From Mycobacterium decipiens (GTDB lineage: Bacteria; Actinomycetota; Actinomycetes; Mycobacteriales; Mycobacteriaceae): DNA of 64,000 nucleotides. The position numbers were made by a program, and so were the translations under genes. This document shows, one piece after another, positions 1 to 64,000 of this stretch (positions are counted from its first letter, which is position 1; every line of letters begins with the position of its first letter). The DNA is taken from assembly GCF_963853665.1 (NCBI RefSeq), contig NZ_OY970459.1, positions 4,092,001 through 4,156,000 of the forward strand, given 5' to 3'. The notes below the pieces were generated by a model that ran no database searches, was not told the origin of the DNA, and worked only from the letters and a program-made list of their open reading frames with translations.

Positions 1-730
1 TCAGGATCATTATCGGCAGCCCAAGAACCATCGCTGCCAGCGCCACCACCAGAACGGGCGCATCCAATGATGCGGAGCGCTGAATGAACCAGCCGTTCGA
101 GCGCAGCACGACCATGGTCGCGATCACTCCGATCGGGAGTGCGCTGGATAGGAACCACAGCAAAACGATGCGCGCAAACACCCCGGGTACCGCAAATCGC
201 GGCTCAAAATCCCGCGTGGCGGCGACCATGATCGGGCGCAGGGTGTGGTTCGTGAGCAGTAGACCGGTGCCCGCGGCGGCGGCACCGCCAAGCACCACAC
301 CCAGAGCAATGGGCACCAACAGCGCGGTTCCCCGATCGCGGTTCAATACGAGAAGGATTGCGCCGCACACGGCCCAGGCGGCCGCCAGGATGGCCGATTG
401 GCGGTCGACAAGTTTCATCGCGACGTCCTGTTGCGCCGGCTTCGGGTCATCCCAGGCGCAATACCAGCGCAGAGTGGGAGCAATACTCAGCACACCGCCC
501 ACCGCCACGGCCATAGTGCCCAGCACAACCAGCACTACCACCGTCACCGTGTTCTTCTCAACGAAGTCGACATTCGCCGCGGCGGACGTGTTCCCCCGGA
601 GCGGGACCAAGATTGCCGACGCACCGATGACAGCAAAAATGTAGGTCAGGGCGAGATCGGCCGCGTATTGGATCGACAACCTGCGGGCGCTCTTTCGATG
701 CTCGCCAGTGGCCTCTGGTGTCCTAGGCAC
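1..730 (-). CDS. Membrane-anchored adenylyl cyclase-like protein, N-terminal part (cut by window start)
   Basis: Reading the minus strand from a GTG at 730 gives an open frame of 243 codons that runs off the window. It holds six hydrophobic segments, separated by a short loop near APTLRWYCAWDD. A block beginning LRPIMVAATRDFEPRFAVPG closely resembles the region before TM5 in mycobacterial six-TM cyclases of the Rv1318c/Rv1319c/Rv1320c group. In that family the missing C-terminus carries a HAMP linker and a class III cyclase domain making cAMP. No catalytic residue is visible here, so the enzymatic call rests on N-terminal resemblance alone. The GTG start overlaps the stop codon of the upstream deacetylase gene (GTGCCTAG), which suggests translational coupling. 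H37Rv has no cyclase at this position, as far as I recall. Confidence 0.72.
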   Translation of the reverse strand, partial: MPRTPEATGEHRKSARRLSIQYAADLALTYIFAVIGASAILVPLRGNTSAAANVDFVEKNTVTVVVLVVLGTMAVAVGGVLSIAPTLRWYCAWDDPKPAQQDVAMKLVDRQSAILAAAWAVCGAILLVLNRDRGTALLVPIALGVVLGGAAAAGTGLLLTNHTLRPIMVAATRDFEPRFAVPGVFARIVLLWFLSSALPIGVIATMVVLRSNGWFIQRSASLDAPVLVVALAAMVLGLPIMIL

Positions 731-1598
731 CGTTGTTCGGCCCGCCCGAGTTCTGCCCGGGAATGTCGGTGATCGGGAAGTTGGGCATCGGCAGGGGCGA
801 CGGCGTGTTGGGCAACGGCGGAATCTCGCTGGCCGGGATGTCGTGGAGTTCGTTGACCGGTGGGCCGTTCTCCCGGCTGCCGTAGCTGGTACCTGGGGCC
901 CGCGGCCCAAGCAGTTCGCTGACCGTCACCAGGCGGTAGCCGTTGGCCTTGAGCACCGGGATGAACTGGTACACGAGGTCGACGGTGCTCGAGTAGGTGT
1001 CGTGGAACAGCACTACCGAACCCGGCTTGATCTGCGTCATCAGCAGGTGCCGCGTTGCCGCGGTGTTGGAGTCGTTGGCCCAGTCGAACGGAATGACATC
1101 CCAGAGGATTTCGGCTTGCCCCAACCTGCCGGCGACCTGACGTACCGCCTCGTTGGACAGCCCGCCGGCCGGACGGTACAAGGTCGGCGTGCGGCCGGTA
1201 GCGGCGGTAATCGCGTCGTTCGCCCTGGAAAACTGGCCGGCGATCGCGGCGGGCGGGATCGTCGTCATGTTGGGGTGTTCCCAGGTGTGGCTGCCGATCT
1301 CCATGCCCGCGTCGGCGATGCGCTTGGCACCGGCCGGATTGGCTGCGACTTTGTTGCCGATCAGGAAGAACGTGGCCTTGGCGTCGTCGTCCTTGAGGAT
1401 TTGCAGCAGCCGGTCGGTGTAGGGCCCTGGACCGTCGTCGAAGGTCAGCGCGACGCACTTGACCGCCGCACAGCTCAGGGCGTCGGCCCGCGTGACGCGG
1501 CCGGTAAGGGCGCCGACCACCAGCACCGCGGCGGCGACCACGACACCGAAGACCGTGCGCCAGTAGCGCCAGATCTGGTTGTCGGGTCGTTTCGGCAC
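723..1598 (-). CDS. Secreted/membrane polysaccharide deacetylase (Rv1096-like)
   Basis: A 291-residue NodB-family carbohydrate esterase 4. A signal anchor covers residues about 10-33. The catalytic domain shows TFDDGP (residues 52-57, catalytic and metal Asp), the zinc histidines in SHTWEH (104 and 108), RPAGG (142-146) and LFHD (His199). The family removes N-acetyl groups from peptidoglycan or related glycans outside the membrane, and the M. tuberculosis orthologue Rv1096 is described as a peptidoglycan deacetylase. The tail after residue 240 is Pro-rich and low complexity. It lies 86 bp downstream of phoH2, with a strong hairpin between them, and its stop overlaps the start of the cyclase-like gene. 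Confidence 0.9.
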   Translation of the reverse strand: MPKRPDNQIWRYWRTVFGVVVAAAVLVVGALTGRVTRADALSCAAVKCVALTFDDGPGPYTDRLLQILKDDDAKATFFLIGNKVAANPAGAKRIADAGMEIGSHTWEHPNMTTIPPAAIAGQFSRANDAITAATGRTPTLYRPAGGLSNEAVRQVAGRLGQAEILWDVIPFDWANDSNTAATRHLLMTQIKPGSVVLFHDTYSSTVDLVYQFIPVLKANGYRLVTVSELLGPRAPGTSYGSRENGPPVNELHDIPASEIPPLPNTPSPLPMPNFPITDIPGQNSGGPNNGA

Positions 1599-1610
1599 TC
1601 AGGAAGTTTA

Positions 1611-1676
1611 CCCGCGAGCAGACACAAAATCGCATGCGCGGGGCCCGCGCAGTGCGATTTTGTGTCTGCTCGCGGG
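1611..1676. terminator. Long perfect hairpin, copy A of a dispersed inverted repeat
   Basis: Two 24-nt arms (1611-1634 and 1653-1676) are exact reverse complements. Their core is GCGAGCAGACACAAAATCGC. The 18-nt spacer is itself almost self-complementary, so the stem can extend to about 30 bp. It lies 8 bp beyond the phoH2 stop codon. A related hairpin is found at 38347-38406, also just 3' of a stop codon. Position and structure suit a U-tract-free mycobacterial terminator; a small mobile palindrome is the alternative. Confidence 0.6.
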
Positions 1677-1684
1677 AGGCGCAC

Positions 1685-2986
1685 TCAGTGCGGGCCGGCG
1701 ATCTCCTCGAGCATCTCGGTGACCAGCGCGGCGATCGGCGAGCGTTCACTGCGCAGCAGCGTGATGTGCGCGAACAGCGGATGCCCTTTGAGCTTCTCGA
1801 TAACCGCGGCGACCCCGTCATGGCGGCCGACCCGCAGGTTGTCGCGCTGTGCGATGTCGTGGGTCAAGACCACCCGGGAGCCGGTCCCCAACCGGGACAG
1901 CACGGTCAGCAGCACGTTGCGCTCCAATGACTGTGCCTCGTCGACGATGACGAACGAATCATGCAACGAGCGGCCCCGGATGTGGGTCAGCGGCAGCACC
2001 TCGAGCATGCCGCGGGAAAGCACTTCCTCAAGCACCGCCGGGCTGGCCAACCCTTCGAGGGTGTCGAAGACGGCTTGCGCCCAGGGACCCATCTTCTCGC
2101 TCTCACTGCCGGGCAGATAGCCCAGCTCCTGGCCGCCGACCGCATACAGCGGGCGAAAGACCACCACCTTGCGGTGGGTGCGACGCTCCAGTACGGCTTC
2201 CAGACCCGCACACAACGCCAGCGCAGACTTGCCGGTGCCAGCTTTACCGCCAAGCGAGACGATGCCCACTGACTCGTCGAGCAACAGGTCCAGCGCCACT
2301 CGCTGCTCGGCGGAGCGGCCACGCAGACCGAACACCTCACGATCACCGCGGACCAGCTGCACACGTTTGTGCGCAGTGACCCGGCCCAGCGCGTGGGAAC
2401 TGCCGCCCAGCAGCCGAATCCCGGTGTGGCAGGGTAGGTCCCGGGCTTCGGCCAGGTCGACCTCGCCATCGGCGAACAGCGCGTCGATATCCGAGGCAGC
2501 GGTCTCGATCTCGTGCATACCCGACCACCCGGAGGCGATAACGTCCTGCGCGTGGTACTCGTCGGCGGCCAGCCCCACCGCGGCCGCTTTGACACGAAGC
2601 GGAATGTCCTTGCTGACCAACGTAACTCGCCGGCCCTCGGCGGCGAGATTGGCCGCGCAACTCAAGATCCGCGAGTCGTTACTGTCGGTGCGAAAGCCTG
2701 CCGGCAGCACCGCCGGGTCGGTGTGATTGAGTTCGACGTGCAGCGTACCGCCTTGGGTGCCAACCGGAATCGGCTGATCCAGCCGTCCGTGTTCCAGCCG
2801 CAGGTCGTCGAACAATCGCAATGCCTGGCGGGCGAACCATCCCAGCTCGTGGTGGTGGCGTTTGGCCTCCAACTCACTGATTACCACCAGCGGAACCACC
2901 ACATCGTGTTCGGCGAACCGACTGCACGCCCACGGGTCGGACAGCAGCACGGAGGTGTCGAGCACGTAGGTCCGGGTATCGGTCAC
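1685..2986 (-). CDS. phoH2: PhoH2, PIN-domain ribonuclease fused to PhoH ATPase/RNA helicase
   Basis: 433 residues from a GTG, the length of M. tuberculosis PhoH2; the start is preceded by GAGGAG about 7 nt upstream. The N-terminal PIN domain shows the acidic set D10, E38, D104 and D127 expected for a metal-dependent RNase. The C-terminal PhoH ATPase has Walker [10 protein letters not shown] (246-254) and a Walker B VDEAQ. In characterised mycobacterial homologues the protein unwinds and cleaves RNA. The same frame is open for 24 codons further upstream, but family length favours this start. An overlapping small ORF upstream (2874-3131) could be the antitoxin-like phoAT partner; see findings. 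Confidence 0.92.
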
Positions 2987-3197
2987 GGAGCGCTCCTCGA
3001 GTAAGGGCTTGATTGCCCGCGCGGACCCACACAGGCACGTCGACGGTGGCCGCAGCACCAGGACCCGGGCCGGTCCTGCCGTAGTCGTGACGGGAGGTGC
3101 CGCCCTGGCAGCAGAGCATATCGCTGGCCATCGAGTGCGACGCTACTCCGCCGGCAGCATCCCCGCAGGGCAGGCGCGCCGACGGGGAAAACGCGAC

Positions 3198-4025
3198 TTA
3201 CTTCGTGACGAACTGCTGCAGCCGGGGCTCATCGGCCAACCCCCAAGCCACGATGCGGTCGGAGATCACCTGCCGCAGCTGTGGCGCGCCGAAAATGCCG
3301 GCGTCTGCCACGTTCTGCAGCTTGTCCCGGTAGGCGTCGATTTCGGCACCGACGACGCCGAGGTCGGCCGCGCGCGCGGCAATCGCCGTGATCGTCTCGT
3401 CGCGCGTGTGGCCGAGGCAGTGCGTGACCAGGTTGGCGAAGAACTCCTCATGACGTGCTTCGTCCCTGGCGATGCGGTCGATGAGTCCGGCCAGGATCGG
3501 CTCCTCGATCTGCGCGGCCAGGTTGCTGCAGAAGACGGCACAGGAGCGCTCGAAGAGCGCCATGAACACCAGGGTTTCCACCTGCGTTTGTTTGTCGGCG
3601 CGGTAGCCCTTCATCACGTATTGGACTCGAACGTCCTCGTTGGCGACCGGGTCGACTTCCCGGGTCACCACGAGATATTCGCGCAGCGCAATAGCGTGCA
3701 GGTGTTCCTCGGCGGTCCACCGGCCGAGCCAGCGACCCCACCACGCCTCGAGAATGAAGTGTTCGACCAGCTCACGGTGGTGGCCGGCCAGGTTGTCCTT
3801 GAGAATCAGCAGGATCTCGCATGCGTCCGTGATGGACCTGGGCAGCGTCACCTGGGACGGATCCCAATCACGTCCGCCCAGGAATGCGAAGTTCTCGCCC
3901 CGGTCGAACGGCACGTAGTCGTGGGCGAACCAGAGATCCTCGGTGTCGAGGTGACGAGTCATGTTCGCTTCGACCACGGGCTCGAGTTCGAGGGTCAGTG
4001 CATTAGCTACAGGTTTCTGTGCCAT
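3198..4025 (-). CDS. desA2: DesA2, acyl-ACP desaturase-like diiron protein
   Basis: 275 residues, identical in length to M. tuberculosis DesA2 and near-identical in sequence as recalled. The ferritin-like helical bundle has diiron ligand motifs EEHLH (about 113-117) and DEARHEEF (about 189-196). The family introduces double bonds into acyl chains carried on ACP, and DesA2 is tied to mycolic acid biosynthesis in mycobacteria. The ATG at 4025 was chosen over an in-frame start 8 codons upstream because it gives the family length and the MAQKPVA N-terminus. A 210-bp spacer separates it from phoH2. Confidence 0.93.
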   Translation of the reverse strand: MAQKPVANALTLELEPVVEANMTRHLDTEDLWFAHDYVPFDRGENFAFLGGRDWDPSQVTLPRSITDACEILLILKDNLAGHHRELVEHFILEAWWGRWLGRWTAEEHLHAIALREYLVVTREVDPVANEDVRVQYVMKGYRADKQTQVETLVFMALFERSCAVFCSNLAAQIEEPILAGLIDRIARDEARHEEFFANLVTHCLGHTRDETITAIAARAADLGVVGAEIDAYRDKLQNVADAGIFGAPQLRQVISDRIVAWGLADEPRLQQFVTK

Positions 4026-4093
4026 GCAGTAACTGTAACCCGCATACACAGGTTCTATGAAATTGGCGCGCGCCGCAGCACCGGGCCAATTGG

Positions 4094-5374
4094 CTAGTGG
4101 CCGACCAGGCTCCAGTCCTCCAGACCCTCATAGAGGGGGAACTCCCTGGCCAGCCGGGTCACCCGCTGCCGTAGTGCGGACACGTCAGCAGAGCTGCCCG
4201 CTGCAAGGGCGGTGGCGATTACATCGGCGACCTCGGTGAATTCGGCGTCACCGAACCCGCGGGTGGCTAGCGCGGGGGTCCCCACCCGCAGGCCCGAGGT
4301 CACCATGGGCGGCCGCGGATCATTGGGCACCGCGTTGCGGTTGACCGTAATACCGGCCTCATGCAGCAGGTCCTCGGCAGCCTGGCCGTCGAGCGGAGAG
4401 TTGCGCAGGTCAACCAGCACCAGGTGGACGTCGGTGCCGCCGCTGACCACGGACACCCCGGCCGCTGCGACGTCGGGAGCCATCAGCCGATCGGCGATGA
4501 TCCGCGCGCCGGACAGCGTGCGCCGCTGCCGGTCGGCAAATTCGAGTGTGGCGGCGATCTTCAGCGCGACCGCCTTGCCCGCGATGACATGCATGAGCGG
4601 ACCGCCCTGCTGACCGGGGAACACCGCCGAGTTGATGGCCTTGGCGTACTCCTGCTTGCCCACGATCAGGCCGGACCGGCCCCCGCCGAGCGTCTTGTGC
4701 ACCGTGGTGGAGACCACGTCCGCGTGCGGCACCGGCGACGGGTGCAACCCCGCGGCGACCAGGCCCGCGAAATGGGCCATGTCCACCAGCAACCTGGCAC
4801 CGACCTCGTCGGCGATCGACCGGAACGCCGCGAAATCGAGCACCCGCGGGTAGGCCGACCAGCCGGCGATGATCACCTTCGGGCGGAATTCGAGCGCCTT
4901 GGCGCGCACGACGTCCATGTCGATCAGATGTGTCGTCGGGTCGACGCCGTAGAAGTCGTTCTCGTACAGCTTGCCGGAGAAGTTCAGCCGCATGCCGTGG
5001 GTCAGGTGACCGCCATTGGCGAGGTCCAAGCCCAGCAACCGGTCGCCCGGGGACATGAGCGCATGCAGCACCGCGGCGTTGGCCTGAGCGCCCGAATGGG
5101 GTTGCACGTTGGCGAATTCGGCGCCGAACAGCGCCTTGGCCCGATCGCGAGCGATGTTTTCCACCACGTCGACGTGCTCGCAACCGCCGTAGTAGCGCCG
5201 GCCGGGCAGGCCCTCGGCGTACTTGTTGGTCAACACGCTGCCCTGGGCCTGTAACACCGCGCGCGGCGCGAAGTTCTCCGAGGCGATCATCTCCAGGGTG
5301 TCCCGTTGCCGGCCAAGCTCCTTGCCCAACAACTCGGCGATATCGGGGTCGACCTCGGCGAGCGGGGCGGACAT
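4094..5374 (-). CDS. glyA1: Serine hydroxymethyltransferase
   Basis: 426 residues, full length for SHMT. The PLP lysine is K227 in [13 protein letters not shown], preceded by the cofactor-binding Asp/His of VDMAHFAGL (about 198-206). The enzyme interconverts serine plus tetrahydrofolate with glycine plus 5,10-methylene-THF in the cytosol. The start at [10 protein letters not shown] follows the M. tuberculosis protein; a further 12 in-frame codons exist upstream. It is divergent from coaA. Glycine and methylene-THF are also products of the betaine operon at 43.8-48.6 kb, so the two could meet metabolically. Confidence 0.96.
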
Positions 5375-5499
5375 GACAGAGGTAGTGCGAGCGTCAGGTG
5401 CAGCAGTCACGGCCGCCAGTGTATCCAGCAGTGCTGGGCAAGCGCTGGTCTGCGCACACGCGCGGTGATGCCCCAGCCGTCACACGGGACGGGCCGTAA

Positions 5500-6495
<996 letters not shown>

Positions 6496-6518
6496 TCTTT
6501 GGCCATCGGACGGCCGAC

Positions 6519-6554
6519 GCGGGGCGCCGCTACCTGGGTAGCGTGACGCCCCGC
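6519..6554. terminator. Hairpin between convergent coaA and DUF4383 gene
   Basis: GCGGGGCG pairs with CGCCCCGC, and inside it CGCTACC pairs with GGTAGCG around a TG loop. It sits 24 bp after the coaA stop and 15 bp before the end of the opposing gene, so it could stop transcription from both sides. Confidence 0.5.
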
Positions 6555-6569
6555 TCGGCGGGAGGGGAG

Positions 6570-7001
6570 TTACGCCGCCAGGCGGCGCACTCCGAGGTAC
6601 TGCAGACCGGCGAACGCCGCGGTGAACACACCACTGGCCAGCGTCGCGGCGACCCCTGCCGCGGTCATCGGGACCAGTTCAGCGGCGACGATCGCGGCCA
6701 CGGTGTAGACGATGTTTCCGGCGATGACGGCGATCCCGGCGCGACGCAAGTTCGGCAACGCGGCAAGGCTGAACACCGCCAGGCCGTAGAGCACGAAGAA
6801 GGCGCCGATGCTGTACTCCTGGCCGGACGTCAGGCCAGTCAGCGACGAGATCGGGTCGGCCGCGACGGCAACGATCAGACCCATCAGGCCGGTCAGGGTG
6901 GCGTCGGCACGCATTGCGAAACGCAGCAGCGAGTCCGTCGAGTCGTACAGGGGCTTGGTCTCGTACCCGGGCTTGGTTGAGGTGCCAGGTATAGCGGTCA
7001 T
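6570..7001 (-). CDS. Four-TM DUF4383 membrane protein
   Basis: 143 residues from an ATG with GAGGAG 7 nt upstream; the frame is open further upstream but lacks a better signal. The sequence has four hydrophobic helices: about residues 35-50, 60-80, 92-112 and 117-135. A short polar N-terminus carries GTSTKPGYETKPLYDS. The pattern of four TM segments with RxxADATLTG resembles actinobacterial DUF4383 proteins. No function is established for that family. In H37Rv the interval between coaA and Rv1086 instead carries PE, celA2 and PE_PGRS22 genes, so this segment is rearranged between species. Confidence 0.6.
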   Translation of the reverse strand: MTAIPGTSTKPGYETKPLYDSTDSLLRFAMRADATLTGLMGLIVAVAADPISSLTGLTSGQEYSIGAFFVLYGLAVFSLAALPNLRRAGIAVIAGNIVYTVAAIVAAELVPMTAAGVAATLASGVFTAAFAGLQYLGVRRLAA

Positions 7002-7115
7002 GTCGTTACTCCTCGTCGAGTTGGTCGAATAGGTCTGAGCGTGCCGTGGAAGCACTGCCAGATCGACGCATGGCACTGCCAACCGCTGCCACTCCGGCAG
7101 ACGAAAACCGACGCG

Positions 7116-8486
7116 CTAGTCGCTGGGGACCCCGACGCGCCCGCGCAGATCGGCGGCGATGAGCCGGGCCGCGGCGTTCTGCCAGTTGTGCAACGAGCGC
7201 TGCGGAACCTCGGTGACCAGCCACTGCCAGGCCTGCCGGGCGGTGGGATCCAAACCCGACGCGGTGGCGTTCTGCGCGTATGCCCGCACGCCGACGACGT
7301 ACGGGAAATACAGCGAGTTGTAGTAGCGCCACTGCTCGGTGGTTCCGAAATCGCCGCCGTCGCGCGGCTTGAGCCGCCCGATGCCGTCGGCCAGTACGGC
7401 TTTGAGCTCATTGGCCCGCTCCAGCGGGTGATCGGGTGCGCCCCGCGCGGCCAAGCGCTCGTCGATCACCGGCAGGGCGGTTAGTGGGCTGGCGACCAGC
7501 TTGGTCAGGTCGCCGTAGTGCCCCAGCGCCCGGCGGGTGAGCCTGACGAAGGTGTCGTCGTCAACGTCGTCAAGCGGATTGTCCGACCGCAGCGGTAACG
7601 CCGCCCCGGTTTGCCGCAGCGCGGCGCGGTCAGCACGCAGGCTGGGCGATCTGGAAAACGCCACCCGGTCCAGAATCCCGGCCAGCGGATCGGCCAGCAC
7701 CTGCACCGTGATCGCCACCGCGAGGCTGGTGAACAGCAGCACCGTCAACGCGGTCTGCGCGCTGGGCTCACTTCGGGTGAGGGCAAGACCGATCAGCACC
7801 TGCCCGCCGAACAACACCGCCACGGCCATCGAGCCGGCGAACGAACGCAGCATGTCGGCGCGTAGCGCCTGGCCCTCGTCGAAGGCGTCCCATAGCGCTA
7901 CCGCCACACCGAGCAGCAGCACATCCAAACCCGTCGACGCCAGCGCCAGCCAGCTGGGCACCAGGCCCAGCGGAATGATCAGGATGGCATTGCCCAGGGC
8001 GAAGAACAGCGTCGCGACAACCACCACGCCGGCTACGGGCACCGGCTGGCTCGGCCGCACCAGTGCGACGACCATAGCGCCGAGCGTGGACGCCGAGATC
8101 ACCGCGAACATCAGCAGGTGCCCCGGCCGCAGCGGACCGTCGACGCTGCCGGCCAGCGCCGCGCCGAACAGAGCCACCGCGCCGACCCCGCTGACCAGCA
8201 AGAGCTCACCGGTGCGGGCCCGCCAGCTATCGCACGGCCGGGACAGCTCGACGAGCACCGCGAACCACGCCACGCCGGGGACGGCGACCAAATAGATCTC
8301 GACCTGGCTGAGCAGGTCAGCGTGCGCGACGCTGGTAGTCCGCACCGCGTCCAGCCCAACCACCAGCGCGAAACCACCGAGTCCGATCGCCGCCAACGCG
8401 AGCACCGGCTTGCGCGGATCACGAGCCAGTAGGTACAGCCCCAACCAGCCGCTCAGCGTGAACACCAGCGCCGACAGCGCAGCCAT
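7116..8486 (-). CDS. Polytopic membrane protein with soluble C-terminal domain, unknown function
   Basis: 456 residues not assigned to a family. Residues 1 to about 275 hold eight or more hydrophobic segments. The layout, a seven-TM-like N-terminus ending in [25 protein letters not shown], recalls the sensing region of actinobacterial membrane kinases, but no kinase motif follows. The soluble C-terminal 170 residues include [22 protein letters not shown] and a Trp-rich stretch [20 protein letters not shown]. It has no co-directional close partner (114 bp to the DUF4383 gene). Its N-terminal codons lie just beyond the wrecked PE_PGRS gene. Confidence 0.6.
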
Positions 8487-8496
8487 GTGTCCAGTG

Positions 8497-8916
8497 TGGC
8501 ACGGGGTTGCGGGCGTTAGCGCTACCGTGCGCCCCGAGCAGACCAGACAGCGACCCGCCCTTGCCGCCTAGCGCGCCGTTGCCGCCGTTGCCGATCAGCG
8601 GGCGCCCCAACAGCGCCTGGGTGGGTGCGTTGACAATCGCCAGCACATCCTGCTGCACGCTCTGCGCCGTCGAAACGTTGATTGCTTCGGCAGCCGCATA
8701 GGACCCAATCGCGTTGGTCAAAGCCTGCACGAACTGCTCCCGAAACGCCGACAGCTGTGCGCCCACCGCCTGATAGGCCTGCCGTGCGTTCCGAACAGTG
8801 CCGCGATTGACCCCGACACCTCATCGGCGCCCGCGGCCAGCACCGCCGTCGTCGGGGCCAACGCCGAAGCGGCCGCGCGCAACGAGTGCCTGCGGCGCGG
8901 CGATTACAAACGACAT
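8497..8916 (-). pseudogene. Degenerate PE_PGRS gene (position of PE_PGRS21/Rv1087)
   Basis: The remnant begins with ATG and MSFVIAAPQALVA at 8916, typical of a PE domain, then leaves frame after 12 codons. The rest of the domain survives in pieces: [27 protein letters not shown] in a second frame, then [17 protein letters not shown] in a third. About 25 residues of the expected PE domain between the first two pieces are missing. Only two PGRS units ([13 protein letters not shown]) remain before the sequence meets the neighbouring gene. At least two frame disruptions plus loss of the PGRS part make expression of a PE_PGRS protein impossible. It lies next to the Rv1086 homologue, as PE_PGRS21 does in H37Rv. 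Confidence 0.8.
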
Positions 8917-9118
8917 CACGTTCCTCCGATCAGCCCAGCATGGGGTGATCCCGTCAGGGTGATCGGATGGTGTAGCCATCGCGCGCGGCATCTACCGGTT
9001 TTCTGGGGGCACTGTGCACACCATCCGAGCGGGAAATGTGCACTCCGCACGACGCGAAACATGCAGCTCAGCTATGGCGGTCAAGCGTGGCGATCGGCTG
9101 TGCAGCCCCGCGCCGGAT

Positions 9119-9907
9119 TCACCTGCCGTACCGGCGGTGCCGCGCACTGTAGTCGCGCAGCGCGCGCAGAAAGTCAACCCGCCGAAACGCCGGCCAGTGC
9201 GCCTCGGTGAACCACATCTCCGAGTAGGCGCTCTGCCACAGCAAAAACCCGGACAAACGCTGCTCCCCGGAGGTCCGGATCACCAAGTCGGGGTCGGGTT
9301 GACCAGAGGTGTAGAGGTTTTCGGAGATGCCCTCGGTGGTCACCGCGTCCACGAGCTCCTCGGCAGTCGCGCCGTTGGCTAGTTGCTTACCCAACAACGA
9401 CCGCACCGCGTCGACAATCTCCCGGCGGCCGCCATAGCCCACAGCGACGTTGACGTGGAACGATGCCGCCTCCGGCGTGGATTCCACGGCACCACGCAGC
9501 CGACGGGCGGGTTCCTCACCAATCAACCCCAGATCCCCGACCGTCCGCACACTCCAGCGGTTGGCCGGTGCGCAAATCTCCTCGACGACATCGGTGATGA
9601 TCTCGATCAGTGCAGTGAGCTCGTCGGGGTCGCGTTGCAAGTTTTCGGTGGAGAGCAGGTAGACGGTGGTCATCTCGATGCCGGCTTCCTGGCACCACCG
9701 CAGCATCTCGGCGATCTTGGCGGCACCCATCCGGTAGCCGTAGCTAACGTCGTCGTAGCCCGCGTCGCGCGCCCACCGCCGGTTCCCGTCGCACAGCACC
9801 GCGATGTGCCGGGGCAGTTCGGATTTCGAGGAGGCTAGGCCCTGCCGCAGGCGCAGCTCGTAAAGCCGGTACAACGGTTCTTTGAGCCGTGGCGGGATGA
9901 TCTCCAC
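9119..9907 (-). CDS. Short-chain Z-isoprenyl diphosphate synthase (Rv1086-like)
   Basis: 262 residues, matching M. tuberculosis Rv1086, a characterised (2Z,6E)-farnesyl diphosphate synthase. The cis-prenyltransferase signature LCDGNRRWA places the catalytic Asp at residue 40. [20 protein letters not shown] is the C-terminal substrate-binding block. It condenses isopentenyl diphosphate with geranyl diphosphate on the route to decaprenyl phosphate, the lipid carrier for arabinan and peptidoglycan synthesis. The GTG at 9907 follows the M. tuberculosis protein; an ATG two codons upstream (9913) is an equal alternative because neither has a clear ribosome binding site. It is divergent from the hemolysin III gene. 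Confidence 0.92.
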
Positions 9908-10053
9908 GAACATCAACACTACTTGTGATCGGGCCCAGATTCCGGCTTGAAATGCCGGCAATCTCACCTCGAGTCAGATGCCCGTCGGCTACCCAACCCG
10001 ACTACTGTGATCGACGACAACCACGGCAAGTCCAAGACGAGGCAACGAGGGAA

Positions 10054-10794
10054 ATGAGCGGCCAGGCCGGCACAGCCACCAACGCGGAGCCCGAATCACC
10101 CGGGCTGACGCCGTCCGATGCTGCCCACCAGATCGTCGAGGGCGTCGCCCGAGTTCTGACCAAGCCCCGCTTTCGCGGCTGGATTCATGTGTATTCCGCG
10201 GGGACCGCCGTCGTCGCGGGTGCGTCACTGGTTGCGGTGTCATGGGCGCTGGCATCCACCGAGGCCGGCCTGGCGACGCTGGCCTACACCGCGGCCACGG
10301 TGGTGATGTTCACCGTCAGCGCCACCTACCACCGCGTCCACTGGAAGTCCCCGACCGCCCGGAAGTGGATGAAGCGGGCGGATCATTCGATGATCTTCGT
10401 GTTCATCGCCGGCAGCTACACACCGTTCGCGCTGCTGGCCCTGCCCGGACACGCCGGGCGAGTGGTCTTGTCGATCGTATGGGGCGGCGCGCTGGCCGGC
10501 ATCGTGCTGAAGATGTGCTGGCCGTCGGCGCCGCGCTGGGTAGGCGTGCCGCTCTATATTCTGCTGGGCTGGGTGGCGGTCTGGTACACCGGCACCATCC
10601 TGCACAACGCCGGGGTGGCCGCGACGGTGCTGCTGTTCGTCGGCGGCGCCCTATACAGCATCGGCGGCATTCTCTACGCGTTACGCTGGCCCGACCCGTG
10701 GCCGTCGACATTCGGCTTTCACGAGTTCTTCCACGCCTGCACCGCGATCGCGGCGATCTGCCACTACATCGCCATGTGGTTCGTGGTGTTCTGA
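10054..10794 (+). CDS. Hemolysin III/PAQR-family membrane protein
   Basis: 246 residues from an ATG preceded by GAGGGAA; the upstream in-frame extension overlaps the divergent synthase gene and is rejected. Seven hydrophobic segments follow a 30-residue polar N-terminus. The family marker YHR in [11 protein letters not shown] and the C-terminal [16 protein letters not shown] supply the conserved histidines that form the zinc site in PAQR-like proteins. The homologue is Rv1085c. Despite the name, no haemolytic role is established for mycobacterial members. Confidence 0.85.
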
Positions 10795-10846
10795 GCCGCC
10801 CGCCGGGCGAGCGTCCCGCTGGGCGCGTGACCGACCGGACGCCAAG

Positions 10847-12874
10847 CTAATTCCCGGGTACGCCCAGGGCGGCCGCGAGTTCGGCTGCACTGGTCACCGG
10901 TAGGTCGCAGACTCGTCCACGGCATACGTATGCGGCGTCGACGCCGGCCACCCGGTCCCGACCGACCAGCGGCGCCGACGAGCCCTCCGCGCCGCCGATG
11001 ACGATCGCCCCGCCCGGCGCCAGCCGGCGCGCGTCGGCGAGCAACGGCGATTGCGCCCCGTCACCGGCGACCGCTATTTGCAGCGGTCCGCGCACCGCGG
11101 CTTCGGCCACGGCCAACCAATGTCCGGCGGAGCGGGGCGCACGCTCCAGCAGCACCGCATGTGCGCGCAGCGTGTCGGCAGCCACCTGCAAATACCGCTC
11201 GGCGCGTGGGCCGTCGACCAGGTGCGCGGCGGTCAGCAGTGCTTCGGCGATCGAAGACGCCCCCGACGGCGTCGCCCCGTCCAGCGGGTCGGCGGGCCGC
11301 AGCATCAGCCGCTCGGCATCGTCGGCGGTGTCGAACCAACGGCCCGGGCGCTGCGGATCGCCGAAGTGCTCCAGCGCGGTATCCAGCAAGCCGGCGGCCG
11401 CGGTCAGCCAGGCCTCCTCGGGCCTCAGCTGGTAGAGCGCCATCAGCCCGGTGGCCAGCATCGCGTGGTCCTCCAGGATGGCGGCGCTGTCGCCGACCAC
11501 TCCGCCCAGGCTGGCGCGCCGCAGCCGGCCCTCGACAACGTGCAGGTCCAACAGCGCCGTCGCGCATCGCTGCGCCGCTCGAGCCAACTCGGGTGCCGCT
11601 AGGGCCACACTGGCCTCGGCCAGCGCGGTTATCGCCAGACCGTTCCAGGATGTGACGACCTTGTCGTCGCGTCCGGGCTGCACCCGGGTGAGTCGCGCCG
11701 CCAACAGCTCCGCGCGGATCCGCTCCAGCCGCCCCGCGTCGTCCGGATCTGCGGGCAACTGCAACACCGACGCCCCGTGTTCGAACGTGCCCGACTGGGT
11801 GACCGCGAAAACCTCTGCCGCCCAACGTCCGTCGTCGTCTCCGAGCACCTCGGTCAGCTGCGCCGGCGTCCAGACATAGGTCGAACCCTCGCGGCCGTCG
11901 GCGTCGGCGTCCAGCGACGAGACGAACAAGGTGGCGTCGGTCAGCTCGTCGAGCAGAAAGCGCGCGGTCTGCGCTGCGACCCGGCGGGCCAACCGATCCC
12001 CGGTCCGCCGGGCCCAGTGCGCATAGGCACGCAGCAGCAGGGCGTTGTCGTACAGCATCTTCTCGAAATGCGGTACCACCCACGCATTGTCGACGCTGTA
12101 CCGGGCGAAGCCACCGGCTAGTTGGTCATAGATCCCGCCACGGGCCATCGCGCTGCCGGTGCGCGACACCGCGGGTAGCGCCGCCGACGATCCGGTGCGC
12201 TCGTAGTTGCGCAGCAGCGCTTCCAACAACGCCGACGGCGGGAACTTGGGCCCGGAGGAGGCCTGAGCGCCGAAACCACCGCGAACGGTATCTTCGTCAC
12301 GAAGCACGACCGCGACCGCGTGGTCACACAGCTCCGGCGCCACTTCGGGACCGCCGCCGGGTAGCCCCGACACCATCGAGCGCAATTCGCCCGCGATATG
12401 GTCGGACGCTTCCTCGACGTCGGCGCGGCGTTCGCGCCAGGTGTCGGATATGGCCGAAAGCAGTTGCAGGAAACCTGCTTTCGGGTAGTACGTGCCGCAG
12501 AAGAACGGCCGGCCGTCGGGAGTGAGAAAGCACGTCATCGGCCAGCCGCCCTGCCCGGTGAGCGCGACGGTGGCGTTCATGTAGACCGCGTCGATGTCCG
12601 GCCGTTCCTCGCGATCCACTTTGATGCAGACGAACCCCTCGTTCATCGCGGCGGCCACCTCGTCATCTTCGAACGATTCGTGGGCCATCACATGACACCA
12701 GTGACACGCGGCGTAGCCGACGGACAGCAGGATCGGCACATCGCGCGCGGCCGCGTTGGCCAGCGCCTGCGGGGTCCATTGCTGCCAGTGCACCGGATTG
12801 TCGGCGTGCTGGCGCAGATACGGGCTGGTGGCCAGCGCGAGGGTATTCGTTCCCGCCGAATCAGCCGGACTCAT
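10847..12874 (-). CDS. Thioredoxin-fold DUF255 / spermatogenesis-associated protein 20-like protein (Rv1084-like)
   Basis: 675 residues. The N-terminal third is a DUF255 thioredoxin-like domain with the redox motif CHWC (Cys57 and Cys60) in VGYAACHWCHVMAHESF. The rest resembles an alpha/alpha-toroid of the N-acylglucosamine-epimerase type, including VWTPAQL and WFDTADDAERLMLRPAD. The YyaL/SSP411 family has no well-defined reaction. The start follows the M. tuberculosis N-terminus. It overlaps the end of the Rv1083 homologue by 14 bp, so mca, Rv1083 and this gene form one overlapping minus-strand operon, which suggests a link to thiol metabolism. Confidence 0.88.
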   Translation of the reverse strand: MSPADSAGTNTLALATSPYLRQHADNPVHWQQWTPQALANAAARDVPILLSVGYAACHWCHVMAHESFEDDEVAAAMNEGFVCIKVDREERPDIDAVYMNATVALTGQGGWPMTCFLTPDGRPFFCGTYYPKAGFLQLLSAISDTWRERRADVEEASDHIAGELRSMVSGLPGGGPEVAPELCDHAVAVVLRDEDTVRGGFGAQASSGPKFPPSALLEALLRNYERTGSSAALPAVSRTGSAMARGGIYDQLAGGFARYSVDNAWVVPHFEKMLYDNALLLRAYAHWARRTGDRLARRVAAQTARFLLDELTDATLFVSSLDADADGREGSTYVWTPAQLTEVLGDDDGRWAAEVFAVTQSGTFEHGASVLQLPADPDDAGRLERIRAELLAARLTRVQPGRDDKVVTSWNGLAITALAEASVALAAPELARAAQRCATALLDLHVVEGRLRRASLGGVVGDSAAILEDHAMLATGLMALYQLRPEEAWLTAAAGLLDTALEHFGDPQRPGRWFDTADDAERLMLRPADPLDGATPSGASSIAEALLTAAHLVDGPRAERYLQVAADTLRAHAVLLERAPRSAGHWLAVAEAAVRGPLQIAVAGDGAQSPLLADARRLAPGGAIVIGGAEGSSAPLVGRDRVAGVDAAYVCRGRVCDLPVTSAAELAAALGVPGN

Positions 12875-13166
12875 CGGCAGGTCCCGGTGGTCGGGTAGAG
12901 CCGTTGCGGTTGGTGCCGGGGAGCTTGTGATCAACCTCGTCAATCGCGTCCGTGCCCTCGTCGGCAGCCTGATCGAGTTCGGGGTTGTCCCGGTCGAAGG
13001 ACTTGGGAACCTTCTTCAGTTGGCGGTTCATCGACCGCACCAGGAACAAGGTGGCGATCACCAGAAGCACCACAACCAGCAAACCCACTGGGCTGGCTTT
13101 GCCGAAATCGGGTCCGGTGTTACGGGGTCCGCCGTCAGCAATCACGCTGAGCAGAATGCGGTTCAC
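12861..13166 (-). CDS. Small single-TM membrane protein (Rv1083-like)
   Basis: 101 residues from a GTG that overlaps the mca stop by 4 nt (GTGA), a typical coupled start. One hydrophobic helix, [19 protein letters not shown], lies at about residues 25-43. It is followed by a basic segment [20 protein letters not shown] and an acidic, low-complexity cytosolic tail. No catalytic motif is visible. The conserved position between mca and the DUF255 gene in mycobacteria suggests an accessory role to mycothiol detoxification, but that is context only. Confidence 0.82.
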
Positions 13167-14029
13167 GGCGCGATCCCGGCGAACAGTTCGATCTCCGGCA
13201 GGCGCACGGGGATACGCGAGCGAGCCAACTCGAATTCCTCGGTCGGCCATAGCCGCTCCTGCCACGCGAGCGGAGCGGCGAAGAATTCGGCATTCGGGTC
13301 GATCTGGGTGGCGTGCGCGCGCAGCGCATCATCACGCTGGCCGAAGTATTTCGAGCACTCGACGCGCGTCGTCACCCGGCCCGCAAGAAGGTCGTGGTCG
13401 GGGTCCCAGTACGCCAGCCATTTTTCGAACGGGCCGCGTTCGCCGTGCCGAGCGAACTCGTCTTGCAGCATCTGCATCCGTTCCCGCAGGAAGCCGTGGA
13501 TGTAGTACAGCTTGGACACCGCCCAGGGCTCACCCGCGTCGGGAAAGCGACAATAGTCACCCGCCGCCTCGTAGGCGGCCACCGAAACCTGGTGGCAGCG
13601 AATGTGGTCGGGATGAGGATAGCCGCCATTCTCGTCGTAGGTGATCATCACCTGCGGCCGAAACTCGCGCACCACCCGCACCAGCGCCTCGGTGGACACC
13701 TCCAGCGGTACCCGCGCGAAGCAGTCCTCCGGCAGTGGTGGCGGCAGATCCCCCTTGGGCAGCCCGGAGTCGACGAAGCCCAGCCAGGTGTGCTCGACGC
13801 CGAGGATCGCGGCCGCCTTGGCCATCTCGTCACGGCGGATCTCGGCGATGTGCCCATGCACGTCAGGCAGGTCCATCGCCGGGTTGAGAATTTCGCCGCG
13901 TTCGCCTCCGGTCAAGGTCACCACCAGCACGCGATGCCCCTCGTCGGCATAGCGGGCAAGGGTGGCGGCGCCCTTACTGGACTCATCATCGGGGTGGGCA
14001 TGCACCGCCATCAACCGCAATTCGCTCAC
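13163..14029 (-). CDS. mca: Mycothiol S-conjugate amidase
   Basis: 288 residues, the M. tuberculosis Mca length, starting with a GTG. The PIG-L/LmbE zinc motif AHPDDE lies at residues 11-16 (His12 and Asp15 as zinc ligands), with a further conserved histidine in GGYPHPDHI. The enzyme hydrolyses mycothiol S-conjugates, releasing mercapturic acids for export and recycling glucosaminyl-inositol. MshB is the close relative; length and the strong match to Mca favour Mca. First gene of the three-gene overlapping operon and divergent from the DUF4307 gene. The 93-bp divergent spacer contains TATAAT at 14081-14086. Confidence 0.94.
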
Positions 14030-14122
14030 GTGCCCCCTTGTCGGTCCGGCTGGTCGCCCCCTCAAGCCTATAAGTGACCCTATAATTCCAGTTTCTCGAA
14101 CCGTTGCATCCCGAACCCAGGC

Positions 14123-14557
14123 ATGACCCAGACTCCCATTCCGCGACCGGATACCCGCTACGGACGCCGGCGACTGTCCCAACGAGGACGTCGCCGGGTC
14201 GCGATTGCCCTAGCGGTGCTGGTCGTCGCGGCCGGCGTCGTGATCGCGGTCATCGGCTACCAACGCATCGGCACCAGCGCCGTCACCGGTTCGCTTGCGG
14301 GCTATCGACTGATCGACGCCGAGACGGCATCGGTGACGATCAGCGTGACGCGTGCCGACCCGTCCCGACCGGTGGCCTGCATCGTGCGGGTTCGGTCCAA
14401 AGACGGCAGCGAGACGGGCCGACGTGAGCTGCTGGTCCCGCCGTCGCAGGCGGCCACCGTGCAGGTGACCACGACGGTGAAATCCAGCAAACCGCCGGTG
14501 ATGGCAGACGTATACGGTTGTGGCACAGACGTGCCCGCCTACTTGCGCCTCCCGTGA
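14123..14557 (+). CDS. DUF4307 membrane-anchored protein (Rv1081c-like)
   Basis: 144 residues. After a basic leader ([14 protein letters not shown]) there is one TM helix, [20 protein letters not shown], at about 26-45. A predicted extracytoplasmic beta-rich domain with two cysteines (CIVRVRSK and YGCGTD) follows. The architecture and DUF4307 assignment match Rv1081c. Its function is unknown. It sits between mca (divergent) and greA (220 bp downstream, same strand). Confidence 0.85.
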
Positions 14558-14776
14558 CCTCCACAACAAATACCGAACTGCGAATATGACGTCACCGATC
14601 GTTTGCGCGGTGGTAACATGGACCGATGCACGGTCCTGCTGGGACCGTGTATTGCTGCATTAACGGCCGTGAGCCCAACGGAACGGCAGCAACCCGGGGT
14701 GGGACCAGATATCCGCGACACGGGATCCGAAACTTTCCCGAATACGCGGAAACGACAACATGAGGAGCGCGACGAG

Positions 14777-15271
14777 ATGACGGACACTCAGGTGACCTGG
14801 TTGACCCAGGAGTCACATGACCGACTCAAGGCCGAGCTCGACCAGTTGATCGCTAATCGTCCGGTCATCGCCGCCGAAATCAACGACCGCCGCGAGGAGG
14901 GTGACCTGCGCGAGAACGGCGGATACCACGCCGCCCGCGAGGAACAGGGCCAGCAAGAGGCCCGCATCCGCCAGCTGCAGGATCTGCTCAGCAACGCCAA
15001 GGTCGGCGAAGCACCCGAGCAGTCCGGCGTCGCGTTGCCCGGTTCGGTGGTGAAGGTCTACTACAACGGCGACAAATCGGACAGCGAGACGTTCCTCATC
15101 GCCACCCGCCAGGAAGGCGTCAGCGACGGCAAGCTCGAGGTCTACTCGCCGAACTCACCGCTCGGCGGCGCCCTGATCGACGCCAAGGTCGGCGAGACGC
15201 GCAGCTACCTGGTGCCCAACGGCAGCACCGTCAAAGTCACGTTGGTCAGCGCGGAGCCGTATCACTCCTAG
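14777..15271 (+). CDS. greA: Transcription elongation factor GreA
   Basis: 164 residues, the mycobacterial GreA length. The N-terminal coiled coil (about 5-75) contains the tip acidic residues within [20 protein letters not shown]. The C-terminal FKBP-like domain ends in [11 protein letters not shown]. GreA inserts its coiled coil into the RNA polymerase secondary channel and stimulates cleavage of backtracked RNA. The start ATG follows GAGGAG; an in-frame ATG at 14618 would add an unlikely extension. There is a 219-bp untranslated stretch between the DUF4307 stop and this start. Confidence 0.95.
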
Positions 15272-15287
15272 GGCGCTGCGCCGCCGA

Positions 15288-16466
15288 CTAGCCCAGGGCC
15301 TGCTCGAGATCGCCGAGCAGGTCGGCAAGGTCCTCGATACCGACCGAAAGCCGCACCAGGTCGTCGGGCACCTCCAATTGCGAACCGGCCGTCGATGCGT
15401 GCGTCATGGCACTGGGATGTTCGATTAGCGACTCCACCCCACCCAGCGATTCGGCCAGGATGAAGACGCGGGTCTTGGCACACAGATCCTCGGCCGCGCG
15501 GCGGCCGGCACGCATCCGCACCGAAACCATGCCACCGAAGCCGCGCATCTGTCGCGCGGCAATCTCATGTCCGGGGTGACCGGGCAGACCGGGATACAGC
15601 ACCGAACTCACCGACGGATGATCAGCGAGGAATTCCGCTATGGCAAAAGCATTTTCGCTGTGTCGCTGCATCCGCAGCACCAAGGTCTTCAGACCGCGCA
15701 TGGTCAGGTAGGCATCGAACGGGCCGGGCACCGCGCCGGCGCCATTCTGTAGGAAGGCGAACGCTTCGTCCAGCTCTTGGTCGTTGGTGACCAGCGCACC
15801 CCCCACCACGTCGGAATGCCCGCCGATGTACTTGGTAGTCGAGTGCAACACGACATCGGCGCCGAGCTGCAACGGCTGCTGCAACGCCGGTGAGGCAAAA
15901 GTGTTGTCCACCAACACCTTTACCGACTTATCAACGCTCGGCTGGGCCGCGATTTCGGCAATGCCCGCGATATCGGCGATCGACAGCAACGGATTGGTCG
16001 GCGTCTCCACCCAGATCAGCCGGGTGCGCGGGGTAATGGCGGCAGCCACCGCATCCGGGTCGGCAAGCCGCACCGGCGTGTACTGGATATCCCACCGGGT
16101 GAACACCTTGTCTATCAACCGGAATGTGCCGCCGTAGGCGTCATCGGGAATGACGACGTGGTCTCCGGGTCGCAACATCGCCCGCAGAGCGCAGTCGGTG
16201 GCGGCCATCCCGGAACTGAACGCCCGCGCGAAGGTACCCTCCTCGACGGCCGCCAGCGAGGCCTCCAATGCGGCCCGGGTGGGGTTGCCGGTGCGGGCGT
16301 ATTCGAATCCACCGCGCAGACCGCCAACACCGTCCTGGGCGAAGGTGCTGCTGGCATAGATCGGCGCGTTGACGGCCCCGGTCGCCGGGTCCGGGCGGTA
16401 GCCGGCGTGGATGGCTCTGGTGGCCAGTCCAGTGATTCCCTGGTGTCCCTTGCGGTTTTCGCTCAT
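15288..16466 (-). CDS. metB: Cystathionine gamma-synthase/lyase (MetB)
   Basis: 392 residues of the Cys/Met metabolism PLP family. The PLP lysine is K212 in HSTTKYIGGHSDV. Cofactor-binding SSGMAA (84-89) and the Tyr of YARTGNPTR (57-65) are present. It acts in transsulfuration between O-acylhomoserine or cystathionine and cysteine; direction in vivo (MetB versus CGL) cannot be told from sequence. It ends only 16 bp from the convergent greA stop. It is the last gene of the minus-strand run lipU-cbs-pra-metB, and with cbs it makes a reverse-transsulfuration pair. Confidence 0.92.
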   Translation of the reverse strand: MSENRKGHQGITGLATRAIHAGYRPDPATGAVNAPIYASSTFAQDGVGGLRGGFEYARTGNPTRAALEASLAAVEEGTFARAFSSGMAATDCALRAMLRPGDHVVIPDDAYGGTFRLIDKVFTRWDIQYTPVRLADPDAVAAAITPRTRLIWVETPTNPLLSIADIAGIAEIAAQPSVDKSVKVLVDNTFASPALQQPLQLGADVVLHSTTKYIGGHSDVVGGALVTNDQELDEAFAFLQNGAGAVPGPFDAYLTMRGLKTLVLRMQRHSENAFAIAEFLADHPSVSSVLYPGLPGHPGHEIAARQMRGFGGMVSVRMRAGRRAAEDLCAKTRVFILAESLGGVESLIEHPSAMTHASTAGSQLEVPDDLVRLSVGIEDLADLLGDLEQALG

Positions 16467-16493
16467 CGATGACCAGCCTAGTAGCGGGCACCG

Positions 16494-16519
16494 CCCTGGC
16501 CGCGCATTCGCGGCCAGGG
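16494..16519. terminator. Hairpin between pra and metB
   Basis: An 11-bp perfect stem (CCCTGGCCGCG with its complement) closes on a CATT loop, 28 bp upstream of metB and 49 bp past the pra stop codon on the minus strand. There is no T-tract, as usual in mycobacteria. A weaker stem follows closer to pra. Confidence 0.5.
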
Positions 16520-16567
16520 TGGCGCGTTGCTAATCACTCACTTGCACAGTGAGTTTGCATCTCCCGA

Positions 16568-17302
16568 TCAGATCGGCAGGCAAACCGTCGTCATGATCTT
16601 GTCCGCCAAGGTTTGCCGTTTGGCGTCCCACAGCGGGAACAGGAACCCGATGTAGCAGATGATCGCGTCGACGAAGTGGGCCAGCTGACGAACCACCGAC
16701 ATCCCGAAGCCGATTGGCTGCCCAGTGGTCTCGCTGACCACCTTGAACTTCAGCACCGACTTGCCGATGCTCGATCCGGTGGTGCCCTGGCGATAGCCGT
16801 AGTTCCAGACCAGGTAGACCAACCCAGCCAGCGACAGCAACCACTGCGCCAACTGGCCGATCATCGAAGGCTGGGACACGCAGAACTGACCGACGTCGTA
16901 CTGACTGATATCGGTGACGCACGACGACGTCTGAGTGACCAGCATGATCACCCAACCGATGCCGACGACGGCGACGTAGGGAGCCCAGTCGATAAGTGCG
17001 GCCAGCACCCGGGTAATCCACGGTGTGTACGACTCGGCCGGCAGGGTACGAATTGCCGGTCCGGGCGGGGGTGGCGCGTAGCCGCCGGCCGACGGAGGAG
17101 GCGGCGGGTAGGAACCGCCGTCGGGCAGTGGGGGCGGCGGGTTGCCACCCGCGACCGGCGGCGGAGGAGGCGGGGGATATCCACTGCCGCCGGGCGGCGG
17201 CGGAGGTGGCTGGAAGCCACCGGATGGCGGCTGGGGCCCACCGGGTGGTTCAGGCGGCGGGGAGGACGGCGGGTAGGACCCGCCGGGCGGCTGTTCGGTC
17301 AT
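16568..17302 (-). CDS. pra: Proline-rich antigen, RDD-family membrane protein
   Basis: 244 residues. Residues 1 to about 85 are Pro/Gly-rich with repeated YPPPPP and GGxxPPP units. The C-terminal 150 residues form an RDD domain with helices around DWAPYVAVVGIGWVIMLV and QLAQWLLSLAGLVYLVWNYG. A Cys pair (SSCVT and QFCVS) lies in the outer loop. It corresponds to the 36-kDa proline-rich antigen Pra/Rv1078. The role is unknown beyond antigenicity in leprosy. The ATG five codons into the longest frame was chosen because it reads MTEQPP as in the family. Confidence 0.92.
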   Translation of the reverse strand: MTEQPPGGSYPPSSPPPEPPGGPQPPSGGFQPPPPPPGGSGYPPPPPPPVAGGNPPPPLPDGGSYPPPPPSAGGYAPPPPGPAIRTLPAESYTPWITRVLAALIDWAPYVAVVGIGWVIMLVTQTSSCVTDISQYDVGQFCVSQPSMIGQLAQWLLSLAGLVYLVWNYGYRQGTTGSSIGKSVLKFKVVSETTGQPIGFGMSVVRQLAHFVDAIICYIGFLFPLWDAKRQTLADKIMTTVCLPI

Positions 17303-17484
17303 CGGCAAACCTTCCACTGAGGGTTAGCTGAACTAGGCGGCACTACAGTACCTGAGGACCGGGCTCGCGGGAACGACCGGTCGTGAGTTGCGTCACAGGG
17401 TGAATCGGGCGGTGTCCCACGACCTGTTCGCACCAGCAACCCGCCGTAATTGTTTGTAGCCGAACTAGATTGCGGCGCGATCGC

Positions 17485-18879
17485 CTACCGTCGGCTCGAT
17501 CCCTCCGACAAAAAGCCCAACAGGTCGTAACGGGTAATGACCCCAACCGGCTTGCCTTCCTCCACCACCATTAACGCATCCCAATCACGCAACGCCTTGC
17601 CGGCCGCACTGACCAATTCGCCGGCACCGATCATCCGCAGCGGCGGGCTCATGTGCTGGGACACGGCGTCGGCCAACTTGGCGCGACCCTCGAAGACGGC
17701 CGAAAGCAGTTCGCGTTCCGAGACGCTGCCGGCGACCTCGCCGGCCATCACCGGCGGCTCTGCGCCGACGACCGGCATCTGCGACACCCCGTACTCGCGA
17801 AGAATCCCGACGGCGTCGCGCACGGTCTCCGACGGATGGGTGTGCACCAGGTCGGGCAGCGCACCGGACTTGCGGCGCAACACATCCCCGACCGTGGACT
17901 GCTCGGCCGACCCGTCGAGGCGGCTGCGCAGGAACCCATAGGACGACATCCACGCGTCGTTGAAAATTTTCGACATGTAGCCGCGGCCGCCGTCCGGCAA
18001 CAAGACGACGATCAGCGCGTCGGGTCCGGCTTCCTCGGCGACCTTCAGCGCGGCGACCACCGCCATTCCGCACGACCCGCCGACCAACATCGCCTCTTCG
18101 CGGGCCAGCCGCCTGGTCATATCGAACGAGTCGGAGTCGGACACCGCGATGATCTCGTCGGGCACGCTCGGGTCGTAGGCCGCCGGCCAGAAATCCTCGC
18201 CGACCCCCTCAACCAGATAGGGCCGGCCGCTACCGCCCGAATACACCGACCCCTCCGGGTCGGCACCGACGACGCGTACCCGCCCCCCCGACACCTCCTT
18301 GAGGTAGCGGCCGGCGCCAGAAATGGTGCCGCCCGTGCCGATTCCGGCCACGAAATGAGTGACCTTGCCATCGGTATCGGCCCAAATCTCCGGGCCGGTG
18401 GTGGCGTAGTGGCTGGCCGGTCCCGCCGGATTGGCGTACTGGTCGGGTTTCCAGGCACCGTCGATTTCTCGGACCAACCGGTCGGACACGCTGTAGTAGC
18501 TGTCCGGGTCGTCGGGCGGCACCGCCGTCGGGCACACCACCACCTCGGCGCCGTACGCCATCAGCACATTGCGCTTGTCCTCGCTGACCTTATCCGGGCA
18601 GACGAACACGCACCTGTACCCACGGTGCTGTGCGACCAAGGCAAGGCCGACACCGGTATTGCCCGACGTGGGTTCGACGATGGTGCCGCCCGACTTCAAC
18701 TGCCCGCTGGCCTCGGCGGCGTCGATCATCTTCGCCGCGATCCGGTCCTTGGAGCTGCCGCCAGGGTTGAGATATTCGACCTTCGCGGCCACGGTTCCGG
18801 CCCCGTCTGGCACGACGGAGTTGAGCCGAACTAGTGGCGTGCCGCCGATGAGGTCACTGAGGTGTTGCGCTATCCGCAT
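17485..18879 (-). CDS. cbs: Cystathionine beta-synthase
   Basis: 464 residues, as Rv1077. The PLP lysine is K44 in NPGGSSKDR. The phosphate-binding loop GTGGT (GIGTGGTISG) and the substrate motif TSGNTG are present. A tandem CBS domain pair occupies about residues 335-460. The enzyme condenses serine and homocysteine to cystathionine, feeding metB for cysteine synthesis. It lies between lipU (59 bp upstream) and pra. There is no N-terminal haem domain, as in other bacterial forms. Confidence 0.94.
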   Translation of the reverse strand: MRIAQHLSDLIGGTPLVRLNSVVPDGAGTVAAKVEYLNPGGSSKDRIAAKMIDAAEASGQLKSGGTIVEPTSGNTGVGLALVAQHRGYRCVFVCPDKVSEDKRNVLMAYGAEVVVCPTAVPPDDPDSYYSVSDRLVREIDGAWKPDQYANPAGPASHYATTGPEIWADTDGKVTHFVAGIGTGGTISGAGRYLKEVSGGRVRVVGADPEGSVYSGGSGRPYLVEGVGEDFWPAAYDPSVPDEIIAVSDSDSFDMTRRLAREEAMLVGGSCGMAVVAALKVAEEAGPDALIVVLLPDGGRGYMSKIFNDAWMSSYGFLRSRLDGSAEQSTVGDVLRRKSGALPDLVHTHPSETVRDAVGILREYGVSQMPVVGAEPPVMAGEVAGSVSERELLSAVFEGRAKLADAVSQHMSPPLRMIGAGELVSAAGKALRDWDALMVVEEGKPVGVITRYDLLGFLSEGSSRR

Positions 18880-18938
18880 GCGTTCATGGTCTCAAGCGCC
18901 TTCCGGCCGCGCGCACGCGCTCCTGCCGCAGCGCGGAA

Positions 18939-20006
18939 TCAGCCGGTGGCCTCGCGGATGTACTGTCCGATCTGACGCAGCGAGCGGATCGCCTCGGGCA
19001 CCATCGGCGCTGCGACCTGAAAGTCGTGGACCTGGCCCGGCCAGACACGGACCTCGGCCGGCACCCCGGCGGCCGCCAGTTTGGCCGCCGCCAACTGTGC
19101 GTCATGCAGCAACACCTCGGAGCCCGACACGTGAATCAGCGTCCGCGGCAGGCCCGGTGTGATGTGCTCCAAGGGCTCATAAAGCTCTTCGCGTTTGCCG
19201 TCTACCTTGTTCTTGGCGGCCGCGCTAGCAACCAACGCGTCGAGCGCATCGAAGGCTCTCGCCGGGAACATCGCGTCGGTCTTGATGTTGGGATGCGCCT
19301 GCTTATCCTTCTTTGCTAGCTGCAGCAGTGGCGAGATCGCGACCAGAGCCGCCGGCTCCTCTCCCACTTTCAGCAGCCGCTGCGCGAGAGCGAGCGCGAG
19401 ATACCCGCCCGCGGAATCGCCCGCCAGCACGATCTGCTCCGGGTCGTAGCCCAACAGTCTCAACCACCGGTAGCCATCGTGGCAGTCGTCGAGAGCCATC
19501 CCGATCGAGTGCTTGGGAATCAACCGATAGTTGACCGCCAGAACGGGCGAGTCAGCGAACTTGGAAAGCAGCTCGACCAATCGGCCGTGCGAGTTTGCCC
19601 CGCACGTCAGGAACGCGCCGCCGTGCAGGTACAGAACCGCTCGCCGAGTGCCGTCCGCGGGCATCACACCCGACGCACGAACCAGTTGGGCCGACGCTCT
19701 AGACAGGCGAACTGCAGTCCGAACGGTAGTTGACGCCGGGAGCAGAACCCGGGCGGCGTGGTCGACGAGACCCCACGGCCAGGGCACATGAGGAACATAG
19801 CTACCGACCGCCAATACCGGCCGGATCGCCACGCGTGACGCCAGCGCAGCTAATCGCGCAGCCACGCTTGGACCAGACTCGACGACCTCAACCGGGGCGC
19901 CGTCGCTGATCGCAAATCTGCGGGCTTCAAGTCTACGTGCCTTCAATACGTCACGCGGACGAATGACAACTCTGGGTGAGCCGGATACCTTACTGGGTGC
20001 AGTCAT
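18939..20006 (-). CDS. lipU: HSL-family lipase/esterase LipU
   Basis: 355 residues from an ATG with AGGAAG 8 nt upstream, preferred over a GTG three codons earlier that overlaps this site. Alpha/beta hydrolase of the hormone-sensitive-lipase family: oxyanion motif HGGAF (128-132), nucleophile Ser198 in GDSAGG, acid Glu297/Asp302 region in SGSEVLLHD, and base His327 in GQVHDF. The cytosolic enzyme is expected to hydrolyse short to medium acyl esters. M. tuberculosis LipU belongs to the same Lip group. Start of the lipU-cbs-pra-metB run and divergent from the GDSL hydrolase gene. Confidence 0.9.
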   Translation of the reverse strand: MTAPSKVSGSPRVVIRPRDVLKARRLEARRFAISDGAPVEVVESGPSVAARLAALASRVAIRPVLAVGSYVPHVPWPWGLVDHAARVLLPASTTVRTAVRLSRASAQLVRASGVMPADGTRRAVLYLHGGAFLTCGANSHGRLVELLSKFADSPVLAVNYRLIPKHSIGMALDDCHDGYRWLRLLGYDPEQIVLAGDSAGGYLALALAQRLLKVGEEPAALVAISPLLQLAKKDKQAHPNIKTDAMFPARAFDALDALVASAAAKNKVDGKREELYEPLEHITPGLPRTLIHVSGSEVLLHDAQLAAAKLAAAGVPAEVRVWPGQVHDFQVAAPMVPEAIRSLRQIGQYIREATG

Positions 20007-20224
20007 GCCCAACACTTCCTACGCCGTTGTAGTCCGATACAGCATGTGACGAAGCGGTTGAGCGCCCGGTTCACCTGCTCGCCGAAGCGGCCAGCCAACC
20101 CCGCGAACTTAGCTTGACAGTCCTTTTCCGTTCCAACATCCAAAGAGTCTGATTCGATACCACATTTGATCCACACCGTAACGGGTTTGTTCCTCAGCTA
20201 CCCACGAAATCGGCACAGCCGTCC

Positions 20225-20230
20225 TAAACT
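20225..20230 (+). promoter_or_regulatory. Extended leaderless promoter -10 of the GDSL hydrolase gene
   Basis: TAAACT lies six bases before the GTG at 20237, the spacing seen for leaderless mycobacterial transcripts whose first base is the start codon. No ribosome binding site is visible. It supports the GTG rather than the ATG two codons later. Confidence 0.45.
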
Positions 20231-20236
20231 GTTCGC

Positions 20237-21193
20237 GTGAGCATGCGCGTGCCGCGGCGTTCGACGATCGCTTTGGCCACCGCGGGTGCACTCGCCTCGA
20301 CGGGCACGGCCTTTCTGGGCGCACGCAACCTGCTGGTCGGTCAGGCGACGCACGCGCGCACGGTAATTCCCAAATCCTTTGCCGCCCCGCCGCGGGCCGA
20401 TGGCGTGTACAGCCGCGGCGGTGCGCCCGTGCAACGCTGGCAGCGCAACGTGCCTTTCGACCTGCACCTGATGATCTTTGGGGACTCGACGGCGACGGGA
20501 TACGGCTGCGCCGGCGCCGAGGAAGTCCCCGGCGTGCTGATCGCCCGCAGAATCGCCGAGCAGACCGGCAAGCGGATCCGGCTGAGCACCAAAGCCATCG
20601 TCGGCGCCACCTCGAAAGGTGTTTGCGGACAAGTCGATGCGATGTTCGTAGTCGGACCGCCACCGGATGCGGCGGTGATCATGATCGGCGCCAACGACAT
20701 CACGGCACTCAACGGCATCGGCCCGTCCGCGCAGCGGCTGGCCTCCTGCGTGCGCAGGTTACGCACACACGGAACGGTGGTGGTGGTCGGTACCTGCCCC
20801 GACCTCGGCGTCATTACCGCCATCCCCCAGCCGCTGCGCTCGCTGGCACACACCCGTGGTGTGCGGCTGGCCCGCGCCCAGACGGCCGCCGTCAAGGCGG
20901 CCGGTGGGGTGCCGGTGCCGCTTGGGCATCTGCTGGCTCCCAACTTCCGGACCAGGCCCGAGCTGATGTTCTCCGCCGACCGCTACCATCCGTCGCCGCG
21001 CGCGTACGTCCTGGCGGCCGATCCGTTGTTCCTCGCGCTGCGCGATGCGCTGCGCGAGAAGCTCGACATCCCGCTGCCCGAGTCGGCACCGCGGCCTGCG
21101 GCTCCCCCGCTCGGGCCGGACCACACGCGACGCAGCATCATGGCGCGGTTGCGGGCGGCCCCTACCGGCCCGGACCGTGCCACCCGTTGGTAG
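20237..21193 (+). CDS. GDSL/SGNH esterase (Rv1075c-like)
   Basis: 318 residues. N-terminal signal or anchor at about residues 9-28. The SGNH hydrolase shows block I FGDST (Ser84), GAND in block III (about 151-154) and the catalytic pair Asp248/His251 in DRYHPS. Offset by four, these equal the Ser80/Asp244/His247 triad reported for M. tuberculosis Rv1075c, an esterase acting on short acyl esters at the cell envelope. The C-terminal 40 residues are Pro-rich. The start is supported by a leaderless promoter. Confidence 0.9.
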   Translation: MSMRVPRRSTIALATAGALASTGTAFLGARNLLVGQATHARTVIPKSFAAPPRADGVYSRGGAPVQRWQRNVPFDLHLMIFGDSTATGYGCAGAEEVPGVLIARRIAEQTGKRIRLSTKAIVGATSKGVCGQVDAMFVVGPPPDAAVIMIGANDITALNGIGPSAQRLASCVRRLRTHGTVVVVGTCPDLGVITAIPQPLRSLAHTRGVRLARAQTAAVKAAGGVPVPLGHLLAPNFRTRPELMFSADRYHPSPRAYVLAADPLFLALRDALREKLDIPLPESAPRPAAPPLGPDHTRRSIMARLRAAPTGPDRATRW

Positions 21194-21298
21194 CGACTAG
21201 ATTTGACCTAGATTCGACTACAGTCTTGTCCACGCCGGACCGGGGTGGAGGTAGCACGCCCTTAGGGGCGGGGCCGCATCCCATTGAAGGGAGCCGTC

Positions 21299-22507
21299 AT
21301 GCCAGAAGCCGTCATCGTCTCGACTGCCCGCTCGCCGATCGGCCGGGCCATGAAAGGATCGCTGGTCAGCGTGCGGCCCGACGATCTGGCCGTACAGATG
21401 GTGCGCGCCGCGCTCGACAAGGTGCCGGCGCTGAACCCCCATCAGATCGACGATCTGATCATGGGCTGTGGCCTGCCGGGTGGCGAGTCGGGTTTCAACA
21501 TCGCCCGCGTCGTCGCCGTTGCGCTCGGCTATGACTTCCTACCGGGCACCACGGTCAACCGGTACTGTTCGTCGTCGCTGCAGACCACCCGGATGGCTTT
21601 CCATGCGATCAAGGCCGGCGAGGGCGACGCGTTCATCTCCGCGGGCGTGGAGACCGTGTCCCGGTTCGTCAAGGGAAATTCCGATTCATGGCCGGACACC
21701 AAGAACCCGCTGTTCGAAGAGGCCCAGGAACGTTCGGCCGCCGGCGGCGATGAATGGCACGATCCCCGCGCCGACGGGAAGCTGCCCGACGTCTACATCG
21801 CGATGGGACAGACCGCGGAGAACGTCGCCATCATCACCGGTATCAGCCGCGCGGACCAGGACCACTGGGGCGTGCGCAGCCAGAACCGGGCCGAGGAGGC
21901 GATCAAAAGCGGATTCTTCGAGCGGGAGATCACGCCGGTCACCCTGCCGGACGGCACCACGGTCAGCACCGACGACGGCCCACGGCCGGGTACCAGCTAC
22001 GAGAAGGTCAGCGAGCTCAAACCGGCTTTCCGCCCGAACGGCACCGTGACCGCGGGCAATGCCTGCCCCCTCAACGACGGGGCCGCCGCGGTGGTGATCA
22101 CCAGCGACACGAAGGCCAAGGCACTGGGCCTGAAGCCGCTGGCGCGCATCGTGTCCACCGGGGTCAGCGGCTTGTCCCCGGAGATCATGGGCCTGGGGCC
22201 GATCGAGGCGTCCAAGAAGGCGCTGGAAAGAGCCGGGATGTCGATCAGCGACATCGACTTGTTCGAGATCAACGAGGCCTTCGCGGTGCAGGTCCTGGGC
22301 TCCGCACGGGAGCTGGGCATTGACGAGGACAAGCTGAACGTCTCGGGTGGCGCGATCGCCCTGGGGCACCCGTTCGGTATGACGGGCGCACGCATCACCA
22401 CCACGCTGCTGAACAACCTCACGACCTATGACAAGACGTTCGGTCTGGAAACCATGTGTGTCGGCGGCGGCCAGGGCATGGCGATGGTGATCGAGCGGCT
22501 TTCCTAG
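21299..22507 (+). CDS. fadA3: Acetyl-CoA acetyltransferase/3-ketoacyl-CoA thiolase FadA3
   Basis: 402 residues. The thiolase nucleophile is Cys90 in NRYCSSSLQ. The second catalytic set is GHPFGMTGAR (His) and CVGGGQG (Cys). It cleaves 3-ketoacyl-CoA with CoA in beta-oxidation or runs the reverse condensation. The ATG follows an AGGGAG site. It is isolated on its strand; its TAG overlaps the stop of the opposing DUF559 gene (CTAG). Confidence 0.94.
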   Translation: MPEAVIVSTARSPIGRAMKGSLVSVRPDDLAVQMVRAALDKVPALNPHQIDDLIMGCGLPGGESGFNIARVVAVALGYDFLPGTTVNRYCSSSLQTTRMAFHAIKAGEGDAFISAGVETVSRFVKGNSDSWPDTKNPLFEEAQERSAAGGDEWHDPRADGKLPDVYIAMGQTAENVAIITGISRADQDHWGVRSQNRAEEAIKSGFFEREITPVTLPDGTTVSTDDGPRPGTSYEKVSELKPAFRPNGTVTAGNACPLNDGAAAVVITSDTKAKALGLKPLARIVSTGVSGLSPEIMGLGPIEASKKALERAGMSISDIDLFEINEAFAVQVLGSARELGIDEDKLNVSGGAIALGHPFGMTGARITTTLLNNLTTYDKTFGLETMCVGGGQGMAMVIERLS

Positions 22508-23415
22508 CTTGCCGCGTTGACGCTGCCTCCACGGCGACGAAGTTCGAGAGGGCCACGACCTGGACGCAGAGTCAACTCGTCCCAGGCACGCTGAACTCGG
22601 CGAATCACCTCGCCGGCCCGGTGCTCGGCCACCACCCTAACCAGCGTCCAGCCCACGCGGGCGACGTACTCTAGCCGGTTGACGTCCTTGACGAACTGCG
22701 ACCGATCCATTCGATGTTGATCGCCGTCGTATTCGACAGCCAACATGATGTCCTCCCAGCCCAGGTCAAGGAAGTAACGCGGATAGCCGTCGGAGCCCAG
22801 CACGGGGATCTGGGTCCGCGGCTTCGGGAACCCCGCATTGATCAACAAGAGCCGCAGCCAGGTTTCCTTCGGTGACTGAGCGCCCACGTCGACGAGGTCC
22901 AGCGCTACCTCCAACTGCCGCAGGCCCCGCGTGTGCCGATGGTTGCCAGCCAGCCCCAGGACATCGCACACCTTGAAATCCGTGGCCGCGGCAAGCGCAT
23001 CAAGGCCAGCAACGGCGCGACCGAGCGTTCCGCGCCTGCCGATATCGAACGCGGTGCGCTCCGGTGTGGTCACGCAAAGGCCTTCGAGCGTCTGGTATTC
23101 ATCGTCCAACACCACCTCGTTGCGCGCCACCACGCCTCGCGGCGCTCGCGCATTGCACCAGATCAATTCGACCGGCGCAGTGTCGTCCACCCACCTTGTG
23201 CCGTGCAGCGCCGCCGCGGCGGCACCTGCTACCACCGCCTGGCGGTGCGACCAGAGCCAGGCAGCCACGATGCGCTGTCGCAGCGACGGCTCAACCCGCT
23301 TTTCCAAGTAGACGTTCGGCATGATCGCGCGGTAATACTTGCGCAGCTCATGCCGGCTGACTTTCCCAGCGGCAAGCGCCTCACTGCCGATGAATGGCTG
23401 ATTCCTCTGCCCCAC
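22504..23415 (-). CDS. AbiEi-like/DUF559 protein, predicted nuclease fold (Rv1073-like)
   Basis: 303 residues from a GTG. The N-terminal 80 residues resemble the winged-helix antitoxin region of AbiEi-type proteins (SEALAAGKVSRHELRKYYRAIMPNVY...). The C-terminal 110 form a DUF559 domain related to very-short-patch-repair endonucleases, with ETWLRLLL, DLGWEDIMLAVEYDGDQH and the VVRV end. The Glu/Asp pattern fits a PD-(D/E)xK nuclease core. Many such proteins exist in mycobacteria and their biological role is unknown. No partner toxin gene is adjacent. Convergent with fadA3, stops overlapping. Confidence 0.75.
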   Translation of the reverse strand: MGQRNQPFIGSEALAAGKVSRHELRKYYRAIMPNVYLEKRVEPSLRQRIVAAWLWSHRQAVVAGAAAAALHGTRWVDDTAPVELIWCNARAPRGVVARNEVVLDDEYQTLEGLCVTTPERTAFDIGRRGTLGRAVAGLDALAAATDFKVCDVLGLAGNHRHTRGLRQLEVALDLVDVGAQSPKETWLRLLLINAGFPKPRTQIPVLGSDGYPRYFLDLGWEDIMLAVEYDGDQHRMDRSQFVKDVNRLEYVARVGWTLVRVVAEHRAGEVIRRVQRAWDELTLRPGRGPLELRRRGGSVNAAS

Positions 23416-23524
23416 GCTCGCATGGTGGCAGCTCGCACCGACATGGCCGCTGACTCTGCGTTCCGGGCGACCAAGTGTGAGTAGCCCGAGCCATCAGCGC
23501 AGCGTCAATGCCAAACAAGGCAAG

Positions 23525-24358
23525 CTAATCGTTCTGCAGGTAACTGAGCAGACGCAGGATCTCGATGTACAGCCAGACCAGCGTTACGGTCAGGCCCAAT
23601 GCGATGCCCCATGCCGCCTTCTCGGGTGCTCCCGCGCGAATCATCTGGTCGGCCGCGTCGAAGTCGATCAGGAAGCTGAACGCCGCGATACCAATGCAGA
23701 CCAGCGAGAAGATGATCCCCAGGGGTCCTGGGCTGCGCAGGCCCAAGCCTTCACCGCCACCGACATTGAACATCGCCAGCACGAAGTTGCCGAGCATGAG
23801 GAACAGCACGCCGAACAGCGCGGCGACCACCATTCGGGTGAACTTGGGCGTGACCCGGATCGCCCCGGTCTTGTAGACGACGAGCATGCCGAAGAACACA
23901 CCCATCGTCCCCAGGATGGCCTCCCCGATCAGCACCCCCGCATTCGCCGACGCCACCGTCAAGTTGGCCAAAACGAACGAGATGGCACCGAGGAACAGTC
24001 CCTCGAGCGCCGCGTAGCTGAGCACGATCGCCGGGTTGTCCTGCTTGCGACCGAAGGTCGCCACCAGCACCAGCGCCAAACCGCCCAACGCACCCACCAA
24101 GGTCAGCGGCATCGCCAACGCGACGTTCGACGCGACCAGGAAGTAGGAGACGACGGCCGTGGCCGCCAACATGGCCAGCGTCAGGCCCGTCTTGGTAACG
24201 ACATCGTCGATGGTCAGCGGACGGGTGGGCCGGGCCTCCTGATAGGGAGCGTAGGGATCGGCTTGGAATCCCTGCTGGGCGGTGCCAGTTCCGAATTGCG
24301 CGTATCCGCCCCGCTGCTTGGGCAGCGAACGAAATACCGGGTTGCTTGTCTCCCGCAC
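23525..24358 (-). CDS. BAX inhibitor-1/YccA-family membrane protein (Rv1072-like)
   Basis: 277 residues from a GTG with AGAGAGG 8 nt upstream. About 60 polar N-terminal residues (PVFRSLPKQ, then Gly/Gln/Tyr-rich) precede seven TM helices. The last ones read IIFSLVCIGIAAFSFLIDFD and WGIALGLTVTLVWLYIEILRLL. The IDFD and VWLYIEILRLL motifs are typical of the Bax-inhibitor-1-like family, some members of which are pH-dependent calcium leak channels. Function in mycobacteria is unknown. Divergent from echA9. Confidence 0.88.
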   Translation of the reverse strand: MRETSNPVFRSLPKQRGGYAQFGTGTAQQGFQADPYAPYQEARPTRPLTIDDVVTKTGLTLAMLAATAVVSYFLVASNVALAMPLTLVGALGGLALVLVATFGRKQDNPAIVLSYAALEGLFLGAISFVLANLTVASANAGVLIGEAILGTMGVFFGMLVVYKTGAIRVTPKFTRMVVAALFGVLFLMLGNFVLAMFNVGGGEGLGLRSPGPLGIIFSLVCIGIAAFSFLIDFDAADQMIRAGAPEKAAWGIALGLTVTLVWLYIEILRLLSYLQND

Positions 24359-24612
24359 CGTCGAATCCTCTCTTGATGACCAATCGCGCTTCGGGGCTTC
24401 GAGCCTGCGCGAACATCTGCTCAACGATCAGTAGCGTGCCCGGGTTCCCAGCCGAGCTGGGAGTTTTCTGCTTCTTCCAGGCGCCCGCGTTGTCGTCCGG
24501 TACACGATAAACCTTAGCCCCGCGGTCACCGCTGAGCGAGTCACGATCTACATTGCTGGTCAAACTCTTCAGCAGTATCTGACCCACGGACTTCGACGAG
24601 GGGAGACTGGGC

Positions 24613-25668
24613 GTGACTCGGGCTGAGGCCGTGACTGGGGAATCCGATGAGGTCCTGACCCGCGTCGACGAGGGTACCGGACTCGTGACACTCAACCGTC
24701 CCAAGGCGATCAACTCGCTGACCCAAACGATGGTGGAGCTGCTGAGCACGGTGCTCATCCGTTGGGAACGCGACGACGCGGTGCGAGCGGTGGTACTCGC
24801 CGGAGCCGGGGAACGGGGCTTGTGTGCCGGCGGCGATGTGGTGGCCGTGTACCACAGCGCCCGCGCGGACGGAGTCGCGGCGCGACGGTTCTGGCGCGAC
24901 GAGTATCTGCTCAACGGCCAGATTGGGCGGTTCACCAAACCCTACGTGGCGTTGATGGACGGCATTGTGATGGGCGGTGGCGTCGGCGTCAGTGCACACG
25001 CGAACGTCCGGGTGGTCACCGATACCTCCAAGATCGCGATGCCCGAGGTGGGCATCGGGTTTATCCCCGACGTGGGCGGGGCCTACCTGCTGGCGCGGGC
25101 GCCCGGCGCGCTGGGTCTGCATGCCGCGCTGACCGGAGCACCGTTCTCCGGCGCCGACGCAATCGCGCTGGGGTTCGCCGACCACTTCGTGCCGCACGGC
25201 GAACTTGACGCATTCACCCAAGCCATCATCGCCGACGGTGTGCACAGCGCTCTGGCCGGCCACGCCGTCGAACCTCCACCGAGCAACCTTGCTGCACAAC
25301 GTGATTGGATCGACGAGTGCTATGCCGGTGACAGCGTCGCCGACATCGTCGCGGCGCTGCGAAGACATGGCGCCGGACCCGCTGCAGATGCGGCCGACCT
25401 GATTGCCAGCCGCTCCCCCATCGCGCTATCGGTGACGTTGGAAGCGCTACGTCGCGCCGCCAAACTCGAAACGCTGGAAGACGTGCTGATCCAGGACTAT
25501 CGGGTGTCGTCGGCGTCGCTGCGCTCCCATGACCTGGTGGAGGGTATCCGCGCGCAGCTGATCGACAAGGATCGCGACCCGAAGTGGTCGCCGGCGACCC
25601 TGGATGCGGTCAAGGCGGCCGATGTCGAGGCGCATTTCGAACCTGTTGATGACGACTTGAGCTTCTAG
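24613..25668 (+). CDS. echA9: Enoyl-CoA hydratase/3-hydroxyisobutyryl-CoA hydrolase family, EchA9
   Basis: 351 residues from a GTG behind GAGGGGAG. The crotonase fold shows the oxyanion GAGERGLCAGGDV and GIVMGGGVGV loops and PEVGIGFIPDVGG. A 345-355-residue length with a C-terminal extension (DYRVSSASLRSHDLVEGIRAQLIDKDRNP-like end) is typical of 3-hydroxyisobutyryl-CoA hydrolases of valine degradation rather than simple hydratases. Followed 11 bp later by echA8, and then by the abhydrolase gene, as one operon. Confidence 0.92.
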   Translation: MTRAEAVTGESDEVLTRVDEGTGLVTLNRPKAINSLTQTMVELLSTVLIRWERDDAVRAVVLAGAGERGLCAGGDVVAVYHSARADGVAARRFWRDEYLLNGQIGRFTKPYVALMDGIVMGGGVGVSAHANVRVVTDTSKIAMPEVGIGFIPDVGGAYLLARAPGALGLHAALTGAPFSGADAIALGFADHFVPHGELDAFTQAIIADGVHSALAGHAVEPPPSNLAAQRDWIDECYAGDSVADIVAALRRHGAGPAADAADLIASRSPIALSVTLEALRRAAKLETLEDVLIQDYRVSSASLRSHDLVEGIRAQLIDKDRDPKWSPATLDAVKAADVEAHFEPVDDDLSF

Positions 25669-25679
25669 AAAGGTAACGC

Positions 25680-26453
25680 ATGACCTACGAAACCATTCTG
25701 GTCGAGCGCGACCACCGCGTCGGCATCATCACACTGAACCGGCCCAAGGCGCTGAACGCGCTCAACAGTCAGGTGATGAACGAAGTCACCAGCGCCGCAA
25801 CCGAACTGGACGACGACCCGGGCATTGGTGCGATCATCATCACCGGTTCAGCCAAGGCGTTCGCCGCCGGCGCCGACATCAAGGAGATGGCCGGCCTGAC
25901 GTTCGCCGACGCGTTCGGCGCCGACTTTTTCGCCGAGTGGGGCAAGCTGGCCGCCGTGCGCACTCCAACGATCGCCGCGGTTGCCGGGCACGCGCTCGGC
26001 GGGGGCTGTGAGCTGGCGATGATGTGCGACCTACTGATTGCCGCCGATACGGCGAAGTTCGGCCAGCCCGAGATCAAACTGGGCGTGCTGCCGGGCATGG
26101 GCGGCTCACAGCGCCTGACCCGGGCCATCGGGAAGGCCAAGGCAATGGACCTCATCCTGACCGGGCGCACCATGGACGCCGCCGAGGCGCAGCGCAGCGG
26201 TCTGGTTTCGCGGGTGGTGCCGGCCGCCGACTTGATCAGCGAGGCCATGGCCGTTGCCACCACCATTTCGCAGATGTCGCTGTCGGCGGCCCGGATGGCC
26301 AAAGAGGCCGTCAATCGAGCTTTCGAATCCACCTTGTCCGAGGGACTTCTCTACGAACGCAGACTTTTCCATTCGGCTTTCGCGACCGACGACCAATCCG
26401 AAGGGATGGCAGCATTCATCGAGAAACGCGCGCCCCAGTTCATCCACCGATGA
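25680..26453 (+). CDS. echA8: Enoyl-CoA hydratase EchA8
   Basis: 257 residues, full length for a short crotonase. The two catalytic glutamates are E111 ([11 protein letters not shown]) and E131 ([14 protein letters not shown]). AGADIKEM (63-70) and GHALGGG form the oxyanion hole. It adds water to trans-2-enoyl-CoA in beta-oxidation. The ATG follows AAAGG. Its TGA overlaps the ATG of the next gene (ATGA), so the three genes are translationally linked. Confidence 0.95.
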
Positions 26454-28213
26454 CCGAGGCGGGCGCGGCGACCACCGCGGTTGAGACCACTGGCGCTACG
26501 GCCGCCCCGGCCGCCGTAACGGCGGAAACACCTGAGCCGCAACCGATCCGCAGCGCGTGGTGGATTCGCCACTACACCTTCTTCGGCACCGCGGTTGGCC
26601 TGGTTTTCGTCTGGTTCTCGATGACCCCGTCGCTGCTGCCGCGTGGCCCGTTGTTCCAGGGCCTGGTCAGCGGCATCTCCGGCGCCATCGGGTATGGCCT
26701 GGGCGTCTTCGCCGTCTGGCTGGTGCGCTATATGCGTTCGCGGGATTGGAGCCCGCCGCCGCCGCGCTGGGCGTGGTTGCCACTGATCGCGGTCGGCGCG
26801 GTCGGGATGGTGCTGATGGCGATCTGGTTTCATGTCTGGCAGGACGACGTGCGCGACCTGATGGGCGTCGAGCACCTGCCGTGGTACGGCTACCCGCTGG
26901 CTGCGGCCTTGTCGCTGATCGTGCTGTTCACGCTGGTCGAAATCGGCAAGTTCATCCGGTTGCTGGTGAGTTTTCTGGTGGCACAAGTGGATCGGATCGC
27001 GCCGTTTCGCGTCTCGGCGGCCCTGGTGGTGGTGCTGCTGGTGGTGCTGACCATCACCGTGCTCAACGGTGTCGTGCTCAAGTTCGCGATGAACTCCTTG
27101 AACAGCACCTTCGCCTCGGTCAACGATGAGTTGAGTCCCGATTCCGCACCGCCGGACACCCCGTTGCGATCAGGTGGGCCAGAATCACTCGTGTCGTGGG
27201 AGTCGCTGGGCCATCAGGGCCGGATCTTCGTCCGCGCCGGCCCCACCGTCGCCGAACTCACCGCATTCAATGGGGCCCCGGCCATCCAACCGATCCGGGC
27301 CTACGCCGGGCTGAACTCGGCGGACGGCATCGCGGCGACCGCCGAGCTGGCCGCCCGCGAGCTGCTGCGCACCGGCGGCTTGAGCCGCGCCGTCGTCGCG
27401 GTCGCAACGAGCACCGGAACGGGCTGGATCAACGAGGCGGAGGCCTCGGCGCTGGAGTACATGTACAACGGCAACACCGCCGTGGTGAGCATGCAGTACT
27501 CGTTCTTGCCCAGCTGGCTGTCTTTTCTGGTGGACAAGGAGAACGCCCGCCACGCCGGCGAGGCGCTGTTCGAAGCGGTCGACAAGCTGGTCCGGCAGAT
27601 GCCGGAATCCCAGCGCCCCAAGCTCGTCGTGTTCGGCGAGAGCCTGGGGTCGTTCGGCGCGGAGGCGCCGTTCATGAACCTCAACAACCTCCTGGCTCGT
27701 ACCGACGGCGCTTTATTCAGCGGACCGACTTTCAACAACACCATCTGGACCGGCCTCACCGCGAACCGCGATCCCGGCTCACCGGAGTGGCTGCCCATCT
27801 ACGACGACGGCCGCAACGTCCGTTTCGTTGCCCGCCAAGACGATCTGCTGCGCCCGAATGCGCCGTGGGGTAGACCGCGGGTGGTGTATCTGCAGCACGC
27901 GTCTGACCCGATCGCCTGGTGGACTCCCGACCTGCTGTTCAGCGAACCGGACTGGCTGCGGGAAAAACGCGGCTACGACGTGCTACCCCAGACGCGCTGG
28001 ATCCCGGTGGTGACGTTCATCCAAGTCTCGGCCGACATGGCGGTTGCCGTGCATGCGCCGGACGGGCACGGGCATCGCTACGTCGCCGACGTCGCCGACG
28101 GCTGGGCCGCGGTGCTGTCGCCACCCGGCTGGACGCAGCAGAAGACCGAACGGCTGCGGCCGTTGCTGCATGCGAACGCGAAGCCGCTGGGCTCGCCGAG
28201 CAGCGGCGGCTGA
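26450..28213 (+). CDS. Alpha/beta-hydrolase family membrane protein (Rv1069c-like)
   Basis: 587 residues, the length of Rv1069c. An Ala/Thr-rich leader is followed by four TM helices (about residues 40-60, 70-90, 110-130 and 145-230). The soluble domain from about 270 has the nucleophile elbow GESLGSFG (about 400-407) of Pfam Abhydrolase_9. The conserved [23 protein letters not shown] block follows. Substrate is unknown; its operon position after two crotonases hints at lipid metabolism. The start overlaps echA8 by 4 nt. Confidence 0.86.
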
Positions 28214-28381
28214 ACCGCATAGCTGGCCGGTGGTGACGCGGCGGAAACGACCTGAGCAATTCGGCGCAAAACGGCGTCGCGCAACCCGGTGGTGTGGTGC
28301 ACTTTTGGTGGTGCATCGGCGGGCGTTGCCAGGCGATGTCCGGGGGTGCCGTGTCCTGGCGACCTTAGTGGGAGGTGTCCC

Positions 28382-29890
28382 ATGTCGTTTGTGATCGCGG
28401 TGCCGGAGATGATGGCGGCGGCGGCTTCTGATTTGGCCGGTCTGGGCTCGACGTTGAACGCGGCCAATGCGGCCGCGGCGGCTTCCACGACGCGGGTGCT
28501 GGCCGCGGCCGAGGATGAGGTGTCAGCGGCGATCGCGGCGCTGTTTTCCGTCCACGGCCAGGGCTATCAGGCGATCGGCGCGCATGCGGCGGCGTTTCAT
28601 GACCAGTTCATGCGGACCTTGGCCGCGGGCGCGGGCTCGTATGCGAGTGCCGAGGCCGCCGCGGCCACGCCGTTGCAGGGTGTGCTCGAGGCGATCAATG
28701 CGCCCTTCCTGACACTGACCGGGCGCGCGCTAATCGGCAACGGCGCGAACGGGGCCCCGGGAACCGGGCAAAACGGTGCGCCCGGCGGGTGGCTGATCGG
28801 CAACGGCGGGGCAGGAGGATCCGGGGCCTACGACACCGGCGCGCCCGGCGGCGCCGGCGGGCCCGCCGGGCTGTTCGGCAACGGCGGCGCCGGCGGCGCC
28901 GGCGGACATTCTGGCTTCGGCACCATCGGTGGGACCGGCGGGACCGGCGGCGCGGGCGGGCTGTTCGGCGCCGGCGGCAACGGCGGCGCCGGCGGGAACG
29001 CATTCACCGGCTCGGGCGGGGCCGGCGGGGCTGGCGGGCCCGCCGGGTTGTTCGGCATCGGCGGCGCCGGCGGAACCGGCGGGAGCACATTCAGCGCCGC
29101 GAGCGTCGCCGGGAACGGCGGGGTCGGTGGTTCTGGCGGGCTGTTCGGGACCGGCGGCGCCGGTGGGGTTGGTGGCACGAGCGGTGGGGCCGGCGGCCTG
29201 GGCGGCAACGGCGGCGCCGGTGGGGCCGGCGGCGTGTTCGGCGGCCCCGGCGGTGTCGGCGGCACCGGCGGCCAAGGCACCACCGGCGGGTTCGGCGGGG
29301 CCGGCGGCGATTCCGGATTCCTCTACGGTGCCGCCGGCGACGGCGGCAGCGGCGGCACCGGCGGCATGAGCGGCGGGACCGGCGGGGCCGGCGGCAACGC
29401 CAGCGGGCTCTGGGGTGACGGCGGCGCCGGTGGCACCGGTGGGGTCGGCGTCGGGAACAGCGGGGCCGGCGGGGCCGGCGGCCACGCCGGTCTTCTCTTC
29501 GGCGCCGGCGGCACCGGCGGCGCCGGCGGCGGGTCCTTTACCACCGGCTCGGGCGGGACCGGCGGGGCCGGCGGCGTCGCCGGCCTCCTCTGGGGCAACG
29601 GTGGGGCGGGCGGCGCCGGCGGCACCGCCTTCAGTTTCGGCGGCACCGGCGGCGCCGGCGGCAAGGCCGGACTGATCGGCAACGGCGGCGACGGCGGCAC
29701 CGGCGGCGGCGGCGACATCAACGGCACCAGCGGCGGAAACGGCGGTAAGGGCGGGGACGCCGTGCTGATCGGTATCGGCGGCAATGGCGGTAACGGCGGT
29801 GTGAATGGCAATCCCGCCGGAACCGGAACCGGCGGCGCCGGCGGCAACGGCGGGCTACTGGGCCTAACCGGGGTCAACGGGCTGCCGTAG
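28382..29890 (+). CDS. PE_PGRS protein (PE_PGRS20 position)
   Basis: 502 residues. A canonical PE domain fills residues 1 to about 95 ([20 protein letters not shown]... to ...EAINAPF), with the YxxxD/E-type secretion region towards its end. The linker [19 protein letters not shown] follows. From about residue 125 to the end, the protein is GGAGG/GGTGG repeat broken by GLFG and GLLW units. Exported by ESX-5 to the cell surface in studied members. The ATG follows GGGAGG. The order matches Rv1068c in H37Rv. Repeat number is prone to assembly error. Confidence 0.93.
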
Positions 29891-30330
29891 CCAAACACGC
29901 TGCCGCGCAGCGGCGCTGAAGCTGCACGGCCGATTCGACTGCTAAGTAGTGGAGCCGCGCCGCAACGGCCCGCTCGTTAGACAAAGAATGGAGGCTGTCG
30001 AAGCATTTGACACCGACGGGTGCGCACAAATACCACACACATGGATGTCAAAGTATTTGACATACGCCGAATGCGTATTGATTGTCGCAGCGGCGCGAGT
30101 ATCCCGAGCCGACGCGCAAAAGTGCGCGATCCCAGTTTGCGCAGTATTCGCGAAGTTCCATTCGCCCTCGCGTAAAACAGCTACCAGACAACAACTTTCG
30201 CGCCCGGCGCAAGTCTATGGAGTTACTATGAACGTGGCAAATTGCGTCGCGAATTTGCGCAAACCGATCTCGCGAGCCGGGCAGCCGAGTTAGCATCAAC
30301 GCATCCATTACCAATTGACGAGGGGGACCG
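29891..30330. other. 440-bp intergenic region between tandem PE_PGRS genes
   Basis: No convincing gene is visible. The middle part is clearly less GC-rich than its surroundings. It contains a repeated ATTTGACA at about 30005 and 30055, 50 bp apart, each carrying a TTGACA that could serve as a sigma-A -35 element for the downstream PE_PGRS gene. Neither has an obvious well-placed -10. Confidence 0.4.
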
Positions 30331-32526
30331 ATGTCGTTTGTGCTGGTATCACCGTCGGAGTTAATGGCCGCGGCATCCGATGTGGCGCGTGTCGGTTCGA
30401 CAGTCAGCGCGGCTAATGCGGCCGCGTTGGCGCCGACAACGGCGCTCGCCGCAGCCGGTGGCGACGAGGTGTCAGCGGCGATCGCGGCCCTGTTTTCCGC
30501 CCATGCCCAGCAGTATCAACAGCTCGGTGCGCAGGCGACGGTGTTTCACGACCAGTTCGTGCAGGCGTTGACCGCTGCGGGAGGCTCGTATGCCAGCGCC
30601 GAGGCGACAAACGTCGAGCAGCAGCTGTTGAATGCGATCAACGCGCCCAGCCTGGCGCTGTTTGGGCGTCCGCTGATCGGCAACGGCGCCGACGGGACCG
30701 CGGCCAATCCCACCGGTGGGGCCGGCGGGTGGTTGTACGGCAACGGCGGGAACGGCTTTTCCCAAACCACCGCCGGACTCACCGGTGGTGCCGGCGGATC
30801 GGCCGGCCTGATCGGCAACGGCGGAAGTGGTGGAGCCGGCGGGGCCGGCGCCGTTGGCGGGGCCGGCGGCAACGGCGGCTGGCTGGTTGGTGCCGGCGGG
30901 GCCGGCGGGAACGGCGGTGCCGGCGGGGTCGGGGTGGCCGGTGGCGCCGGCGGCTACGGCGGAGGCACCTGGCTGTTCGGCAACGGCGGCGCCGGCGGAT
31001 TGGGCGGGGACGGCGGAGCCGGCGAGGCCGGCGGATTGGGTGGAGCGGGCGGCCGCGGCGGGTTGCTCTACGGTGCCGGCGGTACCGGCGGGAACGGCGG
31101 AATCGGCGGGACGGGCGGAGCCGGCGCGACAGGCTTGGCCGGCGGGGCCGGCGGCAACGGTGGATCCGCCGGACTCTTTGGCGACGGCGGGGCCGGCGGC
31201 ACCGGTGGCGACGGCGGACAGGGCGGCAACGGCAGCGGAAACGGCGCCAAGGGCGGCGACGGCGGGGTTGCCGGCGCCGGCGGCATCGGCGGCAACGCCG
31301 GCTGGATCTCCGGGGCCGGCGGCGCCGGCGGCGACGGCGGAACCGGCGGGCAAGGCGGCTTGGGCACCGCCGGCGGCAACGCCCAAAACGGCGGTGCCGG
31401 CGGCACCGGCGGCGACGGTGCCGGCGGCGGCAACGGCGGCCAAGGCGGCTTGCTGTTCGGCAGCGGCGGCAACGCCGGCAACGGCGGCGGTGGCGGCAAC
31501 GGCGCAGCCGGCGGCGCCGGCGGCACTAGCGGCGGAAACGGGGGCGCCGGTGGAAGCGGCGGCACCGCCGGCGGCGGCGGCAACGGCGGCCAAGGCGGCT
31601 TGCTGTTCGGCAGCGGCGGCAACGCCGGCAACGGCGGCGGTGGCGGCAACGGCGCGACCGGCGGCAACGGCGGCGACAATCTCCTTGGCGTTGCCGGCAA
31701 GGGCGGTGCCGGTGGCGGTGGCGGCAACGCCGGTGGCGGCGGCAGTGGTGGCGGCGGCGGTTTGCTGTATGGCAACGGCGGGGCCGGTGGCGCCGGCGGA
31801 AACGGCGGTATTGGCAACACCGGCGGTAAAGGCGGCGGGGGGATAGGCCTTGCCGGAGAAGGTGGCGAAGGCGGCGGCGGCGGTGCCGGCGGCGACGCCG
31901 GCGACGGCGGCAATGGCGGGTCGGCCGGCTGGCTGCTCGGCAGCGGCGGCAACGCCGGCGGCGGCGGGAACGCCGGCGGCGGCGGGAACGGCGGCGGCGG
32001 CGGCGACGCCGCCAACGTCGCCAACGCCGCCGGTGTCGGCGGCAAAGGCGGCGACACGGGCAACGCCGGCAATGGCGGCCACGGCGGAGCGGCCGGCATC
32101 CTGATCGGCGACGGCGGCACCGGTGGTGACGGCGGGGTCGGCAGCACCGGTGGCGCCGGAGGCAGCGGCGGCAGCAACACCGTCAGCGGCGCCCAAGCCG
32201 CCGGCGGCAACGGCGGCACCGGTCACGCCGGGGGTACCGGCGGGAACGGCGCCAATGGCGGTCTGCTCGGCAGCGGCGGAGACGGAGGAACCGGAGGTCA
32301 GGGCAGCCAAGGTGGTATAGGCGCTCCCGTTGGTGGAACCGGCGGCAACGGCGGTACGGGCGGTGACGGCGGCAAAGGCGGCGACGCCCAACTAGTTGGC
32401 GATGGCGGCAACGGCGGCAATGGCGGATCCGGCGGCGCCGGCCAGATCTCTGGACTCGATGGGTCCGGTGGAGCCGGCGGAAGTGGCGGATCGATCTTCG
32501 GCAACCCCGGCACGACCGGGCAATAA
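30331..32526 (+). CDS. PE_PGRS protein (PE_PGRS19 position)
   Basis: 731 residues. PE domain at residues 1 to about 95 ([20 protein letters not shown]...), then [12 protein letters not shown], then about 600 residues of PGRS repeat. A near-identical 90-bp unit encoding [25 protein letters not shown] occurs twice (near 31435 and 31585), a sign of recent internal duplication. Behind GAGGGGG RBS. Same order as Rv1067c in H37Rv. It is longer than its upstream neighbour and probably also an ESX-5 substrate. Confidence 0.93.
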
Positions 32527-32561
32527 CCCCGCCGGCAATCCCTGGGGGTAGCTGCTGGGCC

Positions 32562-32945
32562 CTACCGGCTCAGCTCGGCCAGCGCGCCGGTGGCCGCCAG
32601 CGCGTGATAGCCGCCCACAACGTCGGTGGAGCGGCGCAGGCCCAGATCCAGCAGCGCCGCCGCCGCCAGGCTCGAGGTGTAGCCCTCCGAACACAGGATG
32701 ACCCACTCGACGTAGTCGTCGACCGCCTGCGGCAACCGGGCGTCACTGGTTGGGTCGCAGCGCCACTCCAGGACGTTGCGTTCGATCACCAGTGCTCCCG
32801 GCACCTCGCCTTCCCGGGCCCGTTGGGCCTGTGGCCGGATGTCCACGAGCAATGCGCCACGCCGCAACGCCTCCGGCACCCGTTGGGCGGGAAGGCGCTG
32901 ATATCGGCGGCGGGCGGCGTCCAGTACCTGGTCAATCCGGCTCAT
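32562..32945 (-). CDS. Single-domain rhodanese (Rv1066-like)
   Basis: 127 residues. Rhodanese fold with LLVDIRPQAQRAREGEVPGA (about 32-51) and the active-site loop CSEGYTS, catalytic Cys85. It would carry sulfane sulfur as a cysteine persulfide. Its ATG shares one base with the stop of the cysteine dioxygenase gene (TGATG), so both are made from one message. The pairing suggests handling of sulfur from cysteine breakdown. Confidence 0.9.
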   Translation of the reverse strand: MSRIDQVLDAARRRYQRLPAQRVPEALRRGALLVDIRPQAQRAREGEVPGALVIERNVLEWRCDPTSDARLPQAVDDYVEWVILCSEGYTSSLAAAALLDLGLRRSTDVVGGYHALAATGALAELSR

Positions 32946-33532
32946 CACGGCCCTTCGGGCTGGTCGGTCAACTCGGTGCGCTGGCGGCGCAGCGTGTTGT
33001 GGTCGGTCACCTCGTAATACGACATCGCGGTCAGCGGCGGCGAGTAGGCGTGCACGCTCAGCGTCGGCTGCACCGGCCTGGCACCCAGCTGCGAGACCGG
33101 GGCCTGCCGCGGCGCCCACACCACGTCGTGCACCCAGCCCAGCGGGAACCCGGCCTGGTCTCCGGCCTCCAGCCGGCGGCGGCGCAACCGGCGGCCGTCC
33201 CAGCGGAATTCGTTGAGCGATCCGGACAGCACCGTCAGCGCTCCGAGCGATCCGCCATGGTCGTGCAATTCGGTCGGGTGACCCGGCACCCAACTGATCA
33301 GCCAGATGTCCAGTTCGTCGTCGCCGTGGATGCGGGTGAACCAGCGCTCGGTTTGGGGCACACCACCCTGGGGTAGCAGGTGATCGCAACGTCCGCTGAG
33401 CACCTGGTCGGCGGCCTGGTCGGTGGCGTGTAGCAGGTCGGGCACCCGCAGCCGGGTGGGTCCCGAGGAGGGGGTCGCGAGGGTCAGCCGACGCGAAGGC
33501 GTGACCGGGTGCCGAGACGCAGGCATAGCCAC
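32945..33532 (-). CDS. Cysteine dioxygenase
   Basis: 195 residues of the cupin cysteine dioxygenase family. The iron ligands are H90 and H92 in LHDHGGSLGA and H135 in WVHDV. It oxidises L-cysteine to cysteine sulfinate with O2. The M. tuberculosis relative is Rv1065. The GTG at 33532 has GGAG 7 nt upstream; an ATG two codons later is possible. First gene of a two-gene unit with the rhodanese, divergent from lpqV. Confidence 0.9.
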   Translation of the reverse strand: MAMPASRHPVTPSRRLTLATPSSGPTRLRVPDLLHATDQAADQVLSGRCDHLLPQGGVPQTERWFTRIHGDDELDIWLISWVPGHPTELHDHGGSLGALTVLSGSLNEFRWDGRRLRRRRLEAGDQAGFPLGWVHDVVWAPRQAPVSQLGARPVQPTLSVHAYSPPLTAMSYYEVTDHNTLRRQRTELTDQPEGP

Positions 33533-33635
33533 GGAAGAACTCCAGAGTGTGAAACGGATCGGGTTATCGGCGGGGGGTCAGGGCCGACAACACTCGCGAA
33601 ATCCGAGGCGCTTCATCACGCCCGACAGTGTTGCA

Positions 33636-33641
33636 TAGATT
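33636..33641 (+). promoter_or_regulatory. Leaderless-type -10 box of lpqV
   Basis: TAGATT ends six bases before the GTG start of lpqV, and no ribosome binding site is present, so the message probably begins at the start codon. Confidence 0.4.
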
Positions 33642-33647
33642 GAGACC

Positions 33648-34085
33648 GTGCGCTGGTGCGGTCATCACCCCGAGGTGTTGGGTGCGCTCGTTGTCACGGT
33701 TGGTTTGACAAGCTTGGCCACCGGCTGCTCGCCCGGTGGCACCGCGGGCACGACCGCATCGTCGCCGGCACGTTCGGCACCGGTTTCCAGCGCGCAGCGG
33801 CCGGACTTCATCGGCATCTCGCCGGCCGGCGTGACGACCAGAGTCGACGTCCCGGCGGATTCGACCGAGGAGGAGTATTTCCAGGCCTGCCACGCTGCAA
33901 GAGTGTGGATGGACTCCCGGCCCAAGACCGGCGAGCCGCTAGTCGAGCCCTACCTGGCCATGCTCCAGGCGTCGGAATCGGGCACCCCGGGCAGCTGGAA
34001 CATCCCCTGGATGGATCTGACCCCGGCCAGGCAGGCGGCGGTGATCACCGCCGCGCGCGCGGCCGCCAACGCCGAATGCGGGTGA
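33648..34085 (+). CDS. lpqV: Lipoprotein LpqV
   Basis: 145 residues. Type II signal peptide with lipobox LATGC, the lipidated Cys at residue 27. A Ser/Thr/Ala-rich linker follows, then a small domain with two cysteines (FQACHAA and the penultimate C of NAECG), which may pair. Expected on the outer face of the membrane. Function is unknown. Starts with a GTG at the likely transcription start. Confidence 0.88.
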   Translation: MRWCGHHPEVLGALVVTVGLTSLATGCSPGGTAGTTASSPARSAPVSSAQRPDFIGISPAGVTTRVDVPADSTEEEYFQACHAARVWMDSRPKTGEPLVEPYLAMLQASESGTPGSWNIPWMDLTPARQAAVITAARAAANAECG

Positions 34086-34189
34086 TAGCCAGTCCGGCGG
34101 TTTCGAACCCGTGTGCGATTGCAATCTGAGCGTGCGCAATTGTGCCGACCGGCTCGATGACTGCCAGTTCCGCCGAGCAGAATTGAAGG

Positions 34190-35269
34190 ATGTCCGGACC
34201 AGCGACCGTGCGGCCACGCGCATCGTCTGCGCCTCGGGTCGCATTGGCGCTCGGCAGCGGCGGCGCCCGGGGTTACGCGCACATCGGGGTGATCCAGGCG
34301 CTGCGGGAGCGTGGTTACGACATCGTTGGGACCGCTGGCTCCTCGATGGGCGCGGTGATCGGCGGTGTGCATGCGGCCGGACGACTCGACGAGTTCGCCG
34401 ATTGGGCCAAATCCCTCACTCAGCGCACCATCCTGCGACTACTGGACCCGTCCATTACCGCGGCCGGTGTGCTGCGGGCGGAGAAGATCCTGGATGCGGT
34501 GCGCGACATCGTCGGCCCGGTCGCCATCGAGCAACTGCGGATCCCGTTCACCGCGGTGGCGACCGACCTATTGGCAGGCAGGTCGGTGTGGTTTCAGCGC
34601 GGCCCCCTCGATGTGGCCATCCGGGCGTCCATCGCCATCCCCGGGGTGATCGCCCCGCACGAAGTCGACGGACGCTTGCTGGCCGACGGCGGCATCCTGG
34701 ATCCGCTGCCCATGGCGCCGATCGCCGGGGTCAGCGCCGACCTGACCATCGCGGTGAGCCTGAACGGCAGCGAGGACGGCACCACCCGCGACGCCGAGCC
34801 AGGTGTCACCGCCGAGTGGTTGAACCGCATGGTGCGCAGCACTTCAGCACTGTTCGACGCCACCGCCGCCCGCTCGTTGCTCGATCGGCGCACGGCGCGG
34901 GCGGTGCTAAGCCGATTCGGTGCGGGCACCGGAGAATCGGACTCCTGGCCGCAAGCCGCGGACGTCGAACAGCGCCCGGCCGACGCGGAAGACCCCGATG
35001 ACACCTACGTCGCACCCGGAATCCCGAAAATGGGCAGCTTCGAAGTGATGAATCGGACGATCGACATCGCCCAATCCGCGTTGGCGCGTCATACCCTGGC
35101 GGCCTACCCGGCCGACCTGTTGATCGAAGTGCCCCGCTCGACGTGCCGAAGCCTGGAGTTCCACCGGGCGGTCGAGGTGATCGCGATGGGCCGCGCGCTG
35201 GCCATCCGTGCTTTGGACGCACTCGAGATCGAGGGCGACAAATCTGCCGCACCCGCCATCGAGGGCTGA
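34190..35269 (+). CDS. Patatin-like phospholipase (Rv1063c-like)
   Basis: 359 residues. Patatin fold: oxyanion loop LGSGGARGYAHIG (21-33), nucleophile Ser52 in GSSMG and catalytic Asp166 in ADGGILDP. No TM segment or signal. RssA/NTE-type bacterial patatins hydrolyse phospholipids or lysophospholipids. The conserved C-terminal 120 residues (FEVMNRTIDIAQSALARHTL...) are found in the RssA group. Its TGA directly abuts the stop of a second patatin on the other strand. Confidence 0.9.
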   Translation: MSGPATVRPRASSAPRVALALGSGGARGYAHIGVIQALRERGYDIVGTAGSSMGAVIGGVHAAGRLDEFADWAKSLTQRTILRLLDPSITAAGVLRAEKILDAVRDIVGPVAIEQLRIPFTAVATDLLAGRSVWFQRGPLDVAIRASIAIPGVIAPHEVDGRLLADGGILDPLPMAPIAGVSADLTIAVSLNGSEDGTTRDAEPGVTAEWLNRMVRSTSALFDATAARSLLDRRTARAVLSRFGAGTGESDSWPQAADVEQRPADAEDPDDTYVAPGIPKMGSFEVMNRTIDIAQSALARHTLAAYPADLLIEVPRSTCRSLEFHRAVEVIAMGRALAIRALDALEIEGDKSAAPAIEG

Positions 35270-36127
35270 TCAAACGCCGAGCAACCCCGCGACCGCCGGT
35301 GCTTCCCGGCGGCCCTGCGCACGTCCGGCCGTGGCCGAACCGACCCGGCAACGCGGATCCAGCGGGTTGGGTCCGAAGGCCGCCAACGAGTCGGCGTCGG
35401 CGAACACGGCGAACGCCGTGCCGGTGAATGCCGCGATCTCGGCGGCCGCCCCACCGCCGAAGGGCGACGGAGCGTCCGCGCCGGCGGGCACCAGAACCAC
35501 GGCCGCATCACAATCGTCGGCAACGCCAACGTTGACCGAGCTGGCTACCCCGCCGTCCATGTAGCGGCGGTTGGCGATGGTCACCGGTGGCCACGCGCCG
35601 GGCACCGCGCAACTGGCCGCCACCGCGTCGACCAGCCCCACACCCGAGTCCCGATCGAAAATGACCAGTTCGCCGCTGGCGGTGTCGACCGCGGTGACCC
35701 GCAGCACCCGGTCCGGCCAGTCGTGCGACGGCAAGCGCTGCGCGATCACCCGACGGCGCAACGGCTCCCCAACGGTATCGACCGCCAGCGCCACCTCGCC
35801 GATCCGCTGTAGCCGCTGGCGCGTTGACGTGTCCGGGTCGGTCATGGCGGTCAAGAAAAGAGGGGTGATGGCATCGATGTCGACGCCGGGCTCGATCTCG
35901 GCCGACGTTTTGGCGAACTGTCGGTCGTAGAGCTCTTCGAGCGTGCAACCGCTGCTGATCTGCGCGGCGACCGTCGCACCGGCCGACGTCCCGACCAATA
36001 CATCCGAATCCAGCAGCAACCGGGCCGCCGCTGGTGATTCATCCGCGATGCCCAGCAAAACACCTGTTTCCCAAGCGATTCCGGCCAGTCCTCCACCAGC
36101 CAGGACCAGAGCGCGTCGAGTTGCCAC
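35270..36127 (-). CDS. Patatin-like phospholipase (Rv1062-like)
   Basis: 285 residues from a GTG, matching Rv1062. The oxyanion loop LVLAGGGLAGIAWETG (8-23), the nucleophile in GTSAG, and Asp in YMDGGVASS are all present. Only distantly similar to the neighbour on the opposite strand, so not a recent tandem duplicate. It starts 4 bp after the stop of the glutamine amidotransferase gene, indicating one operon with it. Confidence 0.9.
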   Translation of the reverse strand: MATRRALVLAGGGLAGIAWETGVLLGIADESPAAARLLLDSDVLVGTSAGATVAAQISSGCTLEELYDRQFAKTSAEIEPGVDIDAITPLFLTAMTDPDTSTRQRLQRIGEVALAVDTVGEPLRRRVIAQRLPSHDWPDRVLRVTAVDTASGELVIFDRDSGVGLVDAVAASCAVPGAWPPVTIANRRYMDGGVASSVNVGVADDCDAAVVLVPAGADAPSPFGGGAAAEIAAFTGTAFAVFADADSLAAFGPNPLDPRCRVGSATAGRAQGRREAPAVAGLLGV

Positions 36128-36131
36128 GAGT

Positions 36132-36995
36132 TCACACCGACGTGTGTTGCGCATGCAGTGCCGACTCGCTCAGGTCTGCCCGACTGATCGGATACCTGGG
36201 TGGGTCAGGCAGCACCAGGCTCCGGTTGACCTGCAGCGCCGCGTCGACGTGGACCAGCTCCCCCGGGTCGAGCAGGCGCCAACGCTGGTCACCATCCATC
36301 CGCTCGGTCGCGAACACCACCGACGGCCGCTCGCGCAAGTGCTCCGAGTGAGCGCGGATTCGATTGGTACGCAAGTGGAATTCGGGCGCGCCGTCGTGGC
36401 GGCGGTCCAAGACGTAGAGCTCATGGGATTCCGGGTAACGCAGTGCCCACACATCGGTAGCCGTGGCGAGCAACACGTTGACCGCGTAGATGGGCACGTT
36501 CGCCGCGAGCCATTGCAGCGCATCGGTCAGACCGGCTGACACATCGCCGTGATGGGCACGGATCGATGCGGTGATCAACGCGAACACCCGCTCGGAATCG
36601 GTCTGGCCCAACACCAACTCATCGGCACCGATCTCGCGGAGCCGCTCATCGAGGATATCCAGTCCCTCGAGAACCCCGTTATGCGCGAAGACCCGCTCGT
36701 CCTGCAGGAACGGGTGAGTATTGCGGACGTCGAGTGCCCCGGTCGTCGCGTAGCGAACATGCGCGACGAACGTCGTGCCGGTCAGCTGGTGCGCCTGGGT
36801 CGCGAACTCGGCATCCTGCCAGGCCGCGATGGGCTCCTTGCGTAGCTGCGGCCGGCGGTGTTCGTCGAATACGCCCAGGCCGGTGCCGTCGGGGTTACGG
36901 CGGCTTTGCTCGGCGAGGCTGTCCGGGGCGTCCAGTAACCAGAACGTCGCGGTGACGACATCGGTCCCGGCGTGCAAGCCAAAGAGTCGGCACAT
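36132..36995 (-). CDS. Class II glutamine amidotransferase (Rv1061-like)
   Basis: 287 residues. It begins MCRLFG, so Cys2 becomes the N-terminal nucleophile after Met removal, the mark of Ntn-type GATase II. The conserved HVRYATTG and FAHNGVLEG blocks line the glutamine site. The DUF3700/EgtC-like family contains EgtC, which acts in ergothioneine synthesis, but egt neighbours are missing here. The amide-bond substrate is unknown. The ATG ten codons into the longest frame was chosen because the nucleophile must be residue 2. Confidence 0.85.
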   Translation of the reverse strand: MCRLFGLHAGTDVVTATFWLLDAPDSLAEQSRRNPDGTGLGVFDEHRRPQLRKEPIAAWQDAEFATQAHQLTGTTFVAHVRYATTGALDVRNTHPFLQDERVFAHNGVLEGLDILDERLREIGADELVLGQTDSERVFALITASIRAHHGDVSAGLTDALQWLAANVPIYAVNVLLATATDVWALRYPESHELYVLDRRHDGAPEFHLRTNRIRAHSEHLRERPSVVFATERMDGDQRWRLLDPGELVHVDAALQVNRSLVLPDPPRYPISRADLSESALHAQHTSV

Positions 36996-37068
36996 GGCCC
37001 CGACGGTACCGAACCCGGACATCATCCGCCGTCCCAGGACGCGAAATACAGCGTCACTGGCGCGCTAC

Positions 37069-37188
37069 TCAGCGAAATCCGGTGTGGCTCATGCCCGTAT
37101 CGATCGGCTGCGGACGACGCGCGGCGGGCCGGTAGCGGCGGCAGTAGCTATCGACGCACAGCAACGACCCGCCCTTGATCACTTTGCA
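37069..37188 (-). pseudogene. C-terminal remnant of a formylglycine-generating enzyme
   Basis: The minus strand encodes CKVIKGGSLLCVDSYCRRY followed by RPAARRPQPIDTGMSHTGFR and a stop. This is the C-terminal signature of formylglycine-generating (sulfatase-modifying) enzymes, with the copper-binding active-site cysteine pair spaced C-x4-C. Nothing of the first ~250 residues of such an enzyme is recognisable upstream, where the frame runs into the end of the neighbouring gene. It also lacks the usual few residues after GFR. It looks like a decayed insertion fragment. The intact mycobacterial enzyme is Rv0712 in M. tuberculosis. Confidence 0.7.
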
Positions 37189-37255
37189 CCACCATCGGCA
37201 CCCAGACAGCAAGAATGCCGGTCCCGGCCCAATGGCACCACCCAATAGCGGCGCG

Positions 37256-38314
37256 TCAGCGGGCCAGTCCGGTAGCGGCCCGGCCGGTGATGAGCGGCAG
37301 ATCGAAGAAGCTCTGAATCCCCGCCGGGGCAGCGCAGGTAGCGGGGATCGCATTTACGCAATGCGCCGCGGTCGCGACAATCCCGGGGTTGCTGACCAGA
37401 CCGGCCTGCACGCTGTCCGGCTGCCAACCCTTGACCGTCACAAAGGTATCTGGGTTTCCGCGCACCTCGATCTCGTAGCGTTCTCCGGCTGGCCCGAAAG
37501 ACCAAGGCGGATCGAGGTTTTCCGATCCCATCAGCCAGTTCACGGTGATCTGGACGACCACTGTGTCCTCGACCAGTGCCTCCCAGTGGAAACGGCGTCC
37601 GGCGACCTGTCCGGGCTCGATCATCCCGATCGGCGATTCGATCGGGGCCGTCGCAACGGCCACCTCCTGCGAGGTACGGATCTGGGGGTCGGCCGCGAAA
37701 CCCAGCCGATCGACACACAGCTGCACCGATTGGATGAAGCCTCCGTCGAGAAGTTTCTGCATCGGCCCGGTCAACGCGCTATCCGGTGTGCCACCGAAAC
37801 CCATCACATAACGCAGCACATCAGGAGCCCCGTAGGTGCGCAAGTCCGAAAACTCCTCGGAGCGAACAAAAGTCACGCCGGTGGACATCACCGACAGCAG
37901 CAACGGGAACAGCTCGGTGGCAGCACCTGGCCCGATGCCGGCACCGTGCAGCGTCGCATTTCCTGCCTGCGCAGCGACCTCTAGTGGGGCAGCCTCTTTT
38001 TCACTCGGGTAGAACCAGCCGAGCGGGGTGACCACGTTCTTGCCCGAACGCAACAACGCGGCGACTTCGTCGACGCTGGGCAGCAACGGCGCGTAGATCA
38101 CCGCGTCGGCGTCGAGCGCTAGCACTTCGTCGATGTTGTTGGTTGCGGTCACGCCGAGTGCTGACGCACCGATGATTTCCCCCACGTCTTTGCCGCTCTT
38201 GGCTTCGGAATGCACCCAGCAGCCGACGAGTTCGAGTTCGGGATGCTCTAGCACGCCTTTGATCGCGGCTACGCCGACCGATCCGGTTGCCCATTGCACG
38301 ACCCGCAAGCTCAT
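37256..38314 (-). CDS. NAD(P)-binding dihydrodipicolinate reductase-like protein (Rv1059-like)
   Basis: 352 residues from an ATG with AAGGGG upstream. The Rossmann entry VVQWATGSVGVAAIKGV and the following VGCWVHS strand-turn resemble DapB N-terminal proteins and 2,4-diaminopentanoate dehydrogenase-like enzymes. LHGAGIGPGAATELFPLLL follows. The family is frequent in mycobacteria with no confirmed substrate. It lies downstream of fadD14 across a strong hairpin. Confidence 0.85.
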   Translation of the reverse strand: MSLRVVQWATGSVGVAAIKGVLEHPELELVGCWVHSEAKSGKDVGEIIGASALGVTATNNIDEVLALDADAVIYAPLLPSVDEVAALLRSGKNVVTPLGWFYPSEKEAAPLEVAAQAGNATLHGAGIGPGAATELFPLLLSVMSTGVTFVRSEEFSDLRTYGAPDVLRYVMGFGGTPDSALTGPMQKLLDGGFIQSVQLCVDRLGFAADPQIRTSQEVAVATAPIESPIGMIEPGQVAGRRFHWEALVEDTVVVQITVNWLMGSENLDPPWSFGPAGERYEIEVRGNPDTFVTVKGWQPDSVQAGLVSNPGIVATAAHCVNAIPATCAAPAGIQSFFDLPLITGRAATGLAR

Positions 38315-38346
38315 GGTCCCCTTTCTACCCCCCGAGTTTCTACGCG

Positions 38347-38406
38347 GCGAGCAGACACAGACTCGCACGTTTCGGCCCGAAACGATGCGACTCTGTGTCT
38401 GCTCGC
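38347..38406. terminator. Long hairpin, copy B of the dispersed inverted repeat
   Basis: Arms 38347-38367 and 38386-38406 pair over 20 of 21 positions and share GCGAGCAGACACA with the hairpin at 1611-1676. The loop contains CGTTTCG and CGAAACG, extending the stem. It starts 7 bp beyond the fadD14 stop on the minus strand and lies 5' of the Rv1059-like gene. Same 3'-of-stop placement as copy A. Confidence 0.6.
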
Positions 38407-38413
38407 GCCCTTG

Positions 38414-40045
38414 TCAGTCGCGCACCTCGGTGATCTGGTAGGCACCCTCTGCGTAGCGGGACCGGATGGTCTTCTTGTCGTACTTGCCCACGCTGGTGCG
38501 TGGAATCTCGTCGGCAAATGCCCACCGCTCGGGTAACCACCACCGAACAACCTTGTCCGCCAAAAACCTTCGCAGGTCACCGGCGCTGACGGTGGCGTCT
38601 TCCCGAACGACGACGACGGCCAGCGGCCGTTCCTGCCAGCGGTCGTCGGCGACGCCGACGACCGCGGCCTCGAGCACGTCCGGGTGCGCGATCAGGCAGT
38701 TCTCGAGTTCCACGGAAGAGATCCATTCCCCGCCGGACTTGATAACGTCTTTTGCGCGGTCGGTCAGGGTGATGAAGCCTTGCCCGTCAATGCGGCCGAC
38801 GTCACCGGTGCGCAACCAACCGGAGTCGAACTTGGACTCATCGCGTCCCCGGTAGTAGGAGCCGGCAATCCAGGGCCCACGAACCTCCACCTCGCCAATG
38901 GCGGTGCCGTCGTTGGGCAGCACCTGGCCGTCGTCGTCGACGATCCGGGTTTCCACACCGCATACCGGCTGGCCCTGGGTAATCCGGAAGGCCCAATGCC
39001 GGTCGGATGGGGTTCCCGGCGGCGGCCAGGCCATGGTGGCCAGCGGTGATGTTTCCGTCATGCCCCACAACTGCCGGATCTGCACGTTGTGCTTGTCTTC
39101 GAAAGTGCGCATCAGCGATTCCGGCACCGCCGAGCCACCACAGACGACAAGCCGCAGCGATGACATGTCGTGGTCGGGGTCCTTCTCCAGGTAATGCATT
39201 ACGTCGTTCCAGATGGTCGGCACCGCGCCGGCCAGCGTCGGCTTCAGGTTCTCCACCATGTGGATCAGCGAGCGGGCGTCCAGATGCCGATCGGGTAGCA
39301 CCAGGTCGGCACCCGCCATCAACGCCGCATACGGCAGGCCCCACCCGTTGGCATGAAACATCGGCACGATCGGCAGCACCTTGTCGCTGGATCCCGCTCC
39401 GATGCCGTTGCTGGTGCAGGCCGCCATCGAGTGCAGAAAGCTCGAGCGGTGGCTGTAGACAACACCTTTGGGATTGCCGGTGGTGCCGCTGGTATAGCAC
39501 ATTGCGGCCGCGGAGTTCTCATCGAGCTGCGGCCAGTCGAATTCGGCCGGCTCGCCGTCGATCACCTCGTCGAAGCGCAGCACCGTCTTGCCCGATTCCT
39601 GCAGCGGCCTCGTGTCGCCCTCCCCCACCGCGATCACGGTGTGCACGGTGTCGAGTTTGGGCAGCACCGGCGCGAGCTGCCTGGCCAGTGACACGTCGAC
39701 CAGAACGACCCGGTCCTCGGCCTCGTTGGCGACATAGGCGATCTGCTCGGGAGAGAGCCGGATATTCAGGGTGTGCAGAACCGCGCCCATCGACGGAACC
39801 GCAAGGTAGGTAGCCAGGTGTTCGGCGTTGTTCCACATGAACGTGGCGACCCGCTGGTCCCCGGTAACGCCGAGGCGGCGCAACGCATTTGCCAGCTGGG
39901 AGGCTTGCTGACCCACCTCGCGATAGCTGCTGTGCCGATAGCCATCACCCGTCGCGGTGGTGACCTGACGTAACCCGTGCACACCGCAGCCGTGCCGCAT
40001 GATCGCGGTGATCGTCAACGGATATTCCTGCATCGTGCTGTACAT
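38414..40045 (-). CDS. fadD14: Acyl-CoA synthetase FadD14
   Basis: 543 residues, the FadD14 length. ANL superfamily: P-loop-like YTSGTTGNPKG (about 186-196), the GMTETSP motif (A5), STGD-like LRTGDVGRIDGQG (A7), and the catalytic lysine region TSVGKYDKKTIRSRY near the C-terminus. It activates fatty acids to acyl-CoA via acyl-AMP. The FACL (long/medium-chain CoA ligase) branch is likely because no carrier domain or FAAL insertion is seen. Followed by the terminator-like hairpin. Confidence 0.93.
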   Translation of the reverse strand: MYSTMQEYPLTITAIMRHGCGVHGLRQVTTATGDGYRHSSYREVGQQASQLANALRRLGVTGDQRVATFMWNNAEHLATYLAVPSMGAVLHTLNIRLSPEQIAYVANEAEDRVVLVDVSLARQLAPVLPKLDTVHTVIAVGEGDTRPLQESGKTVLRFDEVIDGEPAEFDWPQLDENSAAAMCYTSGTTGNPKGVVYSHRSSFLHSMAACTSNGIGAGSSDKVLPIVPMFHANGWGLPYAALMAGADLVLPDRHLDARSLIHMVENLKPTLAGAVPTIWNDVMHYLEKDPDHDMSSLRLVVCGGSAVPESLMRTFEDKHNVQIRQLWGMTETSPLATMAWPPPGTPSDRHWAFRITQGQPVCGVETRIVDDDGQVLPNDGTAIGEVEVRGPWIAGSYYRGRDESKFDSGWLRTGDVGRIDGQGFITLTDRAKDVIKSGGEWISSVELENCLIAHPDVLEAAVVGVADDRWQERPLAVVVVREDATVSAGDLRRFLADKVVRWWLPERWAFADEIPRTSVGKYDKKTIRSRYAEGAYQITEVRD

Positions 40046-40159
40046 CGACGTACCGCCTTACGGGTCTCGGCGCAGCACCGCCTCATGTCCGCCTCGGGCG
40101 AATGCTATCGCCGCGCGAAGTCATGAGAAACGGGTCCCCCAGAAAGACGACCCGACCGG

Positions 40160-41314
40160 TTAGGCCGAAGCCGGTTCGTACTGCAGCAGCTCAGGCAGGA
40201 AGCGCTCGATAGACGTTTGGCCCGGTAGCCTCGGCTGCTCGATGTCGGACACCTCGGTCGAACGCACCGGTGTCATGGTGACCGTGCCGGAGTAGTCGGC
40301 GATGTATAGGTGTTTTCCGTTCGGGCTCTCGACCACGCATGACGGCCGGTTGGTCCGGATGGTGCCGATGACGTCGCGCGTGCGGGTGCACAGCACGGTG
40401 ACACGATCCTCGCTGACCAGGTAGGCGCGAGCTCCGTCGTTGCTGATGGTCACCCGGGTGACCAGCCCACCGATCTCTCCGATACTGCGCGAGCTGGTGA
40501 TCTTGTTGGTGCGGGTGTCGATGACGTCGACCACTGCACCGAAGTCGGAGCCGCAGCTGGCGACGTACGCGACGGCGCCGTCGGGGCTGACCGCGACGTC
40601 GCGTACGGATGCCCCGATCTCGATGGTGTCCACCACGCGCAGAGCCGTCGGCGCCTGTTTGGCCCGGGATTTGGAGGTCTTCCGGCGCCAGCGCGAGAGG
40701 CCCCCGGTGCGCACCGCATCGTCGGCGTGCGCGCGGGTCGCGATCACGACGAGCCGGCCGCCGGATGGCCGGTTGGTACCGACATACAACCGACTTCCGT
40801 CGGGACTGACGCGCACGCATTCCGTGACGGTGCCTGGCTCCATGGCAAGGTCAGCGACATCGATCAGCTCGACCGTCGTTGTGTCCAGCGCCGCGACGTC
40901 GGCACCGCCAACGCCGTTTCGGCTCACGTATAGGTACTTTCCGTCCGGGCTGACGGCCAGGTCGCTCACACTGAGCGCCAGCGGATGGGTGGCGATTACG
41001 GCGTTGGTGGGCACGTCGATCACGGCGATCGCGTCATAGGCGGATGACACGGTGCTGACGTATGCGCGGTTGGCTTCAGCATTGCCCATGGTCACCGCGA
41101 ACGGTTCATTGACACCGGTGACCGTCTGGGTGACCCGGCAGGTGTCGGTGTCAATGATCGAGACAGTGTCGCTGCCGTAGTTCGTCACCAACAGGAGGTT
41201 GCCGTCGGGGCTGATGTCGATGCCGCTGATCGGACCGTTCTGCACGGCAATCCTGACCACCGCCGATGTGGTGCCGAACTGCAAAACCCGGACAAGTTCG
41301 TTCACTTCCGTCAT
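40160..41314 (-). CDS. Beta-propeller surface protein (Rv1057-like)
   Basis: 384 residues built from about seven YVTN/NHL-type repeats, each with an SPDG(K/S)xLYV or similar strand (ISPDGNLLLV, VSPDGKYLYV, VSPDGSRLYV, VSPDGAVAYV, ISNDGARAYL, ESPNGKHLYI). No signal peptide. In M. tuberculosis Rv1057 is repressed by TrcR and controlled by MprAB and SigE under envelope stress. TrcR is encoded at 62.3 kb here. The start has a very strong GAGGAGGAG site. Confidence 0.9.
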   Translation of the reverse strand: MTEVNELVRVLQFGTTSAVVRIAVQNGPISGIDISPDGNLLLVTNYGSDTVSIIDTDTCRVTQTVTGVNEPFAVTMGNAEANRAYVSTVSSAYDAIAVIDVPTNAVIATHPLALSVSDLAVSPDGKYLYVSRNGVGGADVAALDTTTVELIDVADLAMEPGTVTECVRVSPDGSRLYVGTNRPSGGRLVVIATRAHADDAVRTGGLSRWRRKTSKSRAKQAPTALRVVDTIEIGASVRDVAVSPDGAVAYVASCGSDFGAVVDVIDTRTNKITSSRSIGEIGGLVTRVTISNDGARAYLVSEDRVTVLCTRTRDVIGTIRTNRPSCVVESPNGKHLYIADYSGTVTMTPVRSTEVSDIEQPRLPGQTSIERFLPELLQYEPASA

Positions 41315-41860
41315 CAGCGCCGCTCCTCCTCATCCCTTCGGTCTGCTTCGTCGCGGGTCATGTCGGCACCGCCTGCCCGGGATTAACCGCATTCCAGCAC
41401 CAAAAGACGCTGATTCGCACTGGGCTGAAATGCAGTCTAGCGGTCACATTCTGACCCAAAAGATCTCGAATTGAACGCTGTTACCCACGTCACGGGACAG
41501 ACTTATGTTTCACTCAGAATGTGATTATCAAGCGTTACGTCGCCGGTTCTGTGGCAAATCAGAGAAAGCAATTGTCCCTGCGTTTTATTGACAGTCGCTA
41601 ACACTTGATGCATATCTTGCACGGCCGACAAATAAGAAGTTCTCATAATCGCAGACAAAAGGAGGGGAATATCACATTGCGGGCGAGTACTCGTGCCCCG
41701 GGTCATTTCGCCAAGTCCGCCGCGATGGCGCCAAACGGATCGGCAGGCAATTCACCCCCGCAGGCTAAGGTCGCATGTTGTTGAAACGTTTGCGTTCGAT
41801 GTTGCCCAAGTAGGTCGGCCAGCCGAAGCCAGCCGCGCTGTGGGCGCCATGCCATCACCG
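41315..41860. other. Regulatory and partly AT-rich intergenic region upstream of the Rv1057 homologue
   Basis: The first ~190 bp form the upstream region of the beta-propeller gene. Segment 41500-41690 is markedly AT-rich compared with the rest of the window. A strong ribosome binding site (AGGAGGGG, 41661-41668) stands 9 nt before a TTG at 41678 that opens a 35-codon frame ending at 41785 (LRASTRAPGHFAKSAAMAPN...). Whether that is translated is uncertain. Known TrcR and MprA sites of H37Rv lie upstream of Rv1057; I could not identify a clear copy here. Confidence 0.45.
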
Positions 41861-42049
41861 GAAGCCGACCCCCCACCCGACCACCGCGCCGAGCGCACCG
41901 CCATGATGCCCAAACGCCACCGCAGCCGCACCCAAGACCGCGCCCACCGCAGCACCACCGAACGCCGTCAACACCACCACGCCCCGCACCGCGAGCCCAG
42001 CACCGGACCCACCCCACCCCACACCGACGACGACCCACCGCCGTTCTGA
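41861..42049 (+). pseudogene. C-terminal remnant of a 13E12-type HNH endonuclease (DUF222)
   Basis: The frame reads RTAMMPKRHRSRTQDRAHRS, TTERRQ..., and ends DDDPPPF, the characteristic C-terminus of mycobacterial 13E12-family DUF222/HNH proteins. The N-terminal DUF222 and HNH domains are absent. Read as a fragment of a REP13E12-like element left at the border of the accessory region. Confidence 0.6.
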
Positions 42050-42069
42050 CCTCGGATTCTTCGGGAAAT

Positions 42070-42834
42070 CTAGCTGAATTGGGTCTGCGGCCGGGACAGG
42101 GCGGCACCCTCGATGATCATGTCGACCTTCTCGTTGTAAAACGCCACCAGGCCGGCGATCGGGGCGACGGCGGGCAGTGGATAGTGATACGTCCAGGCGA
42201 GGTCGCGATGTACGGCGTCGCCCACGCGCACCGACCAGTAGCCCGACGTCGTTCCTTTGTACGGGCACCATGTCTGCGTCGAGGTGGGCTCCAGATGCTC
42301 GAAAGCGATGTCGGCCGGATCGATGTAATACCTTGTGGGTAGCCCGGTTTCGAATAGCAGAACCGGTGATCGGGTGTCGGCGAGCAGGGTGCCGTCGAGC
42401 TCGACACGGACGTGTCGGTGTGAGCGCAACGCGTCGGCCCGCGAATAGGGATTGCGCGGATGGACGTAGATCTGCTCGTCCTCCTCGAACCACCGCAGCG
42501 GATCCCAGTTGAAACGCACGGTGCCCGCGACAGGGCTGTCGCCGTCGACGTCGAATACCCGCGCCGCCGATCGGTGGATCTGACCCGCGCCTATCAAGGA
42601 GTGCAGCCGCGACGGGCCCAACTGGACCCGTTGCGGGTGATTCTCGTCGCGCAGAAACTCCCGGCGGACATCCGCCAGCGGGATGTAGTACTGCGGGTAA
42701 TAGGGCACCTCCCAGACATAGCGCGCCGCGGTGGTGTCGAAGACGAGCACATGTCCGAGATAGCCGCGCACTCGCCGCGGTGCGGGCTCGATCCTGCCCC
42801 GGGTGGCAGCCATCTGGGGGTAGTCCACGCTCAT
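42070..42834 (-). CDS. DUF427 protein (Rv1056-like)
   Basis: 254 residues, the length of Rv1056, from an ATG with AAGGAG upstream. Two DUF427 units: VWEVPYYPQYYIPLADVRREFL in the first half, and VLLFETGLPTRYYIDPADIA plus TWCPYKGTTSGYWSVRVGD in the second. DUF427 is a small beta-rich fold of unknown function, common in actinobacteria. Last gene of the H37Rv-like block before the accessory region. Confidence 0.88.
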   Translation of the reverse strand: MSVDYPQMAATRGRIEPAPRRVRGYLGHVLVFDTTAARYVWEVPYYPQYYIPLADVRREFLRDENHPQRVQLGPSRLHSLIGAGQIHRSAARVFDVDGDSPVAGTVRFNWDPLRWFEEDEQIYVHPRNPYSRADALRSHRHVRVELDGTLLADTRSPVLLFETGLPTRYYIDPADIAFEHLEPTSTQTWCPYKGTTSGYWSVRVGDAVHRDLAWTYHYPLPAVAPIAGLVAFYNEKVDMIIEGAALSRPQTQFS

Positions 42835-42933
42835 CGCGTTGCTCCTTGTCCGGCCACGGCAACAGGCGGGGCGCAGGTGGCCCGACGGGAGACGCCCCGC
42901 TCGAACCAACGTATCGCCACCTCCGGCTTCCGG

Positions 42934-43716
42934 TCAGTGCCGCCGGTCGCGCACCTTGTAGGTCGAGGGCCACGACTTCCGCGACTCGTCGCCCGTCAGT
43001 GGAGTGCCCATTCCGCCGACCTTCACGTTGTAGGCCTCCTTGCCCGGGCCGACCTCACGATTGGCGTGTTCCTGGGCGAGGTAATACAGCTCGTCGATCG
43101 TGGCCTCGTCGTAGGCGACGAACGAGGTTCTGCGGACGACGTCGTCGATCCCGGCAAGCATCACCTCGGGCAGGAAACGCGAAACCAGGACCGCCACGCC
43201 GAACAGTGCAAACGGAATGACCCAATAACAGAGGAAACACAGCGGGGCTTTCGTGTCGAGAATCGTTGCGTTGGCCGCCACCATCGGCGGGATCGCCGAT
43301 GACACCGTCATACCGGCAAACACCGCGACCCAGATCCAGGTCAGCACCCTGGCGATCCGGTCGAACAGCTCGGTCTTCACCACGTCGGCAGCCTGTTCTG
43401 CCGCCGCGAACTTGCGCACGAACGGCTTGCCGATCGCCACGCTGACCAGCATCACCAGGAATATCGCAGCGATGCTAAGCGGCTGCAGCCACCGCTGCCG
43501 AAACGACTCGCTGGACGCAAATGCCAGCACTGTCAGCACCAAAAACGTTGCAACGGAGCCGATTTCAAGCACCGGACCAGGGTTGCCGGTGCCCCGCACG
43601 AAGACAGACATGGCGACGGCAATCGCTAGCGCGACCAACGCGGCGACGGTGACAGGCACGTTGCCGACAAGCAGCCAATAGACGATCCACGGCGCAAGGC
43701 CAAAGAGCATGCCCAC
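42934..43716 (-). CDS. Six-TM membrane protein of unknown function, divergent from the betaine operon
   Basis: 260 residues. Hydrophobic segments at about 5-20, 22-40, 50-68, 78-95, 122-142 and 155-180, then an 80-residue soluble tail with DDVVRRTSFVAYDEATIDELYYLAQEHAN. Two cysteines sit in the CFLCYW motif of the last helix. Family not recognised. The GTG at 43716 gives the longest frame; an ATG two codons later is equally possible. It faces the betaine operon across a 131-bp spacer that contains the operator, so it may share regulation; a role in uptake is only a guess. Confidence 0.6.
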   Translation of the reverse strand: MGMLFGLAPWIVYWLLVGNVPVTVAALVALAIAVAMSVFVRGTGNPGPVLEIGSVATFLVLTVLAFASSESFRQRWLQPLSIAAIFLVMLVSVAIGKPFVRKFAAAEQAADVVKTELFDRIARVLTWIWVAVFAGMTVSSAIPPMVAANATILDTKAPLCFLCYWVIPFALFGVAVLVSRFLPEVMLAGIDDVVRRTSFVAYDEATIDELYYLAQEHANREVGPGKEAYNVKVGGMGTPLTGDESRKSWPSTYKVRDRRH

Positions 43717-43794
43717 GATGGGTCAGTGTATGGCGGAGCGGGCCCAGTCGGACTCGACGTGTCCGCTTGACACCGGCCTCGGCGCGCCTCACTA

Positions 43795-43832
43795 TGTTGC
43801 GTATTACGGAACATGTTTTGTAATACGAAACA
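43795..43832. promoter_or_regulatory. Two abutting 19-bp palindromic operator sites
   Basis: Site 1 (43795-43813) is TGTTGCGTATTACGGAACA, a palindrome with arms TGTT/AACA and CGTA/TACG. Site 2 (43814-43832) is TGTTTTGTAATACGAAACA with one mismatch in the inner arm. They follow each other with no gap and end 15 bp before the ATG of the dimethylglycine gene, covering the likely promoter. The symmetry suits a dimeric IclR-family regulator, one of which is encoded in the operon. Confidence 0.65.
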
Positions 43833-43847
43833 TTGAGGTGGGCGGCT

Positions 43848-46295
43848 ATGGGACCGAAGGTCGTCATCGTGGGCGCCGGCATCGTCGGCACCTCGCTGGC
43901 CGATGAACTCACCGAACGGGGCTGCACCGATGTCACCCTGGTGGATCGCGGCCCGTTGTTCGTCACCGGCGGGTCCACGTCGCACGCTCCTGGCCTGGTG
44001 TTTACGACGAATCAGTCGAAAACGATGAGCGCGTTCGCGCGCTACACCGTGGAAAAGCTCTCCACGTTGGAGCATCCCGACGGACGGGTCTTCAACCGCG
44101 TCGGCGGACTCGAGGTCGCCAGCACCACCGAACGCTGGGCGGACCTGCATCGCAAGGCGGGTTGGGCGCAGGCCTGGGGAATACCGGCGCGGCTGCTGGG
44201 CCCGGCGGAGTGCCTCGAACTGCACCCGCTGCTGGATCGCCACGCCATCCTGGGTGGCTTTTACACCCCGACGGACGGGCTCGCCTCGGCCGTGCGCGCG
44301 GCAGCAGCCCAGGCGCAGCGCGCGGTGGCGCGGGGAGCGATCTTGCTACCCGAGACCGAAGTGCTCGACGTGGTGGACCGCGGTGGCCGGGTCGGCGGCG
44401 TTCGTACCAGCCGCGGCGTGATCGCCGCCGACATCGTGGTGTGCGCGGCCGGATTCTGGGGGGCGCAGCTGGCCAACCGGGTCGGGTTGGTCCTGCCGCT
44501 GGTGCCGATGGCACACCAGTACGCCCGGACCGGACAGGTCGCACCGCTGGTGGGCCGCAACACCGAACGCGACGACGCGAGCCTGCCGATCCTGCGGCAC
44601 CAGGACGCCGATCTGTACTTCCGCGAGCATGTCGACCGGTTGGGTATCGGATACTACGGACACCAGCCGATGCCCGTCGACCTGTCCACATTGCTCGCCG
44701 ACACCGCCGACGAGCCGATGCCGTCGATGCTTCCGTTCACCGAGCAGGATTTCGAGCCGGCCTGGCGCGAATCCGTACGGCTGCTGCCAGCACTGGGGGA
44801 CAGCAAGGTCGAGGAGGGTTTCAACGGCATCTTCTCGTTTACTCCCGACGGCTTCGCACTGCTCGGCGAACACGCGCAGCTGCGCGGGTTCTGGGTCGCC
44901 GAAGCGGTCTGGGTGACCCATTCGGCCGGGGTGGCCAAGGCCGTCGCGGAGTGGATCGTCGACGGCACCCCATCGGTTGACGTCCATGAATGCGACCTCT
45001 ACCGGTTCGAGAAGTTCGCGCGCAGCCCACGGTTCATCGACCAGACCTGCGCGCAGGCCTTCGTGGAGGTCTACGACATCATTCACCCCTACCAGTACCG
45101 CAGCGCGCTGCGCGGCTTGCGCACCAGCCCGTTTCACCACCGCCAGCTCGAGCTGGGCGCCTACTTCTACGAGGGCGGCGGTTGGGAACGACCCGCGTGG
45201 TTCGAGGCCAACGCCGGATTGGTTGGCCGGCTCGCCGCCCAGGGTGTGGCATTTCCCGAACGCGACGCCTGGACCGCGCGGTACTGGTCGCCCGTCGCGA
45301 TTGCCGAGGCGCGGTGGACCCGCGAGCAGGTCGCGCTGTACGACATGACACCGCTGACCCGCTACGAGATCAGCGGTGCCGGTGCCGCCGACTTCCTGCA
45401 GCGGCTCACCACCAACGACGTCGACAAGGGCGTGGGATCGGTCACCTACACCCTGATGCTCGATCAGACCGGCGGCATCCGAAGCGATCTCACCGTCGCC
45501 AGGCTCGATGAGACCCGATTCCAGGTCGGCGCGAACGGTCCGCAGGACTTCGACTGGCTGACCCGTCATCTGCCGGCGAACGGCAGCGTCACGCTGCGTG
45601 ACATCACCGGCGGCAGCTGCTGCATCGGGCTGTGGGGGCCCGCCGCGCGTGATCTCGTGCAGCCGTTGTGCCGAGACAACTTGTCGCATACCGCCTTTCC
45701 GTACTTCCGCTTGCTGCGGACCTATCTGGACGCCATCCCGGTCACGATGCTGCGGGTATCCTATGTCGGCGAGCTGGGTTGGGAGATCTACACCGAGGCA
45801 AGCTACGGCGCAGCGCTGTGGGATCTGCTGTGGGCCGCGGGCAGGGACCACGAGGCCATCGCCGCCGGGCGTATCGCATTCAACAGCCTGCGCATGGAAA
45901 AGGGCTATCGCGCCTGGGGTATCGACATGACCGCCGAGGATCGCCCGATTGAAGCCGGTCTCGACTTTGCGGTGCGGATGTCCAAAGGCGATTTCATCGG
46001 CAAGGCCGCCCTGCGGGATGCGACACCGCGAAAGATCCTGCAATCCGTGGTCTTCGACGACCCCACTGCCGTCGCACTCGGCAAGGAACCGGTGCTCGCC
46101 GGGGACGCCTGCATCGGCTTCGTTACCAGCGCTGGATACTCGCCTACCCTCGGCCGCACCATCGCCTACGCGTGGCTGCCGGCCGATTCGTCCATCGGTG
46201 ACACCGTCACCGTCGATCACCGCGGCCAACGTCATACCGCGACCGTCCACCGGCAAACAGTGGTCGACCCCGAGCTGGCCCGGATCCGGAGGTAG
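43848..46295 (+). CDS. FAD- and folate-dependent dimethylglycine oxidase/dehydrogenase
   Basis: 815 residues from an ATG with GAGGTGG upstream. The N-terminal DAO domain has GAGIVG (9-14) and STSHAPGLVF with His46, at the place of the covalent-FAD histidine of dimethylglycine and sarcosine dehydrogenases. An FAO_M-type middle segment and a C-terminal GCV_T (aminomethyltransferase-like) domain from about residue 430 follow. The family demethylates dimethylglycine or sarcosine, passing the methyl carbon to tetrahydrofolate. Dehydrogenase versus oxidase cannot be decided. First gene of a five-gene operon that can convert glycine betaine to glycine. Confidence 0.85.
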   Translation: MGPKVVIVGAGIVGTSLADELTERGCTDVTLVDRGPLFVTGGSTSHAPGLVFTTNQSKTMSAFARYTVEKLSTLEHPDGRVFNRVGGLEVASTTERWADLHRKAGWAQAWGIPARLLGPAECLELHPLLDRHAILGGFYTPTDGLASAVRAAAAQAQRAVARGAILLPETEVLDVVDRGGRVGGVRTSRGVIAADIVVCAAGFWGAQLANRVGLVLPLVPMAHQYARTGQVAPLVGRNTERDDASLPILRHQDADLYFREHVDRLGIGYYGHQPMPVDLSTLLADTADEPMPSMLPFTEQDFEPAWRESVRLLPALGDSKVEEGFNGIFSFTPDGFALLGEHAQLRGFWVAEAVWVTHSAGVAKAVAEWIVDGTPSVDVHECDLYRFEKFARSPRFIDQTCAQAFVEVYDIIHPYQYRSALRGLRTSPFHHRQLELGAYFYEGGGWERPAWFEANAGLVGRLAAQGVAFPERDAWTARYWSPVAIAEARWTREQVALYDMTPLTRYEISGAGAADFLQRLTTNDVDKGVGSVTYTLMLDQTGGIRSDLTVARLDETRFQVGANGPQDFDWLTRHLPANGSVTLRDITGGSCCIGLWGPAARDLVQPLCRDNLSHTAFPYFRLLRTYLDAIPVTMLRVSYVGELGWEIYTEASYGAALWDLLWAAGRDHEAIAAGRIAFNSLRMEKGYRAWGIDMTAEDRPIEAGLDFAVRMSKGDFIGKAALRDATPRKILQSVVFDDPTAVALGKEPVLAGDACIGFVTSAGYSPTLGRTIAYAWLPADSSIGDTVTVDHRGQRHTATVHRQTVVDPELARIRR

Positions 46296-46301
46296 ATCGA
46301 C

Positions 46302-47450
46302 ATGACCGGCAGCACAACGGGTTACGACGTCATCGTGGTTGGACTGGGCGGTATGGGCAGTGCGGCCGCCTACCATCTGGCCGCCCGGGGACACCGAGTG
46401 CTCGGCCTGGAGCGCCACCAGCCGGCCCACGACAAGGGATCCAGCCACGGCGGATCGCGGATCATCCGGCAGTCCTATTTCGAGGACCCCGGCTATGTGC
46501 CGCTGCTGCTGCGGGCCTACGAGCTGTGGGAGAAGCTGGCCGTCGACGCCCAGCGCGACGTCTACCGGATCACCGGGGGCTTGTTCATCGGGCCACCGGA
46601 CTGCCTGACCGTATCCGGCAGCCTGCGCGCCAGCCGCCAGTGGGGTCTGCCCCACGAGGTGCTCGACGCCCCCGAGATCACCGCCCGGTTCCCGAACTTC
46701 ACTCCGCACCCGGCCGATATTGCGCTCTACGAAGCCAAGGCCGGGTTCGCGCGCCCGGAGCTGACAGTGCGCGCGCATCTGGATCTCGCCGAAAGGCAAG
46801 GCGCCACACTGCAATTCGGCGAGCCAGTGCTGGACTGGCGCCAGACCTCGTCCGGCGTTCGGGTGAGAACCGGCCGGGGCTCTTACACCGCCGCACGGTT
46901 GGTGATCTGCCCCGGCGCCTGGGCGCCGCAGCTGTTGGGTCAGTTGGGCGTTCCGATCGCGGTGGAACGTCAGGTGATGTACTGGCTGGACCCGGTCGGC
47001 GGTGCGCAAGGGTTCGCAGACCACCCGATCTTTATCGCCGAGAAGTCGTCTGGTGCACAGATATACGGCTTTCCGGCGATCGACGGATCACGCGGTGGTG
47101 TGAAAGTCGCCTTCTTCCGCAACGGGATCGCCTGCACACCGGACACCATCGACCGGCTGGTGCACGCGCGGGAGATCAGCGAGATGACGGCACGGGTCGC
47201 CGAGTTGCTGCCGGCGCTCTCGGGCACCTGCCTGCACGCGGTGACCTGCATGTACTCCAACACACCCGACCAGCACTTCGTGATCGCGCGTCACCCGGGA
47301 TGCACGGAAGTCACTGTGGCGTGCGGGTTTTCCGGACACGGCTTCAAATTCGTTCCCGTGGTCGGTGAGATCCTTGCCGACCTGGCCATCGAAGGCAGCA
47401 CCGCTCTCCCCATTTCGTTGTTCGACCCGCAGAGGTTGGTGACCGTATGA
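46302..47450 (+). CDS. Monomeric sarcosine oxidase-type FAD amine oxidase
   Basis: 382 residues, the length of monomeric sarcosine oxidase and N-methyltryptophan oxidase. FAD-binding GLGGMGSA (14-21), Ser/His/Arg cluster in [15 protein letters not shown], active-site Lys269 in VKVAFF, and Cys316 in [11 protein letters not shown], the residue that binds FAD covalently in the family. Oxidises sarcosine to glycine with formaldehyde and hydrogen peroxide. It lies 6 bp after the dimethylglycine gene and overlaps the next gene by 4 nt (ATGA). Confidence 0.88.
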
Positions 47451-48595
47451 CCGCCATCGAGCAACGGCCGGCGCTGCTGCCGACCCTGGGCGGCGCCTAC
47501 TACACCAGCGCCGCCGTCTTCGCCGCCGAGCAACAACAGGTGTTCGAGAGCATGTGGTTTTGCGTCGTCCGCGCCGGCGACCTGCCCGAGCCGGGGCATT
47601 TCAAGACGGTGCAGGTGGGACGGGAAAGCGTGCTGCTGGTGCGCGGCCGGGATCGGGTCTTGCGGGCCTTCCTCAACGTCTGCCGGCACCGTGGCGCGCT
47701 GCTGTGTACCGAATCCGAGGGCCAGGTACGCCGCAACTTGCGCTGCCCGTACCACTCGTGGACCTACGGTTTGGACGGCGCGTTGATCGCCGCCCCCAAC
47801 ATCGGCTCGTTCACCGAGTCCGACGGTGCGGGCGCCGACCGCTACCGCTATGGCTTGATCGAGGTGGCGCTGCGGGAGTGGCTGGGCTACGCCTGGGTCT
47901 GCCTGGCCGACGACCCGCCGTCGTTCGAGGATGAGGTCGTCGGCGCGGTCACCCACCGCCTCGGGGACCCGCGCGCCATCGATAGCTACCGGATCGACAC
48001 CCTGCAGGTCGGCCGCCGGATCCGCTACGACGTGGCGGCAAACTGGAAGTTGATCGTCGAGAACTTCATGGAGTGCTATCACTGCGCCACTATCCACCCC
48101 GAGTTGACCCGTTTGGTTCCGGAGTTCGCCCGGGGCCAGGCCGCCCAGCGCTCGGTGGGACGCGGCGCCGAATTCGGTTCGGGTGTAGCCGGCTTCACCG
48201 TCGACGGTCGCGCGGGTTTCGCCACTTTGCCCGGGCTCGGGCCGGAACAGGACCGCCGCTATTTCGCGATTACGGTGAAGCCGACGGTGTTCCTCAACCT
48301 GCTCCCCGACCACATCATCTGCCACCGGATGTTCCCGGTCGCCGCCGACCGCACCATCGTCGAATGTGATTGGCTCTACGCCGCTGACGTCGCGGCCGCC
48401 GGTGACCTGTCGCATTCGGTCGAAATATTCCATCGGGTCAACGAACAGGACTTCGCCGCCTGCCAGCGAACCCAACCGGCGATGTCCTCGCGTGCCTACC
48501 GCGCGGGCGGCGTTCTGGTACCCGCCGAGCATCACCTCGCCGAGTTCCACCAGTGGGTGGTCGCACGGATCGGCACGCCCGACGCACCGAGGTGA
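47447..48595 (+). CDS. Rieske oxygenase, probable glycine betaine monooxygenase alpha subunit
   Basis: 382 residues. Rieske [2Fe-2S] ligands C79, H81, C100 and H103 (CRHRG and CPYHSW). The catalytic domain has [15 protein letters not shown] with iron ligands H212 and H217. The choline/betaine-monooxygenase branch (GbcA/BmoA-type) is indicated by the quaternary-amine family layout and the two demethylating neighbours. It would hydroxylate a methyl group of glycine betaine, giving dimethylglycine and formaldehyde. The reductase (GbcB-like) it needs is not in the window. Stachydrine or carnitine oxygenases are the alternatives. Confidence 0.82.
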
Positions 48596-48600
48596 GCGCG

Positions 48601-49443
48601 GTGCCTCTGAGCAGCGGTATATCGTCGATCATCATGGGGACAGGCCACAACGGAGATACCCAAGCCGGCGAGCCGGACACCGTCCCCACGGTTCAATCGG
48701 TTGACCGCGCCCTGACGGTGCTCGAGCTCTTGGCGGAAATGGGCAAAGGGGGGGTCACCGAGATCGCCGATGAGCTCGGCGTGCACAAGTCGACGGCTTC
48801 CCGGCTGATCACGGCGCTGGAGTCACGCGGTTATGTCGAACAGCTCTCCGAACGCGGCAAGTACCAGCTCGGCATTGCGGTGTCGCGACTGGCCCGCTCC
48901 CGCAGCGGTCACCTGGATCTGGTCAAGCTGAGCCAGGATGCCTGCGACAAGCTGGCCGCCGATCTGGGCGAGACGGCCAACTTGGCCATCCTCGACGAGA
49001 ACCGGACCGTCAACATCGTCGAGGCGGTCAGCACCGCCGAGATCGCGTTGCAGAGCTGGGTGGGCCAGAGCTGCCCGGCGCATGCCACTTCGGCCGGCAA
49101 GGTATTGCTGGCCGGCCTGGCTGCCGACGAGGTACGCGAGCGAATCGGCACCAGCCTGGACGGCTTCACCGACAACACCATCGTCACCATCGCCGCGCTG
49201 GAAGCCGAGCTTGCGGCGACCCGAAAAGCGGGCTGGGCCAGCGCATGTGAGGAACTCGAGATCGGTCTCAACGCGGTGGCCGCGCCGGTGCGCGACGGCA
49301 ACGGACAGGTCGTCGCCGCACTGAGCGTATCCGGACCGGCCTACCGGTTGGAGGCCTCCGATTTCGAAGAGATCGCCAAGCGGACGATCGCGGCGGCCGA
49401 CGGCGTCAGCCGCGGGCTGGGCTGGACGGACCGCGCCTCCTAG
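48601..49443 (+). CDS. IclR-family transcriptional regulator
   Basis: 280 residues from a GTG with GAGGTGA 7 nt upstream; a GTG overlapping the previous stop (48592) and an ATG at 48634 are alternatives. The winged helix-turn-helix covers about 35-90 (GVTEIADELGVHKSTASRLITALESRGY). The C-terminal effector domain (about 110-275) contains SCPAHATSAGKVLLA. Sits inside the betaine operon, immediately after the Rieske gene. It is the obvious candidate to bind the tandem palindromes at 43795-43832; activator or repressor is not known. Confidence 0.88.
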   Translation: MPLSSGISSIIMGTGHNGDTQAGEPDTVPTVQSVDRALTVLELLAEMGKGGVTEIADELGVHKSTASRLITALESRGYVEQLSERGKYQLGIAVSRLARSRSGHLDLVKLSQDACDKLAADLGETANLAILDENRTVNIVEAVSTAEIALQSWVGQSCPAHATSAGKVLLAGLAADEVRERIGTSLDGFTDNTIVTIAALEAELAATRKAGWASACEELEIGLNAVAAPVRDGNGQVVAALSVSGPAYRLEASDFEEIAKRTIAAADGVSRGLGWTDRAS

Positions 49444-49446
49444 CGC

Positions 49447-50961
49447 ATGCACCGAGAGCTGGGTGCGGAGGTGGACGTGCTGGTGGTGGGGGCGGGTCCG
49501 GCCGGTCTCGGGCTGGCGTGCGGTCTGCTGCAGCAGGGCGTGCGGGTCCGGGTCATCGACCTGGCCGCCGCGCCCGCCCGGACGTCACGGGCGAACTTCC
49601 TGCACGCTCGAGGTTCCGAGGTGCTCGACCGGCTCGGCGCACTCGGCGACCTGCCCGAGCACTCGCTGCGGGCGATGTCGATCACCACATACCTCGGCGG
49701 CAAACCGGCGCTACGGTTGCGGTTCGGGGATCCCGGCCTGCGGACATCGGCGCCACCGATGGTCATCTCCCAGGCGAAAGTCGAAGCGGCGCTGCGGGAC
49801 AGGCTCACCGAGCTCGGCGGGCACGTCGAATGGGACACCCCGCTCGTCGACCTGCACCAGCACCCGGACGGCGTCGTCGCGAGGCTCGGCACCGGCCAAG
49901 AGGCGGACGCCGGCTGGCTGGTCGGCTGCGACGGCGCCGCCAGCTTGACCCGCCACCTCGCCGGCATCGGCTTTCCCGGCGTCAAGCTCACCGAGCGGTT
50001 CCTGCTGGCCGACGTGCGCCTGGACTGGGACCTGGACCGCTCGGGCACCACCGGCTGGGTTTCATCGGCGGGGCTGATCGGCGCGATGCCGATGCCCGAC
50101 GGGTGGTGGCGGATCATGGCCTACGACCCCGATCGGTCCGGCGACAAACCGACCGAGCGGGAAGTCCTGGACCGGTTGCAGCGGATCCTGCCGGAGCGCA
50201 CCGGCCGCGAGGTCCGGGTCGTCGAGGCCGATTGGCTGTCGATGTTCAGCGTGCACCGCCGGCTCGCCAACAGCTACCGGCGCGGACGCGTCCTGATTGC
50301 CGGTGACGCCGCCCATACGCATGCGCCGTTCGGCGGGCAGGGCATGCTGACCGGGCTCGGTGACGTCGAAAACCTCGCCTGGAAGCTCGCGTTGGTGGTC
50401 CGCGGCCAGGCCGACGGCGCGCTGCTCGACACCTACCAGGCCGAACGGCGGCCACTGGCCACCGAGGTGCTGCGCGGCACCAGCGCGGTCACCAGGGTCA
50501 ACGTCGCGCGGGGACGGCTCGGCCGGTTCGTGCGGGACCGCGTCCTCACGCCGGTTTTCCGACTGCCGACCGTGCAACGCTGGGTGACCTATCGGACGTC
50601 GCAACTGTGGGTAAGTTACCGACGCGGCCCCCTTGCCCAAAGGGCCCTTCCGACAACGAAACCCCGCCCGGGTGACCGCGTGCCCGACCAGACCTGCAGC
50701 CGGCTCGACGCCGCGCCGACCCGGCTGCACGCCGAGCTTCGCGGACACTGGGTGCTGCTGCTCTGCGGCGCCGACCCGGCGCTGGTCGACACCGCGCGCG
50801 CCCACCTGGGCGACCGGGTCACCGTCCTGCGCCGATCCGACGGGGCGCAGCACGACGGCTATCTGGTCCGCCCCGACGGGCACCTGGCTTGGCGCGGCCG
50901 GGCGCCGGAAGAGCTGGACGGCTGGCTGCGCCGGGCGCTGGGCACCGGGCGGGTGCGATAG
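49447..50961 (+). CDS. FAD-dependent aromatic-type monooxygenase
   Basis: 504 residues of the PheA/TfdB-type group A flavin monooxygenases. GxGxxG in VVGAGPAGLGLA (13-24), the DG motif in GCDGAASLTR, and GDAAHTHAPFGGQGM near 282-296. A C-terminal thioredoxin-like extension (LRGHWVLLLCGADP...) is seen. Substrate unknown; group A enzymes hydroxylate phenols and related rings, which does not fit betaine, so the gene may serve a different substrate under the same control. It follows the IclR stop by 3 bp. Confidence 0.85.
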   Translation: MHRELGAEVDVLVVGAGPAGLGLACGLLQQGVRVRVIDLAAAPARTSRANFLHARGSEVLDRLGALGDLPEHSLRAMSITTYLGGKPALRLRFGDPGLRTSAPPMVISQAKVEAALRDRLTELGGHVEWDTPLVDLHQHPDGVVARLGTGQEADAGWLVGCDGAASLTRHLAGIGFPGVKLTERFLLADVRLDWDLDRSGTTGWVSSAGLIGAMPMPDGWWRIMAYDPDRSGDKPTEREVLDRLQRILPERTGREVRVVEADWLSMFSVHRRLANSYRRGRVLIAGDAAHTHAPFGGQGMLTGLGDVENLAWKLALVVRGQADGALLDTYQAERRPLATEVLRGTSAVTRVNVARGRLGRFVRDRVLTPVFRLPTVQRWVTYRTSQLWVSYRRGPLAQRALPTTKPRPGDRVPDQTCSRLDAAPTRLHAELRGHWVLLLCGADPALVDTARAHLGDRVTVLRRSDGAQHDGYLVRPDGHLAWRGRAPEELDGWLRRALGTGRVR

Positions 50962-51214
50962 TGGTGCGGCCCATCGGCCGACTTCAGAAGTGCGGCAGGA
51001 CTTTTGAGGCACAGCCAACGAGCTTGGAGAATGCGATCTCGGCTGTTGCCCACCGCGCTGAGCTCAGGATGGTCGAATACCGTCGTGGCGCAACTCGGCT
51101 GTTCACGGAAGATGTTCGGTGGCACATTGATTCATCTACACCTTCTTGCATTCAGGGCTAAGCCGTGCGAACCATCAGCGGGCCGGTGATTGGCAGCTGA
51201 CGAGCAGGTCGATC

Positions 51215-51220
51215 TAAAAT
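51215..51220 (+). promoter_or_regulatory. Leaderless promoter of the type VII-like module
   Basis: TAAAAT ends six bases before the ATG at 51227. TTGGCA at 51190-51195 is a possible -35 (19-bp spacer). No ribosome binding site precedes the ATG, so transcription probably starts at the first codon. Confidence 0.5.
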
Positions 51221-51226
51221 CTGCCA

Positions 51227-51523
51227 ATGGGCTCGAGCGAACTCAAGGTGGCTTCCGAGCAGCTCCGGCAGACTGCCATCCAGTGGCAGGGGCTGAGCAG
51301 CGGATTCACCAGCACGGCATCGCCTCCCGGGCAACCGTTTCAACCCACAACCACGGCTATCGGTGCCATCGACGCGGTCATCGGGGTCGGCGCGGCAGCG
51401 TGCATGGCCCGTACCCGGGCCACAGCAGCCGGGGTCGCTACAGCCGCCACCGGGTACACCAACCAAGACGCCAGCGGAGCCAACAGACTCGCGGCCGCCG
51501 CGCCACCGACGGTGCTGGCGTAG
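51227..51523 (+). CDS. EspC/DUF2580-like small type VII secretion protein
   Basis: 98 residues. The pattern LKVASEQLRQTAIQWQGLSS, a central Ala/Gly-rich helix, and ATGYTNQDASGANRLAAA near the C-terminus matches the EspC-like (DUF2580) group, where Y..xDA.xA marks the helix end. Members are co-secreted with or chaperone ESX proteins. First gene of a three-gene unit; its TAG is 2 bp before the next ATG. H37Rv has no such gene at this position, as far as I recall. Confidence 0.65.
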   Translation: MGSSELKVASEQLRQTAIQWQGLSSGFTSTASPPGQPFQPTTTAIGAIDAVIGVGAAACMARTRATAAGVATAATGYTNQDASGANRLAAAAPPTVLA

Positions 51524-51525
51524 CG

Positions 51526-52440
51526 ATGCCACCAACCCTGTCGCAGCTGCAAGCGTGGGACATCGAGCATCTGGTCAACGCCGCCAACTACTGGACGAAA
51601 ACTGCCGACGAGTGGGAAGACATCTTCACCCAGATGCGCAACCAAGCCCACTCCATCCCATGGGAAGGTGAAGGCGGTGAGGCGCTACGCACCCGGGCGA
51701 GCGGTGACCTGGCAACCGTGACAACGAATGCCAACCGGTTGCGGAAGGCCGCAAGAATTGCGCGGGCCGCGGCCAGCGATATCAGCGCAGCGCAGCGGCG
51801 GGTCATGTACGGCGTCGAAGACGCCCAAAACGACGGATTCCAAGTCGGCGAAGACCTGTCGGTGACCGACAGCCGCACCAGCGAGACAGCCGCAGAACAA
51901 GCCGCCCGTCAAGCCCAGGCACAAGCATTCGCCGGTGACATCAACCATCGCGCCGCGCAACTGCTGGGCCTAGAAACCGACGTCTCGAAACAGCTGACCG
52001 TCGCCGCTGGCGATGTCGGCACCCTCAGTTTCTCGGGACCACCCGGCCATACCGGTGTCCAGTTGGTCGACTTCACTCAAAACGGCGGCACACCCCCTAA
52101 CCTGCCGCAGCCGCTGAAGGACTTCATCAACTTCCAAATCCACGGTAAGCCGCTCCCTCCAATGACCGGTCCGCCGATCACTGAGATCGAAAATCGGATC
52201 AAAGTGATCCAACAAACCCAGGAATGGCAGCAATGGCTGGCCGCACATCCCGATCAACATTTGTGCGGCACCGCTGACATCATGAAGGCATTGGGCGCAA
52301 TGGCGGGCGGGGACCTTTCCCTCCTTGCAGGTGCCGTCGGCGCGCCCGAAACCTTCACGGCAAGCTTCTGGGTCGGACTCATGGGCTGGGCGGCTGGGCA
52401 GGCAACCGCTATCCACGGTCTCGCGAAGTGCGTGCCATAG
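51526..52440 (+). CDS. Long WXG-type putative type VII secretion substrate
   Basis: 304 residues. The N-terminal 100 residues look like a WXG100 helical hairpin: WTKTADEWEDIFTQMRNQ, then turn WEG at 46-48, then GEALRTRASGDLATVTTNANRL. Gln/Ala-rich helix at about 125-160 (AEQAARQAQAQAFAGDINHR). The C-terminal 140 residues are not recognised; they contain PLKDFINFQIHGKPLPPMTGPP and a weakly hydrophobic end. It could be a longer-chain ESX effector of which the EspC-like protein is the partner. Codons are less GC-biased than in flanking core genes. Confidence 0.6.
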   Translation: MPPTLSQLQAWDIEHLVNAANYWTKTADEWEDIFTQMRNQAHSIPWEGEGGEALRTRASGDLATVTTNANRLRKAARIARAAASDISAAQRRVMYGVEDAQNDGFQVGEDLSVTDSRTSETAAEQAARQAQAQAFAGDINHRAAQLLGLETDVSKQLTVAAGDVGTLSFSGPPGHTGVQLVDFTQNGGTPPNLPQPLKDFINFQIHGKPLPPMTGPPITEIENRIKVIQQTQEWQQWLAAHPDQHLCGTADIMKALGAMAGGDLSLLAGAVGAPETFTASFWVGLMGWAAGQATAIHGLAKCVP

Positions 52441-52459
52441 GCTGATATTGGAGGGGAGC

Positions 52460-52744
52460 ATGCAACTAGCAGTACCGACAGTTGGCGCCACATTCATACT
52501 CGTTGCCCTGATCGTGACAGTCCGCCGACTGGTCCAATCGCAACCTCGATCCAAAACCAGAACAGCGATGTGGGGCACCTTAGGACAATTGATAGCCACA
52601 GCCATATTCCTGGTGTTGGCTACCGACCACATGCACGGCGGCAACACGCTATTCCGATGGGAACTCGTCGCAATGGGACTCGCCGCGTTCAATGTTGTCC
52701 TGACATTGGTCATATCCAAATGGCGGGCTAAATCCGCCGCGTGA
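52460..52744 (+). CDS. Small three-TM membrane protein
   Basis: 94 residues from an ATG with GGAGGGGAG upstream. Helices around VGATFILVALIVTVRRL, GTLGQLIATAIFLVLAT and ELVAMGLAAFNVVLTLVIS. Unrecognised. Twenty bases after the WXG-type gene, so likely in one transcript; it could protect the producing cell or anchor the module, which is speculation from position. Confidence 0.6.
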   Translation: MQLAVPTVGATFILVALIVTVRRLVQSQPRSKTRTAMWGTLGQLIATAIFLVLATDHMHGGNTLFRWELVAMGLAAFNVVLTLVISKWRAKSAA

Positions 52745-53075
52745 CTGCTTCGGCGGTATCGCTGAGGTGCGCGATCTCGCCCTGAGCCAGCAGGTCGGCG
52801 TTGGCGGGGAAGGCCGCAAGGACACTCGTACCCCTGCGGACCCCCGATCGGTACACGTTGGGATAACGCTGGCTTTTGGCTGTCGCTTTGCCGTGGATGT
52901 CCCCGCAGAGGCGGCAATCCGGCTAGTGTGAGCTACGAGCATCGAGCCTTGGTGGTGGATCCTCCCGGTGTCGCGGAACCCCTGCCGTGGACGCCGTTTT
53001 TGCGCCTGCGGCTCCGCGGCCTGCCACGATGGAGACCGCGCGATCGATGACGCGAGAGAAACAAGGGGAATTCTG
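52745..53075. other. 331-bp region with no supported gene
   Basis: A 40-codon frame from GTG at 52928 to 53050 (VSYEHRALVVDPPGVAEPLPW...) is open but has no clear ribosome binding site or recognisable family, so it is not called. The region ends in AAGGGGAA, the ribosome binding site of the following gene. Confidence 0.4.
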
Positions 53076-53354
53076 ATGAGGTTGGCGACGCGTTGTGGTA
53101 TCTCTCGCCGTTTCGCGAAGGTAGCGATAGTAGGTGCATTTATCGCCGTACCCGGCTTTGCTGTGACCGTCCGGGCGAACGCGGACCCGATTAACCCGTT
53201 CAACCCTTCGGATTGCATGGCAAACGCGGATGCCGTTTGCAACCTCGGCCCATACGGCCCTAACAGCCCGATAAACCCCGCGAGCCCGATGGATCCGATG
53301 AACCCGTTGAACCCAATGAACCCGATGAACCCCGCCAACCCGATGATTCCATGA
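53076..53354 (+). CDS. Secreted Asn-Pro-Met repeat peptide
   Basis: 92 residues behind AAGGGGA. Sec-type signal peptide (RR start, hydrophobic core VAIVGAFIAVPGFAV) with likely cleavage after ANA at residue 36. The mature part is 56 residues with two cysteines (SDCMANADAVCNLG). It ends in about ten NPx triplets with x mostly Met, Ile or Leu (MDPMNPLNPMNPMNPANP). No family recognised. The triplet repeat predicts an extended turn-rich chain; surface or metal/oxidant-sensing roles are open guesses. Confidence 0.65.
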   Translation: MRLATRCGISRRFAKVAIVGAFIAVPGFAVTVRANADPINPFNPSDCMANADAVCNLGPYGPNSPINPASPMDPMNPLNPMNPMNPANPMIP

Positions 53355-53383
53355 ATCACCTGCCGAACATCGTGCGACGCCAA

Positions 53384-54220
53384 TCAGCCTTCGGTGGCTG
53401 AGAAGAACGCCGCTAGCAGGTTACCGATCTCGACTCCGCGCTCCTCCTGGCAAAAGTGCCCGACACCGCTGAGCCGGGTGATCTCGGCGCCGCCGAGGTC
53501 ACGCGACGCGCGCTCCATCGTTTTGGCGACATCCGGCAGGATCCGGTCCTCGGCCCCGTAAATGATCCGCGCTGGGACGTTGAGCTGTGGGAGGCCGGCT
53601 GCGATCCGTTTCATGCCGCCAACACTGAGACCTTTGGCTGTCGCGGCCAGCGCTCTGCGAGCTGCCAAATCGTGGAACGGTTCCTGGTAGGGCTCGAGCG
53701 CCGCACCGGTCATGCGGGACTTGTCCTCGACTCCGAGTCGCATCGAAAATCGAATCCCGCGTGGGCTGGTGATCCAACTGCGGGCAAGCGGAAGGGTGCA
53801 GAGCGCGACGAACGCCTTGACGGCCCACGAGAGTTCGGGGTAGAGCAAGGTGTTGAGCAACGCCAGATGCGTGATGCGCTCGCGGTTGTGCACCGCCCAG
53901 TGCACCCCGACCGGACCGCCGAGATCATGGACCCCCAAGGCGACCTTTCCCACCCCGCGCTCCGCCAGAAAACCGTCGAGGACTTCGTCATAGAAGCGAA
54001 AGCCGTAGTGCTGATCGGGCGGCTTTGCCGAGCCACCGAACCCCGGCAGGTCGAGCGCGATCACCCGGTTCCGCTGGGCGATCGGGGGCATCACGTCCCG
54101 CCACAGCCACGACGAGGTGGGCCAGCCGTGGAGCAGGAGCACCGCAGGCCCGTTGCCAAGCTCACGGAAGGTGAGGGTAAGGCCGTCGACCTCGACGCGT
54201 TGCAGCTGCGGTGCACTCAT
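53384..54220 (-). CDS. Alpha/beta hydrolase, haloalkane dehalogenase/epoxide hydrolase type
   Basis: 278 residues. Oxyanion motif HGWPTSSWLW (31-40), nucleophile position Asp99 in VHDLGGPVG, an acid in EDRILPD and His in GVGHFCQEE. Asp rather than Ser as nucleophile places it with haloalkane dehalogenases and epoxide hydrolases. The halide-stabilising residues cannot be set by eye, so the reaction is open. No signal peptide. Convergent with the NPM peptide gene, with 29 bp between stops. Confidence 0.82.
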   Translation of the reverse strand: MSAPQLQRVEVDGLTLTFRELGNGPAVLLLHGWPTSSWLWRDVMPPIAQRNRVIALDLPGFGGSAKPPDQHYGFRFYDEVLDGFLAERGVGKVALGVHDLGGPVGVHWAVHNRERITHLALLNTLLYPELSWAVKAFVALCTLPLARSWITSPRGIRFSMRLGVEDKSRMTGAALEPYQEPFHDLAARRALAATAKGLSVGGMKRIAAGLPQLNVPARIIYGAEDRILPDVAKTMERASRDLGGAEITRLSGVGHFCQEERGVEIGNLLAAFFSATEG

Positions 54221-54256
54221 CGCAAAGCGATCCTAGTTGCTTGCTCGCCCAAGGCC

Positions 54257-55180
54257 TCAGCCCCCTTGCAGCACTTTGGTTCCCGAGGTGGTGAGGAACG
54301 TTAGGAAACGGCGGGCGGCCGGAGCCAGCCGGCGTCCCTTGTGCCATACCGCTCCCACTTGCCTGCGCGCTGTGGGGTCGCGCAGGGCGATTTCGACCAG
54401 CCCTGGATAGTGGTGTGTCGCCCGGGGCAGCACGGCGACCCCCAAACCGGCCTGCACGAGCCCGCGCAGGGTCTCGTGCTCTTCGCCCTCGAGGGCCAGT
54501 TGCGGGACGAATCCGGCTTGTTGGCAAAGGGAATCGAACACGTGACGGAGGCTGTGTTGGGCGGTGAGCCCGACGAAGGTTTCGGTAGCCGCTTCCCGTA
54601 GGTCAACCGATGTTTGGGTAGCAAGGTGGTGGTCGGACGCGACGGTCAGGTAGAGCTGTTCTTCGCCCAGCACAAGCGATTCCAGCTGACTGTCGGTGGG
54701 TGGACACGGCGCGACGATCACGACATCGAGGTCACCGGCGCGCAGCTGGTCGAGCATCGCGGGCGCCCCGCCCTGTTTGAGCGTGAACGCGATGTCGGGA
54801 TACGCGGACAGAAACGCGCCGAGCAGCCGCGGTACGTCGCGGGGGCCGCGGCTATGCACGAAACCCAGTGCGATGCGGCCTCGGTCGGGATCGATGACCT
54901 CCTGGAGATCTTGCCGGGCGGCGCGCAGCTGATTGAGCGCCTGTCGCGCCGCGGGCAGGAATGCGCGACCGGCTTCGGTCGCGACGATCCCGCGTCCCGA
55001 AGGCTGCACCAGCGGGGCACCAATCGCCTCGGCGAGGCGGCGCATCACGGTGCTCACCGTCGGCTGCGGCATGGCCAGACGTTCGGCGGCGCGACGGACG
55101 TGCTGCTCGTCTAGGACCGTCACGGCGATGGCCAGCTCCGGACTGATCGCCCGCAACCATTCGAGATCTTGATCAAACAC
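54257..55180 (-). CDS. LysR-family transcriptional regulator
   Basis: 307 residues from GTG. N-terminal helix-turn-helix (about 12-70) with VRRAAERLAMPQPTVSTVMRRLAEAIG, then a periplasmic-binding-like effector domain from about residue 90 (GRIALGFVHSRGPRDVPRLLGAF). The longest frame begins 23 codons upstream but would overlap the divergent promoter. It faces the isocitrate-lyase-family gene across 84 bp, the classic layout for a LysR activator and its target. Confidence 0.88.
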   Translation of the reverse strand: MFDQDLEWLRAISPELAIAVTVLDEQHVRRAAERLAMPQPTVSTVMRRLAEAIGAPLVQPSGRGIVATEAGRAFLPAARQALNQLRAARQDLQEVIDPDRGRIALGFVHSRGPRDVPRLLGAFLSAYPDIAFTLKQGGAPAMLDQLRAGDLDVVIVAPCPPTDSQLESLVLGEEQLYLTVASDHHLATQTSVDLREAATETFVGLTAQHSLRHVFDSLCQQAGFVPQLALEGEEHETLRGLVQAGLGVAVLPRATHHYPGLVEIALRDPTARRQVGAVWHKGRRLAPAARRFLTFLTTSGTKVLQGG

Positions 55181-55264
55181 ATTAGAAAGTTTATTGGACT
55201 GATCAATCGGCGTGGGGAATCGTGGCGTCCGGAACAACCAACCAGACACCGAAAGACAACCGCC
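55181..55264. promoter_or_regulatory. Divergent LysR/isocitrate-lyase-family promoter region
   Basis: The 84-bp spacer and the first LysR codons contain GATCAA twice (55171 and 55201 neighbourhood) with ATTAGAAAGTTTATTGG between, an AT-rich stretch unusual for this genome. Spaced TGATCA-like elements are plausible LysR half-sites. Confidence 0.4.
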
Positions 55265-56164
55265 ATGAACAACACCGGACCGAACCGGTCAGTCAAAGCG
55301 ATGCTGCAGGACGGTGAGTTCATCACCGCCCCAGGCGTTTTCGATCTAGTCTCAGCCAAGATCGCCGATCGCACCACCGCGCAGGCGATCTACATGACCG
55401 GCTACGGAGTGTCGGCCTCCTACCTGGGCCAGCCCGACGCCGGCCTGGCCACCTACACCGACATGCTCGACCGCGCCGAAGCGATCGCTGCGGCCGTCGA
55501 CAAGCCGCTAATCGCCGACGCCGACACTGGGTACGGCGGGCTGCTCAACGTCGCGCACACCGTACGCGGCTACGAGCGCGCCGGCGTCTCGGTGATTCAG
55601 CTTGAAGACCAGCACTTCCCCAAGAAGTGCGGCCACACCCCCAACCGCCGTGTGATCCCCACCCAGGAGATGGTCAACAAGATCAAAGTCGCCTCGGACG
55701 CACGCTTGTCCGACGAATTTCTGATCCTCGCGCGCACCGACGCCCTGGCGTCACTGGGCCTCGACGAGGCCTTGCGACGCGGCGAGGCGTACGCCGATGC
55801 CGGCGCCGACATCCTGTTCATCGAGGCGCCGCAGTCCGAAGAGCAGATGCGCAAAATCGGTGCGGCGTTTGACGTCCCCCTACTGTCCAATCAGCTGCAC
55901 GGCGGCCTCACCCCGATCCTGGCGCCCGCGCAGCTACAGAAAATGGGATTCGCCGCGGCTATCTATCCCACGGCGGGGCTGTTCGCCGCAGCCCACGCCC
56001 TCACCGGCACCTATCGCGCCCTGGCGCTCGGACAGCCAGTCTCTGACCCGATGTGTGTCTTCGACGACTTCGTTGAAATGATCGGGTTTCCCAAGATCTG
56101 GGAATTCGAGAGCCGGTACGCAGACCAGCTGGCCGACCAAACGCCATTACCCGGCCACGGCTAG
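55265..56164 (+). CDS. Isocitrate lyase/PEP mutase superfamily protein (C-C lyase)
   Basis: 299 residues from an ATG; an in-frame ATG 32 codons upstream lies inside the regulator and is rejected. TIM-barrel with metal motif DADTGYGG (85-92), QLEDQ (112-116) and KKCGH (120-124), whose Cys122 is the general acid/base of the methylisocitrate/dimethylmalate lyase branch. Likely cleaves a 2-hydroxy- or 2-methyl-tricarboxylate-type substrate into pyruvate or glyoxylate plus another acid. Oxaloacetate decarboxylase activity is an alternative. Probably regulated by the divergent LysR gene. Confidence 0.85.
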
Positions 56165-56538
56165 CCGGCCGTTGGCCTCGAGGTAGCAACGGGCGATCTC
56201 GCGCAAGCGGTCTCGTCCGAAGCTGGGGTGCCACGTTCAGAACCGTTGGAGAACCAGGGCGATTCAGTCGCCCGGACCGGCCGGTGCGCGCCTGGGAGCC
56301 CAGATACGGGTGCGCATCACGTCGATCTTGCACCCCCCTTGGAAAAGCGACGACCGTGAGCGCGGTGCCCAGCGGGGGATTCGTGTGTAGGGCGGGGCTG
56401 GGCGCGACTCGCGAGGCAACGCCCGCGTGCAGTGCCCCGCCAGCCGACTCGGCGTACTACTCGAAGGCGTGCCGGACTCGTGCAATTATGGGCATCGTCT
56501 CATCTTCCGATGGTCAGTGGCCGGGTGGGAGGACCACG
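56165..56538. other. 374-bp spacer before the PE_PGRS-phosphodiesterase gene
   Basis: No gene is supported. On the minus strand the last 90 bases read [18 protein letters not shown] before a stop, possibly a relic of a longer protein, but too short to assign. The spacer ends in GGGAGG, the ribosome binding site of the PE gene. Confidence 0.35.
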
Positions 56539-58530
56539 ATGGCGCAGCTGATAGCCGCACCGGACCTGTTGATGACCGCGACGGCAGATGTGGCGGCCAT
56601 CGGCTCCTCGGTCAGGGCGGCGAACCTGGCGGTGTTGGCTCCGACTGGCACGTTGCTGGCTGCTGCTGGTGATGAAGTATCTGCGGCGATTGCCTCGCTG
56701 TTTTCCGGTCACGCCGAGGAATATCAGGCGGTCAGTGCGCAGGTGGCGGCGTTTCATGGGCGATTTGTGCAGGCGTTGAGTGCCGCCAGCGGGGCGTATG
56801 CGGCCGCGGAGGCGGCCAATGCCAACCCGCTGGGGACGCTGGCCGACGACGTTTTGGGTGTGATCAATGCGCCGACGAACTTTTTGTTGGGGCGTCCGGT
56901 GATTGGTGACGGGGCCAACGGCGTGCCCGGCACTGGGCAAGCGGGTGGGGACGGCGGGATTCTGTGGGGCAATGGCGGCACGGGCGGGTCAGGTGGGCCG
57001 GGTCAGATGGGAGGGCGCGGCGGCAATGCCGGGTTGATCGGTAATGGTGGACTCGGCGGGGCCGGCGGTATCCGAGGCGGGACCGGCGGCACCGGCGGCA
57101 CGGGCGGGTGGTTGCTGGGCAATGGCGGGGTCGGCGGCACCGGGGGTGTCGGCTTAGGCAGCATCCCCGCTGGGACCGGTGGGATCGGCGGCGCCACATT
57201 GTCGTTGTTCGGCGCCCCGGGCGCGGCCGGCCCGGCCGGGACTTATTACGCAAACGTGATGCAGGCGACTCCCGAGCAGGCCGCCCTGCTGATCTTGACG
57301 ACACCGGATGCGAATTTCCTGTTGATCGGCACCGACGGCACGAATCTGAGCAGAATCCTGGCCGACCCGGGTGGCACCCCGAACTTCCACGAACTGATGG
57401 CGCAAAGCGTCACCTCCGCGTCGACGATCGTCGGGCACACCACCATCTCCAACCCCTCGTGGACGACGATTCAGACCGGTGTGTCGAGCGAGACGGCCGG
57501 GGTGACCAACAACGTCTTCACCCCGTGGACGTATGACACATGGCCGACGGTGTACAACTTCCTTGAGAACACCTATGGCGACCAAGTCAACACCACGGTC
57601 ATCGCTAACGGGGAGGGCACCGTTAGCGGCATCAACACCCGAATCGCCGGCGCCGGCTCGAATCCCGCCGACAACATCGAATTCGTCCCGCAGGTCGCGG
57701 GCGACACGGACTGGATAGCGACACAGAATCTGGTCGGCGAGAAGACCCAGGCCGCAATTCTGGCCGCCGATCCCAACAAAGGCAATCTCATCTTCGCGTC
57801 CTTCGCAGGTGTCGATAACGTCGGGCATCAATACGGCGGTGATTCGCCGCAGTACGCGCTGGCGCTTCGGAACATGGACTACAACCTCGGCTCCCAAACC
57901 AATGGTGGCGGCCTGATGGGAGCGATAGCAACCTGGGAGGCCAACCCCGCCAACATGGGTGAGGAATGGACCGTGCTCGTGGTCACCGACCATGGTCAAG
58001 TAGGGCCCGCCCAGCTCGGTGGTATCACTCACGGCTTCCAATCTCCCCTGGAGACAGCGACATTCCTGATTTTCGATCAGGCCGGCAATGATATGCAGGA
58101 CGGGTTTATCAACAACTCGTGGCAGACCGTGAGTACGACGCCGACGATTATGGATCAATTCGGCATTGCGCCGCTGCCGTATATGCAGGGTGCGCCCCTG
58201 ACGTCGCCCAGCTTTGATGGCACCTATGTTGATCCCGGCGCCAACCTGTACAGCGTGCTCAGCGCCGATTTCGCCGCACAAGGTTATCCCGATATCGCGA
58301 CCAACCTGACTCTGGCATCGCGGACGATCGTGGCCACGATTCCCTACCTGGTGTACGAGCAGATAGACAGTATCGTCGATTTGGTGCCCAGTTTCTTACA
58401 GGTGCCGGTCTCATGGATCGGCGCCGGCATCTACCAGTCGGTTAATATCCCCGCACAGATCTTTATCCGGTTCACCGGCGTGACCGGCAACCAAATCATC
58501 CCGCCGGTACTCAACCCATTCCTAACCTAG
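56539..58530 (+). CDS. PE_PGRS protein fused to an alkaline-phosphatase-superfamily phosphodiesterase
   Basis: 663 residues. PE domain 1 to about 98 ([20 protein letters not shown]...). Short PGRS section about 125-235. From about 236 a type I phosphodiesterase/nucleotide pyrophosphatase-like domain. Visible metal-site motifs are LIGTDGTN (Asp266), Ser304 in [12 protein letters not shown] at the nucleophile position, VDNVGHQYG (Asp426, His430), VVTDHGQ (Asp484, His485) and His498 in THGF. The set matches the two-zinc core. A hydrophobic C-terminal stretch follows about residue 590. The PE part should direct ESX-5 export, making this a surface or secreted phosphodiester hydrolase. Substrate unknown. 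Confidence 0.85.
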
Positions 58531-58606
58531 CCGCTTAAGGATCGACTTCCGACAATTTGTTGGCGATGTTAAGCCCCTGGTTTGTGCCGAATCCTCAAGC
58601 GGCTAG
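58527..58606. repeat. 16-bp inverted repeat, 48 bp apart, at the end of the PE-phosphodiesterase gene
   Basis: CTAGCCGCTTAAGGAT (58527-58542) pairs with ATCCTCAAGCGGCTAG (58591-58606) at 15 of 16 positions. The left arm contains the stop codon of the PE gene. It may be a terminator or the inverted termini of a small insertion. Confidence 0.45.
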
Positions 58607-58822
58607 CGGTGTTTCAATGGCGCCATCGTTGAAGATGGCTTGCGTGTCGATGCGGATTCGTTTCGTAGTCACGGTCGACGCGTATCCAGTGCGCGGGTTT
58701 GCGTCCGATGCGGGGCGTGCCCTACGTGATAGCGCCGGGTGCGGCCAGGCGATCACCGCCGCATCCAGGGCCTCCAACACCGCCCGATAACGCAGCTCAG
58801 ACACACGCAGCTCCCCCAACAT
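58595..58822 (-). pseudogene. Possible IS481-type transposase N-terminal remnant
   Basis: On the minus strand an ATG at 58822 opens MLGELRVSELRYRAVLEALD, similar to the first helix of IS481-like transposases. The helix-turn-helix and integrase core do not follow; the frame runs through unrelated sequence to a stop inside the inverted repeat at 58595. It lies immediately downstream of the tRNA-Leu, a common insertion site. H37Rv has IS-like genes beside its leuX. Confidence 0.35.
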
Positions 58823-58853
58823 GCCGGGCCTTCGCAAAGCAGCAACCTGTCGG

Positions 58854-58927
58854 TGCCCCCAGTCGGACTCGAACCGACACTGGGCGGATTTTAAGTCCGC
58901 TGCCTCTGCCAATTGGGCTATGGGGGC
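58854..58927 (-). tRNA. leuX: tRNA-Leu(UAA)
   Basis: The minus strand folds as a cloverleaf: acceptor GCCCCCA/TGGGGGC, anticodon stem GCGGA/TCCGC with loop CTTAAAA (anticodon TAA), and T-arm GTCGG-TTCGAGT-CCGAC. The discriminator is A and CCA is not encoded. The variable region is only 5 nt (CCAGT), short for a leucine tRNA. A TACATT -10 box lies 9 bp upstream of the mature 5' end. The PE8-PPE15-esx-trcRS cassette follows, as in H37Rv near leuX. Confidence 0.85.
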
Positions 58928-59271
58928 TCGGCGGCGAATGTAGCGGTTGGACCCCCGATCCAGTGCACCAACCCTACCGCGACACGCGGGGTGCGCAGGG
59001 GCCGCAATCCGAGTAAGATCCGCGCGCCGCGCGCCTGTTTAAGGTGCCGATTCCGGCACCAGGTGACACCGCCATGTCAGCCCCCAGCAGCTTGTTAAAA
59101 CTGTCGGCCACAGCGTTAAGAAGCCGTAAACGTCGGGCGTCCTAGGTCTTTCGATCACGAATGTGGAGCCGCGGCTGGTTAGCGTTACGCCAATCCACAG
59201 GCAGTCGTACGTAAACACACAGGGTCCACCCGGTGAATGCGTCGGCGAGGTTCACACACGAGGAGCAATGG
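58928..59271. other. 344-bp spacer between tRNA-Leu and PE8
   Basis: Holds the tRNA promoter on the minus strand and presumably the PE8 promoter on the plus strand. A short perfect hairpin GGTGCCG/CGGCACC lies at 59043-59060. GAGGAG precedes the PE8 ATG. No coding sequence is supported. Confidence 0.4.
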
Positions 59272-60099
59272 ATGTCATTCCTAACGACAGTGCCTGAAGA
59301 GTTGACGGCGGCGGCCGCACAGCTCGGGACCATCGGGGCAGCGATGGCAGCCCAGAACGCTGCCGCGGCGGCGCCCACCACGGCCATCGCTCCGGCGGCC
59401 CTCGATGAAGTATCCGCGTTGCAGGCGGCCCTCTTCACCGCGTATGGCACCTTCTACCAGCAGGTCAGCGCCGAAGCTCAGGCCATGCACGACATGTTTG
59501 TCAACACCCTGGGGTTCAGCGCCGGTACCTACGGCGTAACGGAGTCGCTCAACTCAACCGCGGCCGCTTCGCCCTTCGCGGGCCTCATGTCGGGTGCCAG
59601 CGGCCTGATCGACGCGTCGGCCTCGGTCATCCCGGACGAGTTCTCGGGTGGCATTGCCAACATTGCCAACATCGGAGCCGGGAACTGGGCCTCCGGCGCG
59701 TCCTGCCTGATCGGCCTCTGTGGCGGCGGTCTACTTCCCGCCGAGGAAGCCGCTGAGGCCGCGGCCGAGGGAGCCGGCCTGGGAGCGCTCGGGGCCGCCG
59801 AGGCGGCCATCGGAGCCGAGGCGGCCCTGGGCGCTCCGATCGCGGCCGGCCTGGGCGGGGCATCCGCGGTCGGCATGTTGTCGGTGCCACCCAGCTGGGC
59901 CGGACAGGCCACCCTGGTGTCGAGCACCAGCACGCTATCGGGCGCGGGCTGGACCGCCGCCGCACCACACGGGGCCTCGGGAACATTCCTTCCCGCCGGG
60001 ATGCCGGGGGCGGCCACGGCGGCACGCAACAGCGCCGGCTTCGGTGCGCCGCGCTACGGCGTCAAACCGATCGTCATGCCCAAGCCGGCGACGGTCTAG
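59272..60099 (+). CDS. PE8: PE family protein PE8
   Basis: 275 residues, the length of M. tuberculosis PE8 (Rv1040c), from an ATG with GAGGAG upstream. PE domain 1 to about 100 (MSFLTTVPEELTAAAAQLG... with YxxxS/E near its end). The C-terminal 175 residues are Ala/Gly-rich and end in SVPPSW, then PRYGVKPIVMPKP. In M. tuberculosis PE8 pairs with PPE15 and the EspG5 chaperone for ESX-5 export. The pair is co-transcribed here, 75 bp apart. Confidence 0.93.
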   Translation: MSFLTTVPEELTAAAAQLGTIGAAMAAQNAAAAAPTTAIAPAALDEVSALQAALFTAYGTFYQQVSAEAQAMHDMFVNTLGFSAGTYGVTESLNSTAAASPFAGLMSGASGLIDASASVIPDEFSGGIANIANIGAGNWASGASCLIGLCGGGLLPAEEAAEAAAEGAGLGALGAAEAAIGAEAALGAPIAAGLGGASAVGMLSVPPSWAGQATLVSSTSTLSGAGWTAAAPHGASGTFLPAGMPGAATAARNSAGFGAPRYGVKPIVMPKPATV

Positions 60100-60174
60100 G
60101 GAGCAGACGCCGACGCGGTCGCCCAATCAACAACGAAATTCAGCCAATAGAACTCTAAAGAACGGGATACAACA

Positions 60175-61365
60175 ATGGATTTCGGAGCTTTGCCCCCTGA
60201 GATCAACTCCGCACGGATGTACGCCGGCGCAGGTCCGGCGCCGATGCTGTCCGCCGCTGCGGCGTGGAACGGCCTGGCTGCCGAGTTGAGCACGACAGCG
60301 ACCTCCTACGAGTCGGTGATCACCCGGCTGACCACCGAGTCTTGGATGGGTCCGGCGTCGCTGTCGATGGTTGCCGCGGCCCAGCCCTATCTGGCCTGGT
60401 TGGCCTACACCGCCGAATCCGCGGCGCACGCGGGCGGGCAGGCCATGGCATCGGCGGCCGCCTACGAAGCGGCGTTTGCGATGACGGTGCCCCCGGCGGA
60501 GGTCGCCGCCAACAGGGCGATGCTGGCGGCACTGGTGGCGACGAACATCCTGGGTCAGAACACCCCGGCAATCATGGCCAACGAGGCCCTCTATGCCGAG
60601 ATGTGGGCGCAGGACGCGATGGCGATGTATGGCTACGCCGCCTCCTCCGCGGCGGCCGGGACGCTGAGCCCGCTGACCACACCGGCGCAGACCACCAACC
60701 CGGGCGGGCTGGCCCTCCAGGCCGCGGCGGTGGGCCAAGCGGCCACCGCCGGCACCGCCCAGCAGGTTGGTCTGGAAAGCCTGATCACCAGCCTGCCCAA
60801 CGCGATCATGGGTCTCGCCTCCCCGGTGACATCACTTGCCGATGCGACCGGGCTGACCGGAGTGGTGAAGAGCATCGACGAGTTTCTCGCGATTCCGTTC
60901 GTGGGGAACATTGTCAACAGCAGCATCAACACCGCGGCCTGGTTTGTCATGGCCGCCATACCCACCGCGATATTCCTCGGAAACACCGTGGGCGCCGCCG
61001 CGCCGGCGGCCGTCGTCGAGGGCGCCGCCGAGGGTGCGCTGGGCGCGGCCGGTGCGGCCGCCGCGGCGGGAGCGGGGTTGGCCGACGCCGTCGCGCCGGC
61101 GGGCCTCGGCGCCAGTTTGGGCGAGGCCGCCCTGGTCGGCAGCCTGTCGGTGCCGGCCAGCTGGTCGTCGGCCACCCCCGCGGTAACCGTTGGCGCCACG
61201 GCTGCGGAGGGTAGCGGTTGGACCGTCGCTGCCGAGGAGGCCGGGCCGGTCACCGGAGTGGCAGGAATGCCGGGAATGGCCGCGGCCGCTAAGGGTGCCG
61301 GCGCCTACGCCGGACCGCGGTACGGATTCAAACCCATCGTTATGCCAAAACAGGTCGTCGTGTAA
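60175..61365 (+). CDS. PPE15: PPE family protein PPE15 (SVP subgroup)
   Basis: 396 residues. PPE domain 1 to about 180 ([18 protein letters not shown]...), with WxG-like SWMGPAS. The C-terminal part has GSLSVPASW, the GxxSVPxxW motif, and ends [12 protein letters not shown]. Partner of PE8; the heterodimer is a substrate of ESX-5. Followed 146 bp later by the esx genes. Confidence 0.93.
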
Positions 61366-61499
61366 TTGGGAAAAAGGGGGGACATGTCACTCGTTTGAGG
61401 CCAGCAATTAACCGATTAGTCGTAACCTATCCGTAATGCGGCTACCACCGCGCCGATCACAACCGCTACAACGTCAACGACGTGAATACTTCGAGATAA

Positions 61500-61808
<309 letters not shown>

Positions 61809-61858
61809 CAGCGAAAACCGCTGCTGCCCAACAGCTTCAACTCAGGAGGACAAAACCT

Positions 61859-62143
61859 ATGACCATCAACTATCAGTTCGGCGATGTTGACGCCCACGGT
61901 GCCATGATCCGGGCACAGGCCGCATCGTTGGAGGCCGAGCACCAGGCCATCGTTCGCGATGTCCTTGCGGCTGGTGACTTTTGGGGCGGCGCCGGTTCGG
62001 TGGCCTGCCAGGAGTTCATCACCCAGTTGGGCCGCAACTTCCAGGTGATCTACGAGCAGGCCAACGCCCACGGCCAAAAGGTGCAGGCGGCCGGCAGCAA
62101 CATGGCGCAAACCGACAGCGCTGTCGGCTCCAGTTGGGCCTAA
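61859..62143 (+). CDS. esxI: EsxI/Mtb9.9-type WXG100 protein
   Basis: 94 residues with N-terminus MTINYQFGDVDAHG, WGG motif in GDFWGGAGS and C-terminal SSWA. The Mtb9.9 family (EsxI, L, N, O, V) is meant. Partner of the upstream QILSS protein, 50 bp downstream with an AGGAGG site. A strong hairpin follows. Confidence 0.93.
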   Translation: MTINYQFGDVDAHGAMIRAQAASLEAEHQAIVRDVLAAGDFWGGAGSVACQEFITQLGRNFQVIYEQANAHGQKVQAAGSNMAQTDSAVGSSWA

Positions 62144-62159
62144 AGCAGCACCGTCATTC

Positions 62160-62197
62160 CAACGTGGCCGCACACCGGTTGGTGTGCGGCCACGTTG
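62160..62197. terminator. Hairpin terminator after the esx pair
   Basis: A 17-bp perfect stem with a GGTT loop starts 16 bp after the esxI stop and ends 98 bp before the trcR ATG. The strongest terminator in the segment; it separates the esx unit from the trcRS unit. Confidence 0.75.
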
Positions 62198-62295
62198 CTC
62201 TCTGAGCGGAACCAAATAGACTCACATTTGAAAATCATATGAATCCCGTGACAGCTGCATGTGCGCTTGCAGAGGAGTTGAGAGGATACGGGAAT

Positions 62296-63069
62296 ATGAC
62301 GGCAATGTCGGGGTATGCGCGCAGTCAACGTCCGCGCCAAGCCATCCTGGGGCAGCTGCCCCGGATTCATCGCGCGGATGGATCACCGATCCGGGTATTG
62401 CTGGTCGACGACGAACCAGCGCTGACCAACCTAGTCAAGATGGCACTGCACTACGAAGGCTGGGAAGTCGAAGTCGCCCACGACGGTCGAGAGGCCATCG
62501 CCAAGTTCGACAAGGTCGGCCCCGACGTGCTGGTCCTGGACATCATGCTGCCCGACGTCGACGGGTTGGAAATTCTGCAACGGGTCCGAGAATCCGAGAC
62601 CTACACGCCGACGCTGTTCCTGACCGCGCGCGACTCCGTCATGGACCGGGTCACCGGTCTGACCGCGGGCGCCGACGACTACATGACAAAGCCGTTCAGC
62701 CTCGAAGAGCTGGTCGCCCGGTTGCGCGGATTGCTGCGTCGCTCCAGCCATCTGGAAAAGCCCGCCGATGAGTCGCTCCGAGTCGGAGAACTCAGGCTGG
62801 ACGCGGCCAGCCGGGAAGTCACGCGCGACGGTACGCAGATCTCGCTCTCGTCGACCGAGTTCGAACTGCTTCGCTTCCTGATGCGCAATCCGCGGCGCGC
62901 ATTGAGCCGCACCGAGATCCTCGACCGGGTGTGGAACTACGACTTCGCGGGACGCACCAGCATTGTTGACCTGTACATCTCCTACCTGAGGAAGAAGATC
63001 GACTCCGACCGGGAGCCGATGATTCACACGGTCCGCGGCATTGGTTACATGCTGCGACCGCCGGAATGA
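62296..63069 (+). CDS. trcR: Response regulator TrcR
   Basis: 257 residues, equal to M. tuberculosis TrcR, from an ATG with GAGAGGA upstream. Receiver domain about 32-145: acidic pocket DDE (38-40), phospho-acceptor Asp82 in LDIMLPD, Thr110 and Lys132. The OmpR-type winged helix about 160-255 ends RGIGYMLRPPE. It binds AT-rich promoter DNA; in M. tuberculosis it activates itself and represses Rv1057. Cotranscribed with trcS, 7 bp downstream. Confidence 0.94.
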   Translation: MTAMSGYARSQRPRQAILGQLPRIHRADGSPIRVLLVDDEPALTNLVKMALHYEGWEVEVAHDGREAIAKFDKVGPDVLVLDIMLPDVDGLEILQRVRESETYTPTLFLTARDSVMDRVTGLTAGADDYMTKPFSLEELVARLRGLLRRSSHLEKPADESLRVGELRLDAASREVTRDGTQISLSSTEFELLRFLMRNPRRALSRTEILDRVWNYDFAGRTSIVDLYISYLRKKIDSDREPMIHTVRGIGYMLRPPE

Positions 63070-63076
63070 GCCGGGA

Positions 63077-64000
63077 ATGACCCCGGACCGAAGCGCTCGG
63101 TCCAGACGAATCCCCTGGTGGCGACCCCGTTCGTTGCGCCAGCAGTTGTTATTGGGCGTCCTGGCGGTCGTGACCGTTGTGTTGGTGGCCGTCGGTTTCG
63201 TCTCGGTGCTGAGCCTGAGCGGCTATGTCACCGCGATGAACGACGCCGAGCTCGCCGAATCCCTGCACGCGTTGAACCACGCCTACGCCAGGTACCGCAC
63301 CGGCGAGCAGGCAGAAACACGTACCGGCAACCTGCCCGTGTCCCAGGCGGTGCTGGAGTTCACCGGACAGACGCCCGGAAACCTCATTGCCGTGCTGCAC
63401 GACGGCGTGGTGATCGGATCGGCCGTCTTCACCGAAGACGGAGCACGGCCCGCTCCGCCCGACGTCATCCGCGCGATCGAGGCACGGCGGTGGACCGACA
63501 GCTCACCACACATCGAGAACCTGGGCAGCCTGGGCTCCTACCAGGTTGACAGTAGCGCCAATGGATCCGACCGACTGATCGTCGGCGTATCGCTGGGTCT
63601 GGCTGACGAGATCATCGCCCGCAAGAAGGTCACCACCATGGCGCTTGTCGGGGCCGCGTTGGTGATCACCGCGGCACTGACGGTTTGGGTGGTGGGCTAC
63701 GCGCTGCGCCCACTGCGCCGGGTCGCCGCCACCGCCGCGGAGGTCGCCACGATGCCGCTTACCGGAGACGACCACCAGATCAGCGTGCGAGTGCGGCCGC
63801 AGGACACCGACCCGGATAACGAAGTCGGCATCGTCGGGCACACACTGAATCGCTTGTTGGACAACGTGGATAGTGCGCTGGCGCATCGCGTCGACTCCGA
63901 CATGCGGATGCGGCAATTCATCACCGACGCCAGCCACGAGCTGCGTACTCCGCTCGCGGCAATTCAGGGCTATGCCGAACTGACTCGTCAGGACAGTTCG
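63077..64000 (+). CDS. trcS: Sensor histidine kinase TrcS, truncated by window end
   Basis: 308 codons are seen; full M. tuberculosis TrcS has about 509. TM helix 1 (LLLGVLAVVTVVLVAVGFVSVL-like, about 26-46), a 140-residue extracytoplasmic sensor, TM helix 2 (VGAALVITAALTVWVVGYAL, about 190-212), HAMP, and the H-box SHELRTPLAAI with His287, the reported phosphorylation site in M. tuberculosis TrcS. The ATP-binding domain lies beyond the window. Confidence 0.93.
   Translation, partial: MTPDRSARSRRIPWWRPRSLRQQLLLGVLAVVTVVLVAVGFVSVLSLSGYVTAMNDAELAESLHALNHAYARYRTGEQAETRTGNLPVSQAVLEFTGQTPGNLIAVLHDGVVIGSAVFTEDGARPAPPDVIRAIEARRWTDSSPHIENLGSLGSYQVDSSANGSDRLIVGVSLGLADEIIARKKVTTMALVGAALVITAALTVWVVGYALRPLRRVAATAAEVATMPLTGDDHQISVRVRPQDTDPDNEVGIVGHTLNRLLDNVDSALAHRVDSDMRMRQFITDASHELRTPLAAIQGYAELTRQDSS

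Follow-up and report, generated by a model that had tools for sequence, protein, structure and literature searches.

A PE_PGRS protein of Mycobacterium decipiens joined to a predicted alkaline-phosphatase-superfamily phosphoesterase, and its signal-peptide-type relatives

The locus studied here raises the question of whether a PE_PGRS protein of Mycobacterium decipiens carries a working phosphoesterase, of which class, and how the two parts came together. The window, meaning the whole 64,000-nucleotide stretch that was analysed (contig NZ_OY970459.1, positions 4,092,001 to 4,156,000), contains a gene in which a PE domain and a short PGRS precede a catalytic domain. Nine PE_PGRS proteins of strain H37Rv have a larger C-terminal domain, and those described in the accessible part of PMC7550000 are phosphoglycerate mutase, aspartic proteinase-like, YncE-like and arginine-rich domains, with no phosphodiesterase. 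A 2016 survey drawing on 60 mycobacterial species gives twelve PE/PPE domain types in representative proteins, none of which, in the text available, is a phosphodiesterase or a member of the alkaline phosphatase superfamily (PMC4758615). The word "phosphodiesterase" does not occur in the accessible text of PMC11939664, PMC9436101, PMC7550000, PMC11395111 or PMC7028111, and its sole mention in that of PMC10569470 concerns Rv1211. Within the open-licence literature searched, as far as its accessible text extends, no PE/PPE protein with a phosphodiesterase domain is described.

The initial annotation joined a PE domain and a short PGRS to an alkaline-phosphatase-superfamily domain, an architecture confirmed by Pfam, by the AlphaFold fold and by a conserved site. 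The gene is laid out as follows.

56527..56532, + strand: GGGAGG, ribosome-binding-like, 6 nt upstream of the ATG, read from the sequence
56539..58530, + strand: PE_PGRS-phosphoesterase fusion gene, 663 aa, with the ATG at 56539 and the stop ending at 58530
56539..56823, + strand: PE domain, residues 1-95 (PF00934 at residues 4-94)
56902..57228, + strand: short PGRS, residues ~122-230 (PF21526 at residues 122-192; end set by eye)
57241..58233, + strand: alkaline-phosphatase-superfamily catalytic domain and lead-in, residues 235-565 (PF01663, AF2 model, fold searches)
58234..58527, + strand: C-terminal tail, residues 566-663, conserved in alignments, with two long predicted helices

The PE domain scores 106 bits with PF00934 (residues 4-94, cut-off 22) and the PGRS 41.1 bits with PF21526 (residues 122-192, cut-off 27). 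The match to PF01663 (Phosphodiest) at residues 261-487, with 51.6 bits against a cut-off of 23, places the catalytic domain within the superfamily. The domain had been called complete, which is true of the superfamily metal site and not of PF01663, whose last third is unmatched (model positions 2-221 of 342 only). NCBIfam gives a single below-cut-off match, to the LipY equivalog, confined to the PE part. The 5.30 Mb host genome has 80 PE family matches and four PF01663 matches. Two of these four are fused to PE_PGRS, namely the window copy and its paralogue at 2857942-2859183 (- strand), whose C-terminal part is 89% identical to that of the window copy. This paralogue, the relatives that lack a PE domain and the C-terminal tail of about 100 residues are additions to the initial annotation.

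Relatives were collected in two ways. With the C-terminal part as query, and at most six candidates scored per genome, 129 of 297 genus genomes (the host's own included) have a match. An upper tier of 40 copies at 68-100% identity is found in 26 of the 297 genomes, the other matches listed being at most 55% identical; the 40 are counted over loci L003-L030, where L003 and L005 are the same copy, and L151-L163. PE is in frame in 37 of them, the other three are cut by contig ends, and none is closed without PE. The second collection, made with two exact peptide patterns, has 107 relatives, the best 80 of which comprise 33 upper-tier loci (65-80% identity) and 47 lower-tier loci (40-52%). A PE domain is present in 28 of the 33 by profile (27 by a cruder pattern), and the remaining five (L038, L045, L046, L053, L055) are truncated by contig ends. 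The upper tier comes from M. gordonae, asiaticum, gastri, szulgai, simulans, simiae, innocens, persicum, attenuatum, ostraviense and intermedium and from unnamed mycobacteria; those of these species that can be placed are slow growers. None from M. tuberculosis, M. marinum or M. kansasii is listed among these best 80 of 107, which does not prove absence.

The lower tier, in which 30 of the 47 loci are titled Mycolicibacterium, has a different front. The 47 loci (L068-L114) contain 48 catalytic frames, and with an own PE profile at E 1e-3 no PE domain is seen in any of these frames. These and other signal-peptide relatives have the same catalytic domain and the same type of tail, at 45-55% identity to the window protein in the 62-row alignment described below, but a signal peptide and a Ser/Asp/Ala-rich linker where the window protein has PE_PGRS. 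A simple rule finds the signal-peptide-like start in 45 of the 47, the exceptions being L081 (cut by a contig end) and L099; the Ser/Asp/Ala-rich linker after it was seen by eye in a partial listing. More distant copies, collected with at most six candidates scored per genome, form tandem groups in some genus genomes and extend to further genera within the family and the order. They begin by eye with signal-peptide-like sequence, and the same profile and threshold find no PE domain in 19 frames of L125-L135 or five of L145-L149. By eye inspection, no PPE front was noted in L068-L114, L125-L135 or L145-L149. Loci L125, L126, L128 and L129 each contain three copies of the distant signal-peptide form within 15-16 kb. 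In two lower-tier proteins of ~1200 aa (L145:1956-5570 and L146:1173-4772), a PF04185 phosphoesterase domain follows the catalytic domain; these fusions fit stepwise phosphate release from organic esters, and are no proof of it.

The catalytic alignment contains 62 rows, namely the window protein and 61 of the best 80 of 107 relatives. The seven residues first proposed for the site (D266, S304, D426, H430, D484, H485, H498) are correctly numbered, and their identity in every row argues against a chance pattern. The site features are these.

57334..57336, + strand: Asp266, predicted metal ligand (TDG), 62/62 rows
57448..57450, + strand: Ser304, predicted nucleophile (SNPSW), 62/62 rows
57511..57513, + strand: Asn325, 21 residues past the nucleophile, 62/62 rows
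57814..57828, + strand: Asp426 and His430, predicted metal ligands (DxxxH), 62/62 rows
57988..57993, + strand: Asp484-His485, predicted metal ligands (TDHG), 62/62 rows
58030..58032, + strand: His498, predicted metal ligand (HGF), 62/62 rows

As predicted from the alignment, the site of the alkaline phosphatase superfamily, a two-metal ligand set with a Ser/Thr/Cys nucleophile, is intact. The confident AlphaFold prediction and the fold searches give the catalytic domain the fold of this superfamily. Ser304 begins a modelled helix (model 70-79, residues 304-313), and the 21-residue spacing to Asn325 is presumably that of the substrate-binding Asn in Xanthomonas NPP.

Compared with 13 relatives, namely the paralogue and copies at 12 other loci, the catalytic domain has a median dN/dS of 0.32 (range 0.20-0.45), indicating purifying selection; the medians for the tail and the PE domain are 0.29 and 0.33. 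Against the paralogue alone, the values are 0.40 for the catalytic domain, 0.22 for the tail and 0.53 for the PE domain. That the enzyme domain is dead and the protein serves merely as a surface antigen is very improbable. In the accessible literature PE_PGRS proteins often figure as antigens, but here the predicted ligands and nucleophile never vary, dN/dS is ~0.3, and the 40 copies in 26 genomes have no internal stops within the match.

One part of the catalytic domain has a different pattern of identity. Residues 346-435 (window 57574-57843) are 79% identical to the paralogue and 86-89% identical to L035, L042, L057 and L139, which belong to a different clade, and the flanks are 91-95% identical to the paralogue. 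The segment includes an insertion that, by pattern, is present in nine of 36 PE-type rows, the window included. It is possible that the window copy is a mosaic here, with a weaker signal in the DNA.

The enzyme class is less simple. The domain had been named a nucleotide pyrophosphatase/phosphodiesterase (NPP), a label that is too specific given the Ser nucleophile, the partial PF01663 match and the shorter segment before the last His; its superfamily assignment is retained. PF01663 matches all 62 aligned rows at E up to 0.01, and a profile search reaches NPP/ENPP at 5.1e-12, sulfatases at 4.2e-7 and PafA at 2.1e-4. Against Xanthomonas NPP, the profile scores 42 bits over the D426/H430/D484/H485 block, 3.9 over the first block and -1.9 over the last. 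The nucleophile is usually Thr in NPPs, as in the Xanthomonas enzyme (PDB 2GSN) and mammalian ENPPs, whereas it is Ser in all 62 rows. The distance from the DHG Asp to the last metal His is 14 residues in the window protein and, by a weak alignment, ~105 in Xanthomonas NPP, so that much of the NPP framework around the pocket appears to be missing. The unmatched last third of PF01663 and the extra helical tail also set the window protein apart from NPP/ENPP.

These differences bear on whether the protein could be a nucleotide-specific ecto-NPP, similar to ENPP1 and acting on extracellular or host nucleotides or cyclic dinucleotides. The PF01663 match, the ENPP/NPP matches in sequence and fold, and the predicted surface position all agree with such an enzyme. 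The short segment before the last metal His (on the weak alignment) speaks against it, as does the high share of Mycolicibacterium in the lower tier: these are mainly environmental species, which makes it unlikely that the ancestral enzyme had a host substrate. It is distinctly unlikely on balance. Still more doubtful is the bolder idea of an ESX-5-delivered surface ecto-phosphodiesterase on extracellular nucleotides or dinucleotides, a bacterial counterpart of ENPP1 that arose by a one-time re-addressing.

The Foldseek search has sulfamidase as its top match (1.0e-8), level with Xanthomonas NPP (1.1e-8) and followed by many sulfatases, and SPAP/PafA monoesterases rank ahead of NPPs by fold; the diesterase call is therefore not firm. 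A surface monoesterase, that is, a PafA/SPAP-type alkaline phosphatase exported in the same way and stripping phosphate from monoesters, is nevertheless unlikely, since the sequence profile reaches NPP/ENPP well ahead of PafA. On a sequence reading without residue-level superposition, no PafA-type Lys/Arg pair is apparent between S304 and D426, and there is no long insert past the nucleophile. In PafA (nucleophile T79, from the 5too title) the stretch from the nucleophile to the second metal block is, by estimate, ~100 residues longer and contains K162/R164.

A sulfatase-like enzyme, with formylglycine formed from Ser304, would explain the sulfatases in the fold and profile searches, and PF00884 matches 33 of the 62 relatives at E up to 0.01 (best 2.9e-9), the window's own domain not among them. 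The type I sulfatase motif is [CS]xPxR, which SNPSW resembles. However, the motif Arg is replaced by Trp308 in 62/62 rows and position 304 is always Ser, never Cys. The sulfatase reading was dropped on account of Trp308, despite the fold and partial sequence matches, and is extremely unlikely. Action on phosphodiesters remains the preferred reading.

The history of the fusion is indicated by a maximum-likelihood tree of 90 rows (36 PE-type, 12 and 38 signal-peptide-type, and four outgroup), in which four of the 36, all among the five truncated upper-tier loci named above, are called PE by position alone, their contigs ending too early. The 36 PE-type rows form one clade with support 100/100; its sister is the 12 signal-peptide-type rows, and the other 38 lie outside. 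This nesting holds given a root outside the PE clade, as the four outgroup rows suggest, though on long branches flagged by the tree program. When the 26 PE-type genomes were searched with a signal-peptide-type profile and all candidates scored, the 40 matches were all at upper-tier places, and the two forms occur together in none of the 26. The single nested clade and this mutual exclusion point to one swap of export route. The simplest account of the sequences would be a single replacement of the signal peptide and linker by PE_PGRS, followed by duplication (there are up to three PE-type copies per genome), with the older form lost or absent. Later transfer of the PE form between species is possible. 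In a subclade of L006, L009, L040 and L057, the PE domain (N-terminal ~100 residues) differs, and the GRPLI linker, PGRS and catalytic domain are alike, which suggests a second exchange of the PE module. The PGRS of L040 is much shortened.

The tail, and the scarcity of K+R in the catalytic domain, are shared by both forms. Tail helices are predicted at residues 586-615 and 618-645; they are moderately hydrophobic (mean KD ~0.85) and were considered as a membrane anchor. The tail is kept in the aligned PE-type and signal-peptide-type mycobacterial copies, and L132, from another genus of the same family, stops soon past the catalytic domain, so the tail is probably an addition that predates the PE fusion. 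The catalytic domain is strongly acidic, with five K+R against 29 D+E at residues 250-565. This was considered as an adaptation to type VII export and rejected: the signal-peptide-type domains have equally few K+R (a median of 7 across 35 rows, compared with 6 across the 27 PE-type rows), and this scarcity is no mark of the PE form.

The PE module has two further features relevant to export.

56797..56811, + strand: YAAAE (YxxxD/E type VII motif), residues 87-91, from the sequence
56890..56904, + strand: GRPVI, residues 118-122, a variant of the GRPLI linker, from sequence and alignment

In the full-length alignment, where the window protein stands with 20 more full-length PE-type rows and 11 signal-peptide-type domains, most relatives have GRPLI at the position of GRPVI. 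Near residues 7-9, where the PE family has Pro-Glu, the window protein has Pro8-Asp9; most other full-length rows likewise have Pro-Asp, and L036 and L061 have Pro-Glu. SGAYAAAE (residues 84-91) closes the PE domain. The two helices of a PE-type helix-turn-helix are predicted at 6-42 and 46-92, with pLDDT 30-47 there in the full-length model. According to the accessible text of PMC6819658, the letters YAAAE are identical in PecA and LipY, both reported ESX-5 substrates cut by PecA; PecA is a surface protease of M. marinum that cuts PE_PGRS proteins, and mutations near or inside YxxxD/E lower or alter its cleavage. The GRPLI linker motif of PE_PGRS proteins is described in the available part of PMC9436101, where PGRS domains are generally proposed to hold proteins at the surface. 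If it behaves like these proteins, the window protein would travel through ESX-5, be cut near residue 90 and stay at the surface by means of its PGRS.

The gene neighbourhood was compared between the window and 19 other PE-type loci with low-complexity masking on. No ORF family except the gene itself is shared by at least four of the 20, so the context gives no substrate, and the search for an operon partner was dropped. Upstream (window 53384-56164), genes for an alpha/beta hydrolase and a LysR regulator on the - strand are followed by a + strand gene for a PEP mutase/isocitrate lyase-like enzyme; none of the three lies beside at least four of the 20 loci. Downstream (window 59272-62143) are a PE gene with a PPE-SVP end, a PPE-SVP gene and two small genes that are Esx-like by eye, a set that we take to resemble ESX-5a (PE8-PPE15-esxJ-esxI). 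Beyond this set, at ~62240-64000, reading by eye gives a response regulator and the beginning of a sensor kinase.

It is reasonably probable that the protein is a two-metal phosphoesterase, likeliest acting on diesters, exported through its PE domain and anchored by its PGRS, and derived by one ancestral swap. By roles known from the superfamily, Ser304 would attack the phosphorus, the Asp and His residues at 266, 426, 430, 484, 485 and 498 would hold two metals, and Asn325 would aid binding of the phosphoryl group. A type VII system, most likely ESX-5, would export the enzyme, and the short PGRS would keep it at the outer surface. The ancestral form would have had a signal peptide and a disordered-looking linker, and in the ancestor of one mycobacterial group the N-terminal part may have been exchanged once for a PE_PGRS module. 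Its likeliest role would be to act on diesters in the outer envelope or outside the cell, freeing phosphate or alcohol head groups.

LipY, PecA/PE_PGRS35, PE_PGRS11 and the PF08237 proteins also have PE or PE_PGRS before a catalytic domain, whereas the catalytic superfamily of the window protein is another one. Ates, in the accessible part of PMC7028111, proposes that recombination may have turned enzymatic domains into substrates of type VII systems, and points out that LipY belongs to the PE proteins in one species and to the PPE proteins in another. Here the idea gains support from a new catalytic class in which both states survive.

The protein thus adds a new catalytic class to the enzymes borne by PE_PGRS proteins. 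It also offers a natural comparison, in which one enzyme has two export routes in sister mycobacterial groups, and the two forms never occur side by side in the 26 genomes tested. This makes testable both PE_PGRS as a delivery and anchoring module and what the enzyme gains from placement at the outer surface, and the signal-peptide relatives are an easy handle on the substrate. The preferred role would be the use or remodelling of phosphodiesters beyond the inner membrane.
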